A stretch of DNA of 64,000 nt, taken from the NCBI RefSeq assembly GCF_000014145.1, contig NC_008255.1:1055501-1119500 (forward strand). Direction: 5' to 3'. Of this stretch, positions 1-64,000 are shown in pieces. The first letter of the stretch is position 1. Every line of letters begins with the position of its first letter. Both the position numbers and the translations under genes were made by a program. The notes beneath the pieces were generated by a model. The model was not told the DNA's origin and searched no databases. It saw nothing but the letters and a program-made list of their open reading frames with translations. Source of the stretch: Cytophaga hutchinsonii ATCC 33406 (GTDB lineage: Bacteria > Bacteroidota > Bacteroidia > Cytophagales > Cytophagaceae).

Positions 1-1320
1 CATTTTTAGAGGATCTAATACCGGAGAAGGGAAAGACCATCTTGATATAACACCCGTAGTTATATCAGCATGATTATCATTCGAAATAGTATTGCCTAAA
101 TTATCCCGGACAAGAAGATTGTTTTTAGAAGATAGGGCAGGGCCGCCAAATCTTAAATCTCTTAATGTGAAAAAAAGATCCTGATTGATGAGATCTGCTT
201 GATCAGATGAGGACAATGAAATGAAATGTTTATAAGGTATAGATGTGTACTCCGTAAGAATACTTCTGCTTGTATTTACAATACACAGATCTCCTGTTTG
301 AGCTGCATTTACCGTGCGTTTTGAATTGATATAAATGTAATCGATGTTCCACACATTAAACCGTCCGCTTAACAAACCATAATTTCTGAACCGGTATTGA
401 AACCCTTTGTGCCGGTAAAGAGTGTCTTTTAAAGGTATATTAACAACACGGAAGGTATCAATTGTTTGTGTCGGGTCGCCATATTTACGCCATACTTCCT
501 GCCATACGTTATTGCGGTTTTTAAATTCCAGAATTAAATAGGCAGAACTTTCCGGTGTATCTCCGAAGCTTTTTGATTGCCAGTAAAAGCTGAAATAAAC
601 AGAGTCTTTTGCTTTATAGGAAGATAAATTAAAGGGCAATGAGGTTAATTTATCAGCATACCCGTTAACATTAGCATTTGAATACGGAAATCCCGTATAC
701 TTTATCGCATCAAAAGAGGCAACCCCGATGCTTACAGGATTTAAAGACATGTTGTCATTAATATACACACCACCGCTATCGTCAAGAAAACCTAACACAT
801 CGGGTTTTGTACTGTAGCCATTAATACCCAGTTTATACCAGTTGCAATATTGCATCTGAGCTAACGGGTCAGCATTAACAGTGGTTGGAACCGTTAAAAG
901 CCTGTCATTAAATAGCTGAAAGGTATATTTATCAAGAACTTTTACAAATCGTTTACCTAAAATATTATAAGCTGTAGTATCAAATTTTTCCCCGCTTCCG
1001 AATGCATTTAAAATACGGATACTATCTCCGCTAAGCAGCGGATGAAGCTTTAATTGTTTGATCTCGTATATATTTTCTGTTGAAGTAAAGGCAACTATTT
1101 TAATGGTATCAATAGGTAATTGTGGCCCTGAAAAATCTTCAATATAGGGAAGTTTTAACGTATCTGTTTGAGTGAGTGCTGCAGTACGTGCATCGGAGGC
1201 TGAATATTCAGCTGTTTCACCAACATTATATTGGGTCAATGGTACAATGGATACCTGTGCCAATACAGGCATAGAACCAATCAACACAAAAAGCAGACAC
1301 GGAAAAAAAAGTTTTTTCAT
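1..1320 (-). CDS. Secreted protein, C-terminus beyond window edge
   Basis: The reading frame is open from an ATG at 1320 to base 1, so about 440 residues of the N-terminal part are visible and the rest lies outside the window. The first 22 residues form a Sec signal peptide (Lys-Lys, a hydrophobic stretch, cleavage near ALAQ-like VLAQ). The mature part is rich in Ser, Thr, Asn and aromatic residues, with many short beta-type segments, as in surface proteins of Bacteroidota. I do not recognise a catalytic motif. It lies 16 nt downstream of the PASTA gene and is probably the last visible gene of the mrp-nfu-ddl-PASTA run. A T9SS C-terminal domain would be expected but cannot be seen. Confidence 0.8.
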   Translation of the reverse strand, partial: MKKLFFPCLLFVLIGSMPVLAQVSIVPLTQYNVGETAEYSASDARTAALTQTDTLKLPYIEDFSGPQLPIDTIKIVAFTSTENIYEIKQLKLHPLLSGDSIRILNAFGSGEKFDTTAYNILGKRFVKVLDKYTFQLFNDRLLTVPTTVNADPLAQMQYCNWYKLGINGYSTKPDVLGFLDDSGGVYINDNMSLNPVSIGVASFDAIKYTGFPYSNANVNGYADKLTSLPFNLSSYKAKDSVYFSFYWQSKSFGDTPESSAYLILEFKNRNNVWQEVWRKYGDPTQTIDTFRVVNIPLKDTLYRHKGFQYRFRNYGLLSGRFNVWNIDYIYINSKRTVNAAQTGDLCIVNTSRSILTEYTSIPYKHFISLSSSDQADLINQDLFFTLRDLRFGGPALSSKNNLLVRDNLGNTISNDNHADITTGVISRWSFPSPVLDPLKM

Positions 1321-1336
1321 ACGCTGGATAAATGAA

Positions 1337-2113
1337 TTATTGAGGAATTACCGGATCGCTTCCCGCTACAACAAGATCGATTATATCTCCAGAACGAAGT
1401 TTTTGCCCCGATTGGTATGCAGGTTTTTGATTGCATACTGTTCCTTCTGCTAATTTTGAATTTGTATCATAATTAACAAGCCCAACCACCAGGCCCATAC
1501 TGCTGATGGTGGATTTCGCCTCATCTAAAGACATATTTACCAAATTGGGAATTTCAACATCCGTTTCACCTCTGCCGGTACCTACCAACAGGTCAATTTT
1601 AGAGCCTTTGGGAATAGAAGTACCTTCTTTTACGGGAGCACCATTTATAAACTGCCCTAAAACAGTAGGGTATGGATGTGGAGCTGTTTTAATTTCGCCC
1701 ATCTGTAAACCTAGGCTTTTAAGAATCATTTCAGCTCCTCTGGGAGATTCATCAATCAGTTTAGGCATTTTAATATTGGGCGGGTGCTGAGCTGCAATAC
1801 TCAAATAGATCCTTCTGTTTTCTTTTACTTCATTGCCCGGCAGCGGATGTTGTGTTAAAACAGTTAATGGTGTAATACCCGGCTTAAATGTTGAATCACT
1901 GATTTCATAACGCAAACCCAGGTCATTTAATTTCTGTTCAACCTGGCTGATCGACAGGCCTTCTAATTTAGGTACACTGATGTATTCTCCGTGCTTGGTT
2001 ACAGACGGTAAATACCAGTAAAAGAAGATGAGTATTAAACCTACAAAAATACTTACTATAATTCCTGCATGAATGAATACACTTTTTAATGAATCTGCTT
2101 TAAATAATTTCAT
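1337..2113 (-). CDS. PASTA domain membrane protein (no kinase domain)
   Basis: This 258-residue protein has a short cytoplasmic N-terminus, one membrane helix at about residues 13-34, and three PASTA repeats outside the membrane (about 43-108, 112-180 and 184-254). Each repeat shows the family pattern of V/IP-L-hhG followed by A/E-hhhLGL. PASTA domains bind uncrosslinked peptidoglycan or muropeptides, and here they would face the periplasm. Unlike the Ser/Thr kinases and PBPs of Gram-positives, there is no kinase or transpeptidase part. The start lies 1 nt after the stop of the D-Ala-D-Ala ligase gene, so the two are almost certainly co-translated, which fits a role in cell-wall sensing or synthesis. 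The exact role is unknown. Confidence 0.9.
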   Translation of the reverse strand: MKLFKADSLKSVFIHAGIIVSIFVGLILIFFYWYLPSVTKHGEYISVPKLEGLSISQVEQKLNDLGLRYEISDSTFKPGITPLTVLTQHPLPGNEVKENRRIYLSIAAQHPPNIKMPKLIDESPRGAEMILKSLGLQMGEIKTAPHPYPTVLGQFINGAPVKEGTSIPKGSKIDLLVGTGRGETDVEIPNLVNMSLDEAKSTISSMGLVVGLVNYDTNSKLAEGTVCNQKPAYQSGQKLRSGDIIDLVVAGSDPVIPQ

Positions 2114-2114
2114 A

Positions 2115-4808
2115 TTATATTTTAGCTAATTTTTTCTTTTCTCTTTCTATGCCAAATGTTAAAATGTTATCAATGAAGTCGTATGGCTTATATCCATTAA
2201 TAGCCGTCTGGTGAAATATACAGGTTGCAGGCGTCATGCCCGGCAGCGAGTTTACTTCAATGATAATGGTTTCAGATCTATTGTTTTCAAAGACACGTAC
2301 AAACGCATCGATCCGTGCATACCCCTGAATATTCAATACTTCAGCTACGCGTTTTAATGTTGCACGTACTTCTGAAGCCACTTGCTCATAATCTGCTTTG
2401 TTGGTTGTATAACGCGCCGGGGTTATGTTCTGTCCTTCACCGGCAAGGAATTTTTCTTCCAGGGATAAAACATCACCGGTAGCCAACGATTCAGAAGGTT
2501 CAAATATTTCATATTCAACGTTGCCTTTATCGTTGAAACGGGTCATTAATCCGCCCGTAACTTCCAGGAAATGTTTTGCATTGCCTTTAGAAACCAGATC
2601 TTCAATTAAGAAATAATCTTTCTGCGGAAATTCTTCGTTATATTTCAATCCCAATACGGAAGAACTGACAGATCCCTGAATGGCTTCTTCACCAAACATT
2701 AATCGGGTATAGGCACGAAGCTCGTCTCTGTTTTTTATCTTTTTAACCGCAGAGCTGCATCCATCGTCAGATGGTTTAGCAATGATGGGATATATAAAAC
2801 CGGATTCAATTTCGGATAACAATTTTTCGCCTGCGTCTAACCATTCCTGCTTGTAAACCATTCTGTGGTTTGCAACAGAAATACCATGCTCCCGAAGAAT
2901 GCGGTTTGTCTCAAATTTATTGATCGTGATCTGAGAACTTTGTATACCTGAACCGTTATACGGCAACTGATATTTCTCAAGCTCTTTCTGCATGCTGCCA
3001 TCTTCTCCCGGCCGGCCGTGCAGGGCAATGAAGACGCCATCTACCAGCTCAGAAAGTTCTTTGTAGGAAATCTCTTTCGGATCTTTAATTGCATTGCTCA
3101 CATACCGGCTGCTGATCGATTCCGTTTCTTTTGCAATATGTTCAATGATCGGGTGGTGCCCTTTAAAGTTGATTACTTTTTCACGTATATCATCTGCATT
3201 GTCTTTCAATAAAATATTGATCGGTAAGATGAATAAACGGTGCTGCTCGTCACTGCCTGTTAAGAACACAGGAAGCGGCTGGTATTTTGTACTGGAGGAA
3301 AGTTTTTCAAAGATATTTCTTCCGCTTTCAACGGAGATGTGGCGTTCAGAAGAATAGCCACCCATTACCACAGCAATTTTAATTTTTTCTTTGGAAGAAT
3401 TCTTTTCAGATGAAATTGCCTGATCCAGTGTTGCCAGCAATTGTTTGTAGCGCAAACTTCTTTTGCCGTCTTTAATACGCTCCTGAATAGACGTACGGAT
3501 AATGTAGGTAAGGAATTGAGACGGATTTAAGCCGATCTCTGCTGCCTGATGAAAAAAGAAGGACGATGGCATCATACCAGAAGTCGTATTCGGGTCGTTT
3601 AAGAAGACCTCTCCTTCAGGAGAAATAAAACCATCAATACGTGCATATACATTGAACTGTAAGGTTGAATATAAGCGGCAGCATTCGCTGCGGATCAATT
3701 CAACTTGTTCGCCAGGAATATCAATAGGTGTGATCTTTCTTGACATGCCCGGCAGATATTTTGAACGGTAATCAAAGAAATCATTTCCTTTAACAATACC
3801 CGTAGGAGGCAGCGCTATTGGATTACCATCTTCATCCTGTATAACAATGCAGGAGAATTCCTGGCCTTTAATAAAGGATTCAATGATGATTTCTTCCTCA
3901 TTATCTAAACTTTCCAATAAAACACGTTCTTTAGAAGAAAGCGATTGATTTAAATGTGCTAATAATTCTTCCGGATGATAAATGGTTTTGCCTTGTAATA
4001 CATCATTTACGGGCATGCCAATACCATCGCGGATATCGGTAAGGGTTGCCACCCATTTTATTTTCGCATGTTCTGTTTTTGTGTTCCAGTCTGCAGCTGT
4101 AATTTCCTGAAGAAAAAAGCTACGGTTTAGCGCTTGCTTTAATTTTTCTTCATTTCGCTCACTGATAACCGTAATACCAATGGAAGAGCCTTGTGACGGT
4201 GCTTTTACAACAAAAGGAAAACCTACGCTTGATTCAAAATGTGCAAGCAGTGCTTTTGTATCAGCACCTTTTAGCCAGGTAGATTTTTTGTAGGTAACAT
4301 AGTTAGGTCCGTTGAAACTGGCTTGTGCTACTAATTTCTTCTGAATGTATTTATTGATACCAATAGCTGAAGGCAGAATGCCTGAACCTGAATAGGGAAT
4401 ATTATTCCAGTCCAGCATACCTTGTATGGCACCATCTTCTCCATAAGGACCATGTAAAGCAAGGAAGGCAAAGTCAATTAATTCTTTCAGGTCAGAAGGC
4501 TCAATTTTTCTGCCTACTTTTTGAATCATGGCATCCCGTTCTTCTTTTGGAAGGTCACCAAGTGATTCAACATAGACCTGAAAGCCATGAATGCTTTTAG
4601 GAAGAAATTCAAAAGGAGGGTAGAAATCACGAATGGTTCCCTTGTAGATATATTGCCAGTCTAATAAAATGAACTGGCCAAGGCTATCAACAAAGATGGG
4701 AACGGTAGTGAAAATATCTTTATTTAAATTATCGTAAACAGTTCTTCCTCCAGCAAATGAAATTTCTCGTTCTCTAGACTGTCCACCAAAGATGATTCCT
4801 ATTCTCAT
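2115..4808 (-). CDS. ddl: Tandem double-domain D-alanine--D-alanine ligase
   Basis: D-Ala-D-Ala ligase makes the dipeptide for peptidoglycan precursors in the cytoplasm, using ATP. The usual enzyme is 300-370 residues; this one is 897 and holds two complete Ddl/ATP-grasp copies, at about 1-450 and 475-897. Both have the N-terminal GG-S-ER segment (E15; E488), the LHGxxGEDG segment (118-126; 596-604) and an RID segment (390-392; 832-834). The N copy keeps the YDYxxKY-type loop (345-351) but has NDPNTTSGM where ENxxPGM is expected (404-412). The C copy has the canonical EVNSLPGM (851-858) but Lys-Phe (786-787) instead of Lys-Tyr. The gene follows nfu by 31 nt and precedes the PASTA gene by 1 nt. 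The family is certain; whether both copies are active is open. Confidence 0.93.
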   Translation of the reverse strand: MRIGIIFGGQSREREISFAGGRTVYDNLNKDIFTTVPIFVDSLGQFILLDWQYIYKGTIRDFYPPFEFLPKSIHGFQVYVESLGDLPKEERDAMIQKVGRKIEPSDLKELIDFAFLALHGPYGEDGAIQGMLDWNNIPYSGSGILPSAIGINKYIQKKLVAQASFNGPNYVTYKKSTWLKGADTKALLAHFESSVGFPFVVKAPSQGSSIGITVISERNEEKLKQALNRSFFLQEITAADWNTKTEHAKIKWVATLTDIRDGIGMPVNDVLQGKTIYHPEELLAHLNQSLSSKERVLLESLDNEEEIIIESFIKGQEFSCIVIQDEDGNPIALPPTGIVKGNDFFDYRSKYLPGMSRKITPIDIPGEQVELIRSECCRLYSTLQFNVYARIDGFISPEGEVFLNDPNTTSGMMPSSFFFHQAAEIGLNPSQFLTYIIRTSIQERIKDGKRSLRYKQLLATLDQAISSEKNSSKEKIKIAVVMGGYSSERHISVESGRNIFEKLSSSTKYQPLPVFLTGSDEQHRLFILPINILLKDNADDIREKVINFKGHHPIIEHIAKETESISSRYVSNAIKDPKEISYKELSELVDGVFIALHGRPGEDGSMQKELEKYQLPYNGSGIQSSQITINKFETNRILREHGISVANHRMVYKQEWLDAGEKLLSEIESGFIYPIIAKPSDDGCSSAVKKIKNRDELRAYTRLMFGEEAIQGSVSSSVLGLKYNEEFPQKDYFLIEDLVSKGNAKHFLEVTGGLMTRFNDKGNVEYEIFEPSESLATGDVLSLEEKFLAGEGQNITPARYTTNKADYEQVASEVRATLKRVAEVLNIQGYARIDAFVRVFENNRSETIIIEVNSLPGMTPATCIFHQTAINGYKPYDFIDNILTFGIEREKKKLAKI

Positions 4809-4839
4809 GGAAATATGTACTTCTGTGAATTAAAAATTA

Positions 4840-5100
4840 TTATTGTTCAGCATTGATTGCAAAGACACCTTTTATCTCAGGGACAGCCTTGCGGATGGAT
4901 TCTTCAACACCTGCTTTTAATGTCATAGCAGACATCGGGCAAGTACCGCATGCACCAAGCAATTCCAGCTTTACAATCATATCTTCGGTAATTTCTACCA
5001 AACGTACATTGCCACCATCTGTAATCAAATACGGGCGGATACTTTCAAGAGCTTGTTCTACTCTGTCCAGCAGTTCTGTGTTTTCAGTTGTTGTACTCAC
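4840..5100 (-). CDS. NifU C-terminal (Nfu) Fe-S cluster carrier
   Basis: This 86-residue protein is a stand-alone Nfu domain. Its CGTC motif (C51, C54) in the context LGACGTCPMS binds and delivers Fe-S clusters to client proteins, usually as a homodimer bridging a [4Fe-4S] cluster. The length is normal for the single-domain form. It starts 3 nt after the stop of the Mrp-type ATPase gene, so both Fe-S carriers are probably made from one mRNA. The family is clear; the client proteins cannot be told from sequence. Confidence 0.93.
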   Translation of the reverse strand: MSTTTENTELLDRVEQALESIRPYLITDGGNVRLVEITEDMIVKLELLGACGTCPMSAMTLKAGVEESIRKAVPEIKGVFAINAEQ

Positions 5101-5103
5101 GGT

Positions 5104-6207
5104 TTATACTTTAATTTCTACTTTTCTTGTTTCTGCCAGGGATGCATTACGGATGGCCACCTGCTGGGCTACTGTTTCGGCTAACTCTTTAAATGCCTGC
5201 GCTGTTATTTTATCCAGATTGATTACGGCCGGTTTTCCCATATCACCGCTTTCACGGATACCCTGCACCAACGGAATCTGCCCAAGCAACGGCACATCAA
5301 ATTTTTCTGCCAGTTCTTTTCCGCCGTCTTTCCCGAAAATATAATATTTATTTTCAGGAAGTTCAGCAGGTGTGAACCACGCCATATTTTCAATTACTCC
5401 TAAGACCGGTACATTCACCTGTGGCTGACGGAACATCTGTAGGCCACGCTGCGCATCGGCAATAGCAACTTTCTGAGGTGTCGTTACTACGATTGCGCCT
5501 GTTACCGGTACTGTCTGCACGAGTGTAAGATGTATGTCACTCGTGCCCGGTGGCATATCAAATAATAAGTAATCCAGTTCTCCCCAGTCACAATCGCTGA
5601 TGAATTGACGCAGAGCCGAACTGGCCATTGGTCCTCTCCATACAACCGCACTTTCCGCCGGTGAAAGAAAACCAATGGATATAAGTTTAACACCATACTG
5701 CTCAATCGGAATGATCGTTGGCTTGCCGTTTTCATTTTCAATTACATTCGGACGTACATCTTCCACATCAAACATGGTTGGTATGGATGGACCCGAAATA
5801 TCGGCATCAATGATACCAACTTTGGCACCTGACTTAGAAAGTGCAACCGCTAAGTTTGCGGTGATCGTTGATTTACCAACACCACCTTTACCGGACGAAA
5901 CAGCAATGATATTTTTAACATGCGGAAGTACAGGTCCGCTATTGAAACGACCCGTTGTAACATCTGCTGTCATATTAATCACCACAACAGCTGTACCGGA
6001 AACAAGTTTATGAATCGCTTCTGTACAGGAGTTGCGAATAAGTTCTTTAAGCGGGCATGCAGGTGTTGTCAAAACTACTGTGAAAGAAATGTTTTGACCA
6101 TCAATTGCGATGTCACGAATCATATTCAACGTAACCAAATCTTTTTTCAGATCAGGTTCAGGTACAGTTTTCAGGGCTTCTAAAACTTGTTCTTGGGTTA
6201 TAGACAT
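5104..6207 (-). CDS. apbC: Mrp/ApbC family Fe-S cluster carrier ATPase
   Basis: This 367-residue cytoplasmic P-loop ATPase is of the Mrp/NBP35 family, which carries Fe-S clusters to target enzymes. Residues about 3-85 form a DUF59 (MIP18-like) domain. The deviant Walker A SSGKGGVGKST is at 104-114, followed by DADISGPSIP and LDYLLFDMPPGTSD switch regions. The CxxC of many Mrp proteins, expected after the GVIENM segment, is absent (the text there is AWFTPAELPENK), which I recall as common in Bacteroidota homologues. It is the first gene of the minus-strand run with nfu and ddl. The symbol is a family name and could equally be mrp. Confidence 0.93.
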   Translation of the reverse strand: MSITQEQVLEALKTVPEPDLKKDLVTLNMIRDIAIDGQNISFTVVLTTPACPLKELIRNSCTEAIHKLVSGTAVVVINMTADVTTGRFNSGPVLPHVKNIIAVSSGKGGVGKSTITANLAVALSKSGAKVGIIDADISGPSIPTMFDVEDVRPNVIENENGKPTIIPIEQYGVKLISIGFLSPAESAVVWRGPMASSALRQFISDCDWGELDYLLFDMPPGTSDIHLTLVQTVPVTGAIVVTTPQKVAIADAQRGLQMFRQPQVNVPVLGVIENMAWFTPAELPENKYYIFGKDGGKELAEKFDVPLLGQIPLVQGIRESGDMGKPAVINLDKITAQAFKELAETVAQQVAIRNASLAETRKVEIKV

Positions 6208-6614
6208 TTTATTAACAGGGTATTTTGTGCAATTTAATGAATTTAGATACCAGAAACTAGTTTTATGTATGCGGAAATCACGTTAAAACCAGAACAGCTT
6301 TTTGCATAAATGCAATCACTCTTAACACACTGTTGTGCATACAAGTTCCTTCCATTAAAAGGGATACAGTCAAATCCCAGCTTTGGAACCGAATCCAGAT
6401 TTAATAGAAATGTGAATAACTTCATATGTGAAGATACGAACACACACTGTGAAAAAGGATGCAGGTTGGTAATATGCCTTTTATAGCTGACCTTTGTAAA
6501 CTGCCCGTAATCAAACTATTCACGTATAATATGTGTTAGTTATTTGATGATAAAGAGGATGTTTCTTAGAGTAGAAAGCATTCAGAGACAGTAATAAAGA
6601 TTTAAAACGAACCC
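6208..6614. other. Divergent intergenic region between apbC and dnaG
   Basis: These 407 nt separate apbC (minus) from dnaG (plus). A 66-codon open frame at 6243-6443 on the minus strand shows no family features and is not called. A plausible dnaG promoter lies at 6466-6496. No RNA gene or strong hairpin was seen. Confidence 0.6.
6466..6496 (+). promoter_or_regulatory. Candidate dnaG promoter
   Basis: A TTG at 6466-6468 is followed after 20 nt by GACCTTTG at 6489-6496. This differs from the Bacteroidota -7 element TAnnTTTG by one base. It would give a leader of about 115 nt before the dnaG start. Moderate to weak evidence. Confidence 0.4.
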
Positions 6615-8576
6615 GTGCGTTTAACCAAAGATACAATAGACCAGATTCAGCAATCCATCGACGTTGTCGAGGTGATTAGTGATTTCGTTTCATTGAAACG
6701 CAAAGGGCATTATTATAGTGGGTGCTGTCCGTTTCACAACGAGAAAACACCTTCCTTCACGGTAACACCGGCCAAAGGAATTTACAAGTGCTTCGGATGC
6801 GGAAAAGGCGGTGACGCCATTCAGTTCATCATGGAACATGAAGGTGCTTCGTATGTGGAAGCAATGGCCTATATGGCTAAAAAATACAACATCGAAATCA
6901 AGGAAGAAGAGCTGTCTGAAGAACAGAATTTTGAGCAGAGCGAAAAAGATTCAATGTTGGTTGTTACCAATTATGCAAGTCAGTATTACACAGATCAGCT
7001 CTGGAACTCGGAAGACGGCAAGTCCATTGGACTGAGTTATTTTAAAGAGCGTGGATTCAGAGAAGAAACCATTAAAAAATTTGAACTTGGTTACAGTCAT
7101 GACCAATGGGATGGTTTTACAAAAAATGCCATTGAAAAAGGATATAAAACAGAGTTTTTAACCAAGACAGGTCTTAGCATTGAGCGTGACAATGCCAATG
7201 AAAACAGTGAAAAGAAATTTTTTGATCGTTTTCGCGGCCGGGTTATGTTTCCGATCCACAACGTGGCCGGGAGAGTTACCGCGTTTGGTGCCCGGATACT
7301 CAAAGCAGATAAAACACAGGCAAAATACCTTAACTCCATTGAGTCGGTTATATATCATAAGAGTAAAATTCTCTATGGTTTATTCCAGGCCAAACAAGCG
7401 ATCCGCAAGGAAGAAGAATGTTTGCTGGTTGAAGGTTATACCGATGTTATTTCGCTGCATCAATCGGGGGTTGAAAATGTTGTGGCGTCAAGTGGCACCT
7501 CGCTTACAGAAGACCAGATCAAACTGGTAAAGCGGTACACACCTAATATCACGATCTTATATGATGGCGATGCAGCCGGTTTAAAAGCATCGCTGCGAGG
7601 CGTTGACCTGATCCTGCAGCAGGATATGAATGTGTCTATTGTTGTATTCCCGCAAGGCGAAGATCCCGATAGTTATGTGCAGAAGATTGGTCCCACGGCT
7701 TTTAAAGACTATATAAAGTCGAATAAAAAAGATTTTATTTCTTTTAAAACAGAAATCAGTTTAAAGGAAATAGGGAATGATCCGATCAAGCGGGCAGAGG
7801 TGATAAAAGATATTGTAGAAAGTATTTCTAAAGTCCCGGATGCGATCAAACGCTCTGTTTTTTTTAGGGAATGCAGTAAATTACTGGAGATAGATGAGCA
7901 GATCCTCATTTCTGAATACAATAAAAAAGCCATTCAGAAAGGGAATCAGGAAGCTAAAAAGTGGGAAGAAGACCGCCATGCGCTGGCTGAACTTCAGGCA
8001 ATTCCGGATATTGAATTGCCCGATGATATTGTCCGGTTAAGTATTGAAGAAGAATCGCTGAAGCTTCATGAACGGGATATGATGCGCTACCTGATCAATT
8101 ATGCTTCTTCACCGATGGAGCAGGAAATGCCGCTGTCTGACTATCTGATACATGAATTGCAGGACGTGGAATTCAAAAACCCGGCATACGATTACATCAT
8201 TAAAAAAATCATCGATACCCGGTTGAATGGCAATACCGTGCTGCATACGGATTTTCTGCAGCAGGATCAGCCCCAATATGTTCGGGATGCAGCCATAGAC
8301 CTGCTCTCTACCAAGTTTCAGCTCAGTGATAACTGGGAGAAATTTCAGATTGATGTACCCAAGGAAATAGATGTGTTAAACTCTGTAGTGCCTAAAACCG
8401 TATTAAGGCTTAAACGTGTTATCCTTAAATGTATGATGCGTGACAATATCAAAGAAATTGAACGGATTCAGAAGGATGGAAGTAATGAAGAATTGATGCA
8501 TTTACTTCAGGTCGCAATGGAATTAAAGACGATTTCCAAAGATATTGATAAGACGCTTGGTATTGTAGTCGGGTAA
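6615..8576 (+). CDS. dnaG: DNA primase DnaG
   Basis: DnaG makes RNA primers at the replication fork and works with the DnaB helicase. The 653-residue protein begins at a GTG codon (MRLTKDTIDQIQ). The N-terminal CHC2 zinc finger is visible as C38-x2-H41 and C59-x2-C62. It is followed by the RNA-polymerase core, with a Toprim domain carrying LLVEGYTDVIS (the catalytic Glu) and the acidic ILYDGDAAG motif. The C-terminal part (about 480-653) should be the helicase-binding region and is less conserved. The length is normal. Three glycosyltransferase genes follow on the same strand after 32 nt. Confidence 0.97.
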   Translation: MRLTKDTIDQIQQSIDVVEVISDFVSLKRKGHYYSGCCPFHNEKTPSFTVTPAKGIYKCFGCGKGGDAIQFIMEHEGASYVEAMAYMAKKYNIEIKEEELSEEQNFEQSEKDSMLVVTNYASQYYTDQLWNSEDGKSIGLSYFKERGFREETIKKFELGYSHDQWDGFTKNAIEKGYKTEFLTKTGLSIERDNANENSEKKFFDRFRGRVMFPIHNVAGRVTAFGARILKADKTQAKYLNSIESVIYHKSKILYGLFQAKQAIRKEEECLLVEGYTDVISLHQSGVENVVASSGTSLTEDQIKLVKRYTPNITILYDGDAAGLKASLRGVDLILQQDMNVSIVVFPQGEDPDSYVQKIGPTAFKDYIKSNKKDFISFKTEISLKEIGNDPIKRAEVIKDIVESISKVPDAIKRSVFFRECSKLLEIDEQILISEYNKKAIQKGNQEAKKWEEDRHALAELQAIPDIELPDDIVRLSIEEESLKLHERDMMRYLINYASSPMEQEMPLSDYLIHELQDVEFKNPAYDYIIKKIIDTRLNGNTVLHTDFLQQDQPQYVRDAAIDLLSTKFQLSDNWEKFQIDVPKEIDVLNSVVPKTVLRLKRVILKCMMRDNIKEIERIQKDGSNEELMHLLQVAMELKTISKDIDKTLGIVVG

Positions 8577-8608
8577 TCGTAATTTAAAAAATTAAAACAG
8601 ACAGAAAA

Positions 8609-9733
8609 TTGAATATTGCTGTAAATACACGTTTGTTATTGGAGGATCGCCTGGAAGGAATCGGCTGGTTTACGTATGAAACATTGAAACGTATAACGGA
8701 ACAGAATCCACAGCATACGTTCCACTTTTTCTTTGACAGACCCTATAACGATAAATTTGTTTTCGGGAAAAATGTTGTTCCGCACGTATTGTTTCCGCAG
8801 GCAAGACATCCCTTTCTTTGGTATATTTTCTTTGAATGGAGTATTCCGTTTATGCTTCGGAAAGTAAAAGCGGATGCGTTTATTTCAACAGATGGGTATA
8901 TGCCGAAGTCTTCGAAAGTAAAAGTATTAAACGTAATTCACGATATAAATTTTGAACACCGGCCTCAGGATTTACCCAAACGCGTAGCAAACTATTACAA
9001 AAAGAACATGCCCCTGTTCGCTCAGAAGGCAACAAGGCTTGCAACCGTTTCTGAGTTTTCCAAACAAGATCTGGTAAAAACATACAACATTCCGGCAGAT
9101 AAAATTGATGTGGTATACAATGGCTGCAATGCAGCATTCAAGCCAATTCCGGAAGCAGAACAAGTAAAGGTTCGTTATAAACATTCAGCTGGCAGACCGT
9201 TTTTCCTGTATATAGGATCCATGCATCCGCGCAAAAACATCTTAAACTTAATGAAAGCGTTTGAGGTGTTTAAGAAAATGACAAACTGCGACATGAAATT
9301 GCTTCTGGTTGGTAAAGCCATGTGGAGCAATAAAGATATTCAATCGTTGTATCATACGCTTATTTACAGACACGACATACATTTTTTAGGTCACATAAAA
9401 ACAGCTGAACTGGCCAGGATTATGGCTTCGGCGCACGCGCTTACATTCGTTCCGTATTTTGAAGGATTTGGTATACCTATACTGGAAGCGTTGAACTGCG
9501 GCGTCCCTGTTATCACATCCAATACAACTTCGTTACCGGAAGTTGCCGGGAAAGCAGCCTTATTAGTTAATCCTGAATCTTCAGAAGCTATAGCAAATGC
9601 TATGATTCAGATCTATAAAGCACCGCATATAAGAGAAAAATTACTTGCACAAGGAGTTATTCAGCGTCAAAAATTTTCATGGGACAAAACAGCCGCATTG
9701 CTTTGGGCAAGTTTTGAAAAAATGATGCGCTAA
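8609..9733 (+). CDS. GT4 family glycosyltransferase
   Basis: This 374-residue enzyme has the GT-B fold of the GT4 (RfaG/WcaI-like) family, which transfers a sugar from a nucleotide-sugar donor to a glycan or lipid acceptor. The C-terminal domain shows FLYIGSMHPRKN (about residues 198-209) and the donor-site EGFGIPILEALNCG with the family EX7E pattern (Glu at both ends). It starts at a TTG codon; the next in-frame ATG is far inside the protein. It is the first of three consecutive glycosyltransferases (gaps of 7 nt, then a 4-nt overlap), so a shared exopolysaccharide or surface-glycan product is likely. The substrate is unknown. Confidence 0.9.
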   Translation: MNIAVNTRLLLEDRLEGIGWFTYETLKRITEQNPQHTFHFFFDRPYNDKFVFGKNVVPHVLFPQARHPFLWYIFFEWSIPFMLRKVKADAFISTDGYMPKSSKVKVLNVIHDINFEHRPQDLPKRVANYYKKNMPLFAQKATRLATVSEFSKQDLVKTYNIPADKIDVVYNGCNAAFKPIPEAEQVKVRYKHSAGRPFFLYIGSMHPRKNILNLMKAFEVFKKMTNCDMKLLLVGKAMWSNKDIQSLYHTLIYRHDIHFLGHIKTAELARIMASAHALTFVPYFEGFGIPILEALNCGVPVITSNTTSLPEVAGKAALLVNPESSEAIANAMIQIYKAPHIREKLLAQGVIQRQKFSWDKTAALLWASFEKMMR

Positions 9734-9740
9734 ATCTGTT

Positions 9741-10934
9741 ATGAGTTCTCCGCTCCGAATTTTACAAATCACCAACCGAATACCATTTCCATTAAATGAT
9801 GGCGGTAATATTGCCACCTGGTATGTAGCCCATTACTTGCAGCAATGTGGTCATATCGTGGATCTTGCTTTTTTAAATACCAACAAACATTTTGAAAATC
9901 CACAATCCATAGCATCCGGTTACAGAAACCTCTTTTATACCAACATCAATACAGACCTCAAGATAAAAGGATTGATAAAAAGTTTTTTTTCTGAAACAGC
10001 TTACAACATTGAACGGTTTAAATCCAAAGAATTTGAGACTGTATTAACCAATGCGTTACAGGAGCAGCAATATGATATTATTCAGATTGAAGGCGCGTAT
10101 ATGGCGCTCTATGTTCCTTTACTTAAAAAATTGACAACCGCTAACATTGTACTTCGCTCGCACAATATTGAACACAGGATCTGGGAGCGCGTTGCAGTAA
10201 ATACGTCCAACATACTTAAAAAGGTATTTATTCAGCACTTAGCTAAAAAAATAAAAGCGTTTGAAGATACCACCCTTCATTTATTTGATGCCATCATTGC
10301 TATCACAGAGGATGATGCCGCTTATTATAAAACCCGTTCATATACAGGTAAGCTTACTGCTATTCAAGCCGGTTTTGAAGACAGTCTCATAGCAGATCCG
10401 GTAAAGAAACCGCATTCGGTGTGCTTTATCGGAAGTATGCAGTGGATGCCCAATATAGAAGGAATGGATTGGTTTTTAAAAGAAGTATGGCCGCTTGTAC
10501 TGCATGAAATGCCTCAGGCTGAATTGTATATAGCAGGAAAGGGAATGGATGCATCTTTTGACAAATGGAAAGGCCCGGGAGTTTTTTTAGAAGGATTCGT
10601 TCCGAATGCTTCTGATTTTATACAAAATCACAACGTATTTGTCGTACCTTTGCTTTCTGGTGGCGGAATGCGTTTAAAAGTGGTAGAAGCGATGGGAATG
10701 GCTATGCCAATTGTTTCTACTGCAATAGGAGCTGAAGGAATACAGTATGTTCCGGATCACGATATACTTATTTGCGATACACCAACTGAATTGAAAAACG
10801 GAATTGTTTTACTTTTGCGTGATAAAGCATTTGCAACACAGATAGCTACACACGCCAGAGAAAGAGCAGTGGCTGAATATTCCTGGAAAATGCTGATTGC
10901 CAGGTTTGAGAAAATGTACAACGAGTTGGAATGA
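9741..10934 (+). CDS. GT4 family glycosyltransferase
   Basis: This 397-residue GT-B type glycosyltransferase has an N-terminal domain starting LRILQITNRIPFPLNDGGN, with a Gly-rich acceptor-side loop. Its C-terminal half has VCFIGSMQWMPNIEG and the donor-site stretch VVPLLSGGGMRLKVVEAMG, the GT4_5-like pattern seen in sugar transferases of PEP-CTERM/exosortase-type gene sets. It lies 7 nt after the previous glycosyltransferase, and its stop overlaps the next start (ATGA at 10931). The acceptor and donor sugars cannot be deduced. Confidence 0.9.
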   Translation: MSSPLRILQITNRIPFPLNDGGNIATWYVAHYLQQCGHIVDLAFLNTNKHFENPQSIASGYRNLFYTNINTDLKIKGLIKSFFSETAYNIERFKSKEFETVLTNALQEQQYDIIQIEGAYMALYVPLLKKLTTANIVLRSHNIEHRIWERVAVNTSNILKKVFIQHLAKKIKAFEDTTLHLFDAIIAITEDDAAYYKTRSYTGKLTAIQAGFEDSLIADPVKKPHSVCFIGSMQWMPNIEGMDWFLKEVWPLVLHEMPQAELYIAGKGMDASFDKWKGPGVFLEGFVPNASDFIQNHNVFVVPLLSGGGMRLKVVEAMGMAMPIVSTAIGAEGIQYVPDHDILICDTPTELKNGIVLLLRDKAFATQIATHARERAVAEYSWKMLIARFEKMYNELE

Positions 10935-12121
10935 ATATTTTAGTTGCTTTATCCCGGTTTCCCTATCCTACAGATAAGGGAGATAAGTTAAGGGCTTTTT
11001 ATCAAATTAAAGAGCTTTCAAAAAAACATACGGTCTTTTTATTATGCCTTTCAGATGAAGTTGTTGCTGATAAACATCAGATGAAAGTAAAAGAATATTG
11101 CGAAGAGATTAAGATCATTCGTTTAGAAAAAAAACATATTTATTGGAATTTATTTTCATCTCTTTTTAATAAGTCTCCTTTTCAGGTGAATTATTTTAAA
11201 AACAGTGAAATGAAAATGATCATGAGTCAATGGATTTATAAATTCAATATTGACGTTGCATATGTTCAGCTTGTGCGTCTGGTTGAAAATATTCCGTTCG
11301 AAGAAGATATTCCATTCTTTTTAGATTATATGGATGCATTGTCTGAAGGGATGTACAAACGGGTTCATTTCTCTACTTTTTATCAAAAGCCTTTGGTTCG
11401 TATAGAAGCAAAACGATTGAAACAATATGAAATAAATGCAAGTAAATTATTTCAGGGGTATTCAATCATCACCAATCAGGATGCGGAGTTTCTGCCTAAA
11501 TCGGTACAGAAAAACATGGCAATTATCCCTAATGGCGTAAACGATTATTACCTGCAAGATGCTGCGCGTATTGAGAAAAAATACGATTTGATTTTTACCG
11601 GTAACATGGGATACCACCCCAATATTGTAGCTGCGCAGTTTATTGTGCAGCAGGTATTACCTTTACTGGCATTGAAAGGATTAAAGCTTTCCGTTTGCCT
11701 GGCAGGTACAAGCCCTTCTGCGGATGTACTTAAATTACAAAGCGAAAATGTACTGGTTACAGGTTTTGTGGATGACATTAAACCTTACCTGTTAGGTTCC
11801 AGAATATTTGTGGCTCCGTTATTAAGCGGTTCCGGATTACAGAATAAATTATTGGAAGCAATGGCCTGTGGATTGCCGTCCATTACAACAAGTTTAGCCA
11901 ATAAGGCACTTGGGGCAAAGCATGAATCACAGATTTATATAGCTGACACGGCTCAGGCATTTGCAGATCGGATAGAATATGTATTGGAAAATGAACTTGT
12001 TGCTGAGAAAATTGGTAATGAAGGGAAAGAATTTATAAAGGAGCATTTTGACTGGTCTCAGACAACGGCTTTGCTGGAGCAGGCATTTGAAGAAGTGGTT
12101 GAAAAAAGCCTGCAGCAATAA
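10931..12121 (+). CDS. GT4 family glycosyltransferase (TIGR03087-like)
   Basis: This 396-residue GT-B glycosyltransferase begins MNILVALSRFPYPTDKGDK, a start typical of the TIGR03087/stp1-like sugar transferases. The C-terminal domain has LIFTGNMGYHPNIVAA and the donor-site segment VAPLLSGSGLQNKLLEAMACG. It resembles the preceding gene in architecture, and the two are probably diverged paralogues. It overlaps the upstream gene by 4 nt, indicating translational coupling. ribBA follows after 36 nt. Confidence 0.9.
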   Translation: MNILVALSRFPYPTDKGDKLRAFYQIKELSKKHTVFLLCLSDEVVADKHQMKVKEYCEEIKIIRLEKKHIYWNLFSSLFNKSPFQVNYFKNSEMKMIMSQWIYKFNIDVAYVQLVRLVENIPFEEDIPFFLDYMDALSEGMYKRVHFSTFYQKPLVRIEAKRLKQYEINASKLFQGYSIITNQDAEFLPKSVQKNMAIIPNGVNDYYLQDAARIEKKYDLIFTGNMGYHPNIVAAQFIVQQVLPLLALKGLKLSVCLAGTSPSADVLKLQSENVLVTGFVDDIKPYLLGSRIFVAPLLSGSGLQNKLLEAMACGLPSITTSLANKALGAKHESQIYIADTAQAFADRIEYVLENELVAEKIGNEGKEFIKEHFDWSQTTALLEQAFEEVVEKSLQQ

Positions 12122-12157
12122 ATCAATAAGTATAAGATTGAATAGTTTGAATAGAAC

Positions 12158-13375
12158 ATGGAACAGATAAAATTAGATTCAATAGCGGACGCCATTGAAG
12201 CCATTCGTAAAGGTGAGGTGATTATTGTTGTTGACGATGAAGACAGGGAAAACGAAGGTGATTTTATTTGTGCGGCAGAATGTGTTACGCCCGAGATTAT
12301 CAACTTCATGTCTAAGGAAGGAAGAGGATTAATTTGTGCACCCATATCGGAAGCACGTTGTACAGAACTGAAGCTGGACCTGATGGTAGGCAGCAATACA
12401 GCTACACATGAAACACCGTTTACTGTTTCGGTAGATTTATTAGGAAACGGATGTACTACGGGTATCTCGGCTTCTGACCGTTCAAAAACAATCCGTGCGC
12501 TGGTTGATCCGGATACAAAACCGGAAGACCTGGGTCGCCCGGGACATATATTTCCGTTGAAAGCAAAAGATGAAGGCGTGCTGCGCAGAGTGGGACATAC
12601 AGAAGCAGCCGTAGATCTGGCGCGTTTAGCCGGGTTTAAACCTGCCGGTGTGTTGATCGAAATTATGAGTGAAGATGGCAGCATGGCACGTTTGCCGGAG
12701 CTGAAACAGATAGCAACAAAATTCAATCTGAAATTAATTTCAATTAAGGATCTTATTGAATACAGACTTACGCATGAAAGCCTTGTAAAAAGAGAGATTG
12801 GCGTTGACATGCCAACCAATCTGGGCGACTTTGATCTGATTGCTTTCCGCCAGATCAGTACAGGTGAAGTACATTTAGCGTTAATTAAAGGCACCTGGGA
12901 AAAAGACGAACCTGTAATGGTACGTGTACATTCCTCGTGTGTTACAGGCGACATCTTCGGCTCGTGCCGCTGCGACTGTGGTCCGCAGTTGCATAAGGCC
13001 ATGGAGATGATTCAGCAAGAAGGCAAAGGCGTTATTCTGTACATGAATCAGGAAGGTCGTGGTATTGGTTTGCTGAATAAATTAAAAGCATATAAACTTC
13101 AGGAACAGGGAAGAGATACGGTTGAAGCAAATTTAGAGTTAGGGTTTAAAATGGATCAGCGCGATTACGGTACAGGCGCACAGATATTAAGAGATCTCAA
13201 CATTTCCAAGTTGCGTTTGATAACAAATAATCCGGTTAAACGTGCAGCTCTTGCAGGATACGGTTTAGAGATCACCGAAGCAGTGCCTATTGAAATTCCT
13301 TCTAATCCGCACAACCTGGAATACTTAAAAACGAAACGGGATAAAATGGGACATACAATTCTGAAAAAGGATTAA
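12158..13375 (+). CDS. ribBA: Bifunctional DHBP synthase / GTP cyclohydrolase II
   Basis: This 405-residue fusion makes two riboflavin precursors. The N-terminal RibB part (about 1-200) converts ribulose 5-phosphate to 3,4-dihydroxy-2-butanone 4-phosphate and shows the acidic [11 protein letters not shown] motif. The C-terminal RibA part (about 205-400) opens GTP and shows the zinc-binding Cys cluster in [17 protein letters not shown] and the GTP-binding [10 protein letters not shown]. Both active sites look intact and the length is standard. A riboflavin kinase gene (ribF) lies elsewhere in the window at 40756. No FMN riboswitch was recognised in the 36-nt upstream gap. Confidence 0.97.
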
Positions 13376-13412
13376 TTGTTTACATTCTATAATTCATAAA
13401 CATTCAATACAT

Positions 13413-14192
13413 ATGTCCAAACCATTAATACTTGTTTGTAATGATGACGGCATTTTTTCTGTAGGTATCCGCACCTTAATTGAAGTAATGTCTGAACTGG
13501 GTGAAGTTGTGGTGGTAGCGCCGGATTCGCCTCAGTCTGGCATGGGACATGCGATTACGATTGGTAATACACTCCGGCTTGAAGCGAGCGATCTGTTTCC
13601 GGGTATTGTAGCATATGAATGTTCGGGAACACCTGCTGATTGTGTAAAGCTGGCCAAGCACCATGTATTGAAAGGCCGCAAACCGGACCTGGTTGTAAGC
13701 GGAATAAACCACGGAAGCAATTCATCTATAAGTGTATTATATTCCGGTACCATGTCGGCCGCAATTGAGGCCGCATTGGAAGGGTTGCCCGCTATCGGTT
13801 TTTCGTTGTGTGATTATAACGCGCATGCTGATTTTTCACACGTAAAAGCATTCGTAAAACAAATTGCATCAGAAGTATTAACCAACGGTATTGCTAAAGG
13901 CATTACATTGAATGTTAATTTTCCTGCCGTTATAAATGCTCCGTTAAAAGGAATTAAAATCTGCAGACAGGCACATGCCCGCTGGGAAGAAAAGTTTGAC
14001 GAACGTTTTGATCCCTACGGCAGAAGGTATTTCTGGATGGCAGGAAGTTTTGAAAATAAAGATGCCGGTGAAGATACAGACGAATGGGCACTGGCCAACG
14101 GATATGTTTCAGTAGTACCTTGCAGTTATGATCTGACAGCGCATCAGTTATTGGGCCAATTAAACAGAGACTGGAAATTCATTCACGAATAA
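13413..14192 (+). CDS. surE: 5'/3'-nucleotidase SurE
   Basis: SurE is a metal-dependent phosphatase acting on nucleoside monophosphates, linked to stationary-phase survival. This 259-residue protein shows the metal-binding CNDDGI at residues 9-14, the Asn of SGINHGSN near residue 95, and the GTPADCVKLA segment. The length is normal. It follows ribBA by 37 nt and is the last gene before a strong terminator at 14218-14253. Confidence 0.95.
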   Translation: MSKPLILVCNDDGIFSVGIRTLIEVMSELGEVVVVAPDSPQSGMGHAITIGNTLRLEASDLFPGIVAYECSGTPADCVKLAKHHVLKGRKPDLVVSGINHGSNSSISVLYSGTMSAAIEAALEGLPAIGFSLCDYNAHADFSHVKAFVKQIASEVLTNGIAKGITLNVNFPAVINAPLKGIKICRQAHARWEEKFDERFDPYGRRYFWMAGSFENKDAGEDTDEWALANGYVSVVPCSYDLTAHQLLGQLNRDWKFIHE

Positions 14193-14217
14193 CGAACGTG
14201 TTATATTGCAATAGCCC

Positions 14218-14253
14218 AAAAAGGCCCGGTAGTTTATACTGCCGGGCCTTTTT
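14218..14253 (+). terminator. Rho-independent terminator after surE
   Basis: Two 15-nt arms (14218-14232 and 14239-14253) pair with a single G-U wobble around a 6-nt loop. The stem is rich in GC (GGCCCGG) and ends in five T. It closes the dnaG-to-surE run. Confidence 0.93.
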
Positions 14254-14513
14254 GTATGTATGCGGTTTCCGAAACACGAACAAGGCAGTTAAGAAAACAG
14301 CAGGCTATCAGTTATACACACTGTATATTGATTTAAATTGTATTATTTTAATTTTTGTCAGTAATCTATTAATAGGATTAATTTAATATTAAAAATATTT
14401 TAAATAGGTGTTTTTGTTTTTATAATATTGATTATTAAGTATTAATGTATATGTTTATTTTTATTTAACTGGTATTTTAGTTATTTTTATAGGTTAAATT
14501 TATTGTTAAAAAA
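14254..14513. other. AT-rich intergenic spacer
   Basis: This stretch between the surE terminator and the TerB-like gene is strongly AT-rich from about 14330 onward, with no credible open frame. It ends in a consensus promoter at 14514-14543. No RNA gene was recognised. Confidence 0.6.
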
Positions 14514-14543
14514 TTGACTTTAATTGAATTATACCTACCTTTG
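14514..14543 (+). promoter_or_regulatory. Consensus Bacteroidota promoter for the TerB-like gene
   Basis: TTG at 14514-14516, 19 nt of spacer, then TACCTTTG at 14536-14543, a perfect TAnnTTTG -7 element. Transcription would start near 14547-14550, about 20 nt before the ATG at 14568. The TTG of the -33 box has the form of an in-frame start codon, but it cannot be the translational start if this promoter is used. Confidence 0.8.
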
Positions 14544-14567
14544 TATCGTACAAAAACAAATACAACT

Positions 14568-14996
14568 ATGCTAACTCTTTTTGCTACTAAAAAAACACAG
14601 ACACACAAAAGCCATATAATGAACTTAGTTCAATTAGCTAAAGCGGATGGTAAAATATCTAAATCGGAATCAGGTCTTTTAATAAAAATAGGCGAGCGCA
14701 ATGGCGTTTCTGCGGAAGAAGTTTTTGAAATGGTAGATGCTTCAGACGATTTCTTCTATAAAAAACCGGAAACGGATGAGCAGCGTTTTGATCAGCTATA
14801 TGATTTAGTTGAGATGATGCGTATCGACGGGGAAGTAAGCCCGAAAGAAGTTGCCTATACAATTGGGATTGCTGAAAAAATGGGTATCCGTAAAGCGGTT
14901 GCCTGGATCTTAATTCAATCAATCGTTGAAGGACAATCACTTGGAAAATCAAGAAAAGCGCTTAAACATAAAGCTGCTGAATATCTTTTCATATAA
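14568..14996 (+). CDS. TerB-like (tellurite resistance B domain) protein
   Basis: This 142-residue, all-helical cytoplasmic protein has the repeated acidic pattern of TerB/DjlA-like domains. Asp-rich turns occur in LAKADGKISKSESG and again in MMRIDGEVSPKEV, each followed by an amphipathic helix. TerB domains bind metal in some members, and the stand-alone proteins have no defined activity. I place the start at the ATG at 14568. The open frame extends upstream to a TTG at 14514, but that TTG is the -33 element of a consensus promoter. The gene is a single unit with its own promoter and terminator. Confidence 0.8.
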   Translation: MLTLFATKKTQTHKSHIMNLVQLAKADGKISKSESGLLIKIGERNGVSAEEVFEMVDASDDFFYKKPETDEQRFDQLYDLVEMMRIDGEVSPKEVAYTIGIAEKMGIRKAVAWILIQSIVEGQSLGKSRKALKHKAAEYLFI

Positions 14997-15020
14997 TTTT
15001 TAGTTTGAGTTTAATTAATT

Positions 15021-15052
15021 AAGGGTCGGAAGTTTACTTTCGGCCCTTTTTT
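15021..15052 (+). terminator. Rho-independent terminator after the TerB-like gene
   Basis: Arms 15021-15032 and 15037-15048 pair over 12 nt with two G-U wobbles around a TTTA loop and are followed by a T tract to 15052. Confidence 0.88.
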
Positions 15053-15121
15053 ATGCGCTTCTCTTTTTTTTACTCACATTCAGCCCTAAACGTGCTTTTT
15101 ATTGCATAATGAACCGATAAA

Positions 15122-15155
15122 TTGGTGGGAAAAAAGGCTGGTATTTTTAACTTTG
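15122..15155 (+). promoter_or_regulatory. guaA promoter directly abutting the start codon
   Basis: TAACTTTG at 15148-15155 fits TAnnTTTG exactly. It ends only 4 nt before the guaA ATG at 15160, so the predicted transcript starts at or next to the start codon. A TTG at 15122-15124 is 23 nt upstream of the box, longer than the usual 19-21. Confidence 0.6.
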
Positions 15156-15159
15156 TACC

Positions 15160-16689
15160 ATGACTGAAAAAATATTAATCCTGGATTTTGGATCTCAATA
15201 CACTCAGCTGATTGCCAGAAGAGTAAGAGAATTAAATGTTTATTGTGAAATTCACCCATACAATAAAGCACCACAAATAGATGGCACGGTTAAAGGAGTA
15301 ATTCTTTCCGGCAGTCCTTGTTCAGTTAGAGAAGAAAACGCACCGGATATTGACCTATCTTTATACAGAGAAAAATTACCCCTTTTAGGTGTTTGTTATG
15401 GAGCACAATTGATTGCCCATAAATCAGGCGGAACGGTTCAGCCATCTTCTATCCGTGAATACGGAAGAGCACGGTTGAATAACGTACACACTTCAGATGA
15501 TTTATTTAAAGAAATTGTACCGGATTCTCAGGTTTGGATGTCACATGGTGATACAATCGTAGAAATTCCTTCCAATTTTGAAATATTAAGCAGCACCGAA
15601 ACTGTTCGTGTAGCAGCCTACAAAGTAAAAGGAGAAGATACATTCGGCATTCAGTTTCACCCGGAGGTTACACACTCCTTACAAGGCAAAGAATTATTAA
15701 GAAACTTTGTTGTACATATTTGCGGTTGTTCACAAGATTGGACACCGGATGCATTTGTTGAAACAACTATCAGTGAACTGAAAGCTAAAATCGGTACAGA
15801 CAAAGTTGTACTTGGTTTGTCAGGCGGCGTAGATTCATCTGTTGCAGCAGTATTGATACATAAAGCGATCGGGCCAAACTTAACATGTATTTTTGTTGAT
15901 AATGGTTTGCTTCGTAAAAACGAATACGAGGAAGTATTGAATTCATATAAACATATGGGTTTAAATGTGATCGGTGTTGATGCAAAAAAACAATTTTACA
16001 AATCGCTTGAAGGCTTGAGTGATCCGGAAGCAAAACGGAAAGCGATCGGTAAAGAATTTATTGAAGTGTTCGACCAGGAGTCTCACAAAATTGCAGACGT
16101 AAAATGGCTGGGACAGGGAACAATTTATCCGGACATTATCGAATCTGTTTCTGTTAAAGGCCCTTCAGCTACCATCAAGTCTCACCACAATGTAGGTGGT
16201 TTGCCTGAAAAGATGAAATTGAAAATTGTTGAACCGCTGAACACGTTGTTTAAAGACGAAGTGAGAAGAGTAGGTAAGACATTAGGCATCGATGATATCA
16301 TTTTAAAAAGACATCCATTCCCTGGACCTGGTTTGGCCATACGTATCCTTGGCGACATTACAGCAGAAAAAGTAGCTGTACTGCAGGAAGTGGATTATAT
16401 TTTCATTTCACGTCTGAAAGAAAAAGGTTTATATGATCAGGTTTGGCAGGCAGGCGCTATATTGCTTCCTGTAAAATCTGTCGGCGTAATGGGAGATGAA
16501 AGAACCTATGAAAATGTTGTAGCATTGCGTGCTGTAAGCAGCATGGATGGTATGACAGCAGACTGGATTCATTTACCATACGATTTTCTGGCAGATATTT
16601 CAAATGAAATCATAAACCGTGTAAAAGGTGTGAACCGGGTTGTGTATGACATCAGCTCTAAACCGCCTGCAACCATTGAATGGGAATAA
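15160..16689 (+). CDS. guaA: GMP synthase (glutamine-hydrolysing)
   Basis: GuaA aminates XMP to GMP using glutamine and ATP. This 509-residue enzyme has the class I glutaminase domain first (about 1-190), with the nucleophile Cys in [11 protein letters not shown] and the [12 protein letters not shown] His-Glu pair. The ATP pyrophosphatase domain follows with its PP-loop LSGGVDSS near residue 220. The C-terminal dimerisation domain carries [15 protein letters not shown]. The start [16 protein letters not shown] matches the family. A -7 promoter element ends 4 nt before the ATG, which suggests a leaderless mRNA. The next gene begins 1 nt after the stop. Confidence 0.97.
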
Positions 16690-16690
16690 T

Positions 16691-18397
16691 ATGAAACTAA
16701 AAACACTCTTACTTTTTGTTGCACTGATTCAATCCGTTGTTTCAATGGCTCAACAAGATTGGAAAGGGGATTATACACGTGCCAAGCAGGTTTATCAATT
16801 GCAGAAATACGAAATTGCAATGGAATACTTTTTACCTGTTACCTCGCCGGATGCTGCAAATCCATATGCATCGTATGCGCAGTATTATTACTCTTTATCG
16901 GCTTACAAAGCGGGTAAGTATAATGAAGCACGTCAGATGCTGCTGCAATTAATCAACAGAGATCCGAACTGGAAACAGATCAGTGAAGCGCATTATTTGC
17001 TTGCAGGCGTATATTTTGAACTGAAACAGTATCGCTTTGGAATGACTTCACTGACGTTTGTTCAGGGAATGGAAAGTTCTGTTACTACATTCAGACAATC
17101 CTATTATGCAAAAATAGCACCTTTAGATACGTTGATTAAACTGCAGCGCGTATACTCTTCAGATAAAGAGCTTGCGAAAGCTTTATTTAATCAGCTTGCA
17201 GCATATCCTGTCAATTCTAAAAATAATATGCTGTATGAATATCTGGCGCAGGAATTTAAATTCACAAAGCTGAACCGCACCGTAACGTATGTAACCAAAA
17301 CAGAATATCATGTTGCGGTTATTTTGCCTTTTAATTTAAGTGAGTCAAATTCTGAAAATTATAAATCCGGTTATGCATATGAAATGTATCAGGGCATTTT
17401 AACAGCAGTAGATTCGTTAAAAGAAGATGGTGTTACAATAAAAATTCATACGTACGATGCAGATCGCGATGTGATGAAAATACAGGCGATCTTAAATTAT
17501 CCTGAAATGAAAGGAATGGATTTAATTATAGGGCCGTTGTTTCCTTCATTAATACCATATGTAACGAACTTTGGAGAGTTAAATAACATTCCTGTAATCA
17601 ATCCGATTTCTTTTAATTCAAATATCATTGAAAATAAAACACAGACATTATTGTTTCAGCCAACACTGGAGTCTATAGCCGGGCAGGTTTCTTCATTTGC
17701 AAAGGAAAAATTTGTTTACAGAAAAAACTCGTCGAAGGATAATGATCTGAAGCCTAAAAACAATGTGTTAATTTTTTATTCAACAGAACTTAAGGATTCA
17801 TTGCTTGCCGTGTATTATAGAGATTCGTTGCAGGTGAAAGGGTTTAAAGTTTCAAAGTTTGTAAAAGTAACAAAAGAAAATATCGGTACTGTAGGTAAGA
17901 TATTTTCTGATTCGATTTCGCTTTTAACAACAAGTCATGTTTTTGTAGCATCAGGTGAGCCTGTACTTGCATCAAATATTGTGAGTGCATTAGAGATAAG
18001 CAGACAAAATGTTCCTGTAATTACAAAGAGTGATTGGCTTGACATCAATAATCAAACCTACGAACAATTCGAAAGAAGAAATATATACATCATCTATCCG
18101 GATTATTTCGCTTTTTATACAGATGCATACAGGTCATTTAAAGCCGCATATATTAAAAAATATAATGTGTACCCCTCCAAGTATACCATTATCGGATATG
18201 AATTAATGTCATTGGTAGGCGATAAAATGCGTACAGCCGGAACGGGTTACTTCAATTTAATGCGCACAAGCCCGGTTTCAAAAGGGCATTTTACAGCAGG
18301 GTATGATTTCAGTAAAAAACCATGCAATAACTATGTTCCGATTTATTATTTCAGTGATCTGAAATTAACATTAGCGAATCCATTTGATGAAAAATAA
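16691..18397 (+). CDS. Secreted TPR / periplasmic-binding-like protein
   Basis: This 568-residue protein has a Sec signal peptide (MKLKTLLLFVALIQSVVSMA) with no lipobox Cys. Residues about 22-150 carry TPR-like helical repeats, and about 210-560 resemble the type I periplasmic-binding (leucine-binding) fold. The same architecture occurs in LpoA-type outer-membrane PBP activators, so a cell-wall role is possible but only inferred. I use the ATG at 16691, 1 nt after guaA. The open frame begins earlier inside guaA, but the signal peptide fixes this start. It overlaps hemL by 11 nt, so guaA, this gene and hemL look co-translated. Confidence 0.82.
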   Translation: MKLKTLLLFVALIQSVVSMAQQDWKGDYTRAKQVYQLQKYEIAMEYFLPVTSPDAANPYASYAQYYYSLSAYKAGKYNEARQMLLQLINRDPNWKQISEAHYLLAGVYFELKQYRFGMTSLTFVQGMESSVTTFRQSYYAKIAPLDTLIKLQRVYSSDKELAKALFNQLAAYPVNSKNNMLYEYLAQEFKFTKLNRTVTYVTKTEYHVAVILPFNLSESNSENYKSGYAYEMYQGILTAVDSLKEDGVTIKIHTYDADRDVMKIQAILNYPEMKGMDLIIGPLFPSLIPYVTNFGELNNIPVINPISFNSNIIENKTQTLLFQPTLESIAGQVSSFAKEKFVYRKNSSKDNDLKPKNNVLIFYSTELKDSLLAVYYRDSLQVKGFKVSKFVKVTKENIGTVGKIFSDSISLLTTSHVFVASGEPVLASNIVSALEISRQNVPVITKSDWLDINNQTYEQFERRNIYIIYPDYFAFYTDAYRSFKAAYIKKYNVYPSKYTIIGYELMSLVGDKMRTAGTGYFNLMRTSPVSKGHFTAGYDFSKKPCNNYVPIYYFSDLKLTLANPFDEK

Positions 18398-19679
18398 AAC
18401 AAGTGCCGGCCTTTTTTCACGTGCCAAAGAAGTTATTCCGGGAGGCGTAAATTCTCCGGTACGTGCATTCAGAGCAGTAGGAGGGAATCCGCTTTTTATA
18501 AAAAGAGCCCATGGAGCGTATTTAGTTGATGAAGATGACAACCAATACATCGAACTGATCAATTCCTGGGGGCCGATGATTCTTGGGCATGGCAATGAGC
18601 TGATTGAAAAAGCAGTTCGGGATGCCTTGTCAAACTCCTTGTCATTTGGCGCACCGTCGAGAAAAGAAGTTGAAATGGCTGAATTAATTGTTAGTATGGT
18701 TCCGTCGGTTGAGATGGTGCGCATGGTTAATTCAGGTACAGAAGCTACGATGTCGGCTATACGCGTTGCGAGAGGGTATACAGGTAAAGAAAAAATTATA
18801 AAATTTGAAGGCTGCTATCACGGTCACGGTGATTCGTTTTTAATTGCAGCAGGCAGCGGCGCTGTTACCATGGGTGTGCCCGATAGCCCGGGTGTACCGC
18901 AAGGTGTAGCCAACGATACGTTAACCGCGCCCTATAATGATATTGAAGCGGTTAGGATATTAGTAGAAAAAAACAAAAATAAAATTGCAGCTATAATCAT
19001 TGAACCTGTTGCAGGAAATATGGGATGCGTGCTGCCTAAAGCAGGCTTTTTAGAAGCGCTCCGGGAAATTTGTGATCAGGAAAATATCGTTTTGATATTT
19101 GATGAAGTAATGAGCGGTTTTAGGTTGTCTGTATCCGGAGCGCAGGGAGTTTACGGCGTGCAGCCGGATATGACAACCATGGGTAAAATTATTGGCGGCG
19201 GAATGCCTGTGGGCGCTTACGGCGGAAAAAAAGAGATCATGCAAAATGTTTCTCCATCCGGCCCGATCTACCAGGCAGGAACCTTGTCCGGTAACCCTAT
19301 AGCAATGTCTGCTGGTTTAGCTATTCTACAATACTTACAAGCCAGTCCTGCGTTATATACTCAATTAAATGATCAGACAGATTATCTCATACACGGTATG
19401 CGGAAGGCGAATAATCTGTTAGGCCTTGATTATACATTCAATCACGTAGGATCTATGTTTACCATGTTCTTTACCAATATTGGTGTGTATGATTTCGAAA
19501 CGGCTAAAAAATCTGACCTGTCAAAATTCGCAGCTTATTTTCAGGCTATGTTATCAAGAGGTATCTATCTGGCTCCATCTCAATTTGAAAGTCTGTTTAT
19601 TTCATCTGCAATCACAAAACAATTAGCAGATCAGATTATTCAGGCACATGCGGAAAGCATGAAAGAAATTCACAACTAA
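18387..19679 (+). CDS. hemL: Glutamate-1-semialdehyde 2,1-aminomutase
   Basis: HemL converts glutamate-1-semialdehyde to 5-aminolevulinate, the first committed tetrapyrrole precursor in the C5 pathway. It is a PLP-dependent class III aminotransferase. The 430-residue protein has NSGTEATMSA for cofactor phosphate binding, FDEVMSGFR with the Asp contacting the pyridine N, and the Schiff-base Lys in TTMGKIIGGGMPVGAYGG. I place the start at the ATG at 18387; a TTG one codon earlier is possible. It overlaps the upstream gene by 11 nt. The length is normal. Confidence 0.95.
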   Translation: MKNKTSAGLFSRAKEVIPGGVNSPVRAFRAVGGNPLFIKRAHGAYLVDEDDNQYIELINSWGPMILGHGNELIEKAVRDALSNSLSFGAPSRKEVEMAELIVSMVPSVEMVRMVNSGTEATMSAIRVARGYTGKEKIIKFEGCYHGHGDSFLIAAGSGAVTMGVPDSPGVPQGVANDTLTAPYNDIEAVRILVEKNKNKIAAIIIEPVAGNMGCVLPKAGFLEALREICDQENIVLIFDEVMSGFRLSVSGAQGVYGVQPDMTTMGKIIGGGMPVGAYGGKKEIMQNVSPSGPIYQAGTLSGNPIAMSAGLAILQYLQASPALYTQLNDQTDYLIHGMRKANNLLGLDYTFNHVGSMFTMFFTNIGVYDFETAKKSDLSKFAAYFQAMLSRGIYLAPSQFESLFISSAITKQLADQIIQAHAESMKEIHN

Positions 19680-19724
19680 TAAATCATAGTTAATTAATAA
19701 GTAAGCAATAAATTCGGATTCAAT

Positions 19725-20531
19725 ATGAAAATAGCAATTTTAGGTGGAGGCAATATGGGTATGACTTATGCAAAAGCATTTGTCAGCAGAAAAATTGTTT
19801 CGAAAGATGAATTATTGATTATTGAAAAACATGATGAAAAAAGAGAACAATTAAAACAGGAAGGAGTAGCTTCTTTGTCTGCTGATATCGATGATTCGAT
19901 TAAGAATTACGATATTTTAATTGTTGCAGTAAAACCACAGGATTTTAGAGTTTTATCTGAAACGCTGAAAAAATATCTGACAGAAAATCAAATGATACTT
20001 TCCATTATGGCGGGTATTCAGATTGCTCAGATTCAAACCTTACTTGAACATAAAAACGTAGTACGTGCCATGCCGAATACACCTGCGCAGTTGGGCTTTG
20101 GTATTACAGCATTTACAGTTGCTAAAGATGCTTCGTTTGAAAATATAAGTGTTGTAGATATGCTTTTGGAAACTACCGGGAAAGCAATTTTTATGAAAGA
20201 CGAAACCATGCTGGATGCAGTAACAGCATTAAGCGGAAGCGGCCCTGCGTATTTTTATTATATCGTTCAGAACATGATCGAAGCCGGTAAACAAATGGGC
20301 GTGGACGAAAATGTGGCTGGCATGCTCGTGAAAGAAACCATGATGGGCGCTTTTCAGATTTTGAACCATTCAAAATCATCCATTGATGAATTGATTGCCA
20401 TGGTTGCTTCAAAAGGTGGTACGACAGAGGCTGCTTTAAATACGTTAAAACAGAGAGAAGTTGGTGCGCATATCATCGAAGCACTGAAAAATGCCGAAAA
20501 AAGGGCAAAAGAACTCTCCGGGAACGCCTAA
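19725..20531 (+). CDS. proC: Pyrroline-5-carboxylate reductase
   Basis: ProC reduces pyrroline-5-carboxylate to proline with NAD(P)H, the last step of proline synthesis. The 268-residue protein begins with the Rossmann motif GGGNMG. It has the NTPAQ segment near residue 113 and the C-terminal signature ALSGSGPAYFYYIVQNM followed by GGTTEAAL. The length is typical. It lies 45 nt after hemL on the same strand. Confidence 0.96.
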   Translation: MKIAILGGGNMGMTYAKAFVSRKIVSKDELLIIEKHDEKREQLKQEGVASLSADIDDSIKNYDILIVAVKPQDFRVLSETLKKYLTENQMILSIMAGIQIAQIQTLLEHKNVVRAMPNTPAQLGFGITAFTVAKDASFENISVVDMLLETTGKAIFMKDETMLDAVTALSGSGPAYFYYIVQNMIEAGKQMGVDENVAGMLVKETMMGAFQILNHSKSSIDELIAMVASKGGTTEAALNTLKQREVGAHIIEALKNAEKRAKELSGNA

Positions 20532-20619
20532 ATTCAATTATTTATATTGAATAACAACCTTCAGCGCTATTTTTTCGTTGAAAGGCTTGGGGATTTTCCA
20601 TGAATTTAAATTCATACTA

Positions 20620-23600
20620 ATGAAGCACTTATACAATCAAGTACTTGTTTGTTTATTGATGTTATCAGTTTTGTCGGTTTCTGCGCAAAACTTTCAGCAA
20701 GCGAATAAAATTGCCGGTGCCGGCTATAATAAATTATACGATGCTACGACAGATGCCTCAGACAATTTTTATGCAATAGGGGCATTTGCCAGCACAATAA
20801 CCGTCCCTCAAAGCTTTGGAGGGACAAGTACACTGGATAAAACATTCTTAATTAAATATGATCCAACTGGTGCTGTAAGCTGGCTTAAAAGTATTACAGG
20901 CAGTAGTGTGAAAGGATATCGCGTTGCTGTTGATGCATCCGGGAATGTGTTCATTGCCGGTTCTCTATACGGTTCGTCTGTTTTTTTCGACGGCTTTAAC
21001 GCGAAATATTCGTTAAATGGTCCTTCAGGAACAGTGCCGGATGGTTTTATTGCTAAATATGACAAGAACGGTTTTTTTATTTGGGCAAGAGCTATTGGTT
21101 CAGCTGCACGAAATGATGAAATATTTGATATGACCATCGATAAAGACGGTGATGTATATGTTGTGGGATATATCAGTACGGATGCAAAAGTTTACGGAAG
21201 AGATAGTGCTCTGGCACAAGGGCCGTATGGTTCAGACATAGTATCTCAGGGAGGATCTCCGGGGTTGCTGGATGTAGTTGTTGCTAAATTTAAAAACGAT
21301 GGTTCGTATCAATGGGGATTCAGTTTGGGAAGTACAACCGGAGCAGAGAGAGGTACATCAATTACAGTAGATCAAAATAAAAATGTATATGTTGCCGGTG
21401 AGTTATATAATTCATTTGATGTTGATCCGGGAACAGGTGTTACTACTATTCAGGAAAGTATGCCGCAAGGTAGCGGAGATATATTTATTGCAAAATATTC
21501 AACAACCGGAAGTTTTTTAAACGTGGGGCAAATTTCAGGGGGGAGTGTAGAAAAGGTTAACCGAATGCACGTTGGTAACTCGGGTGTATTAAATGTAGCA
21601 GGTTCTTTTGTAGATTATATTGATGCCGATATCAGCAGTGGTGTTCAAAATCTGACTGCTAATGGTGATATAGGTAGTGATGCATTAATTGCAGCATATG
21701 ATCTCAATACGTTTGCTCCTGTTTTTATTCAGCAGATGGGAGGAGCCGATGTAGATGACGAAGCGGTTAGTATTAAAGCAACTGCTTCGGGCGAGATATA
21801 TGTTACAGGTTTTTTCGCCGGTTCAGCGGTAAATTTCAATCCGGCAGGTGCAGCACTTAATTTATCCAGCGTTGGTAATAAAGATGTATTTATTGCAAAA
21901 TATAATTCAAGCGGTGTTAACCAGTGGGCCATGGGTGTTGGTAGTGCAACAGAAGACAGAGGTACTGCGATCGATTTTAACGCTGCAGGTTTTGTGTATG
22001 CCGGCGGTTATTATACAGGTACCATTGGCGATTTTGACCCCGGAGCAGGTACTTCAACACTTACAAATTTAGGCCAGGAGGATGCATTCTGGGCTAAATA
22101 TCAGGAATGCAGTGGAACACCTGTCATCACAACACAACCGGTAGGTAAAACCGTATGTGCAGGTGCCGCAATAAACATGACCATTGCTGCAACGGGTTCT
22201 GGTGTTACGTATCAATGGAAAAAAGGATCAGCAAACGTTGTGAATGGAGGAGCAATCAGTGGAGCTACATCCTCGTCCTTGTCTATTTCGCCATCGGTTG
22301 CATCTGATGCCGGTTCATACACCGTTGTAGTAACTTCATGTGGTACCAGTCTGACATCTTCTGCAGCTCTTGTGGTTGTTAACATTCCACCCGCAATTAC
22401 TACGCAGCCTGTATCTAAATCAATCTGTTCAGGAGATAATACTTCCTTTACGGTTGCTGCAACAGGTACTTCATTAACGTATCAATGGAAGTTAAATAAT
22501 GTTGCAATTACTAATAATGCTGTATATGCAGGTGCACAGGCAGCTACGTTAAATCTGGTGGGTGCTACAGCTGCTCAGGCAGGAGATTATACCTGCGTAA
22601 TAACAGGATCGTGTACACCGGTAGTGACTTCAAGTATTGCAACACTTACTGTAGGTGCAGGAATAAGCATTACTACACAACCCGCAGCTACTGCTGCTTG
22701 CTTAGGAGGTGCAGCTACATTTACCACAGCTGCTTCGGGTTCTTCACTTACGTATCAATGGCAAAAAAATGGGGTAAACCTTGTTGATGGTTCATCCATA
22801 AGTGGTGCAACTACAAATTCGTTAACAATAACAGGTGTTGTTGCTGGTGATGCAACGAATTATAAAGCCGTTATTACAGGATCATGCGGAAGCATCACTA
22901 CTTCTGCTGTAAATTTATCTGTAACGTCTTCTCCCACCATATCTACACAACCTCTCGCCTCGCAAAGTATTTGTGCTGGTCAATCCGCTACGATTTCTGT
23001 TGTTGCGGTTGGAGGCGTTTCGTATCAATGGAGAAAAAACGGAACAGATTTAACCAATGGAGGTAATGTGAGCGGAGCTTTAACATCGAGTTTACTTTTA
23101 ACTTCAGTAACATCTGCCGATGCAGGTACTTATACTGTTTTGGTTACAGGTGCATGTGCTCCAACAGCGCTATCAAATAATTCGAATTTAACAATTAATC
23201 TGTTACCTGCAATTGGAACACAACCAACTCCGTTAACGAGATGTGCGGGAGCAAATGCAACTTTTTCAATAACGGCAACAGGTACAGGTATTACATATCA
23301 ATGGAAGCGGAATGGCGTAGATCTGGCAGACGGCGGATCTGTATTTGGTGCAACAACAAATTCAGTAACCATTACTGGAGTTACGGTTTCTGACGCAGGG
23401 AATTATACCTGTACAGTTTCAGGAACCTGTTCGCCGGCAATTACTTCAAGTCCGGCGGCGTTAACCGTAAACTCAACTGCAAGTATATCTTCAAGCCCTG
23501 CTTCAGCTACTATTTGTGAAGGACAAACAAAAGTATTTACATTAGGAACAACAGGCTCAGGTATTACTTACCAATGGAAAAAAGGAAGCGTGAATCTTGT

Positions 23601-26487
23601 GGACGGAGGCAATATCAGCGGAGCACTAACAGGTTCTTTAACTATAACGGGAGTAACAACAACCGATGCCGGAAGTTATAGTGTTACAATTAATAATTCC
23701 TGTTCGGGAACATTAAATTCAACTGCTGCTGTACTTACTGTTAATACGCTTCCCGTAATAACCAGCCAACCAACCGATGTTACTATCTGCGGTTCTTCAA
23801 ACGTATCTTTTTCAGTTGCTGCCACTGGTACTGCGTTGACCTATCAATGGAAAAAAGGCGGAGTTAATTTAACGGATGGCGGAACTATATCCGGAAGCAA
23901 TTCAGCTACACTGACTATCACGCCGGCAGTTGCGGGCGATGCGGGTGTATACACCTGTGTTGTATCCGGAACATGTGCGCCAAGTGCAACATCTTCTCCT
24001 GCGAATTTAGCCGTAGGCACGGTTGCAACCATTGTTACTCAGCCAACAGATAAAGTTGTATGTGAAGGTTCAAGTACATCGCTTGCCGTTACTGTAACCG
24101 GAGGAGGTATTAGTTATCAATGGAAAAAGAATGGAGTAGATTTAACGAATGGACCGAAAGTAAGCGGTGCTACAACGGCTACGCTAACGCTTTCAACGAT
24201 TGATGCCACATTTGCAGACTCCTATACGGTTGTTACCGGTAATACATGCAGCGGATTTATTACATCAAACCCTGCAACGATAACAATAAATGCATTGCCG
24301 GCCATAACGGTACAACCCGTAAGTAAATCCATCTGTGCCGGTGCATCAACATCTTTCAGTATCACAGCTACAGGAGCAGGGCTGACGTATCAATGGAAAA
24401 AGGACGGCGCGGCATTAACGGATGGTGGGAATATTGCAGGCGCAACTACAGCAACACTTTCTTTGTCTTCAGTAACAAGTGCTGATGCGGGAATATACAT
24501 CTGTGTAGTAAACGGTACATGCCCACCTGCCGTTACTTCAACAAATGCCACACTTACAATTACTTCAGGTAGCAGTATTATTTCTCAGCCCGTATCCAAA
24601 GCGGCATGTTCGGGAAGTTCTACCGTATTTGTTTGTGATGCAACAGGTGGTTCGTTAACCTATCAATGGAAAAAAGATGGTGTTAGCCTAGTGGATGGCG
24701 GAAATATTTCCGGCGCACAAACCTTTACGCTGACAATTTCATCTGTTACTGCAGCTGATGCAGGAGATTACGTATGCGTAATTTCAAGTGCCTGTTCAGC
24801 ACCATTAACTTCAAATACCGCTTCGTTAACGGTTAATGCATCAACAACCATTAGTTCTCAACCAACAAATGTAACCATATGTGAAAGTGGTGGAGCGTCA
24901 TTTACAGTTGCAGCAACGGGAACAGGATTAACGTATCAATGGAAAAAAGCAGGTTCACTGATTACAGGTGCTACCGCTGCAACATATAGTATTCCTGCTG
25001 TTACAGCAGCCGATGCAGGTTCATATGTAGCAGATATTACAAGTAGTTGCGGTGTTTTGTCAAGTAATGCGGCAACATTAACCGTGAATACTCCAATAGT
25101 CATTACCACTCAACCTGTTTCTGTAAGTGCATGTCCGGCAGAAAGTATAACGTTTAGCGTTATTGCAACAGGAAATATCACTGCATATAAGTGGCAGAAA
25201 AATGGTGTTGATCTGGCAGACGGCGGAAATATTTCCGGTGCAACGACCAATATACTTTCAATCTCTTCAATAAGCGCTTCCGATGAAGATAATTATACGG
25301 TAGTATTAACAGCTGTTTGCGGTACAGATGTCACATCTTCCAGTGCTGCATTATCATTGGCAACTGCGCCTGTTATTTCTGCACAGCCAACCAACAAATT
25401 AGTTTGTGCCGGACAGACATTAACATTAACAATCGGCGTTACAAGCGGGTCTTCGGTTACGTATCAATGGCAGAAAGATGGTATAAATCTTATAAACAGC
25501 GGTGCAATTTCCGGTGCAACCAGTGCTACCTTAACAATTACAAATGTTTCAGTTGCGGATGAAGGGACGTACGTTTGTATGGTAGCAACGAGCTGTTCAG
25601 CGCCCACATCAAGTGATCCTGCAGTAGTAACTACTACAATTTCTTCATCTATTACACAACAGCCTATTACTGCGAATATTTGTAATAATCAATCTGTATT
25701 ATTCAAAATAACCATAGCCGGTGCCGGTATTGTATATCAGTGGCAATTTAAAGCAAATGCTGCTACGTCTTATTCAGATCTGACAAACGGTGGGAAATAT
25801 AGCGGAGTCAATACAGCAAGTTTGTCAATTATAAATTCAACTGCTTCAGAAGTTGGATCATACAGATGCATGGTGACAGAAGTGTGCGGCGCTGTTCAAT
25901 ATTCAGCACCGGCAGCTTTGATCATTGATTCTCCAACAATTGTTCAGCATCCATTCCCGCAATCAATCTGTATCGGACAGCTTGCTAAATTTACAGTAGG
26001 TGCTACGGGCAGCAATTTAACCTACCAATGGTATAAGGATGGTATTGCGCTGGCAAATGCGGGAAGAATTTCCGGGGCTAAGTCTGCAACCATAATGATT
26101 ACATCTACAACACCCGCTGATAATGGAGAATATGTATGTCAGGTTAAAGGTGTTTGCTTACCGCCTGCTACTTCTCAGGAAGGTATCCTGACGGTATCTG
26201 TTTGTACATCCGTTATAGGATCTGAATTAAATGACAACAACGTTGTAATTTATCCGAAACCAGCAGATGTATATGCTACTATTGAAATAAAAGACAATGA
26301 GGGAACAGATGTATCAATTGCAATATTTGATGCACAAGGTTCTTTAATAAAAATAATTCAGCAGTCAATCGAAACCGTAAACACAAAAATCAATCTTAAT
26401 ACAGCTGAATTACCTCAAGGAATGTATTTTGTACAAATACAAATAGGGGATGAATTCTATACGGATAAAGTTGAAGTAATTCACTAA
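20620..26487 (+). CDS. Giant secreted Ig-repeat protein with T9SS sorting domain
   Basis: This 1955-residue protein begins with a signal peptide ending near VSAQ. Residues about 25-495 form an SBBP-type beta-propeller-like region, with repeated motifs such as NVYVAGELYNSFDVDPG. Fifteen Ig-like domains of about 90 residues follow (22117-26202), each with a Cys, a core Y-Q-W and a D-A-G-x-Y motif. The last 80 or so residues are a T9SS type A sorting domain (NNVVIYPKPADVY ... LPQGMYFVQI). It should therefore be exported and attached or released at the cell surface. I use the ATG at 20620, which fits a signal peptide; the open frame extends to a TTG at 20578. It is a paralogue of the next gene. 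Adhesion is an inference; no enzyme domain was seen. Confidence 0.9.
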   Translation: MKHLYNQVLVCLLMLSVLSVSAQNFQQANKIAGAGYNKLYDATTDASDNFYAIGAFASTITVPQSFGGTSTLDKTFLIKYDPTGAVSWLKSITGSSVKGYRVAVDASGNVFIAGSLYGSSVFFDGFNAKYSLNGPSGTVPDGFIAKYDKNGFFIWARAIGSAARNDEIFDMTIDKDGDVYVVGYISTDAKVYGRDSALAQGPYGSDIVSQGGSPGLLDVVVAKFKNDGSYQWGFSLGSTTGAERGTSITVDQNKNVYVAGELYNSFDVDPGTGVTTIQESMPQGSGDIFIAKYSTTGSFLNVGQISGGSVEKVNRMHVGNSGVLNVAGSFVDYIDADISSGVQNLTANGDIGSDALIAAYDLNTFAPVFIQQMGGADVDDEAVSIKATASGEIYVTGFFAGSAVNFNPAGAALNLSSVGNKDVFIAKYNSSGVNQWAMGVGSATEDRGTAIDFNAAGFVYAGGYYTGTIGDFDPGAGTSTLTNLGQEDAFWAKYQECSGTPVITTQPVGKTVCAGAAINMTIAATGSGVTYQWKKGSANVVNGGAISGATSSSLSISPSVASDAGSYTVVVTSCGTSLTSSAALVVVNIPPAITTQPVSKSICSGDNTSFTVAATGTSLTYQWKLNNVAITNNAVYAGAQAATLNLVGATAAQAGDYTCVITGSCTPVVTSSIATLTVGAGISITTQPAATAACLGGAATFTTAASGSSLTYQWQKNGVNLVDGSSISGATTNSLTITGVVAGDATNYKAVITGSCGSITTSAVNLSVTSSPTISTQPLASQSICAGQSATISVVAVGGVSYQWRKNGTDLTNGGNVSGALTSSLLLTSVTSADAGTYTVLVTGACAPTALSNNSNLTINLLPAIGTQPTPLTRCAGANATFSITATGTGITYQWKRNGVDLADGGSVFGATTNSVTITGVTVSDAGNYTCTVSGTCSPAITSSPAALTVNSTASISSSPASATICEGQTKVFTLGTTGSGITYQWKKGSVNLVDGGNISGALTGSLTITGVTTTDAGSYSVTINNSCSGTLNSTAAVLTVNTLPVITSQPTDVTICGSSNVSFSVAATGTALTYQWKKGGVNLTDGGTISGSNSATLTITPAVAGDAGVYTCVVSGTCAPSATSSPANLAVGTVATIVTQPTDKVVCEGSSTSLAVTVTGGGISYQWKKNGVDLTNGPKVSGATTATLTLSTIDATFADSYTVVTGNTCSGFITSNPATITINALPAITVQPVSKSICAGASTSFSITATGAGLTYQWKKDGAALTDGGNIAGATTATLSLSSVTSADAGIYICVVNGTCPPAVTSTNATLTITSGSSIISQPVSKAACSGSSTVFVCDATGGSLTYQWKKDGVSLVDGGNISGAQTFTLTISSVTAADAGDYVCVISSACSAPLTSNTASLTVNASTTISSQPTNVTICESGGASFTVAATGTGLTYQWKKAGSLITGATAATYSIPAVTAADAGSYVADITSSCGVLSSNAATLTVNTPIVITTQPVSVSACPAESITFSVIATGNITAYKWQKNGVDLADGGNISGATTNILSISSISASDEDNYTVVLTAVCGTDVTSSSAALSLATAPVISAQPTNKLVCAGQTLTLTIGVTSGSSVTYQWQKDGINLINSGAISGATSATLTITNVSVADEGTYVCMVATSCSAPTSSDPAVVTTTISSSITQQPITANICNNQSVLFKITIAGAGIVYQWQFKANAATSYSDLTNGGKYSGVNTASLSIINSTASEVGSYRCMVTEVCGAVQYSAPAALIIDSPTIVQHPFPQSICIGQLAKFTVGATGSNLTYQWYKDGIALANAGRISGAKSATIMITSTTPADNGEYVCQVKGVCLPPATSQEGILTVSVCTSVIGSELNDNNVVIYPKPADVYATIEIKDNEGTDVSIAIFDAQGSLIKIIQQSIETVNTKINLNTAELPQGMYFVQIQIGDEFYTDKVEVIH
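22117..26202 (+). repeat. Fifteen tandem Ig-like domain repeats (coding)
   Basis: Fifteen consecutive units of about 270 nt encode Ig-like domains. The protein-level core is hTQP...C...F.V.ATG..LTYQWKK.G..L.DGG.ISGA....L.I..V...DAG.Y.C.V. The DNA around the Y-Q-W core is also conserved (TATCAATGG in most units). Confidence 0.9.
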
Positions 26488-26546
26488 ACCGTATTGTTTT
26501 CATGCAGACAATTCAGTAGTTTGTATTACAAAACACACTTTTAATT

Positions 26547-29500
26547 ATGATGAAAAAAACGATCCTACTTCTAACCATACTAACTACATTCTGTAGTTAT
26601 GCTGTAAAGTCGCAGACATCAAATTTGGTATATAGTCTGGGTAAAACCGGCTCAACTATTGAAATTACTTCTATTGCTTCGGATGCAAGTAATAATATAT
26701 ATGTATGCGGAAGTTTTACAGGAAGCAGCGTTGATTTTAATCCGCTGGGAACAGCGGTTACTAAAAGCTCATTAGGCGGTACAGATGGTTTTATAGCAAA
26801 ATATAATGCTGCAGGTGAACTTGCTGCGGTAAACACCTTTGGAAATAGTGGTGCAGAAAGAGCAGGCAAAGTGTATGTAGATGCTACGGGTGTTTACATG
26901 CTTGCAACAGTAGCTGCCGGTATAGTAAAATTTGATCCCTCTGATTTTGGTACAAGTGGTGGGAGTGGTGCAATGGCATTGGTTAAATACAACGATCAGC
27001 TTGCTTTACAAAGCAGCATATTAGTTAAGAAGGCCGCTGGCGGAACAGGAGATTCTTTTAATGATATAAAAGTTAGCGGCACAGATATCTATGTTACCGG
27101 AGCATTAAATAACAGTGCTGTAGAATTTAATCCGCTAGGAACATCAAAGCAATTGACGCCAAATGGTTTTACAGATATTTTTGTTGCTAAATATAATGCT
27201 TCATTGATTTGCCAGTTTGCGTTTAATGTTGGTGGAATAGACGGAGATGCCGGTAAGGGGATCGATGTAGATGGTTCAGGTAATATTTATGTTACGGGTT
27301 ATTTCAGAGGCCAGGGCATTAATCTGAATCCAATGGGTACAACCAGTGTATATGAAATTGGTGAAGCTGAAGAATTAGCAGGTGCTGTAGGAGATGTATT
27401 TGTTGCAAAATATAGTCCAACTACTGCCTGTCAGTGGGCAATCAATATAGGTACCGCATCTGCAGATCAGGGAACGGATATTCTGGTTTCAAATGCAGGT
27501 ACTGTTTATGTTGGAGGTATTGTGAAAGATGATATTTTACCGGCAGATTTTAATACGGCAAACCCGGAAACAAATATATACGCAGGTCATGGTTTAAACG
27601 ATATTTTTGTTGCGAGTTATACAACAGCGGGTATTTATAGCTGGCACCTTGGTACAGGAAGTACCCAGCAGGATGATTTAGCTACGATGGCTTTTGATGC
27701 AAGCGGAAACATTCTTATAACAGGATTTGCAGGCGGGAATGTTAATTTTGGCAATGGACAGACAATTTCAGCGCTAGGTGGGTCAGATGTATATTTTGCA
27801 ACCGTTTCAACTTCCGGGACCGCATTGTCTGCTTACAACGAAGGTGGTTCTGGTAATGAACAAGGTAATGGAATAGCTGTAACAGCTGCCGGAAATATTT
27901 TACTTACCGGAAATTTGTCAGCAAGCGGCGATTACGATCCAACAGCATCTCCTGCAGGATCAATTACATTAAAAGGCGCTCAGGATGGATTTGTTGTCCG
28001 ATACGGGCCTGCCTGTACAGCACCTGTAATAAATGCACAGCCAACAAATATGGTTACCTGCCAAGGCATAAGTACATCATTTTCTGTTACAGCAACCGGA
28101 GCAACTTCTTATCAATGGTATAAAAATGGAAGTGCAGTAAGCGGTGCAACAACAGCTTCTTATACAATATCTTCACCAGTTGCTGCAGATGCAACAACCT
28201 ATACAGTTGATGTTATTAATACCTGCCAAACCATTACTTCAAATACCGTTTCATTAACCGTTGATCCGTTAATTACCGGAGGAACTATAGGAAATAATCA
28301 ATCTATATGTAGTGGTACAGTACCAGCTTTTCTCATAGAAGTTTCACCCGTTACAGGTGGATCATCAACAGCAATACCTACCTATATGTGGCTGTCTTCT
28401 CCTGATGGAGTATCTAACTGGACAGCAATTTCAGGTGCAACAGCAAAAACGTATGGTCCGGGAGTTTTAATGTCAACTACGTACTATAGAAGATTAGATT
28501 TCAAGGGAGCTTCCTGCTTGCCTGCACCAACAAATGTAGTTACAATCACGGTTGACCCGGCTGTAACAGCAGCAACAATTTCTTCCGATCAGACAATCTG
28601 CAGCGGCTCAGTTCCGGCTCAGCTTACAGGTGCTGTTGCAGCTGGCGGTTCAGCAAGTGCTACAGCAAGCTATGTATGGGAAAGTTCCGTAAACGGAACA
28701 GGTGGGTGGACAGCCATTTCAGGGGCAACGTTGAAAGATTATACACCAGGAACGCTTACAGCAGATACCTATTACAGAAGAACGGATAAAAAGGGAGCAT
28801 GTGCAGGTGTTGTATCGAATGTTGTGGCAATAGTAGTTGATGCTCAAGTTGCAGTACCTGTAATATCTTCTCCACAGACTATTTGTATGGGAAGTATTCC
28901 TGTGCCGATTGGCGGAGCTCCTGCTATAGGCGGTTCAGCAACAGCAACAGCTTCCTATACATGGGAAAGTTCACCTAATGGTACAATCGGCTGGACAACT
29001 ATTTCAGGTATAACGGCAAAAGATTATGCTCCACTAACGTTAAGTACTACTACCTATTATCGTAGAAATGATAAAAAAGGGGCTTGTGCACCCAGGATGT
29101 CAAATAGTATAGCAATTACGGTTGATCCTGTAGTGACAACACCTTCTATCAGCGCTGATCAGGCAATCTGCTCAGGAACTATACCAGCTCAAATCACTGG
29201 CGCAGCTGCAGGTGGCGGTTCAACAGCAGGGACGGCTGTATATAAGTGGGAAAGTTCAGCGAATGGTACAACCGGCTGGACAACAATATCAGGCGCAACA
29301 GGAAAAGATTATACACCTGCTGCATTAACAGCTACTACTTATTACAGAAGATCAGATACAAAAGGAGCTTGTTCTGCTGTAGTGTCGAATGTTGTAAAAA
29401 TTACGGTTGATCCAGTAGTGACAACACCTTCTATCAGCGCTGATCAGACAACCTGTTCCGGAGCAACACCCAATCAAATCGGCGGTGCAGCTGCAGCGGG

Positions 29501-32480
29501 CGGTTCATCAGCAACAGCTATGTATACGTGGGAAAGTTCTTCTACCGGTATCACTGGCTGGACGATAATATCAGGCGCAACAGGAAAAGATTATACACCT
29601 GCTGCATTAACAGCTACTACTTATTACAGAAGATCAGATACAAAAGGAACTTGTAATGCAGCCGTATCAAATGTTGTAAAAATTACAGTTGATCCTGTAG
29701 TGACAACGCCTTCCATCAGTGCAGATCAGACCATCTGTTCCGGATCAACAGCAAACCAAATAGGTGGTTCAGCTGCTGCGGGCGGTTCATCAGCAACAGC
29801 CATGTATGCGTGGGAAAGTTCTTCTACCGGTATCACTGGCTGGACGACAATTTCAGGCGCAACATCAAAAGATTATACCCCTGTATCATTGACAGCTACT
29901 ACTTATTACAGAAGATCAGATACAAAAGGAGCTTGTGATGCAGCCGTATCAAATACAGTAAAAATTACTGTTGATCCAGCTGTAACAGCACCGGCAATTT
30001 CTGCTGATCAGACAATCTGTTTCGGTTCAACACCTGCTCAAATCGGCGGTTCTGCAGCAACAGGTGGTTCAGCTACTGCAACAGCAATATACAAATGGGA
30101 GAGTTCTGCTAACGGTACTACCGGGTGGACAACTATTTCAGGAGCAACCTTAAAAGATTATACACCTTCAGCATTAGGAGCAACAACCTATTACAGAAGA
30201 TCCGATACCAAAGGAATTTGTTCGCCCGCAGTATCTAATGTTGTTAAGATTACCGTTGATCCTGCGGTAACAATACCAGTTATCAGCGCAGATCAGACAA
30301 TCTGCAGCGGTTCAGCACCGGCACAGCTCACAGGTGCTGTTGCAGGGGGAGGCTCTGCTACTGCAACAGCTGCCTATATTTGGGAGACTTCATCCACCGG
30401 AACATCTGGCTGGATAATCATTGCCAGTGCAACCTCAAAAGATTATACGCCAGGCGCATTAACGGCAACAACCTATTACAGAAGAACAGATATTAAAGGC
30501 GTTTGTTCTGCTGCAATATCTAATACAATAAAAATAACCGTCAATCCGATTGTTACACCTTCCGTATCTATTTCTACGCCTGCAACAACAATCTGTACAG
30601 GAACTGCTGTTACGTTTAATACGGCACCTGCAAATGAAGGCACTGCTCCAACATATCAATGGAAAAAAGATGGGGTGAATATTTCAGGTGAAACTAATGC
30701 ATCTTATACAACGACTACAGCAACAAATAGCAGCAGCTATTCGGTAGCACTGACAAGTAATGAGCTTTGTAAAACAACTGCTACCGTACAATCCAATAAC
30801 ATTGTATTAACGGTTACTGCTTCAGCGGCAGCAGCTGTTACTGTTGATGCTGCTCCCGGTAATAGTATTTGTGCAGGTACGAGTACAACATTTACAGCTA
30901 CACCGGCTAATGGAGGAACTGCTCCGACCTATGAATGGTTTATTGGAACAATCTCTCAGGGAGCACCAAGTACAACAAAAAATACATTTACATCTACAAC
31001 TCTTACAAATGGAAGCCAGGTAAAGGTTAGGATGGTCAGTAACTCAGGATGTGCAAGCCCTTCTACGGCAGAATCTACGCCAATTGCTATGACGGTTGCT
31101 TCTATTCCAACAGTAAACGTTAGTTTAGCAGTTGACAGAATAACAATCTGTGCAAATGAAGCGGTAGTATTTACTGCTACTCCGAGTGGAGGAGGTACAG
31201 CACCAATTTATGTATGGAAAAATAATGGCGTTATTATTAATGGACAGAACAGTTCAACATACACTACATCTTCATTAACCGCAGGCAATGCTATAAAAGT
31301 AGAAATCACCAGCAATGCAGCCTGTGCAACCACAACTGCTGTATCTTCTAATATTATTTCTGTAACGGTTAATGCTTCTAAAACGCCTTCCGTTTCTATC
31401 AGTACAGGAAGTACAACGATCTGTGCAGGTGCTTCAATCACATTCGCTACAAACGCTGTAAATCCTGGAGCTACTCCTGTTTATAAATGGAAATTGAATA
31501 ATAACATAATTGCAGGTGCAACCGGTAGTTCTTATACAACAACGGCAGCTTCTAATGGAGACGTATATGCTGTAGAGCTTACAAGTAATGCTGCATGTGC
31601 AGTACCTGCTACTGTAGTATCGAATGATCTGACAATAAACGTAAATGACGTAACAGTTATTGATGTGCAGCCGGCAAGCCAATCCGTTTGTGCATTAGGC
31701 AATACAGTTACATTCAGTGTTTCTGCATCCGGCACCAATCTGACTTATAAATGGAGAAAAGGTTCTGCAGACCTTGCAAATGGTTCTGTCTATTCAGGTG
31801 TTTCTACAAAAGATTTAACAATATCCAATATTACTGCTTCAGAGCTTGCAACAAATTACAATGTTGTAGTTACGGGCACGTGCGGAAATGTTACATCAGC
31901 AAATACCACGCTTTCTCAAACAACTACAGCCATTACCATTACAACCCAACCTGAGAATCAGACCGTAGTAACCGGCGGTGTTATCACGCTTTCTGTAGCA
32001 GCTACAGGGCCTACGCTTACGTATCAGTGGAAGCGTAATGGAACCAATTTGAGCGACGGTGCAAAAATCAGCGGTTCTCAGAGTGCAATTCTTACAATTA
32101 CCAATGCGCAGCCATCAGATAATTTCAATGATTATGTATGTGTTATTTCAAGTCCGTGTGCTACGCAAAAAACTACCAATCCGGTATCTGTAGTTGTGTC
32201 TACGGCAACATCTATACAGAATGCACAGGCACAAGGGTTTTATGTAATGCCAAATCCGTCATCCGGTTTATTTGTGTTGACAAATGAGTCAACACCATTT
32301 ACGGTTGAGAATATAGAAATCGTTTCTATGCAGGGTGTGGTGGTAGCAACAAAAGCTATTTCAGGAACATCAAATTTAAGTGAAGAAATTCATGCGCAGG
32401 AATTACCTTCAGGTATGTATTTACTTATTGTAAAAGGTGAAGGCCAGCAGGCATTGCTGAAAATAGCTATTGATAAATAA
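26547..32480 (+). CDS. Giant secreted repeat protein with T9SS sorting domain
   Basis: This 1977-residue protein has an N-terminal signal peptide (ATG pair at 26547/26550), then an SBBP-like region (about 25-490) similar to that of the preceding gene. One Ig-like domain follows (about 490-573). Eight 93-97-residue repeats come next (575-1334), with the pattern ICSG...WESS..GTTGWTTISGAT.KDYTP..L..TTYYRR.D..G.C. Six further Ig-like domains follow (about 1335-1885). The end is a T9SS type A sorting domain (FYVMPNPSSGLFVL ... LPSGMYLLIVKG). The product should be a cell-surface or secreted protein. The role is unknown; adhesion to substrate or cells is plausible. It ends before a bidirectional terminator. 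Confidence 0.9.
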   Translation: MMKKTILLLTILTTFCSYAVKSQTSNLVYSLGKTGSTIEITSIASDASNNIYVCGSFTGSSVDFNPLGTAVTKSSLGGTDGFIAKYNAAGELAAVNTFGNSGAERAGKVYVDATGVYMLATVAAGIVKFDPSDFGTSGGSGAMALVKYNDQLALQSSILVKKAAGGTGDSFNDIKVSGTDIYVTGALNNSAVEFNPLGTSKQLTPNGFTDIFVAKYNASLICQFAFNVGGIDGDAGKGIDVDGSGNIYVTGYFRGQGINLNPMGTTSVYEIGEAEELAGAVGDVFVAKYSPTTACQWAINIGTASADQGTDILVSNAGTVYVGGIVKDDILPADFNTANPETNIYAGHGLNDIFVASYTTAGIYSWHLGTGSTQQDDLATMAFDASGNILITGFAGGNVNFGNGQTISALGGSDVYFATVSTSGTALSAYNEGGSGNEQGNGIAVTAAGNILLTGNLSASGDYDPTASPAGSITLKGAQDGFVVRYGPACTAPVINAQPTNMVTCQGISTSFSVTATGATSYQWYKNGSAVSGATTASYTISSPVAADATTYTVDVINTCQTITSNTVSLTVDPLITGGTIGNNQSICSGTVPAFLIEVSPVTGGSSTAIPTYMWLSSPDGVSNWTAISGATAKTYGPGVLMSTTYYRRLDFKGASCLPAPTNVVTITVDPAVTAATISSDQTICSGSVPAQLTGAVAAGGSASATASYVWESSVNGTGGWTAISGATLKDYTPGTLTADTYYRRTDKKGACAGVVSNVVAIVVDAQVAVPVISSPQTICMGSIPVPIGGAPAIGGSATATASYTWESSPNGTIGWTTISGITAKDYAPLTLSTTTYYRRNDKKGACAPRMSNSIAITVDPVVTTPSISADQAICSGTIPAQITGAAAGGGSTAGTAVYKWESSANGTTGWTTISGATGKDYTPAALTATTYYRRSDTKGACSAVVSNVVKITVDPVVTTPSISADQTTCSGATPNQIGGAAAAGGSSATAMYTWESSSTGITGWTIISGATGKDYTPAALTATTYYRRSDTKGTCNAAVSNVVKITVDPVVTTPSISADQTICSGSTANQIGGSAAAGGSSATAMYAWESSSTGITGWTTISGATSKDYTPVSLTATTYYRRSDTKGACDAAVSNTVKITVDPAVTAPAISADQTICFGSTPAQIGGSAATGGSATATAIYKWESSANGTTGWTTISGATLKDYTPSALGATTYYRRSDTKGICSPAVSNVVKITVDPAVTIPVISADQTICSGSAPAQLTGAVAGGGSATATAAYIWETSSTGTSGWIIIASATSKDYTPGALTATTYYRRTDIKGVCSAAISNTIKITVNPIVTPSVSISTPATTICTGTAVTFNTAPANEGTAPTYQWKKDGVNISGETNASYTTTTATNSSSYSVALTSNELCKTTATVQSNNIVLTVTASAAAAVTVDAAPGNSICAGTSTTFTATPANGGTAPTYEWFIGTISQGAPSTTKNTFTSTTLTNGSQVKVRMVSNSGCASPSTAESTPIAMTVASIPTVNVSLAVDRITICANEAVVFTATPSGGGTAPIYVWKNNGVIINGQNSSTYTTSSLTAGNAIKVEITSNAACATTTAVSSNIISVTVNASKTPSVSISTGSTTICAGASITFATNAVNPGATPVYKWKLNNNIIAGATGSSYTTTAASNGDVYAVELTSNAACAVPATVVSNDLTINVNDVTVIDVQPASQSVCALGNTVTFSVSASGTNLTYKWRKGSADLANGSVYSGVSTKDLTISNITASELATNYNVVVTGTCGNVTSANTTLSQTTTAITITTQPENQTVVTGGVITLSVAATGPTLTYQWKRNGTNLSDGAKISGSQSAILTITNAQPSDNFNDYVCVISSPCATQKTTNPVSVVVSTATSIQNAQAQGFYVMPNPSSGLFVLTNESTPFTVENIEIVSMQGVVVATKAISGTSNLSEEIHAQELPSGMYLLIVKGEGQQALLKIAIDK
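28269..30548 (+). repeat. Eight tandem ~95-residue repeats (coding)
   Basis: Eight units of about 285 nt follow each other without linkers. Units 4 and 5 share an identical 82-nt run (29285-29366 and 29567-29648, offset 282 nt), and units 5 and 6 share further long identities, so the middle of the tract was amplified or homogenised recently. The outer units are more diverged. Confidence 0.9.
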
Positions 32481-32500
32481 TTAAAGAAAAATATTCTTAT

Positions 32501-32545
32501 AAAATAAAAGCAGCCCGCAATTCAATCGTGGGCTGCTTTTATTTT
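32501..32545. terminator. Bidirectional terminator between convergent genes
   Basis: Arms 32501-32518 and 32528-32545 (18 nt) pair with one G-U wobble around a 9-nt loop. The stem has a GC-rich top (GCAGCCC) and A/T-rich base, giving a T tract on both strands. It serves the giant repeat gene on the plus strand and the tetR end of the efflux operon on the minus strand. Confidence 0.93.
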
Positions 32546-32590
32546 ACAGGTCTGCCCGGGCGGCAAACAGTTACTTAAGGAGGGAGATAT

Positions 32591-33223
32591 TTATCTGGAT
32601 GCTACTTCTGTTTGTATTTCTTTTAAAAACATACCGGCTACTTTACACATATTTTTGTCAAGGTCTTCGTAATCGGATTCGTCAAAATCATTGATTTCTT
32701 TATACTTCAATTTAACCATTCTGACACCTAATAACAGGTGTACAAGGAACTCTGCATTTTCATGTTTATTCCCACGTTTAAATTCTTTTGTAGTAATACC
32801 ATATTGTATGATGCCTGCAACGATCTCCACTTCTTTTTGCTTAAAGCTTTCAAAAGCTTTGGCGAAAACCGGCTTGGTATTGTGAAAAAAGTCAGATCGC
32901 AATTTTGATAAGTTTAATAAATGACGGAAGTGTAAACTTCGTAGTTTAACATACTTTTTTAATAATGCAGTTGCATCGATCCCTGAATTAAGAATTTTAT
33001 CCATTTCATCAAAAAAAACATTCTGTTCCTTCTTAATGACAGCTTCGAATAACGTTTCTTTATCAGGGAAATAATAATATAAAGAGGCTTTACCCATGCC
33101 AACATCAGACGCAATTTCATTCATGGTTGTTTTGCATAAACCATAATGAGCAAAGCGTTTTTGAGCCGCATTAATAATAAGTTCGAGCTTGCCGTCTTCG
33201 TTTTTTATTTTATTGTCAGTCAT
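32591..33223 (-). CDS. TetR/AcrR family transcriptional regulator
   Basis: This 210-residue protein is a one-component repressor type. The N-terminal helix-turn-helix (about residues 12-58) shows the TetR signature TTMNEIASDVGMGKASLYYYF followed by KETLFEAV. The C-terminal part is helical, as in ligand-binding and dimerisation domains. It is the last gene of the tolC-mfp-RND operon, 54 nt after the pump gene, and is the obvious candidate to regulate it. A 14-bp inverted repeat sits in that 54-nt gap, and another lies upstream of tolC. The inducing ligand is unknown. Confidence 0.93.
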   Translation of the reverse strand: MTDNKIKNEDGKLELIINAAQKRFAHYGLCKTTMNEIASDVGMGKASLYYYFPDKETLFEAVIKKEQNVFFDEMDKILNSGIDATALLKKYVKLRSLHFRHLLNLSKLRSDFFHNTKPVFAKAFESFKQKEVEIVAGIIQYGITTKEFKRGNKHENAEFLVHLLLGVRMVKLKYKEINDFDESDYEDLDKNMCKVAGMFLKEIQTEVASR

Positions 33224-33235
33224 GCTTTCTTATAT

Positions 33236-33269
33236 GTATCGTTATACGGATTTGCCCGTATAACGATAC
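33236..33269. promoter_or_regulatory. Inverted repeat in the pump-tetR gap, candidate operator
   Basis: Perfect 14-nt arms (33236-33249 and 33256-33269) flank a 6-nt spacer. No T tract follows, so it is not a standard terminator. Size and position fit a TetR-type operator for autoregulation, or an mRNA hairpin between the two genes. Confidence 0.5.
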
Positions 33270-33277
33270 GCTGATTA

Positions 33278-36200
33278 TTAATGGATAGAAGCAGGTTTGT
33301 CTGATTCAGTTGTATTGTTTTCAGGCTTATGATTGCGATAGGCGACCTTTGCGATCAATACATATAATACAGGAACAATAAATATTGCCAGACCTGTTGC
33401 TGCAAGCATACCGCCAAATACCGTCCAGCCGATCGTTTGTCTGGAAACAGCTCCTGCTCCGGATGCAACAACTAAAGGTAATACACCAAGAATAAAGGCA
33501 AGCGATGTCATAAGAATAGGTCGTAAACGTAATTGCACCGCTTCGATGGTTGCTGCAACAATTTCCATTCCTTTGTCCACACGTTCTTTTGCGAATTCAA
33601 CAATAAGAATTGCATTTTTTGCAGCCAGACCAATCAACGTAATTAAGCCAATCTGGGCATATACGTTATTGCTTAACTTAGGTAAGAAATAAAGTGTAAG
33701 GATTGCACCAAATGCACCCAATGGTACCGCAAGCATAACAGAGAACGGTACAGACCAGCTTTCATACAAGGCTGCAAGGAATAAGAATACAAACACAATA
33801 GAGAGTGCAAAGATATAAACGGCACTTGATCCGGATTTGATTTCCTCTCTGCTTAAACCCGAGAACTCATATCCATAACCTGCCGGCAATACCTGCGCTG
33901 CAACTTCTTCCAGTGCTTTAATAGCATCACCGCTGCTGTAACCCGGTTTAGGTGTACCATTGAATTCAGCAGAACGGAAAAGGTTATAATGTGATATCAA
34001 CGGAGCGTTTTCAACTGCTTCGTACGTTGCCAGTGAGCTTAACGGAATCATGCTGCCGCTTACATTACGAACATAATATTTATCAAGATTGGTAATGTCT
34101 TTACGGAATGTAGTATCCGCTTGTGTAACAACACGGAAGTTTCTTCCATAGATAGAGAAATCATTGATGTAGCGGCTACCCATTAATGTCTGAATAGTGG
34201 AGAACACATCGCCTGTTGATACACCCATACGTTCACACTTCACCCTGTCAACATTGATTTTATAACCCGGAGCACGTGCTGTAAAGAATGTAAAGGCACG
34301 GGCAATTTCAGGACGCTTGTTTGCTTCCATCATAAATTGTTTTACCACACGTTCAAATCCTTTGATGTCATCGTTGCTTTGTTTCTGTTCAATCATAAAA
34401 CTGAAACCGGAAGCTGTACCCATACCCGGAATAGGAGGTGGGGGAATAACAATGATATTAGCTTCTTTAATGGCGGCAAATTCTTTCTGGAATTGTCCGA
34501 TGATTGCTTCTACCTGCATGGAAGCATCTTTGCGTTGTGCCCATGGTTTTAGCTGGCAGAATAAGGTTCCGCTATTTGATTTTGAAGAAAAGGTAATCGC
34601 ATTCAAACCACCTAAGGCAGCAAAGTGATTTACAGAAGGGTTTTCTTTTACAACCGCCATGATTTTTTTCATTACTTCAAGCGTACGTGTTGTAGAAGCT
34701 CCATCCGGAAGTTCAAAGGTAATAATCAAACGACCTTCATCTTCTGTAGGAATAAATCCGGTGGGTTTTGCTTTGAATAAACCAAAGGTAGCAACGAAAA
34801 TACAGATCAATAATATGATTGCGATAGGAGCTTTGCGGATACAGTATTTTACGCCATTTGAATAGGAGGCAGTAACGCGTGCAAACCAATTGTTAAATTT
34901 AAAGAAGAATTTATTTAAGCCACGTGAATTTTCATCCAGGTGCATAGGTCTCAATAACATCGCACAAAGTGCCGGTGTTAACGACAAGGCAACAAATGCA
35001 GATAATAATACAGATACCGCAATGGTGATTGCAAATTGCTGATACAAGCGGCCTACAATACCAGGAATAAATCCAACGGGAACGAATACAGCAGCAAGGA
35101 TCAATGCGATCGCGATAACCGGTCCCGAAATATCCTTCATGGCTTTAATTGTCGCTTCTTTCGGAGAAAGTTTTTCATGGTCAATGTAATGTTGTGTGGC
35201 TTCTACCACAACAATTGCATCATCCACAACAATACCGATTGCTAATACAAATCCGAACAGTGTTAATGTATTTACCGTGAAACCAAGCGGAATGAAGAAG
35301 ATGAATGTACCGATAATTGAAACCGGGATTGCAAGGATCGGGATCAATGTTGCCCTCCAGCTTTGCAGGAATAAGAACACCACAACAATTACAAGTAATA
35401 ATGCTTCCACAAGTGTATGTACAACTTCATCAATGGATACATCAACTACAGAAACAGATTCAAACGGTACTACATATTCAACATCATTCGGGAAAGATTT
35501 TTTCAATTCTTCCATTGCTTTGTATACACCTTCTGCCGTTTCAAGTGCATTGCTTCCCGGAGATTGATATACCAATAAATACGAAGATCTTTTTCCGTCA
35601 ACAAAGTTATTACTGGAGTAATTGAATTTTCCTAACTCAACGCGGGCAACATCTTTTAAATAAACGATTGAGCCTTCATCGGGTTTTGTACGTACAACAA
35701 TGTTTTCAAAGTCTGTAGCTTTTTCAAGCATACCGTTTACCTGAATGGAATATTCAAATGCCTGATCGGGCGTCTGAGGAGAGGAACCGATTGAACCTGC
35801 TGCAACCTGAACGTTTTGCTGTTGAAGTTTTGCAACAACTTCGTTTGCTGTCATACCATATTGTGCCAGTTTATCCGGGTTCATCCAGATACGCATACTG
35901 AAGTTATCTGCACGGGTGAAGATATCACCTACACCTTTAACACGCAGCAAGGCATCTTTAATGTAGATGTTCGTGTAGTTATCCATAAACTTAACATCGT
36001 GTGTGCCATTCGGTGAATACATGGCTACGAGCATTAAGATCGTAGGATTTCGTTTACGTACAGTTAAGCCGGTTTTTTTTACATCATCCGGAAGTTGAGG
36101 TGTTGCCACACTAACTCTGTTCTGTACATCAAGTGTCGCAATATCAATATTTGTTCCTACATCAAATGTTACATTCATTGTCATAGTACCATCACTTGTA

Positions 36201-36448
36201 CTATTTGTTTGTAGGAAGGACATGCCCGGGCTGCCATTTACCTGCGCTTCAATAGGAGTAGCAATGGTACGTTCAACGGTTTGTGCATCCGCACCGGCAA
36301 AGTTACCTGTTACCTGCACAATAGGTGGGGTGATATCCGGGTATTGACTGATCGGAAGGTTCATTAAGGTTAATGTTCCTACCAATGTTATTACAACCGA
36401 TACTACAATAGCAGTTACAGGTCGTTTTATAAATACATCTGCAATCAT
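33278..36448 (-). CDS. RND multidrug efflux pump, inner-membrane subunit (HAE1)
   Basis: This 1056-residue proton-driven pump is of the AcrB/MexB type and would expel drugs or other hydrophobic compounds through a tripartite channel. It starts IADVFIKRPVTAIVVS, has two large periplasmic loops and twelve expected membrane helices. The TM4 proton-relay segment GIVVDDAIVVVEA shows both Asp residues near position 407. The duplicated second half ends with the VLYVLIAK segment. The length matches the HAE1 family. It lies 15 nt downstream of the adaptor gene and upstream of tetR, in one transcription unit. The substrate is unknown. Confidence 0.96.
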   Translation of the reverse strand: MIADVFIKRPVTAIVVSVVITLVGTLTLMNLPISQYPDITPPIVQVTGNFAGADAQTVERTIATPIEAQVNGSPGMSFLQTNSTSDGTMTMNVTFDVGTNIDIATLDVQNRVSVATPQLPDDVKKTGLTVRKRNPTILMLVAMYSPNGTHDVKFMDNYTNIYIKDALLRVKGVGDIFTRADNFSMRIWMNPDKLAQYGMTANEVVAKLQQQNVQVAAGSIGSSPQTPDQAFEYSIQVNGMLEKATDFENIVVRTKPDEGSIVYLKDVARVELGKFNYSSNNFVDGKRSSYLLVYQSPGSNALETAEGVYKAMEELKKSFPNDVEYVVPFESVSVVDVSIDEVVHTLVEALLLVIVVVFLFLQSWRATLIPILAIPVSIIGTFIFFIPLGFTVNTLTLFGFVLAIGIVVDDAIVVVEATQHYIDHEKLSPKEATIKAMKDISGPVIAIALILAAVFVPVGFIPGIVGRLYQQFAITIAVSVLLSAFVALSLTPALCAMLLRPMHLDENSRGLNKFFFKFNNWFARVTASYSNGVKYCIRKAPIAIILLICIFVATFGLFKAKPTGFIPTEDEGRLIITFELPDGASTTRTLEVMKKIMAVVKENPSVNHFAALGGLNAITFSSKSNSGTLFCQLKPWAQRKDASMQVEAIIGQFQKEFAAIKEANIIVIPPPPIPGMGTASGFSFMIEQKQSNDDIKGFERVVKQFMMEANKRPEIARAFTFFTARAPGYKINVDRVKCERMGVSTGDVFSTIQTLMGSRYINDFSIYGRNFRVVTQADTTFRKDITNLDKYYVRNVSGSMIPLSSLATYEAVENAPLISHYNLFRSAEFNGTPKPGYSSGDAIKALEEVAAQVLPAGYGYEFSGLSREEIKSGSSAVYIFALSIVFVFLFLAALYESWSVPFSVMLAVPLGAFGAILTLYFLPKLSNNVYAQIGLITLIGLAAKNAILIVEFAKERVDKGMEIVAATIEAVQLRLRPILMTSLAFILGVLPLVVASGAGAVSRQTIGWTVFGGMLAATGLAIFIVPVLYVLIAKVAYRNHKPENNTTESDKPASIH

Positions 36449-36463
36449 ATAGGTTCTGCTTTA

Positions 36464-37588
36464 TTATTTTTTAGGTGCTTGAGCTTGTGGGTCTCCGGTT
36501 TGTACCGCTACACCATCGCGTAATTTCTGAATGCCTTCAACAATAATCTGTTCGCCAGGTTTTAAGCCTTCCTGAATGACAATGTTTTTGCCAACTACTT
36601 TACCAATTTTTACTTTATGTTGTCTTGCCGTATCCTGTTCAACCACATACACAAAGTATTCACCCATTTGTTCAGTAACAGCTTTGTTTGGTATTACAAC
36701 TACTTTGTCAGCATGTTTATTTTCTACACGTACATTACAGCTCATGCCATCCTTAAGCGCTTTTTTAGGGTTAGGAAACTCAAGACGGATTTTCAATGTG
36801 CCTGTCTGCATATCAACAGCCCTGTCCAGAAACAAAATTTTACCCGGGTATGGATAGATGCTGTTATCCGGAAGAGCAAGTGTAAACAACGAATCGTATT
36901 TCGTTAATTTCCGTTGCTCTAACGTTACAAAATGTGAGATTTCTTTTTCATTAACAACAAAGTCGATTGAGATCGGGTCGTTAGAAGATACGGTATTCAA
37001 TTTCGTTTGGCCCGCTGTAACAAATGCACCCATCTTAACCAATGAAATACCTATTGTACCGTCGAATGGTGCAATGATGATTGAATGTTGCAAATCAATT
37101 TGCGCGCGTTGTAAATTGGCTTTAGCGGCGGTTACCTGGCTTTCGGCTGTTTGCAGATCAGCTTCAGAATATTCCAGGCGTTGTTGTGTTGTCATTCCTT
37201 TTTCGCCCAGCTGTTTGTAACGTTCAGCATCTTTGCGTGTCTTTTCAAAATTTGCCTGCGCGATTTTTAAAGAAGCATCCGCACTTGAATAAGCCGCCTG
37301 GTATTTACTTTGCTCAATTTCATAAAGCTTCTGTCCTTTACGAACCTGTTGGCCTTCCTGGAAATAAATACCTGTAATGAAACCGCTTACTTCGCTGTTT
37401 AAAACAACGGTATTTAATGCTACCACATTTCCCGGATAGATATCATAGTAGATAGGATCTTTAAGCTCTACTGTGTCTGTTTTTACAGTTGCTGCCGGCG
37501 GCATAGCGTTTTGCGGCCCGCCGCCGCATGCTGTTAGTACCAATAGGATTATCAATGTATAAATCCCGGATTGTATTTTATTGTTCAT
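36464..37588 (-). CDS. RND efflux periplasmic adaptor (membrane fusion protein)
   Basis: This 374-residue lipoprotein links the RND pump to the outer-membrane channel. The N-terminus has a lipobox (LVLTAC, Cys near 21). A biotinyl-lipoyl-like half-motif follows (SGFITGIYFQEGQQVRKGQ), then a long coiled-coil hairpin (about 95-160), the second lipoyl half (ITIAPFDGTIG-like, seen as IIAPFDGTIG), a beta-barrel and a membrane-proximal domain. The length is normal for AcrA/MexA-type adaptors. The gene sits between the tolC and pump genes on the same strand. Confidence 0.95.
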   Translation of the reverse strand: MNNKIQSGIYTLIILLVLTACGGGPQNAMPPAATVKTDTVELKDPIYYDIYPGNVVALNTVVLNSEVSGFITGIYFQEGQQVRKGQKLYEIEQSKYQAAYSSADASLKIAQANFEKTRKDAERYKQLGEKGMTTQQRLEYSEADLQTAESQVTAAKANLQRAQIDLQHSIIIAPFDGTIGISLVKMGAFVTAGQTKLNTVSSNDPISIDFVVNEKEISHFVTLEQRKLTKYDSLFTLALPDNSIYPYPGKILFLDRAVDMQTGTLKIRLEFPNPKKALKDGMSCNVRVENKHADKVVVIPNKAVTEQMGEYFVYVVEQDTARQHKVKIGKVVGKNIVIQEGLKPGEQIIVEGIQKLRDGVAVQTGDPQAQAPKK

Positions 37589-37617
37589 AAAAGTATCTGT
37601 TATTCGTTTATGTCTTA

Positions 37618-38987
37618 TTATCTAACAATGTTGCCTACGGCTCTGTCGTAGTCTGCTTTTGAAATTAAGGCTGTGTATACAGCTCTGTAGTAATTTGTTT
37701 GCGCCTCAATCAAATCGGATTCAGCTGTTGTTACTTCTACATTTAAAGCAATCCCTGCATCGTATTCAGCTCTAAGTACAGCTAAGTTATCCTGTGCCAG
37801 TTTTAAATTTTGTTTTTGAATATTAAAGGACTGAACACTGTTGTATAAATTGATCAATGCCTGTTCAACTTCCAGATTAATTTCTTTTTCAAGCGAACGT
37901 TTGTTGTTGTCGGTAATACGCTGTTGAATTTTACTTTGCTGTACTTTGTAGTTTGTTGCAAAACCAGAGAATATAGGTACCTGCAAGCGAAGACCGATCG
38001 TTGAATAATCATACCAGCGGGAAGATTGTGTTAAGTCAGAGAAGTGCGTAGCACCCGGGTTATAACCAAAAGACCCGATTGCCAGAAGTCTGGGATAGTG
38101 GCCTGCCTGCGCATATTTAACTAAGTAGTGATTATATTTCTGTTGGCTCTCAATGATAGAATATTCAATGCGGTTTGAATACGTAGCTTTTTTTCCTGCG
38201 CTAATATTTTTTGAATATCATCAACCATTTCCGGATACAGGCTGTCTGTTAAAATCAAGGGATTCTCTTCAGATAAATTCATCTGGTATCTCAGCATGGA
38301 GCGGCTCAACGCAACCGTGCGGACAATTTCCTGACGCTGTTCTTTTACATTGTTTAAGCTTACCAGCGTTCTGCTTACATCAATACTACGCGCAAGGCCT
38401 GATTCATAACGGGCGTTGCTTTCTCTATACATCGAATCCAGACTGGCAAGATTTGATTCGATGGCCTTCAGCTGCTTTTCATTTACCAAAACACCATAGT
38501 AAGCTTTTGTAATATTCACAGAAACATCAATTCTGGTTTTAGTAATTGTCTTGTCTGCTATTTCCTGATTGGCAACAGCCGTACCTTGTGCTGAAAAGAA
38601 TGACTGATCAAACAATACCTGCGAGCCTGTTATATTAGGCGTGAATACATTTTTCAAACCAAGTTGAAACGCAATGGGCGTTCCTGTTGGAAGCGGGGAG
38701 TTTGCCTGAAACCCGATACCACTTTCTGTTATGTTTTGCTGCACCTTAAAGCTATGTACTAAATCTGCCTGTGCTGAAATCTGCGGAAGTAATCCCGCGC
38801 GTACTTCTCCTTTTTGTGCCGTCCTTAATTCACTTTGAAGGTTTGAATTTTTTACATTGAAATTTTCCGTAAGACCGTAATCAATTGCCTGCTGCAGGCT
38901 GAAACTACTTGGTTCTGGTGATTGTTGCTGGGCGTATAAGCACAATGAAAGTGTACTCAACAGCATAGCAATGCTTATTTTTTTCAT
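37618..38987 (-). CDS. TolC-family outer-membrane factor, interrupted by a frameshift
   Basis: Outer-membrane channel of the efflux system, of the TolC/OprM type. The first frame runs from the ATG at 38987 with a signal peptide (ends LYAQ) and stops at 38121 after 288 codons. The rest of the family sequence continues in the -1 frame, through RIEYSIIESQQKYNHYLVKY, to the stop at 37618. The joined product is about 456 residues, the normal length. The switch maps to a run of seven A (plus-strand T run 38188-38194) that reads GAA AAA AAG in the first frame. A one-base slip back on A AAA AAG enters the second frame exactly. It may be recoding, transcriptional slippage, a true mutation or a sequence error. 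It heads the tolC-mfp-RND-tetR operon. Confidence 0.88.
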
Positions 38988-39063
38988 GTGAGGTGGTATT
39001 TATTTTTATTCGAAGGAAGGGTATTTTATATACAATACTGCCTGGCTTCTGAAACAAAATTAC

Positions 39064-39104
39064 TAAACTTTTCGACTTTTGTTGTAAAATAGTCGAAAAG
39101 TTTA
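39064..39104. promoter_or_regulatory. Inverted repeat upstream of tolC, candidate operator
   Basis: Perfect 14-nt arms (39064-39077 and 39091-39104) with the core CTTTTCGACT are separated by 13 nt, 77 nt upstream of the efflux operon start. A site of this type fits a dimeric repressor such as the operon's TetR. There is no poly-T, so it is not a terminator. Confidence 0.5.
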
Positions 39105-39123
39105 AAAGCTGAATGAATGATAG

Positions 39124-39160
39124 TATTATTAAAATATTTCATTTAAATATTTTAATAATA
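39124..39160. repeat. AT-only inverted repeat upstream of tolC
   Basis: Perfect 16-nt arms (39124-39139 and 39145-39160) made only of A and T surround a 5-nt loop. It could be a second regulatory palindrome or an AT-rich cruciform. Its role is unknown. It lies in the 297-nt region between tolC and gldC. Confidence 0.45.
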
Positions 39161-39241
39161 CGCAGGAGAGATGGGTATAAATTTAAATAAATAGTAAAAA
39201 GTAATCATGTATATAAACGTTAGGCATACATTATACGAAGC

Positions 39242-39278
39242 AAAAAAAAAATCCCCTTTCAGAGTTTAAAAGGGGATT
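39242..39278 (-). terminator. Rho-independent terminator after gldC
   Basis: Read on the minus strand, 10-nt arms (39269-39278 and 39250-39259) with a CCCC/GGGG core surround a 9-nt loop and are followed by about nine T (plus-strand A run 39242-39250). Confidence 0.92.
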
Positions 39279-39284
39279 GAATGA

Positions 39285-39620
39285 TTATTGTTTGGCGTTT
39301 TCTTTCACATGAATCACGAGCTTCTTACATAAGTCACGGATCATTTCAGCCATTTTGATATCACCGGTAGCATTTTCAATTGAATCGGCCATTCCGCCAA
39401 TTCCTTCGATTGCAAAACGCTTCATTTCTTCAACAGGCATTTCCTTTGTCCAGATATTAATCTGCATGGTATTCATTTGCGAATGATCCCACAACGACAA
39501 AGCAATTGCGTCTGTAGGCAAAGGTTTGTCAGAAGGTCCATCGGTAGCTTCCCAAAGAATAGACTCCGGGATATTTTTATCATCAAGCGTTACGCTGAAT
39601 TTTATTTCAGAATTTTTCAT
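39285..39620 (-). CDS. gldC: Gliding motility protein GldC
   Basis: This 111-residue protein has the features I recall for GldC of Flavobacterium johnsoniae: start MKNSEIKFSVTLDD, then the conserved centre INIWTKEMPVEEMKRF and a C-terminal helix with MADSIENATGD. GldC is a small accessory gliding protein, cytoplasmic by sequence since no signal peptide is visible. In F. johnsoniae, loss of gldC reduces rather than abolishes gliding. Here it stands alone with its own promoter (39667-39697) and terminator, without gldB next to it. Confidence 0.88.
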   Translation of the reverse strand: MKNSEIKFSVTLDDKNIPESILWEATDGPSDKPLPTDAIALSLWDHSQMNTMQINIWTKEMPVEEMKRFAIEGIGGMADSIENATGDIKMAEMIRDLCKKLVIHVKENAKQ

Positions 39621-39666
39621 GTTTCAGTAATATTTCTGCTAATTTCCAGAGGAAATAACTCTAAAC

Positions 39667-39697
39667 CAAATTTAGAAATCGTAATTTATCTTCCCAA
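39667..39697 (-). promoter_or_regulatory. gldC promoter
   Basis: On the minus strand, TTG (39695-39697), 20 nt of spacer, then TAAATTTG (39667-39674), a perfect TAnnTTTG element. The start codon at 39620 lies about 47 nt downstream of the box. Confidence 0.75.
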
Positions 39698-39721
39698 AAC
39701 CATATTTATCAGGCCTTTTCA

Positions 39722-40750
39722 ATGAAGTGTATGAATATCAGTGCAATACTTTTATTTTTTGTTTCTCTATTATCTTTCTCCTGTTCATACCGTACCGAAA
39801 CAGTTAATAAATCTGCGAAGACGGCTGCTACAACCTGCAGAATCGGATTTTACAATACGGAGAATCTTTTTGACATATATGACGACAAACACAGCAATGA
39901 CAATGATTTTTTACCTTTGGGCAAACTAAAATGGACAGCAGACCGGTATGATGTAAAGCTGAAACACATAAAAGAAGTTATTGATGGTTTGAATGACCTG
40001 TCAACACTGGCTTTGATCGGTATGTCTGAAGTGGAAAACAAAGAGGTTCTGGAAGACTTGTTGAAAAACGATACAACCTTTCAGATCATACATTACAACT
40101 CGTCTGACCGCAGAGGAATAGATGTTTGCCTGTTGTATAACCCTGCTTATTTTACTCCGCTTACATCATATTTGTCCAGCTTCGACAAAAGTAATGATCC
40201 TGAGCTGTTCTTACGTGAAGTGCTGGTGGTTAAAGGTGTTTTATGGAATGATACGGTACACGTACTGGTTAATCACTGGCCATCGCGCAGAGAAGGTGAA
40301 GAAAAATCTGAAACAAAACGTATCGCAGCTGCTATGCTTACGCAGGAGATTATAGATTCAATCATTCAGGTTAATCCATCAAATAATATCCTGCTGATGG
40401 GCGATTTCAATGATCAGCCATCCGATAAAAGTATGTCGGTTATGCTGAATCTGAAAACAACAAAAAAAGGTAAGGACGGTGAATTGATTAACCCCTTTAA
40501 AGCCTTGCAGGAAGCAGGCGAGGGGACATGTAAATACAAACACGACTGGTTTTTATTTGATCAGATTTTAATCAGTAATTCCATTTCAAATAAAAAAGGA
40601 TTTCAATTTACGGATGCAGAGATTTATCATCCGGAATGGCTGTATTATAAAAATGATTTGAAATCAGGCCCCTTCAGAAGTTATTTAGGTAATACATATT
40701 ACGGCGGTTACAGCGACCACTTTCCGGTATACATTGAATTGAAAAAATAA
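39722..40750 (+). CDS. Endonuclease/exonuclease/phosphatase-family lipoprotein
   Basis: This 342-residue protein belongs to the EEP (DNase I/AP endonuclease-like) superfamily. It has an N-terminal lipoprotein signal with a lipobox ending LSFSC near residue 21. The core shows FYNTENLFD, the catalytic Glu segment IGMSEVENK, NHWPSR, the metal-site MGDFND and the terminal Asp-His of GYSDHFPVYIE. The intact catalytic set suggests an active phosphodiesterase or nuclease at the cell envelope. The substrate is unknown: DNA, nucleotides and phospholipid heads are all possible. A second ATG at 39731 is an alternative start. It converges with ribF with only 5 nt between stops. Confidence 0.87.
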   Translation: MKCMNISAILLFFVSLLSFSCSYRTETVNKSAKTAATTCRIGFYNTENLFDIYDDKHSNDNDFLPLGKLKWTADRYDVKLKHIKEVIDGLNDLSTLALIGMSEVENKEVLEDLLKNDTTFQIIHYNSSDRRGIDVCLLYNPAYFTPLTSYLSSFDKSNDPELFLREVLVVKGVLWNDTVHVLVNHWPSRREGEEKSETKRIAAAMLTQEIIDSIIQVNPSNNILLMGDFNDQPSDKSMSVMLNLKTTKKGKDGELINPFKALQEAGEGTCKYKHDWFLFDQILISNSISNKKGFQFTDAEIYHPEWLYYKNDLKSGPFRSYLGNTYYGGYSDHFPVYIELKK

Positions 40751-40755
40751 ATTCG

Positions 40756-41685
40756 TTATTTTAAAATAGCTCGTGTTTCAATTTCATCCTGTTTCAATTG
40801 CAGAATCAAGGTGTCGATACCGCTGAATTTTACTTCATCACGGATATACGTGATTAATTCCAGTCGAACCGTTTTACCATAGATGTCCTGATTGAAATCA
40901 AAAATATGTACTTCGATTGTTCGGCGTTTGTCATTGTTGATGGTTGGCCTGACACCAATATTCAGCATGCCTTTATACCGTTCACCTTCAATGTACGCAT
41001 ACACAGCATACACACCATTTTTAGGAATCAGCTTGTCCTGATCTTCGATAAAAATATTTGCCGTAGGGAAGCCTATTGTTCTGCCTAATTTATTTCCTTC
41101 AATAACAAAACCGCGGAGCAGGTATGGATAGCCTAAATTCTGATTGGCAACGGTACTATCACCATTTAACAATGCTTTGCGGATAAGCGTTGAAGAGATC
41201 GCTAACGATTCAATTTCCTGCTTGGGTATTTCAATGGATTCAATTTCAAAACGCTCTTTATTCGCATTCAGATAATCAATACTTCCCTCGCGGTTATTAC
41301 CGAAGCGGTGATCATAACCTAATACCAGGTAACGTGTACCAATGCTTTTGATTAAGATGTTTTCAATGAAAGCGTCTGCTGTTAGCTTTGAAAATTCTTC
41401 ATTGAAATTCAGAATTAATAAATGGTCAATGTTATATGTATCCAGTAAATGAATTTTTTCTTCAAGGGTATTCAATAAGCCAATAGGTTCTGCATCTTTT
41501 TTTAATACAAAGCGCGGATGTGGCCAAAAAGTAATCAATACACTTTCCCCGTTTACAAGACTACTTAGTTCGGTAAGCCGGTTCAGTATTTTTTTATGGC
41601 CGATGTGAACACCATCAAAGGCACCAATAGTAACAACGGCTTTGTTTACCGGTTGAAATTCTTTTATGTCTCTATAGATTTTCAT
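40756..41685 (-). CDS. ribF: Bifunctional riboflavin kinase / FAD synthetase
   Basis: RibF phosphorylates riboflavin to FMN and adenylates it to FAD. The 309-residue protein has the N-terminal nucleotidyltransferase domain (about 15-180) with GAFDGVHIGHKKIL and GYDHRFG. The C-terminal flavokinase domain (about 185-305) has LGRTIGFPTANI and the metal-binding NGVYAVYA. The length is standard. The start overlaps the truB stop by 4 nt, the ribF-truB coupling common in bacteria. Confidence 0.96.
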   Translation of the reverse strand: MKIYRDIKEFQPVNKAVVTIGAFDGVHIGHKKILNRLTELSSLVNGESVLITFWPHPRFVLKKDAEPIGLLNTLEEKIHLLDTYNIDHLLILNFNEEFSKLTADAFIENILIKSIGTRYLVLGYDHRFGNNREGSIDYLNANKERFEIESIEIPKQEIESLAISSTLIRKALLNGDSTVANQNLGYPYLLRGFVIEGNKLGRTIGFPTANIFIEDQDKLIPKNGVYAVYAYIEGERYKGMLNIGVRPTINNDKRRTIEVHIFDFNQDIYGKTVRLELITYIRDEVKFSGIDTLILQLKQDEIETRAILK

Positions 41686-42359
41686 ATCGACAAAAATTTT
41701 TCTTCAAGTTGTTCCGGAGTTAATGCCTGTTTTACAGAAAGGGTTCCGATGCGCTCTCTGCGTAAGGCATTCAGGTGGCCGCCGCAGCCTAATGCTTTTC
41801 CAAAATCGTTTGCAATGGTACGTATGTATGTGCCTTTGCTGCAAACAATATTGAAATACACTAAGGGTAATTCTACTTTTGTAATTTTGAATTCTTTAAT
41901 GAAAACCTGCCTCGATTTAATGATCACTTCATTGCCTTTGCGTGCTTCGTCGTACGCTCTTTTTCCATCTACTTTAACCGCAGAATGAATAGGCGGGATC
42001 TGTGTAATGGTACCTAAAAATTGTTTCACCGTTTTCCGGATCTGTGTCTCGGTCAACCCTGAAATATCGGTATGGTTTTCTAAAGGCAATTCCAGATCGT
42101 ATGATGCAGTAGTTGCACCTAAACCAATAGCACCTGAATATTCTTTTTCATCGGCCATCAGCGATTCAATTGTTTTTGTTTTTTTTCCGGTACAAACAAT
42201 CAGCAAGCCGGTAGCCAGTGGATCAAGCGTGCCCGCATGACCAACCTTTTTCATTTTTAAAACTCTACGTACTTTTTTTACCACATCAAAGGAGGTCCAG
42301 TGATAAGGCTTATCTAAGCACAATACTAAATCGTGCTGGGGGGATTCATTCGTAGGCAT
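41682..42359 (-). CDS. truB: tRNA pseudouridine(55) synthase TruB
   Basis: TruB isomerises U55 in the T-loop of tRNAs. The 225-residue protein has the catalytic Asp in GHAGTLDPLATGLL (near residue 42), KPYHWTSFDVV at the N-terminus, and the conserved CSKGTYIRTIANDFG segment. It is shorter than the E. coli enzyme (about 314) because it lacks the C-terminal PUA extension, which is usual in Bacteroidota. It lies 16 nt after uppP and overlaps ribF by 4 nt. Confidence 0.96.
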   Translation of the reverse strand: MPTNESPQHDLVLCLDKPYHWTSFDVVKKVRRVLKMKKVGHAGTLDPLATGLLIVCTGKKTKTIESLMADEKEYSGAIGLGATTASYDLELPLENHTDISGLTETQIRKTVKQFLGTITQIPPIHSAVKVDGKRAYDEARKGNEVIIKSRQVFIKEFKITKVELPLVYFNIVCSKGTYIRTIANDFGKALGCGGHLNALRRERIGTLSVKQALTPEQLEEKFLSI

Positions 42360-42375
42360 GTAATAAAGGGAACGG

Positions 42376-43167
42376 TTATACGACTTGAAGATCTACGTGC
42401 ATCGCAAGAAGGATCAATAATAATGCGCCTAATGCAATACGGTAGTAACCAAAAGCCTTAAAACCATATTTTGTAAGGATGTTGATGAAGAATTTAATGG
42501 CAAGCATTGCTACAATAAATGCTACCACATTCCCTAATAATAAAAGCGGAATTTTATCTGTTGATTCAAGGATCAATTCTTTTTCATCATATAAACTTTT
42601 TGCAGTTGCAGCAAACATCGTTGGTACAGCTAAGAAAAAAGAAAATTCCGCTGCAGCCTTACGCGTTAATTTCTGCGTTAAGCCGCCAATGATTGTTGCA
42701 GCAGAACGGGATACACCCGGAATCATGGCTAAGCATTGAAAACAGCCAATCAAAAATCCTGTTTGATAAGAAACTTCTTCTTCTCCTTCGGTTTCATTTT
42801 TCTGAAACCATTTATCAACAAACAATAAAACAATACCGCCGACCAATAAGGTAGATGCTACTACCCATACATTTTCAAGCCAGGTGTCAATGTGTTTTTT
42901 TAATAGTAAGCCTACAATAGCAGTAGGAATAAAGGCTACAAAAAGTTTGAAATAGAAATCACAACTTTTAAAGAAACGTTTGAAGTATAAAACCACTACA
43001 GACAAGATAGCACCAAACTGTATAGCTACTTCAAATACTTTGGTAAATGGATCACTTTTAATACCCATTAAGGCAGAAGTGATGATCATATGTCCCGTAG
43101 AAGAAACGGGTAAAAATTCAGTTACGCCCTCAACAATGGCAAGTATAATGGATTCAAGCCAGGTCAT
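42376..43167 (-). CDS. uppP: Undecaprenyl-diphosphate phosphatase
   Basis: UppP (BacA) dephosphorylates undecaprenyl pyrophosphate to recycle the lipid carrier for peptidoglycan and surface glycans. The 263-residue membrane protein has the two catalytic signatures [15 protein letters not shown] (residues 13-27) and [10 protein letters not shown] (about 149-158), and about eight membrane helices. The length is normal. It is in the ftsX-DUF3098-uppP-truB-ribF run, an order I recall from other Bacteroidota. Confidence 0.96.
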
Positions 43168-43169
43168 TA

Positions 43170-43382
43170 TTACGCTTCTTTCTTAGGTGAATAAAAGATT
43201 GCAGCAACTTCCACAATAAGACCCAATAAAACAATCAGCGGGCCAACTGTTAAACCTTTAGTACCGAAGCCATATTCTTCCGTATCCGAAGCCATAATGA
43301 AATAACCGATAACCATTAATAATACGCCGGCAATCATTATGATATAATTGATGCTGCTGAATACTAATTTTTCTTTGCTCAT
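43170..43382 (-). CDS. DUF3098 small membrane protein
   Basis: This 70-residue protein has two membrane helices (about 12-30 and 45-63) separated by a loop with [17 protein letters not shown]. It fits the DUF3098 family, found next to ftsX and uppP in Bacteroidota. Its function is unknown; the gene order suggests an envelope or division role. It lies 8 nt after ftsX and 2 nt before uppP. Confidence 0.85.
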
Positions 43383-43390
43383 AATTGTAT

Positions 43391-44293
43391 TTAGTATAAA
43401 TCGTCAAGTGATAAGTACATGTATTTTCGTACAGACAGAAAGGAACTGATAAGTCCGATGATTCCGCCTGTAAAAATTAATATTGCGTAAAGTATGTAGG
43501 TATGTTCCGGTACATACAGTTTTTTCAGATCTTCAATAGAAACAAAGGCATATTGCTGAAGCGCAAATAACAGACCAGATGCAATAATGCCCCCAATGGC
43601 GCCTTGTACCATGGCACGGTAAACAAATGGCTTTTGAATAAAGAACGGACGTGCACCAACCAGCTGCATGCTGCGTATAAGAAAACGTTGTGAATACAAC
43701 GCTAATTTTATTGTATTGTTGATCAGGAAAAAGGTAACAATAGTAAGTAGCAGTGCAAAGGCAGCAAGCACAATGCCTGCATTACGAATGTTGCGCGTAA
43801 CTTTTTTTAACAATGCCTCCTCATAAATTACTTCATATACTGCAGGTTCGGTATTCAACTCTTCAATGATGTAATTCATGGAAAGAGAATCGGTGAATTT
43901 TTCAGAAACATGTATCGTATAAGAAGCGCGTAATGGATTTTCTTCAATGATTTTTGTGAAATCCTGCCCCGTTTGTTTAATGTATTCTTCTTTAGCCTGT
44001 TCCTGAGAAATGTAGGTAATGTCAGGTTTACCGGCAGCATCTCTGATCAGATACTTTTTTTGAAACAGGCCATCTTTAAATGCGGTGGACATTGAATCAT
44101 TGATGTGATTATGTACATACACCTGAACTTCGCCAACCTGATTATGTATGATTGTTTTAATGGATTGGGCATTGATTAAAATCAACCCGAATAATCCAAT
44201 AACACTTAAAGATAAGGTAATACTGAAAATTACGGTTGCATACGGAAAACTTCCCAGCACCTTTTGTCTTCTTTTAGTTGTTGTCTCTGCCAC
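43391..44293 (-). CDS. ftsX: Cell division permease FtsX
   Basis: FtsX is the membrane subunit of the FtsEX complex, which controls peptidoglycan hydrolases at the septum. This protein of about 300 residues has an N-terminal helix (SVIGLFGLILI), a large extracytoplasmic loop and three further helices near the C-terminus, the MacB/FtsX pattern. I place the start at a GTG at 44293. The open frame extends to a TTG at 44320, but that codon lies inside a terminator hairpin and a consensus -7 element (44318-44325). With the GTG, the N-terminus reads VAETTTKRRQKVLGSFPYA, which fits FtsX from related species. ftsE is not in the window. Confidence 0.87.
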   Translation of the reverse strand: MAETTTKRRQKVLGSFPYATVIFSITLSLSVIGLFGLILINAQSIKTIIHNQVGEVQVYVHNHINDSMSTAFKDGLFQKKYLIRDAAGKPDITYISQEQAKEEYIKQTGQDFTKIIEENPLRASYTIHVSEKFTDSLSMNYIIEELNTEPAVYEVIYEEALLKKVTRNIRNAGIVLAAFALLLTIVTFFLINNTIKLALYSQRFLIRSMQLVGARPFFIQKPFVYRAMVQGAIGGIIASGLLFALQQYAFVSIEDLKKLYVPEHTYILYAILIFTGGIIGLISSFLSVRKYMYLSLDDLY

Positions 44294-44302
44294 GTATTCT
44301 AT

Positions 44303-44346
44303 AAAAAACGGAATGGTCAAATTTACCGAAGAAATTTGACCATTCC
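44303..44346 (-). terminator. Terminator after the anti-sigma-like gene
   Basis: On the minus strand, perfect 15-nt arms (44332-44346 and 44310-44324) surround a 7-nt loop and are followed by a run of six T (plus-strand A 44303-44308). It lies between the anti-sigma-like gene and ftsX. Confidence 0.85.
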
Positions 44347-44348
44347 AA
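44318..44348 (-). promoter_or_regulatory. ftsX promoter embedded in the terminator hairpin
   Basis: On the minus strand, TTG (44346-44348), 20 nt, then TAAATTTG (44318-44325) give a consensus promoter. The -7 box occupies the second arm of the hairpin, and the start site would be near 44314, about 20 nt before the GTG at 44293. Confidence 0.65.
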
Positions 44349-44371
44349 TTTGAATACAGGAAGATATGAGA

Positions 44372-45277
44372 TTAATGTGCCTTTAATTGGCTTAATTGTG
44401 TCAAAGTAGCTTTATCTGTGATCGGTGTTAAGGTCGTAACCTTTGTTTTGCCCTGAATCAGTTCATAATATTTACCATCGAAGTATAAGAACAACTGCTT
44501 TGATGGTGAATTATTCAATTCGTATAGTTCATACGTACTGTTAGAGAAATTACCGTGTAAGTATAATTGGTTGTTAAAGAAACGATATGCAAGATCTTTG
44601 TCTTTAACAATATTTACTTTTACCTGACTCGTTGTATTGTTTACACTGCCGTGGTTGATAGCTGACATGTCAACACCATCTGTTTGCGGCTGAATGGTGA
44701 ACCCACCATCCATTTCTTCAGGAGCAATATCTGTTGTATACGAAGGTGTCTTAACAGATTTTTTATCTGCATTTTCTGTTGCCGAAGTCTTGGAAATTTT
44801 ATTCTTTGAATCAACTGCAGTTGTTTTACTGGTTACAGAAGCCGCTTTGTTTTCAATACTTGAAGCAAGACCGGTTATATTGTCCGGAGTAGTTTCAGAA
44901 ATGTTTTCTGATGCTTGAATTGCTTGATGTTGATTTTGTTCAGATAATTTGCTGCCATCTGTTACAAGAGCGTCTTCTTCCTGATTCCCTGTAAATACTG
45001 CAAAAGAGCCAACAAATAGGGCTACTACGCCCATAGATGCAGCAAGTTTCAAGTAAGAAGAACCAAACAAACCTGCAGGTTTAACATCAACGCTGTTTAA
45101 TCTGTTTTTTAATTGCTGATGCCTGTGTGATTTTAAAGCTTCAACAATGTCTTTCTGTATTGATACTTCCTGCTGAAGTTTAGGGTCTGCAGAGATTGCA
45201 GCGTTAAATGCTGCTGTGTCTGCAGCGTTTAAATCTCCGCGTAAGAATCCATCAATAATTTCTTCTGAAATGTCCAT
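44372..45277 (-). CDS. Putative anti-sigma factor, membrane protein
   Basis: This 301-residue protein has a cytoplasmic N-terminal helical region (1-70), one membrane helix at about 75-96 and a long periplasmic part rich in Ser, Thr and Lys. The C-terminus has a compact beta-type region (about 215-300). It lies 2 nt after an ECF-type sigma gene, the usual arrangement for a sigma and its membrane anti-sigma. No HxxxCxxC zinc motif of the ZAS class is present. The anti-sigma role is inferred from position and topology, not from a recognised domain. Confidence 0.7.
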   Translation of the reverse strand: MDISEEIIDGFLRGDLNAADTAAFNAAISADPKLQQEVSIQKDIVEALKSHRHQQLKNRLNSVDVKPAGLFGSSYLKLAASMGVVALFVGSFAVFTGNQEEDALVTDGSKLSEQNQHQAIQASENISETTPDNITGLASSIENKAASVTSKTTAVDSKNKISKTSATENADKKSVKTPSYTTDIAPEEMDGGFTIQPQTDGVDMSAINHGSVNNTTSQVKVNIVKDKDLAYRFFNNQLYLHGNFSNSTYELYELNNSPSKQLFLYFDGKYYELIQGKTKVTTLTPITDKATLTQLSQLKAH

Positions 45278-45279
45278 AA

Positions 45280-45819
45280 CTAGTCAAGAAAGTCACTTTC
45301 TTTATATAAAGATTTAACAAGGAGATCCAGCTCCTTTTTACATTTGTATTTTTTTGTTTTCGAAGTGTCCGAATTGGCAAAACCCATCTTTTCGGCTATC
45401 TCAACCATCGACAAGCGATCAAAATAATAATAAGTAAGAATATCCCGGCAGGTTTCACCCAATTGCTGAATACATTTATTTATTATTTTAATGCGTTCAT
45501 TTTTATCCAGGTCAACGACGTCAACTTCATCTTTAACCTCATAAGAAAAACGTTTCTTACGTTCTAATTCTTTTCGCCACAAATTTAAACAAATACTGTA
45601 TAGGTAAGTGCTTATTTTTGAAGTTAATACAAAATCAGGGTCGCGAGCCTTTTGCCAAAGTACAATCAATGAATCCTGATAAACATCTTTGGCTTCCTCT
45701 TCACTACCGTTGTTTTTGACGATCAGTTTGACCATCATCCGGTAATTTTTTTTATAGAGTAAGTCCAAGGTATTCTCATCACCCTGTTTTAGACGCGCTA
45801 AAATCTCTTGGTCATTCAT
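45280..45819 (-). CDS. ECF-type RNA polymerase sigma factor
   Basis: This 179-residue protein has the sigma-70 region 2 (about residues 20-90), with YQDSLIVLWQKA for core binding and -10 recognition. Region 4 (about 115-170) contains a helix-turn-helix, in LSMVEIAEKMGFANSDTSK. Regions 1 and 3 are missing, as in extracytoplasmic-function sigma factors. It is the first gene of a two-gene unit with the putative anti-sigma protein. The signal and regulon are unknown. No clear -7 element was seen upstream. Confidence 0.92.
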   Translation of the reverse strand: MNDQEILARLKQGDENTLDLLYKKNYRMMVKLIVKNNGSEEEAKDVYQDSLIVLWQKARDPDFVLTSKISTYLYSICLNLWRKELERKKRFSYEVKDEVDVVDLDKNERIKIINKCIQQLGETCRDILTYYYFDRLSMVEIAEKMGFANSDTSKTKKYKCKKELDLLVKSLYKESDFLD

Positions 45820-45905
45820 GATTTATATACTTTTGACGCTCTTTTAGTAACCCGTAGTTTTTAATTTATTTAGCTGAATGGTATTTTTGTGGATAATTAC
45901 GTGGA

Positions 45906-46358
45906 TTAGCCCCTTAATTTGTCTAATAAGTTGTTGAAAACAACAATTTCTTCCGCTGAAAGGGTGTGAAGTTTTTCTTCAAATGCCGGAAATTCCACTT
46001 CAATCTTCGCCAATAATTCTTCTCCCTTTTTTGTAATGAAAATATCAACAGCGCGTTTATCAGAAGAAGCCTGAGAACGTTCAACCAGACCTTTTATACG
46101 TAATCGTTCCACTAATCTGGAAGCATCGCACATTTTGTCAAGCATTCTGTCGCGAAGTAAATTTATCGTAGACGGATTGGGGTGCTGCCCCTTTAAAATC
46201 CGCAAAATATTAAATTGCTGGGAGGTAAGGTCAAAATCTTTAAAAAAAGCCTTAGAGGATGATTCTAACCAGTTGTAGGTGAAAATAAGATTAACAACAG
46301 CCTTGTTGTAATCGTTTTTGAAAGCCTTTACTTGTTTTATTTCGTCTTCTAATCTCAT
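45906..46358 (-). CDS. MarR family transcriptional regulator
   Basis: This 150-residue protein fits the winged-helix MarR family. The DNA-binding part (about 45-110) includes LTSQQFNILRILKGQ, then DRMLDKMCDASRLVERLRIKGLVERSQASSDKRAVDIFITKKG, where the D-R pair of the wing is typical. N- and C-terminal helices would form the dimer. It lies 11 nt downstream of folE on the same strand. The ligand and targets are unknown. Confidence 0.9.
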   Translation of the reverse strand: MRLEDEIKQVKAFKNDYNKAVVNLIFTYNWLESSSKAFFKDFDLTSQQFNILRILKGQHPNPSTINLLRDRMLDKMCDASRLVERLRIKGLVERSQASSDKRAVDIFITKKGEELLAKIEVEFPAFEEKLHTLSAEEIVVFNNLLDKLRG

Positions 46359-46369
46359 GCCTGTAACTA

Positions 46370-47011
46370 TTATTTTTTCTGAATGAATGCCAGAAATTCA
46401 TTTTTCGTTTGATCTTCGGTAAACTTACCAGAATAGTGAGCAGTAATCGTAGTACTTGCGGTATCCTTTACACCACGGGAAGATACACATAAATGTGCCG
46501 CATCAATAACAATGGCTACATCTTCTGTTTGCAACGCTTCTTTTAATGCTTCAGCGATCTGTACGGTTAAACGTTCCTGTACCTGTGGTCTTTTAGAAAA
46601 ATGTTCAACCAGCCGGTTTATTTTTGATAAACCAATAACTTTTCCATTGGAAATGTATGCTACATGTGCCTTTCCAATGATAGGCACAAAGTGATGTTCG
46701 CAATAGGAGTAGAGCGTAATATCTTTCTCCACCAGCATTTCACTGTATTTATATTTATTTTCAAATAAACGTATGCTGGGTTTATTCGCAGGATTTAATC
46801 CGCTGAATATTTCCTGCACATACATTTTTGCAACACGGTTGGGTGTACCCTTCAGGCTGTCATCTGTAAGATCCAGGCCCAGAATGAGCATGATTTCTTT
46901 AAAATGTTTTTGTATCAATTCAATCTTTAACGCATCGTCTTTTTCAAAAGCATCTTCTCTAAGAGGTGTTTCTGCTGATGTTGAAACGTGGTCTTCACCT
47001 AATTCATCCAT
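46370..47011 (-). CDS. folE: GTP cyclohydrolase I
   Basis: FolE converts GTP to 7,8-dihydroneopterin triphosphate, the entry to folate and pterin synthesis. The protein has the zinc-site Cys and His residues in YSYCEHHFVPIIGKAH and CVSSRGVKDT, and the QERLTVQIAEAL helix. I use the ATG at 47011 (213 residues, MDELGEDHVSTSAETPLR), which matches the N-terminus of related proteins and leaves 10 nt after the upstream gene. An ATG at 47059 would give 229 residues but overlap that gene by 38 nt. Its partner is the pterin synthase just upstream. Confidence 0.93.
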   Translation of the reverse strand: MDELGEDHVSTSAETPLREDAFEKDDALKIELIQKHFKEIMLILGLDLTDDSLKGTPNRVAKMYVQEIFSGLNPANKPSIRLFENKYKYSEMLVEKDITLYSYCEHHFVPIIGKAHVAYISNGKVIGLSKINRLVEHFSKRPQVQERLTVQIAEALKEALQTEDVAIVIDAAHLCVSSRGVKDTASTTITAHYSGKFTEDQTKNEFLAFIQKK

Positions 47012-47021
47012 GCTGTCTGAT

Positions 47022-47429
47022 TTATGCCGGGTATTCAACAAAGTTTCGTTCTGTTTCATATAATATCACTTTCAGGTCCAATGACGCGTCGATCAGGGAG
47101 CGAAGGGTAGTATAGATTTGTTTTGCAATATTTTCAGCCGTCGGATTCACATCTTTAAACTCTTCACAATCCAGGTTCAGATTTTTGTGATCGTAGCGTG
47201 TCAATATATGCTGCTTAATTAAATTACTTAATTCTTTTGTGTCAAAAACATAGCCGGTTATCGGGTCAATTTCTCCAGTTAATTTAACAATCAATTCGTA
47301 ATTGTGTCCATGAAAATTCGGATTATTACACTTGCCAAATACGGCATCATTTTTTTCATCGCTCCAGGATGCGTTAAATAAGCGATGCGCTGCATTAAAA
47401 TGTTCTTTCCTGAATATTGCTGTTTTCAA
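47022..47429 (-). CDS. 6-pyruvoyl-tetrahydropterin synthase family protein
   Basis: This 135-residue enzyme is of the PTPS/QueD family, acting on dihydroneopterin triphosphate, the FolE product. The zinc ligands are visible as H15 (FNAAHRLFN) and H40, H42 in HGH. The catalytic Cys34 stands in C-x5-HGH spacing, which is typical of true 6-pyruvoyl-tetrahydropterin synthases rather than QueD (C-x3-HGH). It starts at a TTG (47429). folE follows directly, so the pair could make a tetrahydropterin. A role in queuosine synthesis cannot be excluded. Confidence 0.9.
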   Translation of the reverse strand: MKTAIFRKEHFNAAHRLFNASWSDEKNDAVFGKCNNPNFHGHNYELIVKLTGEIDPITGYVFDTKELSNLIKQHILTRYDHKNLNLDCEEFKDVNPTAENIAKQIYTTLRSLIDASLDLKVILYETERNFVEYPA

Positions 47430-47461
47430 TTTTTAACGGTTGTTGGTTGTATCTTAATGAA

Positions 47462-47469
47462 CAAAACTA
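47462..47469 (-). promoter_or_regulatory. Candidate -7 element for the pterin synthase-folE unit
   Basis: On the minus strand, TAGTTTTG (47462-47469) matches TAnnTTTG about 32 nt upstream of the TTG start. I see no TTG at the expected -33 distance. Confidence 0.45.
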
Positions 47470-47603
47470 CAATTTCGTATGCTTGATTCCTTTTGTTTTG
47501 CAGAATTTATCATTGTTGTTTAACTATTTTTTGTGGAATTGTGAAGTATAAACAATCTTTTCAAAATAATATTTCAATAAAGGAACTCATTTACAATGAT
47601 ATT

Positions 47604-47632
47604 TTGTTATAAAGTAGTTATTTATTAATTTG
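47604..47632 (+). promoter_or_regulatory. Candidate cysH promoter
   Basis: TTG at 47604-47606 is followed after 18 nt by TTAATTTG at 47625-47632, one mismatch from TAnnTTTG. The ATG at 47654 is about 21 nt further on. Confidence 0.4.
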
Positions 47633-47653
47633 CAGAATTAAATTTTGTTTGAA

Positions 47654-48316
47654 ATGAATAAGGAAGAAATACATCTGAAACTTACAGAATATCAGGAAAA
47701 AGGCTTGAAGCTTTTTACAACTTCATCTTTTCAAACACATAGTATTGTATTGTTACATATACTGAGTGAATTTGATCCGTCTATTCCGGTATATTTTATT
47801 AATACAGGCTACCATTTCCCCGAAACGGTTCTTTACAGAGATCAGATTGCAGATCTGTTCAATCTTAAAAATATTAAAGTTGTATCTTCTGCTACTCCAA
47901 GAAACATGCAGAAAGATGCTGAAGGCAGATTGCTTTTTACATCTGATCCGGATTATTGCTGCTATTTAAATAAAGTACAGCCGCTGGATGCTGTTCTACC
48001 GGATTATGATATCTGGATTAATGGTGTACGTGCCGATCAGAGTGCCGTGCGAAAAAGTTTCTCCGTTGAGCAGCCTGCTCCACATGATACGATTCGTTTC
48101 CACCCCATGCTGGATTGGGATGTGCGTATGATCGAAAAGTATATTAAAGAGCATAAAATTCCCCGTCATCCGCTGGAAGAAAAAGGTTATTTAAGTATCG
48201 GCTGCGAACCATGTACGCGTAAGTTTGATCTTGAAACATACAACAGACAAGGCCGTTGGTTTGGATTGAATAAAACGGAATGTGGGTTAAATACAGAATT
48301 GGTTAGTAAAAAATAA
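47654..48316 (+). CDS. cysH: Phosphoadenylyl/adenylyl-sulfate reductase (Fe-S type)
   Basis: CysH reduces activated sulfate (APS or PAPS) to sulfite in assimilatory sulfur metabolism. From the ATG at 47654 it has 220 residues. The PP-loop-like nucleotide site is in TTSSFQTHSIVLLH. Cys102-Cys103 and C184-x2-C187 form the CC...CxxC set that binds a [4Fe-4S] cluster, the mark of the plant/bacterial APS-reducing group. The C-terminal catalytic Cys is in TECGLN. A TTG three codons upstream is a weaker start. No other sulfate-assimilation gene is in the window. Confidence 0.92.
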   Translation: MNKEEIHLKLTEYQEKGLKLFTTSSFQTHSIVLLHILSEFDPSIPVYFINTGYHFPETVLYRDQIADLFNLKNIKVVSSATPRNMQKDAEGRLLFTSDPDYCCYLNKVQPLDAVLPDYDIWINGVRADQSAVRKSFSVEQPAPHDTIRFHPMLDWDVRMIEKYIKEHKIPRHPLEEKGYLSIGCEPCTRKFDLETYNRQGRWFGLNKTECGLNTELVSKK

Positions 48317-48335
48317 ATTAAGCGTTTCGTTATAT

Positions 48336-49280
48336 ATGAAGGTATTAGTTACGGGTGGTGCAGGATATGTGGGTACAGAGTTGGTATTGAAACTTGCTAA
48401 AGATCCGAGTATTTCTAAAGTTGTTGTATTCGATAATCTATCCAGAGAGAATTATAATTTATTTATCAATTCTGCACAGCGTATAGCAAAAGATAAAATT
48501 CAGTTTGAATTCGGTGACTTATTGGATTCAAGAAAAATCCGGAAAATATTGGCTGATATTGATGTTGTCTATCATTTGGCTGCCCGTGTTTCTACGCCGT
48601 TTGCAAATGCAGACAGCCATTTGTATGAGCAGGTAAACCACTGGGGCACGGCTGAACTGGTTTACGCCATTGAGGAAATTAAAACGGTGCAGAAATTGAT
48701 TTACGTAAGCAGCTGTTCGGTTTACGGTTCAGGAAAAGAATTGATTGATGAAAACTCCGTTGTAAATCCTAAAACGATCTATGGTGTTTCAAAAATGCGC
48801 GGCGAAGAACATGTATCACGTTTGGGCAATAAAATGAATGCCGTTATCATACGTTTAGGTAATGTATACGGCTATTCATCTTCCATGCGTTTTGATGCGG
48901 TGATCAATAAGTTCATGTTTGAATCTCACTACAAAAACCGAATTTCTATTCATGGCAATGGGCGCCAAAGCCGCTCGTTTATTCATGTTGACAAAGCGGT
49001 TGATTCATTAGTAAAAATTACGTCAACGGATATTCCTTCCGGTACCTATAACTTAACAGAACGGAACCTTGAGATTTACGATCTGATTGATCAGGTAAAG
49101 GATCTATATCCTACACTTGAATTTATTTTCATCAATCAGCATCTTGAATTAAGAGAACAAAAGATCAATCCGGAAACGAAATTGCTGAAGTATATTCCGT
49201 TGCAGCAAACAGATTTCACAGCAGAATTAGCAGCCTTCAGAGATCATTTCACCTTTCAGACAACAAGTGTTCCAGCATAG
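48336..49280 (+). CDS. NAD-dependent sugar epimerase/dehydratase
   Basis: This 314-residue protein is an extended short-chain dehydrogenase acting on nucleotide sugars. It begins MKVLVTGGAGYVGTELV (Rossmann GxxGxxG), has the YHLAARVS segment, a Ser-Ser-Cys catalytic region and the Y-x3-K pair in YGVSKMRGEEH (near residues 147-151). The length fits GalE/RfbB-like enzymes. The exact reaction (epimerisation, dehydration or reduction) cannot be assigned. It follows cysH by 19 nt and ends before a small terminator. Confidence 0.9.
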   Translation: MKVLVTGGAGYVGTELVLKLAKDPSISKVVVFDNLSRENYNLFINSAQRIAKDKIQFEFGDLLDSRKIRKILADIDVVYHLAARVSTPFANADSHLYEQVNHWGTAELVYAIEEIKTVQKLIYVSSCSVYGSGKELIDENSVVNPKTIYGVSKMRGEEHVSRLGNKMNAVIIRLGNVYGYSSSMRFDAVINKFMFESHYKNRISIHGNGRQSRSFIHVDKAVDSLVKITSTDIPSGTYNLTERNLEIYDLIDQVKDLYPTLEFIFINQHLELREQKINPETKLLKYIPLQQTDFTAELAAFRDHFTFQTTSVPA

Positions 49281-49286
49281 ATAAAT

Positions 49287-49307
49287 AAGCCCTGCGGGGC
49301 TTTTTTT
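49287..49307 (+). terminator. Short terminator directly before the GH13 start codon
   Basis: A compact hairpin (arms 49287-49292 and 49297-49302, 4-nt loop) is followed by a run of seven T that ends at 49307, immediately before the ATG at 49308. Confidence 0.7.
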
Positions 49308-50891
49308 ATGAATTCAATAAAAGATGTTGATCTGTCGGAAATAACAGCAGGTAAAAAATATTGGAACGTAGAACGACCGGTAGAAGAAGAGGTGATGTAC
49401 TTTCTGCTGATCGATCGGTTTCACGATGGAAAGGAACGCATATCAATTCCTTCCACAACTGGTTTTGGAAATACAGATCAGTTGCAAGCCAGGTGTGGAG
49501 GTACCATTCAAGGTGTAATCAAAAACCTGAAATATATTTCTGCTTTAGGCTTTACATCTATCTGGATTAATCCTTTTTTGCAGAACAACCCTGAAACGTA
49601 TCACGGCTATTCCATTGAAAATTTTTTAGAGGTTGATGCGCAATGGGGAACAAAAGAAGATATTGTTGAATTGGTTGCGCAGGCACATAAATTACACATC
49701 AAAGTATTTTTTGATATTGTTCTCAATCATACCGGAAATAACTGGTCGTATGTAAAAGAAAATCCCAGATATAATAAAGGTAAACAATATGCGGTAAAAG
49801 CCTGGAGATATCCCGACAGGCCCATTCCGGCAGAGCTCAGGAATTTAAATCTTTACGGTAGAAAAGGGGGAATTGTAAAATGGGAAGAAACACCGGAAAC
49901 CTGGGACGGTGATATTTTTGAATTGAAGGATTTGATTCAGGATGATTCGGAAATCGGACATGCAACGCTGGAAATACTAATTGCTGTTTACAGCTATTGG
50001 TTTGCGGTCACAGACTGCGATGGTTTCAGGATCGATGCTGCCAAGCACATTCCACCCAAATGGCTGAATACATTTGTTGATGCAATGAAGGCATTGACAG
50101 CTTCTGTTCATAAAACGAGTTTTTTTATTTTCGCTGAAATCATTTCTAATCAATCCTATATCAGTAAATACCATACGATTGATGGCTATCTGGATTTTGA
50201 TTTTCATTTTTCATTTGTCCCTAACATGTATGGAGAAAAGAAACGGAAGTCTGCTATTCAAAGCCAACCTCGACCTGTGGATAAAGTGCCGATCCGGTTT
50301 TTAGATAATCACGACCAGGTCGGACAGATGCCCAAACATCGGATCGCATACCGCATGAAAGAAAAAGCGTTGTGTAATTTACTGCGTGCATTTTTATGCA
50401 TGCCCGGTATACCTTGTATCTATTATGGAACAGAACAAGGATTGAAAGGGAAGGGAATACTTGATGGGTCTATACGCGAATGCCTGTTCAATCCAGACGG
50501 TAAAGAGGATATATTGAATCTTGACAGTCCGTATGCACGGGTTATAAAGGAAGGCATCCACCTGAGGAAAAAGCTGAATCTGTATACAGGAGATTTTCAG
50601 AGCTGCGAGATAATGGCAGCAAAATCACACCGGTGCATAGCTTTGCAGGTTAATGGGTTAGCTTCAAGTAAGTTGATTGTGTATAATTTAGGTCCTCATA
50701 ATGAGGTAGTTTCAATTAAACTATCTTCCCCGTTAACACGTACTAATAAATTAGTTGTATATTTATATAGCAATGGCGATGCCGATAACGATGATAAAAC
50801 AGTTGTAAACGATATTTTACATAACATCACTATGCATCCATACGGTTTTAAGGTTCTTGAATTATTGAATCACCAGGAGTCTGTAAACTAA
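49308..50891 (+). CDS. GH13 alpha-amylase family glycoside hydrolase
   Basis: This 527-residue GH13 enzyme acts on alpha-glucans or related sugars. The (beta/alpha)8 barrel shows all three catalytic acids: D243 in DGFRIDAAKH (nucleophile), E277 in FIFAEII (acid/base) and D336 in FLDNHDQ. DIVLNHTGNNW supplies the conserved region I. There is no signal peptide, so it should be cytoplasmic, in contrast to the secreted glycanase nearby. It starts right after a T tract of a terminator. A sugar permease gene follows after 38 nt, suggesting that imported oligosaccharides are its substrate. Confidence 0.9.
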   Translation: MNSIKDVDLSEITAGKKYWNVERPVEEEVMYFLLIDRFHDGKERISIPSTTGFGNTDQLQARCGGTIQGVIKNLKYISALGFTSIWINPFLQNNPETYHGYSIENFLEVDAQWGTKEDIVELVAQAHKLHIKVFFDIVLNHTGNNWSYVKENPRYNKGKQYAVKAWRYPDRPIPAELRNLNLYGRKGGIVKWEETPETWDGDIFELKDLIQDDSEIGHATLEILIAVYSYWFAVTDCDGFRIDAAKHIPPKWLNTFVDAMKALTASVHKTSFFIFAEIISNQSYISKYHTIDGYLDFDFHFSFVPNMYGEKKRKSAIQSQPRPVDKVPIRFLDNHDQVGQMPKHRIAYRMKEKALCNLLRAFLCMPGIPCIYYGTEQGLKGKGILDGSIRECLFNPDGKEDILNLDSPYARVIKEGIHLRKKLNLYTGDFQSCEIMAAKSHRCIALQVNGLASSKLIVYNLGPHNEVVSIKLSSPLTRTNKLVVYLYSNGDADNDDKTVVNDILHNITMHPYGFKVLELLNHQESVN

Positions 50892-50902
50892 ATTAGTATA
50901 CG

Positions 50903-50910
50903 TAAATTTG
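50903..50910 (+). promoter_or_regulatory. Candidate -7 element for the sugar permease
   Basis: TAAATTTG matches TAnnTTTG exactly and lies 19 nt before the ATG at 50930. No convincing TTG is present about 20 nt upstream. Confidence 0.5.
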
Positions 50911-50929
50911 TGCATATCAATTTTAATAG

Positions 50930-52195
50930 ATGAAAGAATTAACACTTCAGATTAGTAAAAATCAAAGACTAGTACTGATTTTTGTAATGGCTGTCCTCTT
51001 TTTTATGTGGGGCTTATTAACCAATTTGAATCTTTTTTTATACCACCATTTCAAGGTTGTATTTGGATTAAATTATTCTGTATCAACACTAATTAATTTA
51101 ACATTCTTTTGTACCTACCTTATTGTTTCGCTGCAGGCCGGTAGCATGATCCGGCGTGTGGGCTACAAGCGTGGTATTCTGATCGGTTGGTTGCTGGCCT
51201 GTACAGGTTGTTTTTTGTTTTTATTGTCGGTTACATCAAAATTATATTATCTTTTTTTGGTTGCCTTATTCTGTATGGCAGCAGGTATAACCATTCTGCA
51301 GGTTGGTGCAAATCTATATGTAGTATTATTAGGTGGTGTTGAACGTGCAGCGAGCAGACTCGTGTTTGTTCAGGCATTTAACTCTTTTGGTACCGTAATC
51401 GGCCCCATTGTATCGATGGAGATTTTAAGTAAGTTCATAAACATTCCGTTTGAATATTTAGAAATGCTTCCATTGATCGATAAAGTAACGATCGAGTCGG
51501 CATACATTAATTATTTATATCTTATTTTTGGTGTTGCAATGGTTCTTTTTGCCATTTTCCTGATGCTGATATATCTTCCTGAAATGGATACGCATTTATT
51601 AGAGCCGTTAAATAAAGTAACATCAAAAAGAAAACGTCACGTAATGCACTTTTCTCAGTTGCGTTTAGGTGCATTTGCTATTTTTGCCTATGTAGGAGCA
51701 GAAGTAGCATTAGCAAATTACCTGGAAGATTTTTCCCCGGATTTAGCCAGCAGATATTGGCAGCTGGCCATGCTTGGCCGTTTTGTAGGAGCCTTTTGCT
51801 TACTGTTTATTCCTGCCAATAAAGCATTAGGTACAGTAGCAGGTATTTCTTCTTTATTGATTCTGGTGGCAATTTTATTACCGAAAGAATATGTAGAATA
51901 TAATTTTTATTTAATCATGACCGTTGGCCTTTTCAACTCCATTATTTTTCCGAGCATTTTCACACTTGGCGTAAATGGATTGGGTAAATTTTCATTAGAC
52001 GGTTCAGCAGTATTGATTATGTTTATTGTAGGGGGGGCTGTTATACCTTTTAATGTACGGAACTTCGCCTTTGTTAATTATGACTTCGCTCTTATCATAG
52101 TTGTAGCCTGTTATTTATACATATCATTATATGGTTTCAGATTATCCAGGTATTTAAAACGGAATGATCTGAAAGACGATGAAATGCTGGCGTAG
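50930..52195 (+). CDS. MFS transporter, fucose:H+ symporter (FHS) type
   Basis: This 421-residue membrane protein has twelve predicted helices and the FucP/NagP-like N-terminus (LFFMWGLLTNLNLFLYHHFK). It also has the RRVGYKRG loop between helices 2 and 3. The family imports sugars such as fucose, glucose or N-acetylglucosamine with protons. The position directly after a GH13 enzyme suggests a glucose or oligosaccharide substrate, which is an inference. A very strong bidirectional terminator follows. Confidence 0.9.
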   Translation: MKELTLQISKNQRLVLIFVMAVLFFMWGLLTNLNLFLYHHFKVVFGLNYSVSTLINLTFFCTYLIVSLQAGSMIRRVGYKRGILIGWLLACTGCFLFLLSVTSKLYYLFLVALFCMAAGITILQVGANLYVVLLGGVERAASRLVFVQAFNSFGTVIGPIVSMEILSKFINIPFEYLEMLPLIDKVTIESAYINYLYLIFGVAMVLFAIFLMLIYLPEMDTHLLEPLNKVTSKRKRHVMHFSQLRLGAFAIFAYVGAEVALANYLEDFSPDLASRYWQLAMLGRFVGAFCLLFIPANKALGTVAGISSLLILVAILLPKEYVEYNFYLIMTVGLFNSIIFPSIFTLGVNGLGKFSLDGSAVLIMFIVGGAVIPFNVRNFAFVNYDFALIIVVACYLYISLYGFRLSRYLKRNDLKDDEMLA

Positions 52196-52216
52196 ATTTA
52201 CTTTTTGTATGTTTCG

Positions 52217-52276
52217 ATTTATATCATAAAAAATCCCTTCCGCTCTGCAGCGGAAGGGATTTTTTATGATATAAAT
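52217..52276. terminator. Bidirectional terminator, 28-bp perfect stem
   Basis: Arms 52217-52244 and 52249-52276 are perfectly complementary over 28 nt around a CTGC loop. The GC-rich top (CCCTTCCGCT) and A/T tracts on both sides make it work in both directions, between the sugar permease (plus) and the GH9 gene (minus). Confidence 0.95.
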
Positions 52277-52301
52277 GTATTGTAATCTATATACTACGAA
52301 A

Positions 52302-55300
52302 CTATAATCGTATTAATCGTTTCGTAATGAACTGTTCCTGTATTTTTAATTGAACAATGTAGATACCTGCATTCAGATCTGAGTTAAGTACTAACGGCTG
52401 GCTGGTATTCCATTGCTGGTGCATGATAACAACACCTTTCATGTCAATGATTGTTACATCAATAAGTTCTTCTGCAGGAGTTGTTGTGGTAAGTAAACAA
52501 TATTGTTCACTTGGATTCGGATGGATATTGATTTGTATATCTGTTACAGAGGAAGCGTCAATAGCTGTTGAGATCATGGTAACGTTTTTTGTAACAGCAG
52601 TACCCGTTCCATAACTATTCGATTCCTGCACTGAAACGATACCTCCGCTGTTGCCAAAATTTACAACGATTGAACTGCTTCCTGATCCGCTCACGATCGT
52701 TGCACCGTTTGGCACTGCCCAGGTATAAGCGGAACCGGCATGTTGAGTTACAGAGAACGTAACGTTTTGAACATTCGGAGCGATGTTGGAAGGCCCTTCT
52801 ATTGCAGAAGTAACAGGAGCAGTACACGGTGCTGAACCGATCGGGATGATCTGAACCGATTTAGAAGCCGGTGCAGCTGTTCCGCAGGTATTGGATGGCG
52901 TAATCTGAATGGTTCCGCTTGCTGTTGCAAATGAAACGGTAATAGCATTTGTATTGGCACCGGCTGTAATGGCAGCGCCCGTTGGTAATGTCCATGCATA
53001 GCTTGTTGCCGTTGCAATAGCAGGAATGGAGTAGGTAACACCTGCTGTTGAAGCACACACAGAAGCAAGTCCGGTTATTTCACCTGCAGCTGTTGGTTTT
53101 GCTGTTAATGTAATTGTTTTGGAGGCAGGCGCAGCTGTTCCGCAGGTATTGCCCGGTGTAACCTGAATGGTACCACCTGTTGTTGCAAATGAAACAGTAA
53201 TAGTGTTGGTGTTGTCTCCCGAAGTGATTGATGCGCCCGTTGGTAATGTCCATGCATAGCTTGTTGCTGTTGCAATGGCAGGAATGCTGTAGGTAACCCC
53301 TGCTGTTGAAGCACACACAGAAGCAAGTCCGGTTATTTCACCAGCTGCAGTTGGTTTGTCCGTTAATGTAATTGTTTTGGAGGCCGGCGCAGCTGTTCCG
53401 CATGTATTGCCCGGTGTAACCTGAATGGTTCCGCTTGCTGTTGCAAATGAAACGGTAATAGCATTTGAATTGGCACCGGCTGTAATGGCAGCGCCGGTTG
53501 GTAGTGTCCATGCATAGCTTGTTGCCGTTGCAATAGCAGGAATGCTGTAGGTAATACCTGTTGTTGAAGCACACACAGAAGCAACTCCGGTTATTTCACC
53601 TGCAGCTGTTGGTTTTGCTGTTAATGTAATTGTTTTGGAGGCAGGCGCAGCTGTTCCGCAGGTATTGCCCGGCGTAACCTGAATGGTTCCGCTTGCTGCT
53701 GCAAATGAAATGGTAATAGCATTTGTATTGGCACCGGCTGTAATGGCAGCACCCGTTGGTAATGTCCATGCATAGCTTGTTGCCGTTGCAATGGCAGGAA
53801 TGGAGTAGGTAACACCTGTTGTTGAAGCACACACAGAAGCAAGTCCGTTGATTTCACCAGCTGCGGTTGGTTTGTCCGTTAATGTAATTGTTTTGGAGGC
53901 CGGCGCAGCTGTTCCGCAGGTATTGCCCGGTGTAACCTGAATGGTTCCGCCTGCTGTTGCAAATGAAACGGTAATGGCATTTGTATTGGCACCGGCTGTA
54001 ATGGCAGCGCCCGTTGGTAATGTCCATGCATAGCTTGTTGCCGTTGCAATAGCAGGAATGGAATAGGTAGCACCTGTTGTGGAAGCACACACAGAAGCAA
54101 CTCCGGTTATTTCACCTGCAGCTGTTGGTACAGCTGTTACAGTTACCGTTGAGGTGGTAGTTGCCGTGCCATTCGGACCGGTTACGGTTAATGTAATGGT
54201 TTTTGTTCCGGAAGTAGTCCATGAAACGGTGTGTGGACCTGCAGCTGTACTACCTGAAATTGAAGCGCCTGTTCCAAAATCCCAAACATACGAAGTGGTA
54301 CTGCCTGTTGATGTATTTGTTAATACGGTTGTTATTCCTGTGCATACGCTTTGTTTGCTTATGGTAAAGGAAGCAACGGGGGCAGCGGGAGGTGGTGTGT
54401 TGGCTACATCCAGTGAAGAAACGGCTAATAAAAACCAGGCATCGTGCGGAAGCCATTGTTCAATCCATCTCCAGTTCTGCCAGTCATCAGAAGCATAGGG
54501 TTTCCAATCGATATTTGTTTCTTCTGTATCTTTACCTGTAATACCATTGCATATACCTCCTTTCACATTTGGTATCGCTGAAGCAACAGGGTAGTTCTGG
54601 TAGGTTGTTGTACCAGCCCCGGTCATCATACAAACATCAAAGGGGTTTTTCCCCAGTATCCAATCCAATTGAGCTAAACCAAACGTACTGATTGAATCTG
54701 TACCTATTGTAAATTGTGCATTTAATTTTCGTGCTGCTAATAATAATGCGGTAGACATTGAGGCTAAACGTGCATTTTCACCCTGCCACCAATAACCCGT
54801 TTCATTATCATGCGGCACAAAGAATGCTTTCTTTGCTGTGCCTAAGGACCCGTTTACATAAGGCTTGTAATATTCTCTCATGTAATTGAACGGATTATTC
54901 ACTTCTTTTGAAATACTCATGTACCACGCAATATTTTTGCTGAGCACTTGTGTAATCGCCGCATTTTTTGAAACATCCACATCCATGTATTCCATTAAAC
55001 TAACCAACGGCAAACCTTCATCTGCAGCGTGATAAAACGGACGAGTACCTGCTACATCCGAACGGAACCAGCCCTGAGGATCAAGCATGCCAATAAGTTT
55101 ATCTGCATATACGGATGCATCTGCTAAGTAAGCAGCATTATTAGTTGCTTTATATAATTCAATGGTTGCTAATAAACCGCAATAAAAATCAATGATGTTT
55201 TCTGTGTGGTCGTTACAATATTCAAGGTTCTTTGTTGCATAACCTGTACCAGGTGCCTTTAAATTTGTATATAAACGGATCGCACCATTTAAATACTGCG

Positions 55301-56660
55301 CCTTCGTACTATCGCCATTCAGGTTCATACGATAGGCACGTGCTAAAGCAGCAATTGCCATTCCTGCGCCTTCTCTCATACCTGCTTGAAAATTAGGCGT
55401 ACGTGCGCCATCGTTGCCGGCACCTGCCTGACCCCATTCGCATATTTCTCTTGAACCCGGGCTGTTCCCCCAGTTATCAAAGATTGCCAGATACAAATAG
55501 TTTTGCTGTTTATCAATATTACGAAGGAGGTAATCTGCACCCCATTTCGACTCATTCAACAGATCTGTTGATTTTGCTGTAAAGGAAGCCTGAGAAATTT
55601 CATAGGATTTCAATAAAGACCATACGACAAAAGGAATTTGTTGCGGATTGAAATAATTTGCATAGGATAAATGCGACATGTGTTTTCCCGGATCTCCTGT
55701 TGCATCAATCCATCCGCCATATACATTTACCTGATCGTTACGGGGACCATTAAAAGAAAGTGTTTTGTCTGCATTGTTTGTTGAACGCATACCTTTAAAA
55801 AAGTCTACAACTGAAAATGCTGTTTTGTTAAATAAAACGTTTTGAGCAATATCAAAGGCATACGATACTTTTGTTCCAACGCGGATTTTATATGTACCTG
55901 GTGTTTGAAAATCACTGAAATTTAATTCCCAGAAATATTTATTGGTCCATCCTGTTACAGCGCCTTTTGAAACAATTGTACCTGTATAAACAACTGCATT
56001 TGAAGCGGTCAATATATCAAAGGTTGTTGCTGAAAGAGTATTTGAAGTATGGGTGTAAATCGCTTTTTTAGCTCCGGTCAATTCGTAGCCAACCTGATTC
56101 AATACAATGTTGCCCGGGGTTGCCGGCACATTGGCAATCGGATCACCAACTGTAACATCGTCAAGTGTAACAGGCGTACTGTAGCTGGTGCCGCCTGCAT
56201 TTATAAAGAAAACTACTTTGGAAATTTTTGTTTTATCAACCGCTGCACCGCCAGATGTACTGAATTTATTTGTAAAGTCGAATGTAACAGTTGTTAATGT
56301 ACTGTTTATAGCTATGCTTTTTGATACGGGAGAACCGTTTGTTGATTTTCCTGTATTGTCGATCAGATCCACACGCAGCGTAAGTGCACTGCTGTTTTTT
56401 ATTTTAATACTTACAGTCTGGTTAGCTGTCAGGTCAATTGGAGAAAAACTAAATTCAATGTTTTCCCAGCCTGGCCCAACGGCAGAAGGCGTTACAACTA
56501 ATTGTCCGCCACTTTCAGCAAAAGAAAACTTTCCGGCAGGTACACTTTTCCAACCTGGATCTAGTGCATTGTCGTTGAAGTTTTCAAGCATGCCGGTTTG
56601 AGAAAATGCAGTGCTTATAGTTATGAGAACCAAAAGGAGGGCATTAAACGTATTTTTCAT
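52302..56660 (-). CDS. Secreted GH9 glycoside hydrolase with PKD-like repeats and T9SS tail
   Basis: This 1452-residue protein has a signal peptide (1-20), a carbohydrate-binding-like beta domain (about 22-172), an Ig-like CelD N-terminal domain (183-272) and a GH9 catalytic domain (about 280-750). A PKD domain follows (755-842), then five nearly identical 86-residue PKD-like repeats (844-1273), a diverged repeat (1274-1368) and a T9SS type A sorting domain (to 1452). GH9 enzymes are cellulases or exo-glycosidases. The Asp pair is in GGWIDATGD (315-323), one residue longer than the usual DAGD. The likely acid Glu is E628 in YWWQGENARLAS, as in the exo-acting glucosidase/glucosaminidase branch. 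Cellulose or chitin-oligomer breakdown is likely; the exact substrate is open. Confidence 0.92.
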   Translation of the reverse strand: MKNTFNALLLVLITISTAFSQTGMLENFNDNALDPGWKSVPAGKFSFAESGGQLVVTPSAVGPGWENIEFSFSPIDLTANQTVSIKIKNSSALTLRVDLIDNTGKSTNGSPVSKSIAINSTLTTVTFDFTNKFSTSGGAAVDKTKISKVVFFINAGGTSYSTPVTLDDVTVGDPIANVPATPGNIVLNQVGYELTGAKKAIYTHTSNTLSATTFDILTASNAVVYTGTIVSKGAVTGWTNKYFWELNFSDFQTPGTYKIRVGTKVSYAFDIAQNVLFNKTAFSVVDFFKGMRSTNNADKTLSFNGPRNDQVNVYGGWIDATGDPGKHMSHLSYANYFNPQQIPFVVWSLLKSYEISQASFTAKSTDLLNESKWGADYLLRNIDKQQNYLYLAIFDNWGNSPGSREICEWGQAGAGNDGARTPNFQAGMREGAGMAIAALARAYRMNLNGDSTKAQYLNGAIRLYTNLKAPGTGYATKNLEYCNDHTENIIDFYCGLLATIELYKATNNAAYLADASVYADKLIGMLDPQGWFRSDVAGTRPFYHAADEGLPLVSLMEYMDVDVSKNAAITQVLSKNIAWYMSISKEVNNPFNYMREYYKPYVNGSLGTAKKAFFVPHDNETGYWWQGENARLASMSTALLLAARKLNAQFTIGTDSISTFGLAQLDWILGKNPFDVCMMTGAGTTTYQNYPVASAIPNVKGGICNGITGKDTEETNIDWKPYASDDWQNWRWIEQWLPHDAWFLLAVSSLDVANTPPPAAPVASFTISKQSVCTGITTVLTNTSTGSTTSYVWDFGTGASISGSTAAGPHTVSWTTSGTKTITLTVTGPNGTATTTSTVTVTAVPTAAGEITGVASVCASTTGATYSIPAIATATSYAWTLPTGAAITAGANTNAITVSFATAGGTIQVTPGNTCGTAAPASKTITLTDKPTAAGEINGLASVCASTTGVTYSIPAIATATSYAWTLPTGAAITAGANTNAITISFAAASGTIQVTPGNTCGTAAPASKTITLTAKPTAAGEITGVASVCASTTGITYSIPAIATATSYAWTLPTGAAITAGANSNAITVSFATASGTIQVTPGNTCGTAAPASKTITLTDKPTAAGEITGLASVCASTAGVTYSIPAIATATSYAWTLPTGASITSGDNTNTITVSFATTGGTIQVTPGNTCGTAAPASKTITLTAKPTAAGEITGLASVCASTAGVTYSIPAIATATSYAWTLPTGAAITAGANTNAITVSFATASGTIQITPSNTCGTAAPASKSVQIIPIGSAPCTAPVTSAIEGPSNIAPNVQNVTFSVTQHAGSAYTWAVPNGATIVSGSGSSSIVVNFGNSGGIVSVQESNSYGTGTAVTKNVTMISTAIDASSVTDIQINIHPNPSEQYCLLTTTTPAEELIDVTIIDMKGVVIMHQQWNTSQPLVLNSDLNAGIYIVQLKIQEQFITKRLIRL
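52842..54131 (-). repeat. Five 258-bp tandem repeats encoding PKD-like domains
   Basis: Units lie at 53874-54131, 53616-53873, 53358-53615, 53100-53357 and 52842-53099, with no length change. Protein identity between units is very high. Units 1 and 3 share TGV and a TLTD end, while units 2 and 4 share GL and a TLTA end. The extra open frames seen here in other frames are by-products of the repeat. Confidence 0.95.
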
Positions 56661-56667
56661 TTAATAG

Positions 56668-56697
56668 TTGTGTTATGAAAGTATAAATATAACACAA
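56668..56697. promoter_or_regulatory. Short inverted repeat upstream of the GH9 gene
   Basis: Nine-nt arms (56668-56676 and 56689-56697, TTGTGTTAT and complement) flank 12 nt, just upstream of the start at 56660. A regulator site is possible; evidence is only the symmetry and position. Confidence 0.3.
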
Positions 56698-56748
56698 AAA
56701 AGTTGGATTATTTAGTGTGGTTAATTTAAAAATTTGTTTAAAGAGCAT

Positions 56749-56787
56749 AAAAAAAAGGGCTTCGATAATACGAAACCCCTTTTTTTA
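56749..56787 (-). terminator. Terminator after the cold-shock-domain gene
   Basis: On the minus strand an imperfect hairpin (56771-56787 with 56749-56764, one bulge, 6-nt loop) has a GGGG/CCC core and ends in a run of eight T. Confidence 0.75.
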
Positions 56788-56812
56788 CCTTGATATGATG
56801 GTATGTAAAATA

Positions 56813-57268
56813 TTATTTAGAAAGTTTTACCGCTACAGCATTTGGTCCTTTAGGGCCCATTTCAACCTCAAACGTTACTTTATTATTTTCTTTAATCGAA
56901 TCTACTAAACCATTAATATGTACAAAGATGCTTTCCTGTGTATCCATATCTTTGATAAAACCATATCCTTTGGAATCATTGAAAAATGTAACAATTCCCT
57001 TACGAACAGTGTCAACCGGCGCAAGATCAGCATGTTTAGGGATAGCAATCTGAATGTCTTCTTCTTTGATCACAATCTTTTTTAATGGATCAGGAGGCGT
57101 AGAAGTGATATTTCCGTACTCATCTACGTAAGCCAGCATATCTTCAAAGCTGCTTCCTTCTTTTGCGTTTGCCTTACGGTCTTCTTTTTTCTGCTCTTTA
57201 TCCTGCTTCTTTTTTGCTCTCTTTTTTTCTGCTTCTTTTTTGTTCCAGGTTTCTTGTGATTTACTCAT
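56813..57268 (-). CDS. Cold-shock-domain protein with basic N-terminal extension
   Basis: This 151-residue protein has a C-terminal cold-shock domain (about 85-150) with both RNA-binding motifs, KGYGFI and SIFVHI, so it should bind single-stranded RNA or DNA. The first 35 residues are a highly charged Lys/Glu stretch (KKEAEKKRAKKKQDKEQKKE), probably helical, and are followed by a linker of about 50 residues. Typical CspA proteins are about 70 residues, so the extension is a real addition. The gene stands alone with its own terminator. Confidence 0.9.
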   Translation of the reverse strand: MSKSQETWNKKEAEKKRAKKKQDKEQKKEDRKANAKEGSSFEDMLAYVDEYGNITSTPPDPLKKIVIKEEDIQIAIPKHADLAPVDTVRKGIVTFFNDSKGYGFIKDMDTQESIFVHINGLVDSIKENNKVTFEVEMGPKGPNAVAVKLSK

Positions 57269-57514
57269 AGTGTGCGTACGCGATTAATTCTAAAGGTCTG
57301 TGTGTATGGTGTGAGGATATAAGCGAACTGGAGAATTTTATGCCGCCACTTCTGAATTATATGATTTGTAATGCAATGTACAATAAAAATAGGTAGAAAT
57401 TAAATGTATTCCTTGTTGCTTAGGTACATGTGCAGTATAATTTTGGATTTATGGCGGTTTTTATATGTCTTAGATAACATATGTTAACTGCTTTGGTAAA
57501 GTAGATGCATCTAA

Positions 57515-58234
57515 TCAGCCCTGATTTTGCAGACATATAACATAGTCAGAATCCATGCCTTCATATAAATCAACTTGCTTAAGACCTGCCTTTTCAGCAA
57601 TATCCGTCAATATGTCTACTGAAACATAGAGCCATGGAAACCACCCGCTCAGCTCATTTCGGTAGCTCATCTGATATAGTATTTCACCGTGATATTTTCC
57701 ATTGATATTGATATTTACAGAGCCATCTTCTTCTTCAAACAAATAAATGATATCGGCAGACTCTCCAATAATTTTGCCATTGGGTTTTAATAACGATTTA
57801 CATTTAATAAGAAAAGGTTCAAGATTGTCAATGGTACCCGCGATTCCAAAGCCATTCATAAATAAGAAAATGGTGTCGAATTTTTCATTGTCTGAATAAG
57901 TGAAAAAGTCTTCGCACACAACGTGCTTTATTCCTTGTTTTTTCATGGCTTCGCAGCATTTGGCCGAATTGTCGAGCGCAACAACAAGTTTGTTTTCGTC
58001 TTGTAAAATGCGTGCATGTGCACCTGCGCCAGCTCCAACATCCAGTATACGTCCTTCCGCTTTAGATAAAGCGAATAGTTCTTTTTCCGGCATCTCACTT
58101 TTATTACGGAATAAATACCGCACAGGAATTTCATCCGGTTCTGTTAAGTTTGATTCAACAGTAATGATTGGATCATTGGTTTGATTCAGATAGTCAATAA
58201 TAGCAGTACCGAGCGGATCAGTGTTGGATGACAT
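57515..58234 (-). CDS. Class I SAM-dependent methyltransferase
   Basis: This 239-residue protein shows the methyltransferase motif I RILDVGAGAGAHARIL near residue 63, the acidic end of strand 2 (VALDNS), and a motif IV-like segment FDTIFLFMNGFGIAG. It fits the small-molecule or unassigned class I methyltransferases. No substrate can be inferred and its neighbours (cold-shock protein, porin) do not help. The upstream 246-nt gap to the cold-shock gene holds no other gene I can support. Confidence 0.85.
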   Translation of the reverse strand: MSSNTDPLGTAIIDYLNQTNDPIITVESNLTEPDEIPVRYLFRNKSEMPEKELFALSKAEGRILDVGAGAGAHARILQDENKLVVALDNSAKCCEAMKKQGIKHVVCEDFFTYSDNEKFDTIFLFMNGFGIAGTIDNLEPFLIKCKSLLKPNGKIIGESADIIYLFEEEDGSVNININGKYHGEILYQMSYRNELSGWFPWLYVSVDILTDIAEKAGLKQVDLYEGMDSDYVICLQNQG

Positions 58235-58290
58235 GTGTATGTTGGATTATAGATGCGTGCAGGTAAAGGTAGTGTATTATTTGTAATTCT

Positions 58291-59376
58291 TTAAAAGGCT
58301 ACAGCAATGGAAGTTGTAATACAATAATTATCGGTATCCGGTTTGTTATTTAACATAAAAATAGCATCTCTGCTGTTAAATGTGCGTGCTTCAATACGGC
58401 ATAAAACATTTTTGTAAATAGCGTAATCAGCATTGATGGAATAGCCAAAGGTTTGAAAGCCATTTGCTGTATTGGTATGAATAATTACCTGATTTTTATC
58501 GCTGTAATATTCTCCGCGCAGCCCCATGCGCAGCTTGTCAGATAGGGGATACTGCAGCATCAGATAAGGTGTATACCAGATATGATACCGATTGCTTTTA
58601 GGTGCATTTTGTTCCATTCCGATATCAAAACCGGCAAGTACACAAAGTTTATTCTGCAAATAAAATTTGCTGTACAGATCATGGAAATACCGCATCTGTA
58701 TTACGGTATCCGGTTTGTCGTTTCCAATAAACGAACTGCTGTTTATAGTTAGCGATGAAGAAGGGCTGAACGTCAGCTGATGGCCCACCGCGATGGAATT
58801 ATTTCCATCCATACGCTGTATACGCTGCCATCCGTTTAAAAATAAACCGCTTAAAAGCCATTTCGTATTATCGGATGTGTATGTTACTTTTACACCTGTT
58901 TCAAAGTAGGGAGAATTGTCGGCAGCAAAACTGCGCGTTAGGTTCAGGCATTTCTGACCAATTGCACTTTCAGCACCAAGATGCGATTCAAACACACCTG
59001 CATCCAGCCAGATATTTTTTGACCGGTGAAGTTTAATACCTGCATTAGCTTCATAAATTATTTTTAATAATCCCGGTTCAGAAGCCAGGTTTGCATTGGC
59101 ATAAGTACCAGTCATAACCGCAAGGTTTGCCCGTATGATAGAAGTATTGTAAGACGCTTTTATAAAACCTATATTCAGATTAACTTCGTTGCTCCGGTTA
59201 TAAGAGTAAATAAATGGAGGCCGGTTATGATCTGCAGGTTTGCTGAAATCATACGAATAATAAACGTCAATATATCCACTGATCGTTAATGGTGATTTTG
59301 AAGAATCTTTCTGCGCAACCGATACAAGTGTAGTAACGGAACTAAGAACAAGCAGAAATAAGATTTTTAAATACAC
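58291..59376 (-). CDS. Outer-membrane beta-barrel porin (BBP2-like)
   Basis: This 361-residue protein has a signal peptide ending SVAQ near residue 22, then alternating beta strands rich in Tyr, Asn and Ser (GYIDVYYSYDF at the N-terminus) and a C-terminal aromatic residue (Phe), as required for barrel insertion. It fits the OmpL-like beta-barrel porin-2 family of Bacteroidota. It should form a diffusion channel in the outer membrane. The substrate is unknown. It lies 56 nt upstream of the methyltransferase gene. Confidence 0.82.
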   Translation of the reverse strand: MYLKILFLLVLSSVTTLVSVAQKDSSKSPLTISGYIDVYYSYDFSKPADHNRPPFIYSYNRSNEVNLNIGFIKASYNTSIIRANLAVMTGTYANANLASEPGLLKIIYEANAGIKLHRSKNIWLDAGVFESHLGAESAIGQKCLNLTRSFAADNSPYFETGVKVTYTSDNTKWLLSGLFLNGWQRIQRMDGNNSIAVGHQLTFSPSSSLTINSSSFIGNDKPDTVIQMRYFHDLYSKFYLQNKLCVLAGFDIGMEQNAPKSNRYHIWYTPYLMLQYPLSDKLRMGLRGEYYSDKNQVIIHTNTANGFQTFGYSINADYAIYKNVLCRIEARTFNSRDAIFMLNNKPDTDNYCITTSIAVAF

Positions 59377-59427
59377 AGTTTTAAGTGAATATCGATTTGA
59401 AACGTATCTGTTAAATAACGTGATGAA

Positions 59428-59637
59428 TTATTTCAAATGTTTATCGATGTGATTTTGCAGCAATGTCTTTAATGATTCCAGGTAATCTGAAAACACGTTT
59501 GTGTCCAGATGCGGGTGCGGATTGATGGGAATTGTCAGTGGGTTTTCATCCAGATGTTCATACAGTTCGGGATACTGCTCTTCCATCTTTAATGTGATTT
59601 CATTAATTTCTTTTAAAAGTTTATGCATTTTTTTCAT
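59428..59637 (-). CDS. Small helical protein of unknown function
   Basis: This 69-residue protein is predicted to be two helices (about 1-28 and 46-68) joined by a Pro/His-rich turn with NPHPHLD. It is acidic in the first half. No family was recognised. The gene is plausible because it begins with a good ATG, has even codon use and sits in line with its neighbours, 51 nt upstream of the porin. Confidence 0.6.
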   Translation of the reverse strand: MKKMHKLLKEINEITLKMEEQYPELYEHLDENPLTIPINPHPHLDTNVFSDYLESLKTLLQNHIDKHLK

Positions 59638-59752
59638 AGCTCTGCTGGATAGTTTAGATGAATATATTGTTTATTTATGTCAACAATGGCATATACAGGA
59701 TTCATTTTTATGAAAGCATAACATGCTATTTTACAAATTAAAAATGCGATCA

Positions 59753-60406
59753 TTATTTTATCAGATCAAAACTTACCCGTACTCGGGATATAATCGTTAT
59801 ATAACCCGGTTCAATAGTATAAAAATCGGAACCTGATTTGTAAGGGATGTTTTCCAGATTGTCCATGTCATGAATATTATACCAATTATAACTTTCCTGA
59901 TTGATTTCTTCAATTTTATGTGCTTTGCCGATTGTTTGGTTTAATTCGCCTGCTAATAAAACAGCTTTGTTTTTTGCTACTGTCATAGCTTCTTTCCGGG
60001 CTTGATTTTTATAGGAAATTAAATTTTGAACTCTGTAATCCAGATAAATATATTGTTTGTATCCAAGCTTATATAGTTCAAGAAGCGTTTTGTCTAATGA
60101 ATTAATATCCATAAGGGTTAAAAAGATTTCTTTTATATAAACCGACGAATCTGCCTGAATATAACTTTGATAGATAAATTTATCATCCAGTCCGAATATT
60201 TTAAATTGCGAATCAATTTCCCTGAATATTTCAAATGTCGCATTTGTGATCTGAATTTTTTTATTCAGTTTAACGCCTATTATAACATGGTCAGGTTTTA
60301 CTTTTACAACAGATTCTGCTTCAACTGTTACAAGCGGAATGTTTTGAAGTTGTGCAAAACACGAATAAGAAATAAATAATGTAAGAACAAAGAGCGCTTT
60401 TTTCAT
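59753..60406 (-). CDS. SIMPL (DUF541) domain periplasmic protein
   Basis: This 217-residue protein has a signal peptide (ends SCFAQ near 19), then the SIMPL/DUF541 fold. The N-terminal strand VTVEAESVVKVKPDHVIIGV and the central KNQARKEAMTVAKNKAVLLAGEL helix are typical. Members are periplasmic or outer-membrane associated; oxidative-stress roles are reported for some. A Cys at residue 16 lies within the signal peptide but does not form a proper lipobox. It may be co-transcribed with the two small membrane genes upstream. Confidence 0.85.
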   Translation of the reverse strand: MKKALFVLTLFISYSCFAQLQNIPLVTVEAESVVKVKPDHVIIGVKLNKKIQITNATFEIFREIDSQFKIFGLDDKFIYQSYIQADSSVYIKEIFLTLMDINSLDKTLLELYKLGYKQYIYLDYRVQNLISYKNQARKEAMTVAKNKAVLLAGELNQTIGKAHKIEEINQESYNWYNIHDMDNLENIPYKSGSDFYTIEPGYITIISRVRVSFDLIK

Positions 60407-60427
60407 AGATGGAAGTGGAAGAAAATA

Positions 60428-60922
60428 TTAATTTTTTACTGGTAATTGGTTATTTGCATTTTTAGATAATGCTTTTTTTACAAACAATTCCATATCGTGT
60501 GTGTCATATTTTAATGTTAGAATGAAAAAAGCACAGAGTAGTGATACGATCAATAATGCAGCGATCGTTGCAAGTATATCTCCGGAAGCGATTGCTGATA
60601 TAAGAAATGCCAGCGGTAAGAGGATGAAAAATAACCAGATTATAATACTGCCGATATGAGGAATGACGGTAATTTGTATCGTGATGTCTTTATTGACTTT
60701 TACAAATTTCCCGTATCCAATAGGCCTGGATTGCCTCCGTTGATTTGTTTTTCTGGCACGTAATTTAAATGTATTTCCTTTTATCTCGCAGATATAGGTT
60801 TTCTCTGTAGCATGTTTTATGTCGAACTCTTCTGTATTCCATGAATCATCCTGAGGGTGAGAATGGCTTTTTAAAAGATTCAGGATTGTTTTAACATCGA
60901 ATGGGGCTTTTATTTTAATCAT
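60428..60922 (-). CDS. Membrane protein of unknown function
   Basis: This 164-residue protein has a cytoplasmic N-terminal half with basic and polar residues (KLRARKTNQRRQSRP) and two adjacent membrane helices at about 92-112 and 115-138. No family was recognised. Its start overlaps the stop of the next upstream gene by 4 nt, so the two are probably a pair. The fold resembles small PH-like/two-helix envelope proteins, but this is a guess. Confidence 0.72.
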   Translation of the reverse strand: MIKIKAPFDVKTILNLLKSHSHPQDDSWNTEEFDIKHATEKTYICEIKGNTFKLRARKTNQRRQSRPIGYGKFVKVNKDITIQITVIPHIGSIIIWLFFILLPLAFLISAIASGDILATIAALLIVSLLCAFFILTLKYDTHDMELFVKKALSKNANNQLPVKN

Positions 60923-61119
60923 TGCTTTTTAAAAGTTTTAATCAGGATATATATACCCCAAATAATAAGGCTAACGGTAAAGAATAAAACATAACGTGCA
61001 TTATAGTCTTGTTCTTTAGTTGCATACATTAAAATTGCAACAGATAAAAATAGTCCGCAACTAATGAATGAAAGGCTTACAATTCCAAAGAAAAGTTTAA
61101 TCACAGTTGATTTCAGCAT
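60919..61119 (-). CDS. Small two-helix membrane protein
   Basis: This 66-residue protein has two membrane helices (about 8-32 and 43-60). It overlaps the following gene by 4 nt (ATGA-type coupling), which supports it as a real gene despite its size. No family or function was recognised. Confidence 0.65.
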   Translation of the reverse strand: MLKSTVIKLFFGIVSLSFISCGLFLSVAILMYATKEQDYNARYVLFFTVSLIIWGIYILIKTFKKQ

Positions 61120-61136
61120 AAAGTGAAACAGTACTA

Positions 61137-61559
61137 TTAGCTAATCCGGACACATACCCACGTTGCTTCCAGCAATGCTTCATCATTTATAAATGCAATG
61201 CCTGATTGTTTTACAAGCTTATCACTAAGCCGGATGTTTTTAATTACATATTTAATCGGGGTATGAAATGTTGCTGCTTTAAGAAACGTAGCTGATTCAA
61301 TACTGGCTAAACCAAAAAGTCCATTTGTATCTTTTAAGAGTCTCATACCTGCACCTCCGCATTGTGCCAGTGATTCTATTAATATTGTTCCGGGAATAAT
61401 ATTGTGTTCCGGGAAAATTCCAGATAACCACGAACATTCTTCTCCGAACGTTTTGTATCCAATAATCTCATCTTCAGTTACCGAAAGTATTTCATCGACA
61501 AATAAAAACGGACTTCGGTGGGGGAGTAAGTTTTCAATCGATTCTTTATTTGTATGCAT
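61137..61559 (-). CDS. FabZ-like hotdog protein lacking the catalytic His
   Basis: This 140-residue hotdog-fold protein resembles 3-hydroxyacyl-ACP dehydratase FabZ. The N-terminal signature LLPHRSPFLFVDE (11-23) and the central PGTILIESLAQCGG (56-69, with the Glu at 62) match the family. In FabZ the catalytic His lies in GHFPxxPxxPG, but here the segment reads GIFPEHNIIPG, with Ile at 48. Glu62 is retained. It may be a non-catalytic or differently acting homologue, such as an acyl-binding partner. A pathway role cannot be assigned from its neighbours. Confidence 0.85.
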   Translation of the reverse strand: MHTNKESIENLLPHRSPFLFVDEILSVTEDEIIGYKTFGEECSWLSGIFPEHNIIPGTILIESLAQCGGAGMRLLKDTNGLFGLASIESATFLKAATFHTPIKYVIKNIRLSDKLVKQSGIAFINDEALLEATWVCVRIS

Positions 61560-61670
61560 ATAGATTTAATGTTACATCTGTCATATTAACGCATGTAAAA
61601 TACTATATTTTTTCGGGTTTTAAAATGAGGGAAATTTATTGGAATAGCGTATTTAAAAGCAACCGGAATA

Positions 61671-62261
61671 TTATATTTTTAACCAGCCTGTAATGCTTAA
61701 TCTGTTTGCCTGTGTGGGTAAAACTTCATGTTCAATTTCATTGCTTTTGAAAAATACCGTTTTCCCGTTAGTAGGAGAGATACGTTGTTCCGCAGCGGTA
61801 TGATGAATACATAATTCTCCGCCGTCTGTTTCAATCCAATCCGTATTCAGGTAACTAACAATTGAAAATGCTCTGTTGGAATCATTTTGAAACTGATCAA
61901 TGTGTCTTTTGTAAAAGGCTCCTTGTTCGTATATGGTATAATGGAATTCGTACGCTTTAATTCCTGTATAACAATTCTTATTGAGATAAGATATAAAGGC
62001 TTCCATCTGATCTAAAAAATCATTTTCATGGATGTTGTTATAACTGCGGTCAAGCCAGTAGATGGAATCTCCGCGCACTTTTTTATCCGGTACAATATTG
62101 CCGGAATTTCCTGTTCCGGCTGCATGCATCAGATTATCTGCGTGTATCTTTAATAAATGATTTCTAAGATGCAGGGATAATGTATTGCTTAAAAAATCTT
62201 CGGCAATACCAACTCTTGTTTCAATATAGCTATTGATTAACGTTTCAAACGACGATTCCAT
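61671..62261 (-). CDS. 2-oxoglutarate/Fe(II)-dependent oxygenase (prolyl 4-hydroxylase-like)
   Basis: This 196-residue protein fits the 2OG-Fe(II) oxygenase superfamily. The iron ligands are visible as H120-x-D122 (FYKRHIDQF) and H178 (IEHEV), with R187 as the likely 2-oxoglutarate anchor. The core TDGGELCIH stretch is also typical. Prolyl hydroxylation is a possible reaction, since this branch includes prolyl 4-hydroxylases, but the substrate is unknown. It lies 111 nt downstream of... the next gene on the same strand is 209 nt away, so it is probably an independent unit. Confidence 0.87.
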   Translation of the reverse strand: MESSFETLINSYIETRVGIAEDFLSNTLSLHLRNHLLKIHADNLMHAAGTGNSGNIVPDKKVRGDSIYWLDRSYNNIHENDFLDQMEAFISYLNKNCYTGIKAYEFHYTIYEQGAFYKRHIDQFQNDSNRAFSIVSYLNTDWIETDGGELCIHHTAAEQRISPTNGKTVFFKSNEIEHEVLPTQANRLSITGWLKI

Positions 62262-62406
62262 CCGGTTTTAAAGATAAGGGTTAAACACATATGCCTGATA
62301 AATCATATGGTATATGCGTGTATTGCCCAAATCTGTTTAGTAACCTTGGGGAGAATAACAATCGGTTGGGTGCTCAGATAACTAAAGGTATGTTATTATT
62401 TCTGAT

Positions 62407-62445
62407 ATGTCGCTATGCAGTATATTAAGTGGTGCATAGCGACAT
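62407..62445. repeat. Inverted repeat in the intergenic region
   Basis: Perfect 13-nt arms (62407-62419 and 62433-62445, core GTCGCTATGCA) flank 13 nt, downstream of the secreted 180-residue protein. There is no poly-T. It may be an mRNA 3' hairpin or a protein site. Confidence 0.4.
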
Positions 62446-62470
62446 GTGATTGGTATCATGTGTTTTTATT

Positions 62471-63013
62471 TTAATATCCATCGAAGTATTTGTCACACAA
62501 ATCTGTTTTTGTAATGTATACACCTTTCCATTTGCCATTGATCTCAAGCAAGCTTAGCTCGACATAATAGTAAGAATCCTTGTATTTAAACTTGATTTCG
62601 ATGCCTAAAGCGGGTATGGCTAATTTTTTGTTTGTAAGTGTGTAATAGCTGTCGATATAGGTTACATCTTCTTTTTTTATACCATTTGCAGTTAAGAAGG
62701 AAAGCCATTTGGAATTGAAATCGTCAGGAAGCGCTGTATTGGCTTTATGCATGAATGATGTAAATTCTTCCACAAATTCTTCTTTTGTCTCCGGAGCGAT
62801 CAGCGAGTCGGCCTGTATTTTTTTCTTATACCATTCCAGATCCGGCACATCAATATCATACGTTGATGCAAATGCTGCTGAACTGGATGTTGTCAGCGAT
62901 TTAAACACAGTCCGTGCAATTTCACCTGGTGATGGCGCGACCGGTATTTTAGTTGTGAAGGCGCTTGCACAAAAAAAGCAAACAGCTAAAAGGCAGGTAA
63001 GTGTTTTATTCAT
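62471..63013 (-). CDS. Secreted protein of unknown function
   Basis: This 180-residue protein has a signal peptide (MNKTLTCLLAVCFFCASAFT). The mature part is helical first (PSPGEIARTVFKSL) and ends in a beta-rich region with a YY-V-L pattern (SYYYVELSLLEINGKWKGVYI). It resembles small periplasmic proteins of Bacteroidota with a DUF-type SnoaL/NTF2-like look, but I do not recognise a family. It stands alone between the oxygenase and the bacilliredoxin. Confidence 0.75.
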   Translation of the reverse strand: MNKTLTCLLAVCFFCASAFTTKIPVAPSPGEIARTVFKSLTTSSSAAFASTYDIDVPDLEWYKKKIQADSLIAPETKEEFVEEFTSFMHKANTALPDDFNSKWLSFLTANGIKKEDVTYIDSYYTLTNKKLAIPALGIEIKFKYKDSYYYVELSLLEINGKWKGVYITKTDLCDKYFDGY

Positions 63014-63075
63014 GGCATAAGTGTTTAGCGTTTATCTAAAATAAACATTATCCATTGAAAATCATATAAAACAGC

Positions 63076-63098
63076 AGAAGCCACATTGTGTGGCTTCT
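63076..63098 (-). terminator. Hairpin after the bacilliredoxin gene, probable terminator
   Basis: Perfect 10-nt arms (63076-63085 and 63089-63098) with a GAAGCCACA core surround a 3-nt loop. The following T tract on the minus strand is weak (a few T interrupted by G and C). Confidence 0.5.
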
Positions 63099-63126
63099 AA
63101 AAGTATAATTAAATACGGGCTGAATA

Positions 63127-63534
63127 CTATAATTCGTCGTAAACCATTTTAAGGTGTGTTGCGATCATATCTGCAGAGCGACCTTCAATGTGGTGGCGTT
63201 CTACAAAATGTACCAGATTGCCATCTTTAAATACGGCAATAGCAGGAGAAGATGGAGGGTAAGGCAACGTATATTCACGTGCTTTGTTTACAGCTTCTTT
63301 ATCTACGCCAGCAAATACAGTTCCCAGATGTGCGGGTAATTTAGAATGTTCAAGTGATTTGCGAACACCTGGTCTTGCAGTACCTGCAGCGCAACCACAT
63401 ACAGAGTTAATTACAATCATAGATGTGCCTGGCTTTTTCATAAAAGCTTCAACAGCTTCGGGAGTTGTTAATTCAGTGAAACCTGCATTGGCAAGTTCTG
63501 CTTTCATTGGGGCTACTAATTGTTCCGGATACAT
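63127..63534 (-). CDS. Bacilliredoxin (BrxA/BrxB, YphP/YqiW family)
   Basis: This 135-residue protein has the bacilliredoxin CGC active-site motif (C46-G-C48) in VINSVCGCAAGTARPG, with the thioredoxin-like fold ending in LPYPPSSPAIAVFKDGNLVHFVERHHIEG. In Firmicutes BrxA/BrxB remove bacillithiol from oxidised proteins. Here the thiol partner is unknown. The length is typical. The start ATG at 63534 is preceded by about 150 nt with no other gene. Confidence 0.92.
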   Translation of the reverse strand: MYPEQLVAPMKAELANAGFTELTTPEAVEAFMKKPGTSMIVINSVCGCAAGTARPGVRKSLEHSKLPAHLGTVFAGVDKEAVNKAREYTLPYPPSSPAIAVFKDGNLVHFVERHHIEGRSADMIATHLKMVYDEL

Positions 63535-63690
63535 ATGTTTAACGATTAATGCAGAAGGCTTAAGGCCTAATGCTTTTCCTTTCGATTATTTATTTATCTT
63601 ACTTTAATTAAGTTTTATTAATGAGTAGAGATGAGATATGAATTAAGAAACGATAAGCCTTCAGCTTTTAGCTTTAGGCGTTCCGCCTTT

Positions 63691-64000
63691 CTACATAAAT
63701 CCTAACTCCAGCTTCGCTGCATCGCTCATCATTTCCTGGCTCCAGGTCGGATCAAACGTGATTTCTACAGTAACTTCGTTGACACCTTCAATTGCTTTGA
63801 TCTTGTTTTCAACTTCAGCCGGCATCGATTGTGCTGCCGGGCAGTTCGGTGAAGTCAAGGTCATCTGTACAAATATATTGTTGACAGGGAATACGCTTAC
63901 TTCGTATATTAAACCCAGTTCAAATATATTTACAGGGATCTCCGGATCATAAACTGTTTGAATTGCTTCTAACGCTTTATTCTTTAATTCTGCCTGATCT
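63691..64000 (-). CDS. DUF59/SufT-like Fe-S assembly protein, N-terminus beyond window edge
   Basis: The frame is open from base 64000 to a stop at 63691, giving 102 residues of the C-terminal part. It shows the MIP18/DUF59 fold of SufT-type proteins: YDPEIPVNIFELGLIY, then TLTSPNCPAAQSMP with the conserved Cys, and VEITFDPTWSQEMMSDAAK at the end. These proteins help mature Fe-S proteins in the SUF system. The start is outside the window. A suf operon is likely to lie to the right. Confidence 0.88.
   Translation of the reverse strand, partial: DQAELKNKALEAIQTVYDPEIPVNIFELGLIYEVSVFPVNNIFVQMTLTSPNCPAAQSMPAEVENKIKAIEGVNEVTVEITFDPTWSQEMMSDAAKLELGFM

Follow-up and report, generated by a model that had tools for sequence, protein, structure and literature searches.

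D-Alanine--D-alanine ligase (Ddl), the target of the drug D-cycloserine, is known from textbooks as a single-domain enzyme. Escherichia coli has an isozyme pair, DdlA and DdlB, and a Phe or His at the position of DdlB Tyr216 is the mark of D-Ala-D-Lac and D-Ala-D-Ser ligases of the Van and LmDdl2 type. Ddl domains also occur joined to another cell-wall ligase unit, as in the MurC-Ddl fusions (NF011171).

Here, we describe a gene from Cytophaga hutchinsonii ATCC 33406 that encodes two Ddl copies in one chain. The window, i.e., the whole stretch of DNA that was analyzed, is 64,000 nucleotides long. The domains and fold of the protein are those of the Ddl family; no description of the two-headed form, with its two fixed and different signatures, was recognized among the titles and abstract beginnings listed from the open-license literature. 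Compared with the E. coli DdlB family, the tandem protein has in both halves the same Pfam domains and fold and almost every residue involved in ATP binding, Mg binding, and catalysis, but it differs by having two copies per chain with divergent, nearly invariant signatures and by an Asp in place of Glu270 in the N half (DdlB numbering is used for active-site positions). Like the DdlA/DdlB pair, it gives the cell two Ddl sites, although here they are fused and their acceptor-pocket residues differ. The C half shares with LmDdl2 (PDB 1ehi), its top (tied) structural match, a Phe at the Tyr216 position, but it differs from that enzyme by Thr and Cys at positions 281 and 282. In contrast to the MurC-Ddl fusions, in which MurC is the partner, a second Ddl is joined here; the chain reaches 196.7 bits on the fusion model, whose cut-off is 1015, and no Mur ligase domain is among the five families matched on the chain. 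The whole chain also scores far below the cut-offs of the NCBIfam models for D-lactate ligases (NF000206; 188.6 bits against 550) and D-serine ligases (NF000207; 204.1 bits against 520). A sole detected Ddl with two fixed sites, one of which has a Phe/Cys/Thr pocket, offers a natural test of how the enzyme selects its second substrate.

The tandem gene and its neighborhood

The original prediction placed an 897-residue chain with two complete Ddl copies at positions 2115 to 4808, and the open reading frame (ORF), Pfam matches, and structure match bear this out; the strand, which the prediction had left unstated, is minus. The gene, its parts, and its neighbors are as follows.

2115..4808, minus strand: tandem D-alanine--D-alanine ligase, 897 aa, the sole Ddl detected in the genome (ORF, Pfam)
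3459..4808, minus strand: N half, residues 1-450, a Ddl copy with the canonical Glu/Ser/Tyr triad (Pfam, alignment, AlphaFold2 model, structure match)
3399..3458, minus strand: linker, residues 451-470, a predicted helix (secondary structure in the AlphaFold2 model)
2118..3398, minus strand: C half, residues 471-897, a Ddl copy with the Cys/Phe/Thr acceptor-pocket signature (Pfam, alignment, profile, model)
1337..2113, minus strand: downstream neighbor with PASTA matched in three stretches, which begins 1 bp past the ddl stop (ORF, Pfam, synteny)
4840..5100, minus strand: upstream neighbor, a NifU-domain protein (ORF, Pfam, synteny)
5104..6207, minus strand: upstream neighbor, an ApbC/NUBPL-type P-loop ATPase (ORF, Pfam, synteny)

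Both halves carry both Pfam domains (PF01820 and PF07478), Dala_Dala_lig_N being matched in two stretches of the chain and Dala_Dala_lig_C in four, and the top matches of a PDB sequence search with the tandem chain are D-Ala-D-Ala ligases. The N and C halves of one protein are about 25% identical to each other. A profile search with PF01820 and PF07478 over the whole one-contig genome of 4,433,218 bases found no second ddl: the PF01820 matches are the two halves of the tandem gene only, and an ordinary second copy was rejected because the other PF07478 matches have no PF01820 partner. Single-domain ddl genes doing the main job elsewhere in the genome, one of the outcomes that would have spoken against the original prediction, were therefore not found.

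The PASTA gene follows ddl directly in at least 37 of 76 tandem loci (a lower bound, by a BLAST criterion). Both loci of the family group f8 carry a single classical Ddl in the same ApbC-NifU-Ddl-PASTA order.

Two signatures in one chain

Active-site residues were compared with those of E. coli DdlB in an alignment of 81 tandem proteins, which comprised the window protein, 78 loci from the search of public genomes, L034, and L136; the two copies of the window locus (L001 and L009) and partial tandem loci had been left out beforehand. The segments that distinguish the two halves are listed here.

3756..3776, minus strand: N-half omega loop FDYRSKY, residues 345-351, with Tyr351 equivalent to DdlB Tyr216 (translation, alignment)
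3558..3599, minus strand: N-half metal/acceptor loop NDPNTTSGMMPSSF, residues 404-417, with Asp405 for Glu270, Ser410 for Pro275, and Phe417 for Leu282 (translation, alignment)
2748..2768, minus strand: C-half serine loop DDGCSSA, residues 681-687, with Cys684 for Ser150 and Ala687 for Gly153 (alignment)
2412..2468, minus strand: C-half omega loop LSLEEKFLAGEGQNITPAR, residues 781-799, with Lys786 retained and Phe787 for Tyr216, of low confidence in the model (alignment, model)
2220..2258, minus strand: C-half metal/acceptor loop EVNSLPGMTPATC, residues 851-863, with Glu851 and Asn853 retained, Thr862 for Ser281, and Cys863 for Leu282 (alignment)
3090..3227, minus strand: part of the C-half first domain, about residues 528-573, whose counterpart is the C-terminal remnant of the truncated clade described below (alignment by eye)

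In the N half, Glu15, His63, Lys97, Ser150, Glu187, Lys215, Tyr216, Arg255, Asp257, Asn272, Gly276, and Ser281 are present in 81/81 proteins, the Glu15-Ser150-Tyr216 triad thus being intact in every tandem protein. The departures are Asp for Glu270 (81/81), Ser for Pro275 (81/81), Phe for Leu282 (80/81), and Arg for Lys144 in 23 of the 81. The original prediction had read the omega loop at residues 345-351 as YDYxxKY; its first letter is in fact Phe, and the Tyr that matters, Tyr351, is in place. It was right about NDPNTTSGM at residues 404-412, a loop that is altered, not broken, because Asn272 and Gly276 are retained and Glu270 is replaced by Asp. A passage in PMC6899670 lists the counterparts of Glu270, Asn272, Arg255, Gly276, Ser281, and Leu282 (mapped here by offset) as ATP- or substrate-binding residues and gives the counterpart of Glu270 (Glu275 there, likewise mapped by offset) as 98 to 100% conserved in Ddl sequences. 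Asp at position 270 is found also in all 28 truncated proteins, each of which is the sole Ddl detected in its genome.

The C half has Glu15, His63, Lys97, Lys144, Glu187, Lys215, Arg255, and Asp257 in 81/81 proteins, Glu270 in 80/81 (the remaining row has Pro and is possibly a misaligned fragment), and Asn272 in 79/79 rows with a letter, two of the 81 rows being without letters at positions 272 to 282. The motif EVNSLPGM lies at residues 851-858, as had been noted, and the loop Tyr had correctly been called missing, its place being taken by Phe787. Three departures are fixed in 81/81 proteins: position 150 has Cys instead of Ser, position 216 Phe instead of Tyr, and position 212 Leu instead of Tyr. 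Thr replaces Ser281 in 79/79, and Leu282 is replaced by Cys in 74 and by Ala in 5. When 18 further sequences are added to the C type, Phe216 is found in 99/99 and Cys150 in 97/99. The omega loop of the C half is strongly conserved among C types and unlike that of the single Ddls compared, and because of this difference the specificity of the C half is not readable from it.

As judged by alignment with DdlB, the metal/acceptor loop of the N half is altered and its triad intact; in the C half, the residues assigned to chemistry are intact and those of the putative acceptor pocket are altered. The alignment did not yield two halves with every catalytic residue in place, the outcome that would have spoken against the original prediction, and the view that the halves are not equal enzymes gains from the finding that their signatures differ, that each is nearly invariant across 81 proteins, and that the genome has no other Ddl. 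Its description of both sites as imperfect is not supported, since either half possesses an almost full set of ATP-grasp residues.

Conservation and distribution

Mean pairwise identity is 57.3% for the N half and 59.7% for the C half, with the C half ahead in 2648 of 3240 pairs, and 112 columns are 98% fixed in the N half versus 89 in the C half. Since the C half leads in identity and the N half in fixed columns, the two are best called similarly conserved, and a C half as conserved as its partner is not decaying. Comparisons with the close relatives L040 and L071 gave pN values of 0.079 to 0.128 and pS values of 0.665 to 0.807 over both halves, with synonymous sites near saturation. By these codon comparisons, both halves are under strong purifying selection and neither is decaying; a dead second copy was rejected on residue conservation together with the codon data.

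The tandem protein is old and widespread. Public genome records contain 80 loci with a match that runs from residue 1 to at least residue 852 of the query, a few of them running off the contig. The closest named locus is from a Cytophaga (L071; 85%), and others are from Pontibacter, Hymenobacter, Marivirga, Sporocytophaga, and bins labeled Saprospiraceae and Chitinophagales. A profile built from 22 C halves matched 5 of 395 genomes of the phylum at 597 to 728 bits, whereas the best of all other matches reached 109.7 bits, a gap that marks the C type as a family of its own. Within the order, it occurs in 132 of 241 genomes (hand count, best E below 1e-80) from 15 family groups, and the C-half profile found no C-type match in the order genomes of seven groups (f2, f3, f4, f8, f11, f12, and f19). 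One Ddl, of the classical kind, is present in the examined genomes of f3, f8, f12, and f19 and in two genomes of f15.

These counts bear on one further explanation, that the gene is a chance fusion, an assembly error, or a decaying duplicate. That reading is refuted: the tandem is spanned in 80 public loci and in the gene's own one-contig genome, which excludes an accident or assembly slip, and the spread of the C type through the order and the purifying selection on both halves argue likewise. A mobile origin was also rejected; the 499 records of a plasmid search were all below 60% identity, and those listed were all distant Ddl relatives, the best of the 10 having 27%.

In a tree of 78 rows, the C type (24 rows), the N type with its split and truncated forms (31 rows), and single Ddls (23 rows) are each split off at a bootstrap of 100; since the tree is unrooted, whether the N and C types are each other's nearest kin is not decidable from it. 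The N-type tree was built after L163 and L183, which are cut at contig ends, had been left out, and it carries long-branch and unsettled-bootstrap warnings.

Natural variants: separate genes and a truncated clade

Split and truncated relatives make the tandem Ddl testable, in that they can reveal which half stands alone and which part may be a scaffold. In the small-genome family f21 (0.7 to 2.7 Mb), the C type is present in 19 of 21 genomes, a count made over all 21 for a fair denominator, with no C-type match in G572 (90% complete) and G605 (66% complete). Eighteen f21 genomes picked for their C-type match were examined; G586, whose C-type gene is in pieces, lies outside this set. Six have the tandem gene, 11 have the N type and C type as separate genes, and 1 (G488) has the C type only, so that the N type is also found in 17 of the 18. 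In three of four cases with context (G039, G054, and G566, not G488), the separate C-type gene sits beside the PASTA gene and the N-type gene lies elsewhere; retention of the PASTA neighbor by the separate C-type gene is as expected of fission. The f21 C types have Phe216 in 17/17, Ser150 in 2/17 (G488 and G551), and Ala for Gly276 in 16/17, and His63 is altered in two split N types. The murF model has matches in 18/18 f21 genomes (17 over the cut-off), and alr is over the cut-off in 17/18. Across all genomes tried, murF was found in 30/30, including 6 of the 28 genomes of the truncated clade. An account available in PMC3486910 describes Cardinium and Amoebophilus as able to make peptidoglycan.

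The truncated clade consists of 28 proteins in f2, f4, and f11, each an N-type half with a tail of 93 to 173 residues; the 28 form one clade (support 100/100), and PF01820 is matched once in each of their genomes. A search of these lineages with the C-half profile (E≤1e-20) for a C-type gene elsewhere gave no match stronger than those of N types. By BLAST in a small database (E≤0.01), similarity to the C-half first domain was found for 24 of the tails and not for the other four. Inspection by eye indicates that Glu15 is missing from the tails, that the HGxxGED motif is gone as well apart from an incomplete copy in L170, and that most of them retain a helical segment equivalent to residues 528-573. 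This clade, the product of one ancestral event, manages without the C catalytic domain, and the reaction of the C half is therefore not universally needed. Position 275 is Pro in 28/28 truncated proteins and in 0/97 N types with a C partner, which have Ser, Ala, or Val; this pattern is suggestive of an adjustment between the heads, as far as a single event on the tree can be.

Predicted structure

An AlphaFold2 model of the window protein with 22 relatives has a mean pLDDT of 86.6 and a pTM of 0.85, and the fold of the C half is that of a complete Ddl. The pTM, taken over 897 residues, suggests that the predicted mutual placement of the halves is confident. The pLDDT falls below 50 for most of residues 783-792, in the C-half omega loop, and is in the 60s for the N-half loop. 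The best 50 Foldseek rows and the best 50 VIA-align rows are all Ddl-type ligases, Van-type enzymes included. In VIA-align, the first match of the C half is 1ehi_A, the Leuconostoc D-Ala-D-Lac ligase (Z of 38.9, rmsd of 2.7, 344 aligned residues), in a tie with D-Ala-D-Ala ligases of Thermus and Staphylococcus. For 6 of the 50 rows, all of one Ddl and the first at rank 35, it is the N half that aligns best.

Possible functions of the C half

We consider it about an even bet that the N head is the housekeeping D-Ala-D-Ala ligase and that the C head is an active second ligase, re-specialized in its acceptor or mode, with its first domain serving additionally as a scaffold. The N half would make the D-Ala-D-Ala used by MurF; the C half would be catalytically competent and differ in its acceptor (the second substrate) or its mode of reaction; and the first domain of the C half may dock on or dimerize with the N half, stabilizing or tuning it. 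Such a docking role would explain why a remnant survives where the catalytic part of the C half is gone. An altered acceptor is plausible because the C half has Phe216 as in Leuconostoc and because substitution in DdlB has an effect: the Leuconostoc D-Ala-D-Lac ligase has Phe (Phe261) at the Tyr216 position, as stated in a passage of PMC4895993, and an excerpt of PMC7691350 reports weak D-Ala-D-Lac activity after Tyr216 and Ser150 of DdlB were changed to Phe and Ala. Speaking against this reading are the survival of the truncated clade, the lack of any match in G572 and the fragmented C-type gene of G586, and the Ser at position 150 in two C types.

A more specific version is tentative and less likely than not: the protein could be a two-product ligase in much of the order, the N head making D-Ala-D-Ala and the C head D-Ala-X, with an acceptor new for Ddl, which would give these bacteria either an additional, constitutive end to the stem peptide or a further D-Ala product. 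If the C head does have another product, the peptidoglycan precursors of this group would be more varied than has been assumed. D-Lactate, the obvious candidate suggested by Phe216, is weakened by the genomes. PF02826 (2-hydroxyacid dehydrogenase) has no match over the cut-off in 17 of the 18 f21 genomes and a partial match of 29.9 bits in the eighteenth, and the 12/12 other genomes of the same search score at least 153.9 bits; the family is present in the C. hutchinsonii genome as well (189.4 bits). The check covers NAD-type 2-hydroxyacid dehydrogenases. D-Lactate thus appears to fit poorly as the acceptor of the C half, though FAD-type enzymes, racemases, other routes, or a host may supply it.

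The strongest rival, which we regard as unlikely yet worth taking seriously, is that the C half serves as a pseudo-subunit, with a regulatory or structural role, that binds ATP or D-Ala, docks on the N half as a built-in dimer partner, and makes no product. The truncated clade speaks for it, since the first-domain remnant persists without the catalytic Glu15 and is recognizable in 24 of 28 tails, as do the high pTM over both halves and the loss of Tyr216 and Ser150, which weakens the classical mechanism. A dead partner, however, would not be expected to keep Lys215, Arg255, and Asp257 without exception and Glu270 and Asn272 with hardly any. In 11 genomes, moreover, the C type is a gene of its own, which lies either on a different contig from the N-type gene or at a distance from it. 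Replacements in the pocket count against a further reading, in which the two heads are fused isozymes that share D-Ala-D-Ala as their product and are set apart by nothing but affinity, pH range, or feedback: simple isozymes should retain Ser150, Tyr216, Tyr212, Ser281, and Leu282, and all five are replaced and nearly fixed. We think this improbable, even though every acceptor other than D-Ala is putative and Phe216 need not abolish the chemistry, given that, by the title of PDB entry 1iow, Y216F DdlB crystallized with ADP and a phosphoryl phosphinate.

The original prediction had also entertained a heterodimer-like active site shared by two imperfect halves of one chain. The halves do deviate at different positions, and Pro275 is replaced in 97/97 N types that have a C partner and kept in 28/28 that do not, but that pattern is one clade and one event. 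Moreover, the ATP-grasp residues are almost all present in each half by itself, the halves are separate genes in 11 of the 18 f21 genomes, and in the 28-protein clade the N-type site persists without the C catalytic domain; the active sites of known Ddls, too, are each contained in a single subunit. A composite site is therefore very improbable, and the reading of two active ligases with different acceptors or modes is preferred over it.

A link between the C type and a second, racemase-fused MurF was set aside, because a second MurF, in a frame of 821 to 892 aa, is present in the single-Ddl genomes G036, G051, and G020 too.

Gene order around ddl

The order ApbC-NifU-Ddl-PASTA, in which iron-sulphur assembly genes adjoin ddl, occurs both in lineages with a tandem Ddl and in lineages with a single one. 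Within the window, the neighbors of the tandem gene in this order occupy 1337-2113 and 4840-6207:

1337-2113, minus strand, PASTA protein
4840-5100, minus strand, NifU-domain protein
5104-6207, minus strand, ApbC/NUBPL-type ATPase

At one locus, L156 of genome G232, the tandem Ddl and PASTA repeats form a single 1200-aa frame (1242-4841), the PASTA part being the kind of protein that is normally made by the gene next to the tandem ddl.

Departures from the tandem form

The tandem gene is present in most examined genomes of family f15. Two large genomes of this family have instead a single Ddl of 400 aa (L160 in G496 and L161 in G449), which may represent a replacement of the tandem gene.

In the small-genome family, a search with the C-half profile found no match in G572 (0.7 Mb; 90% complete) and found the C-type gene of G586 split into several pieces (G586:C4:16854-18045). 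Two genomes of 0.7 Mb each, G488 and G551, encode a C-type Ddl with Ser at position 150 (E. coli DdlB numbering), not the otherwise fixed Cys:

L159 (G488), 752-2032
L184 (G551), 241-1461

A search of G488 for an N-type gene found none.

murF-like genes

The C. hutchinsonii genome contains two murF-like genes, and several relatives have comparable second copies:

G000:C1:797634-798857 and G000:C1:4298798-4301152

One stands alone; the other is a MurF-Alr fusion, an 874-aa frame in which the murF part is followed by an alanine racemase domain.
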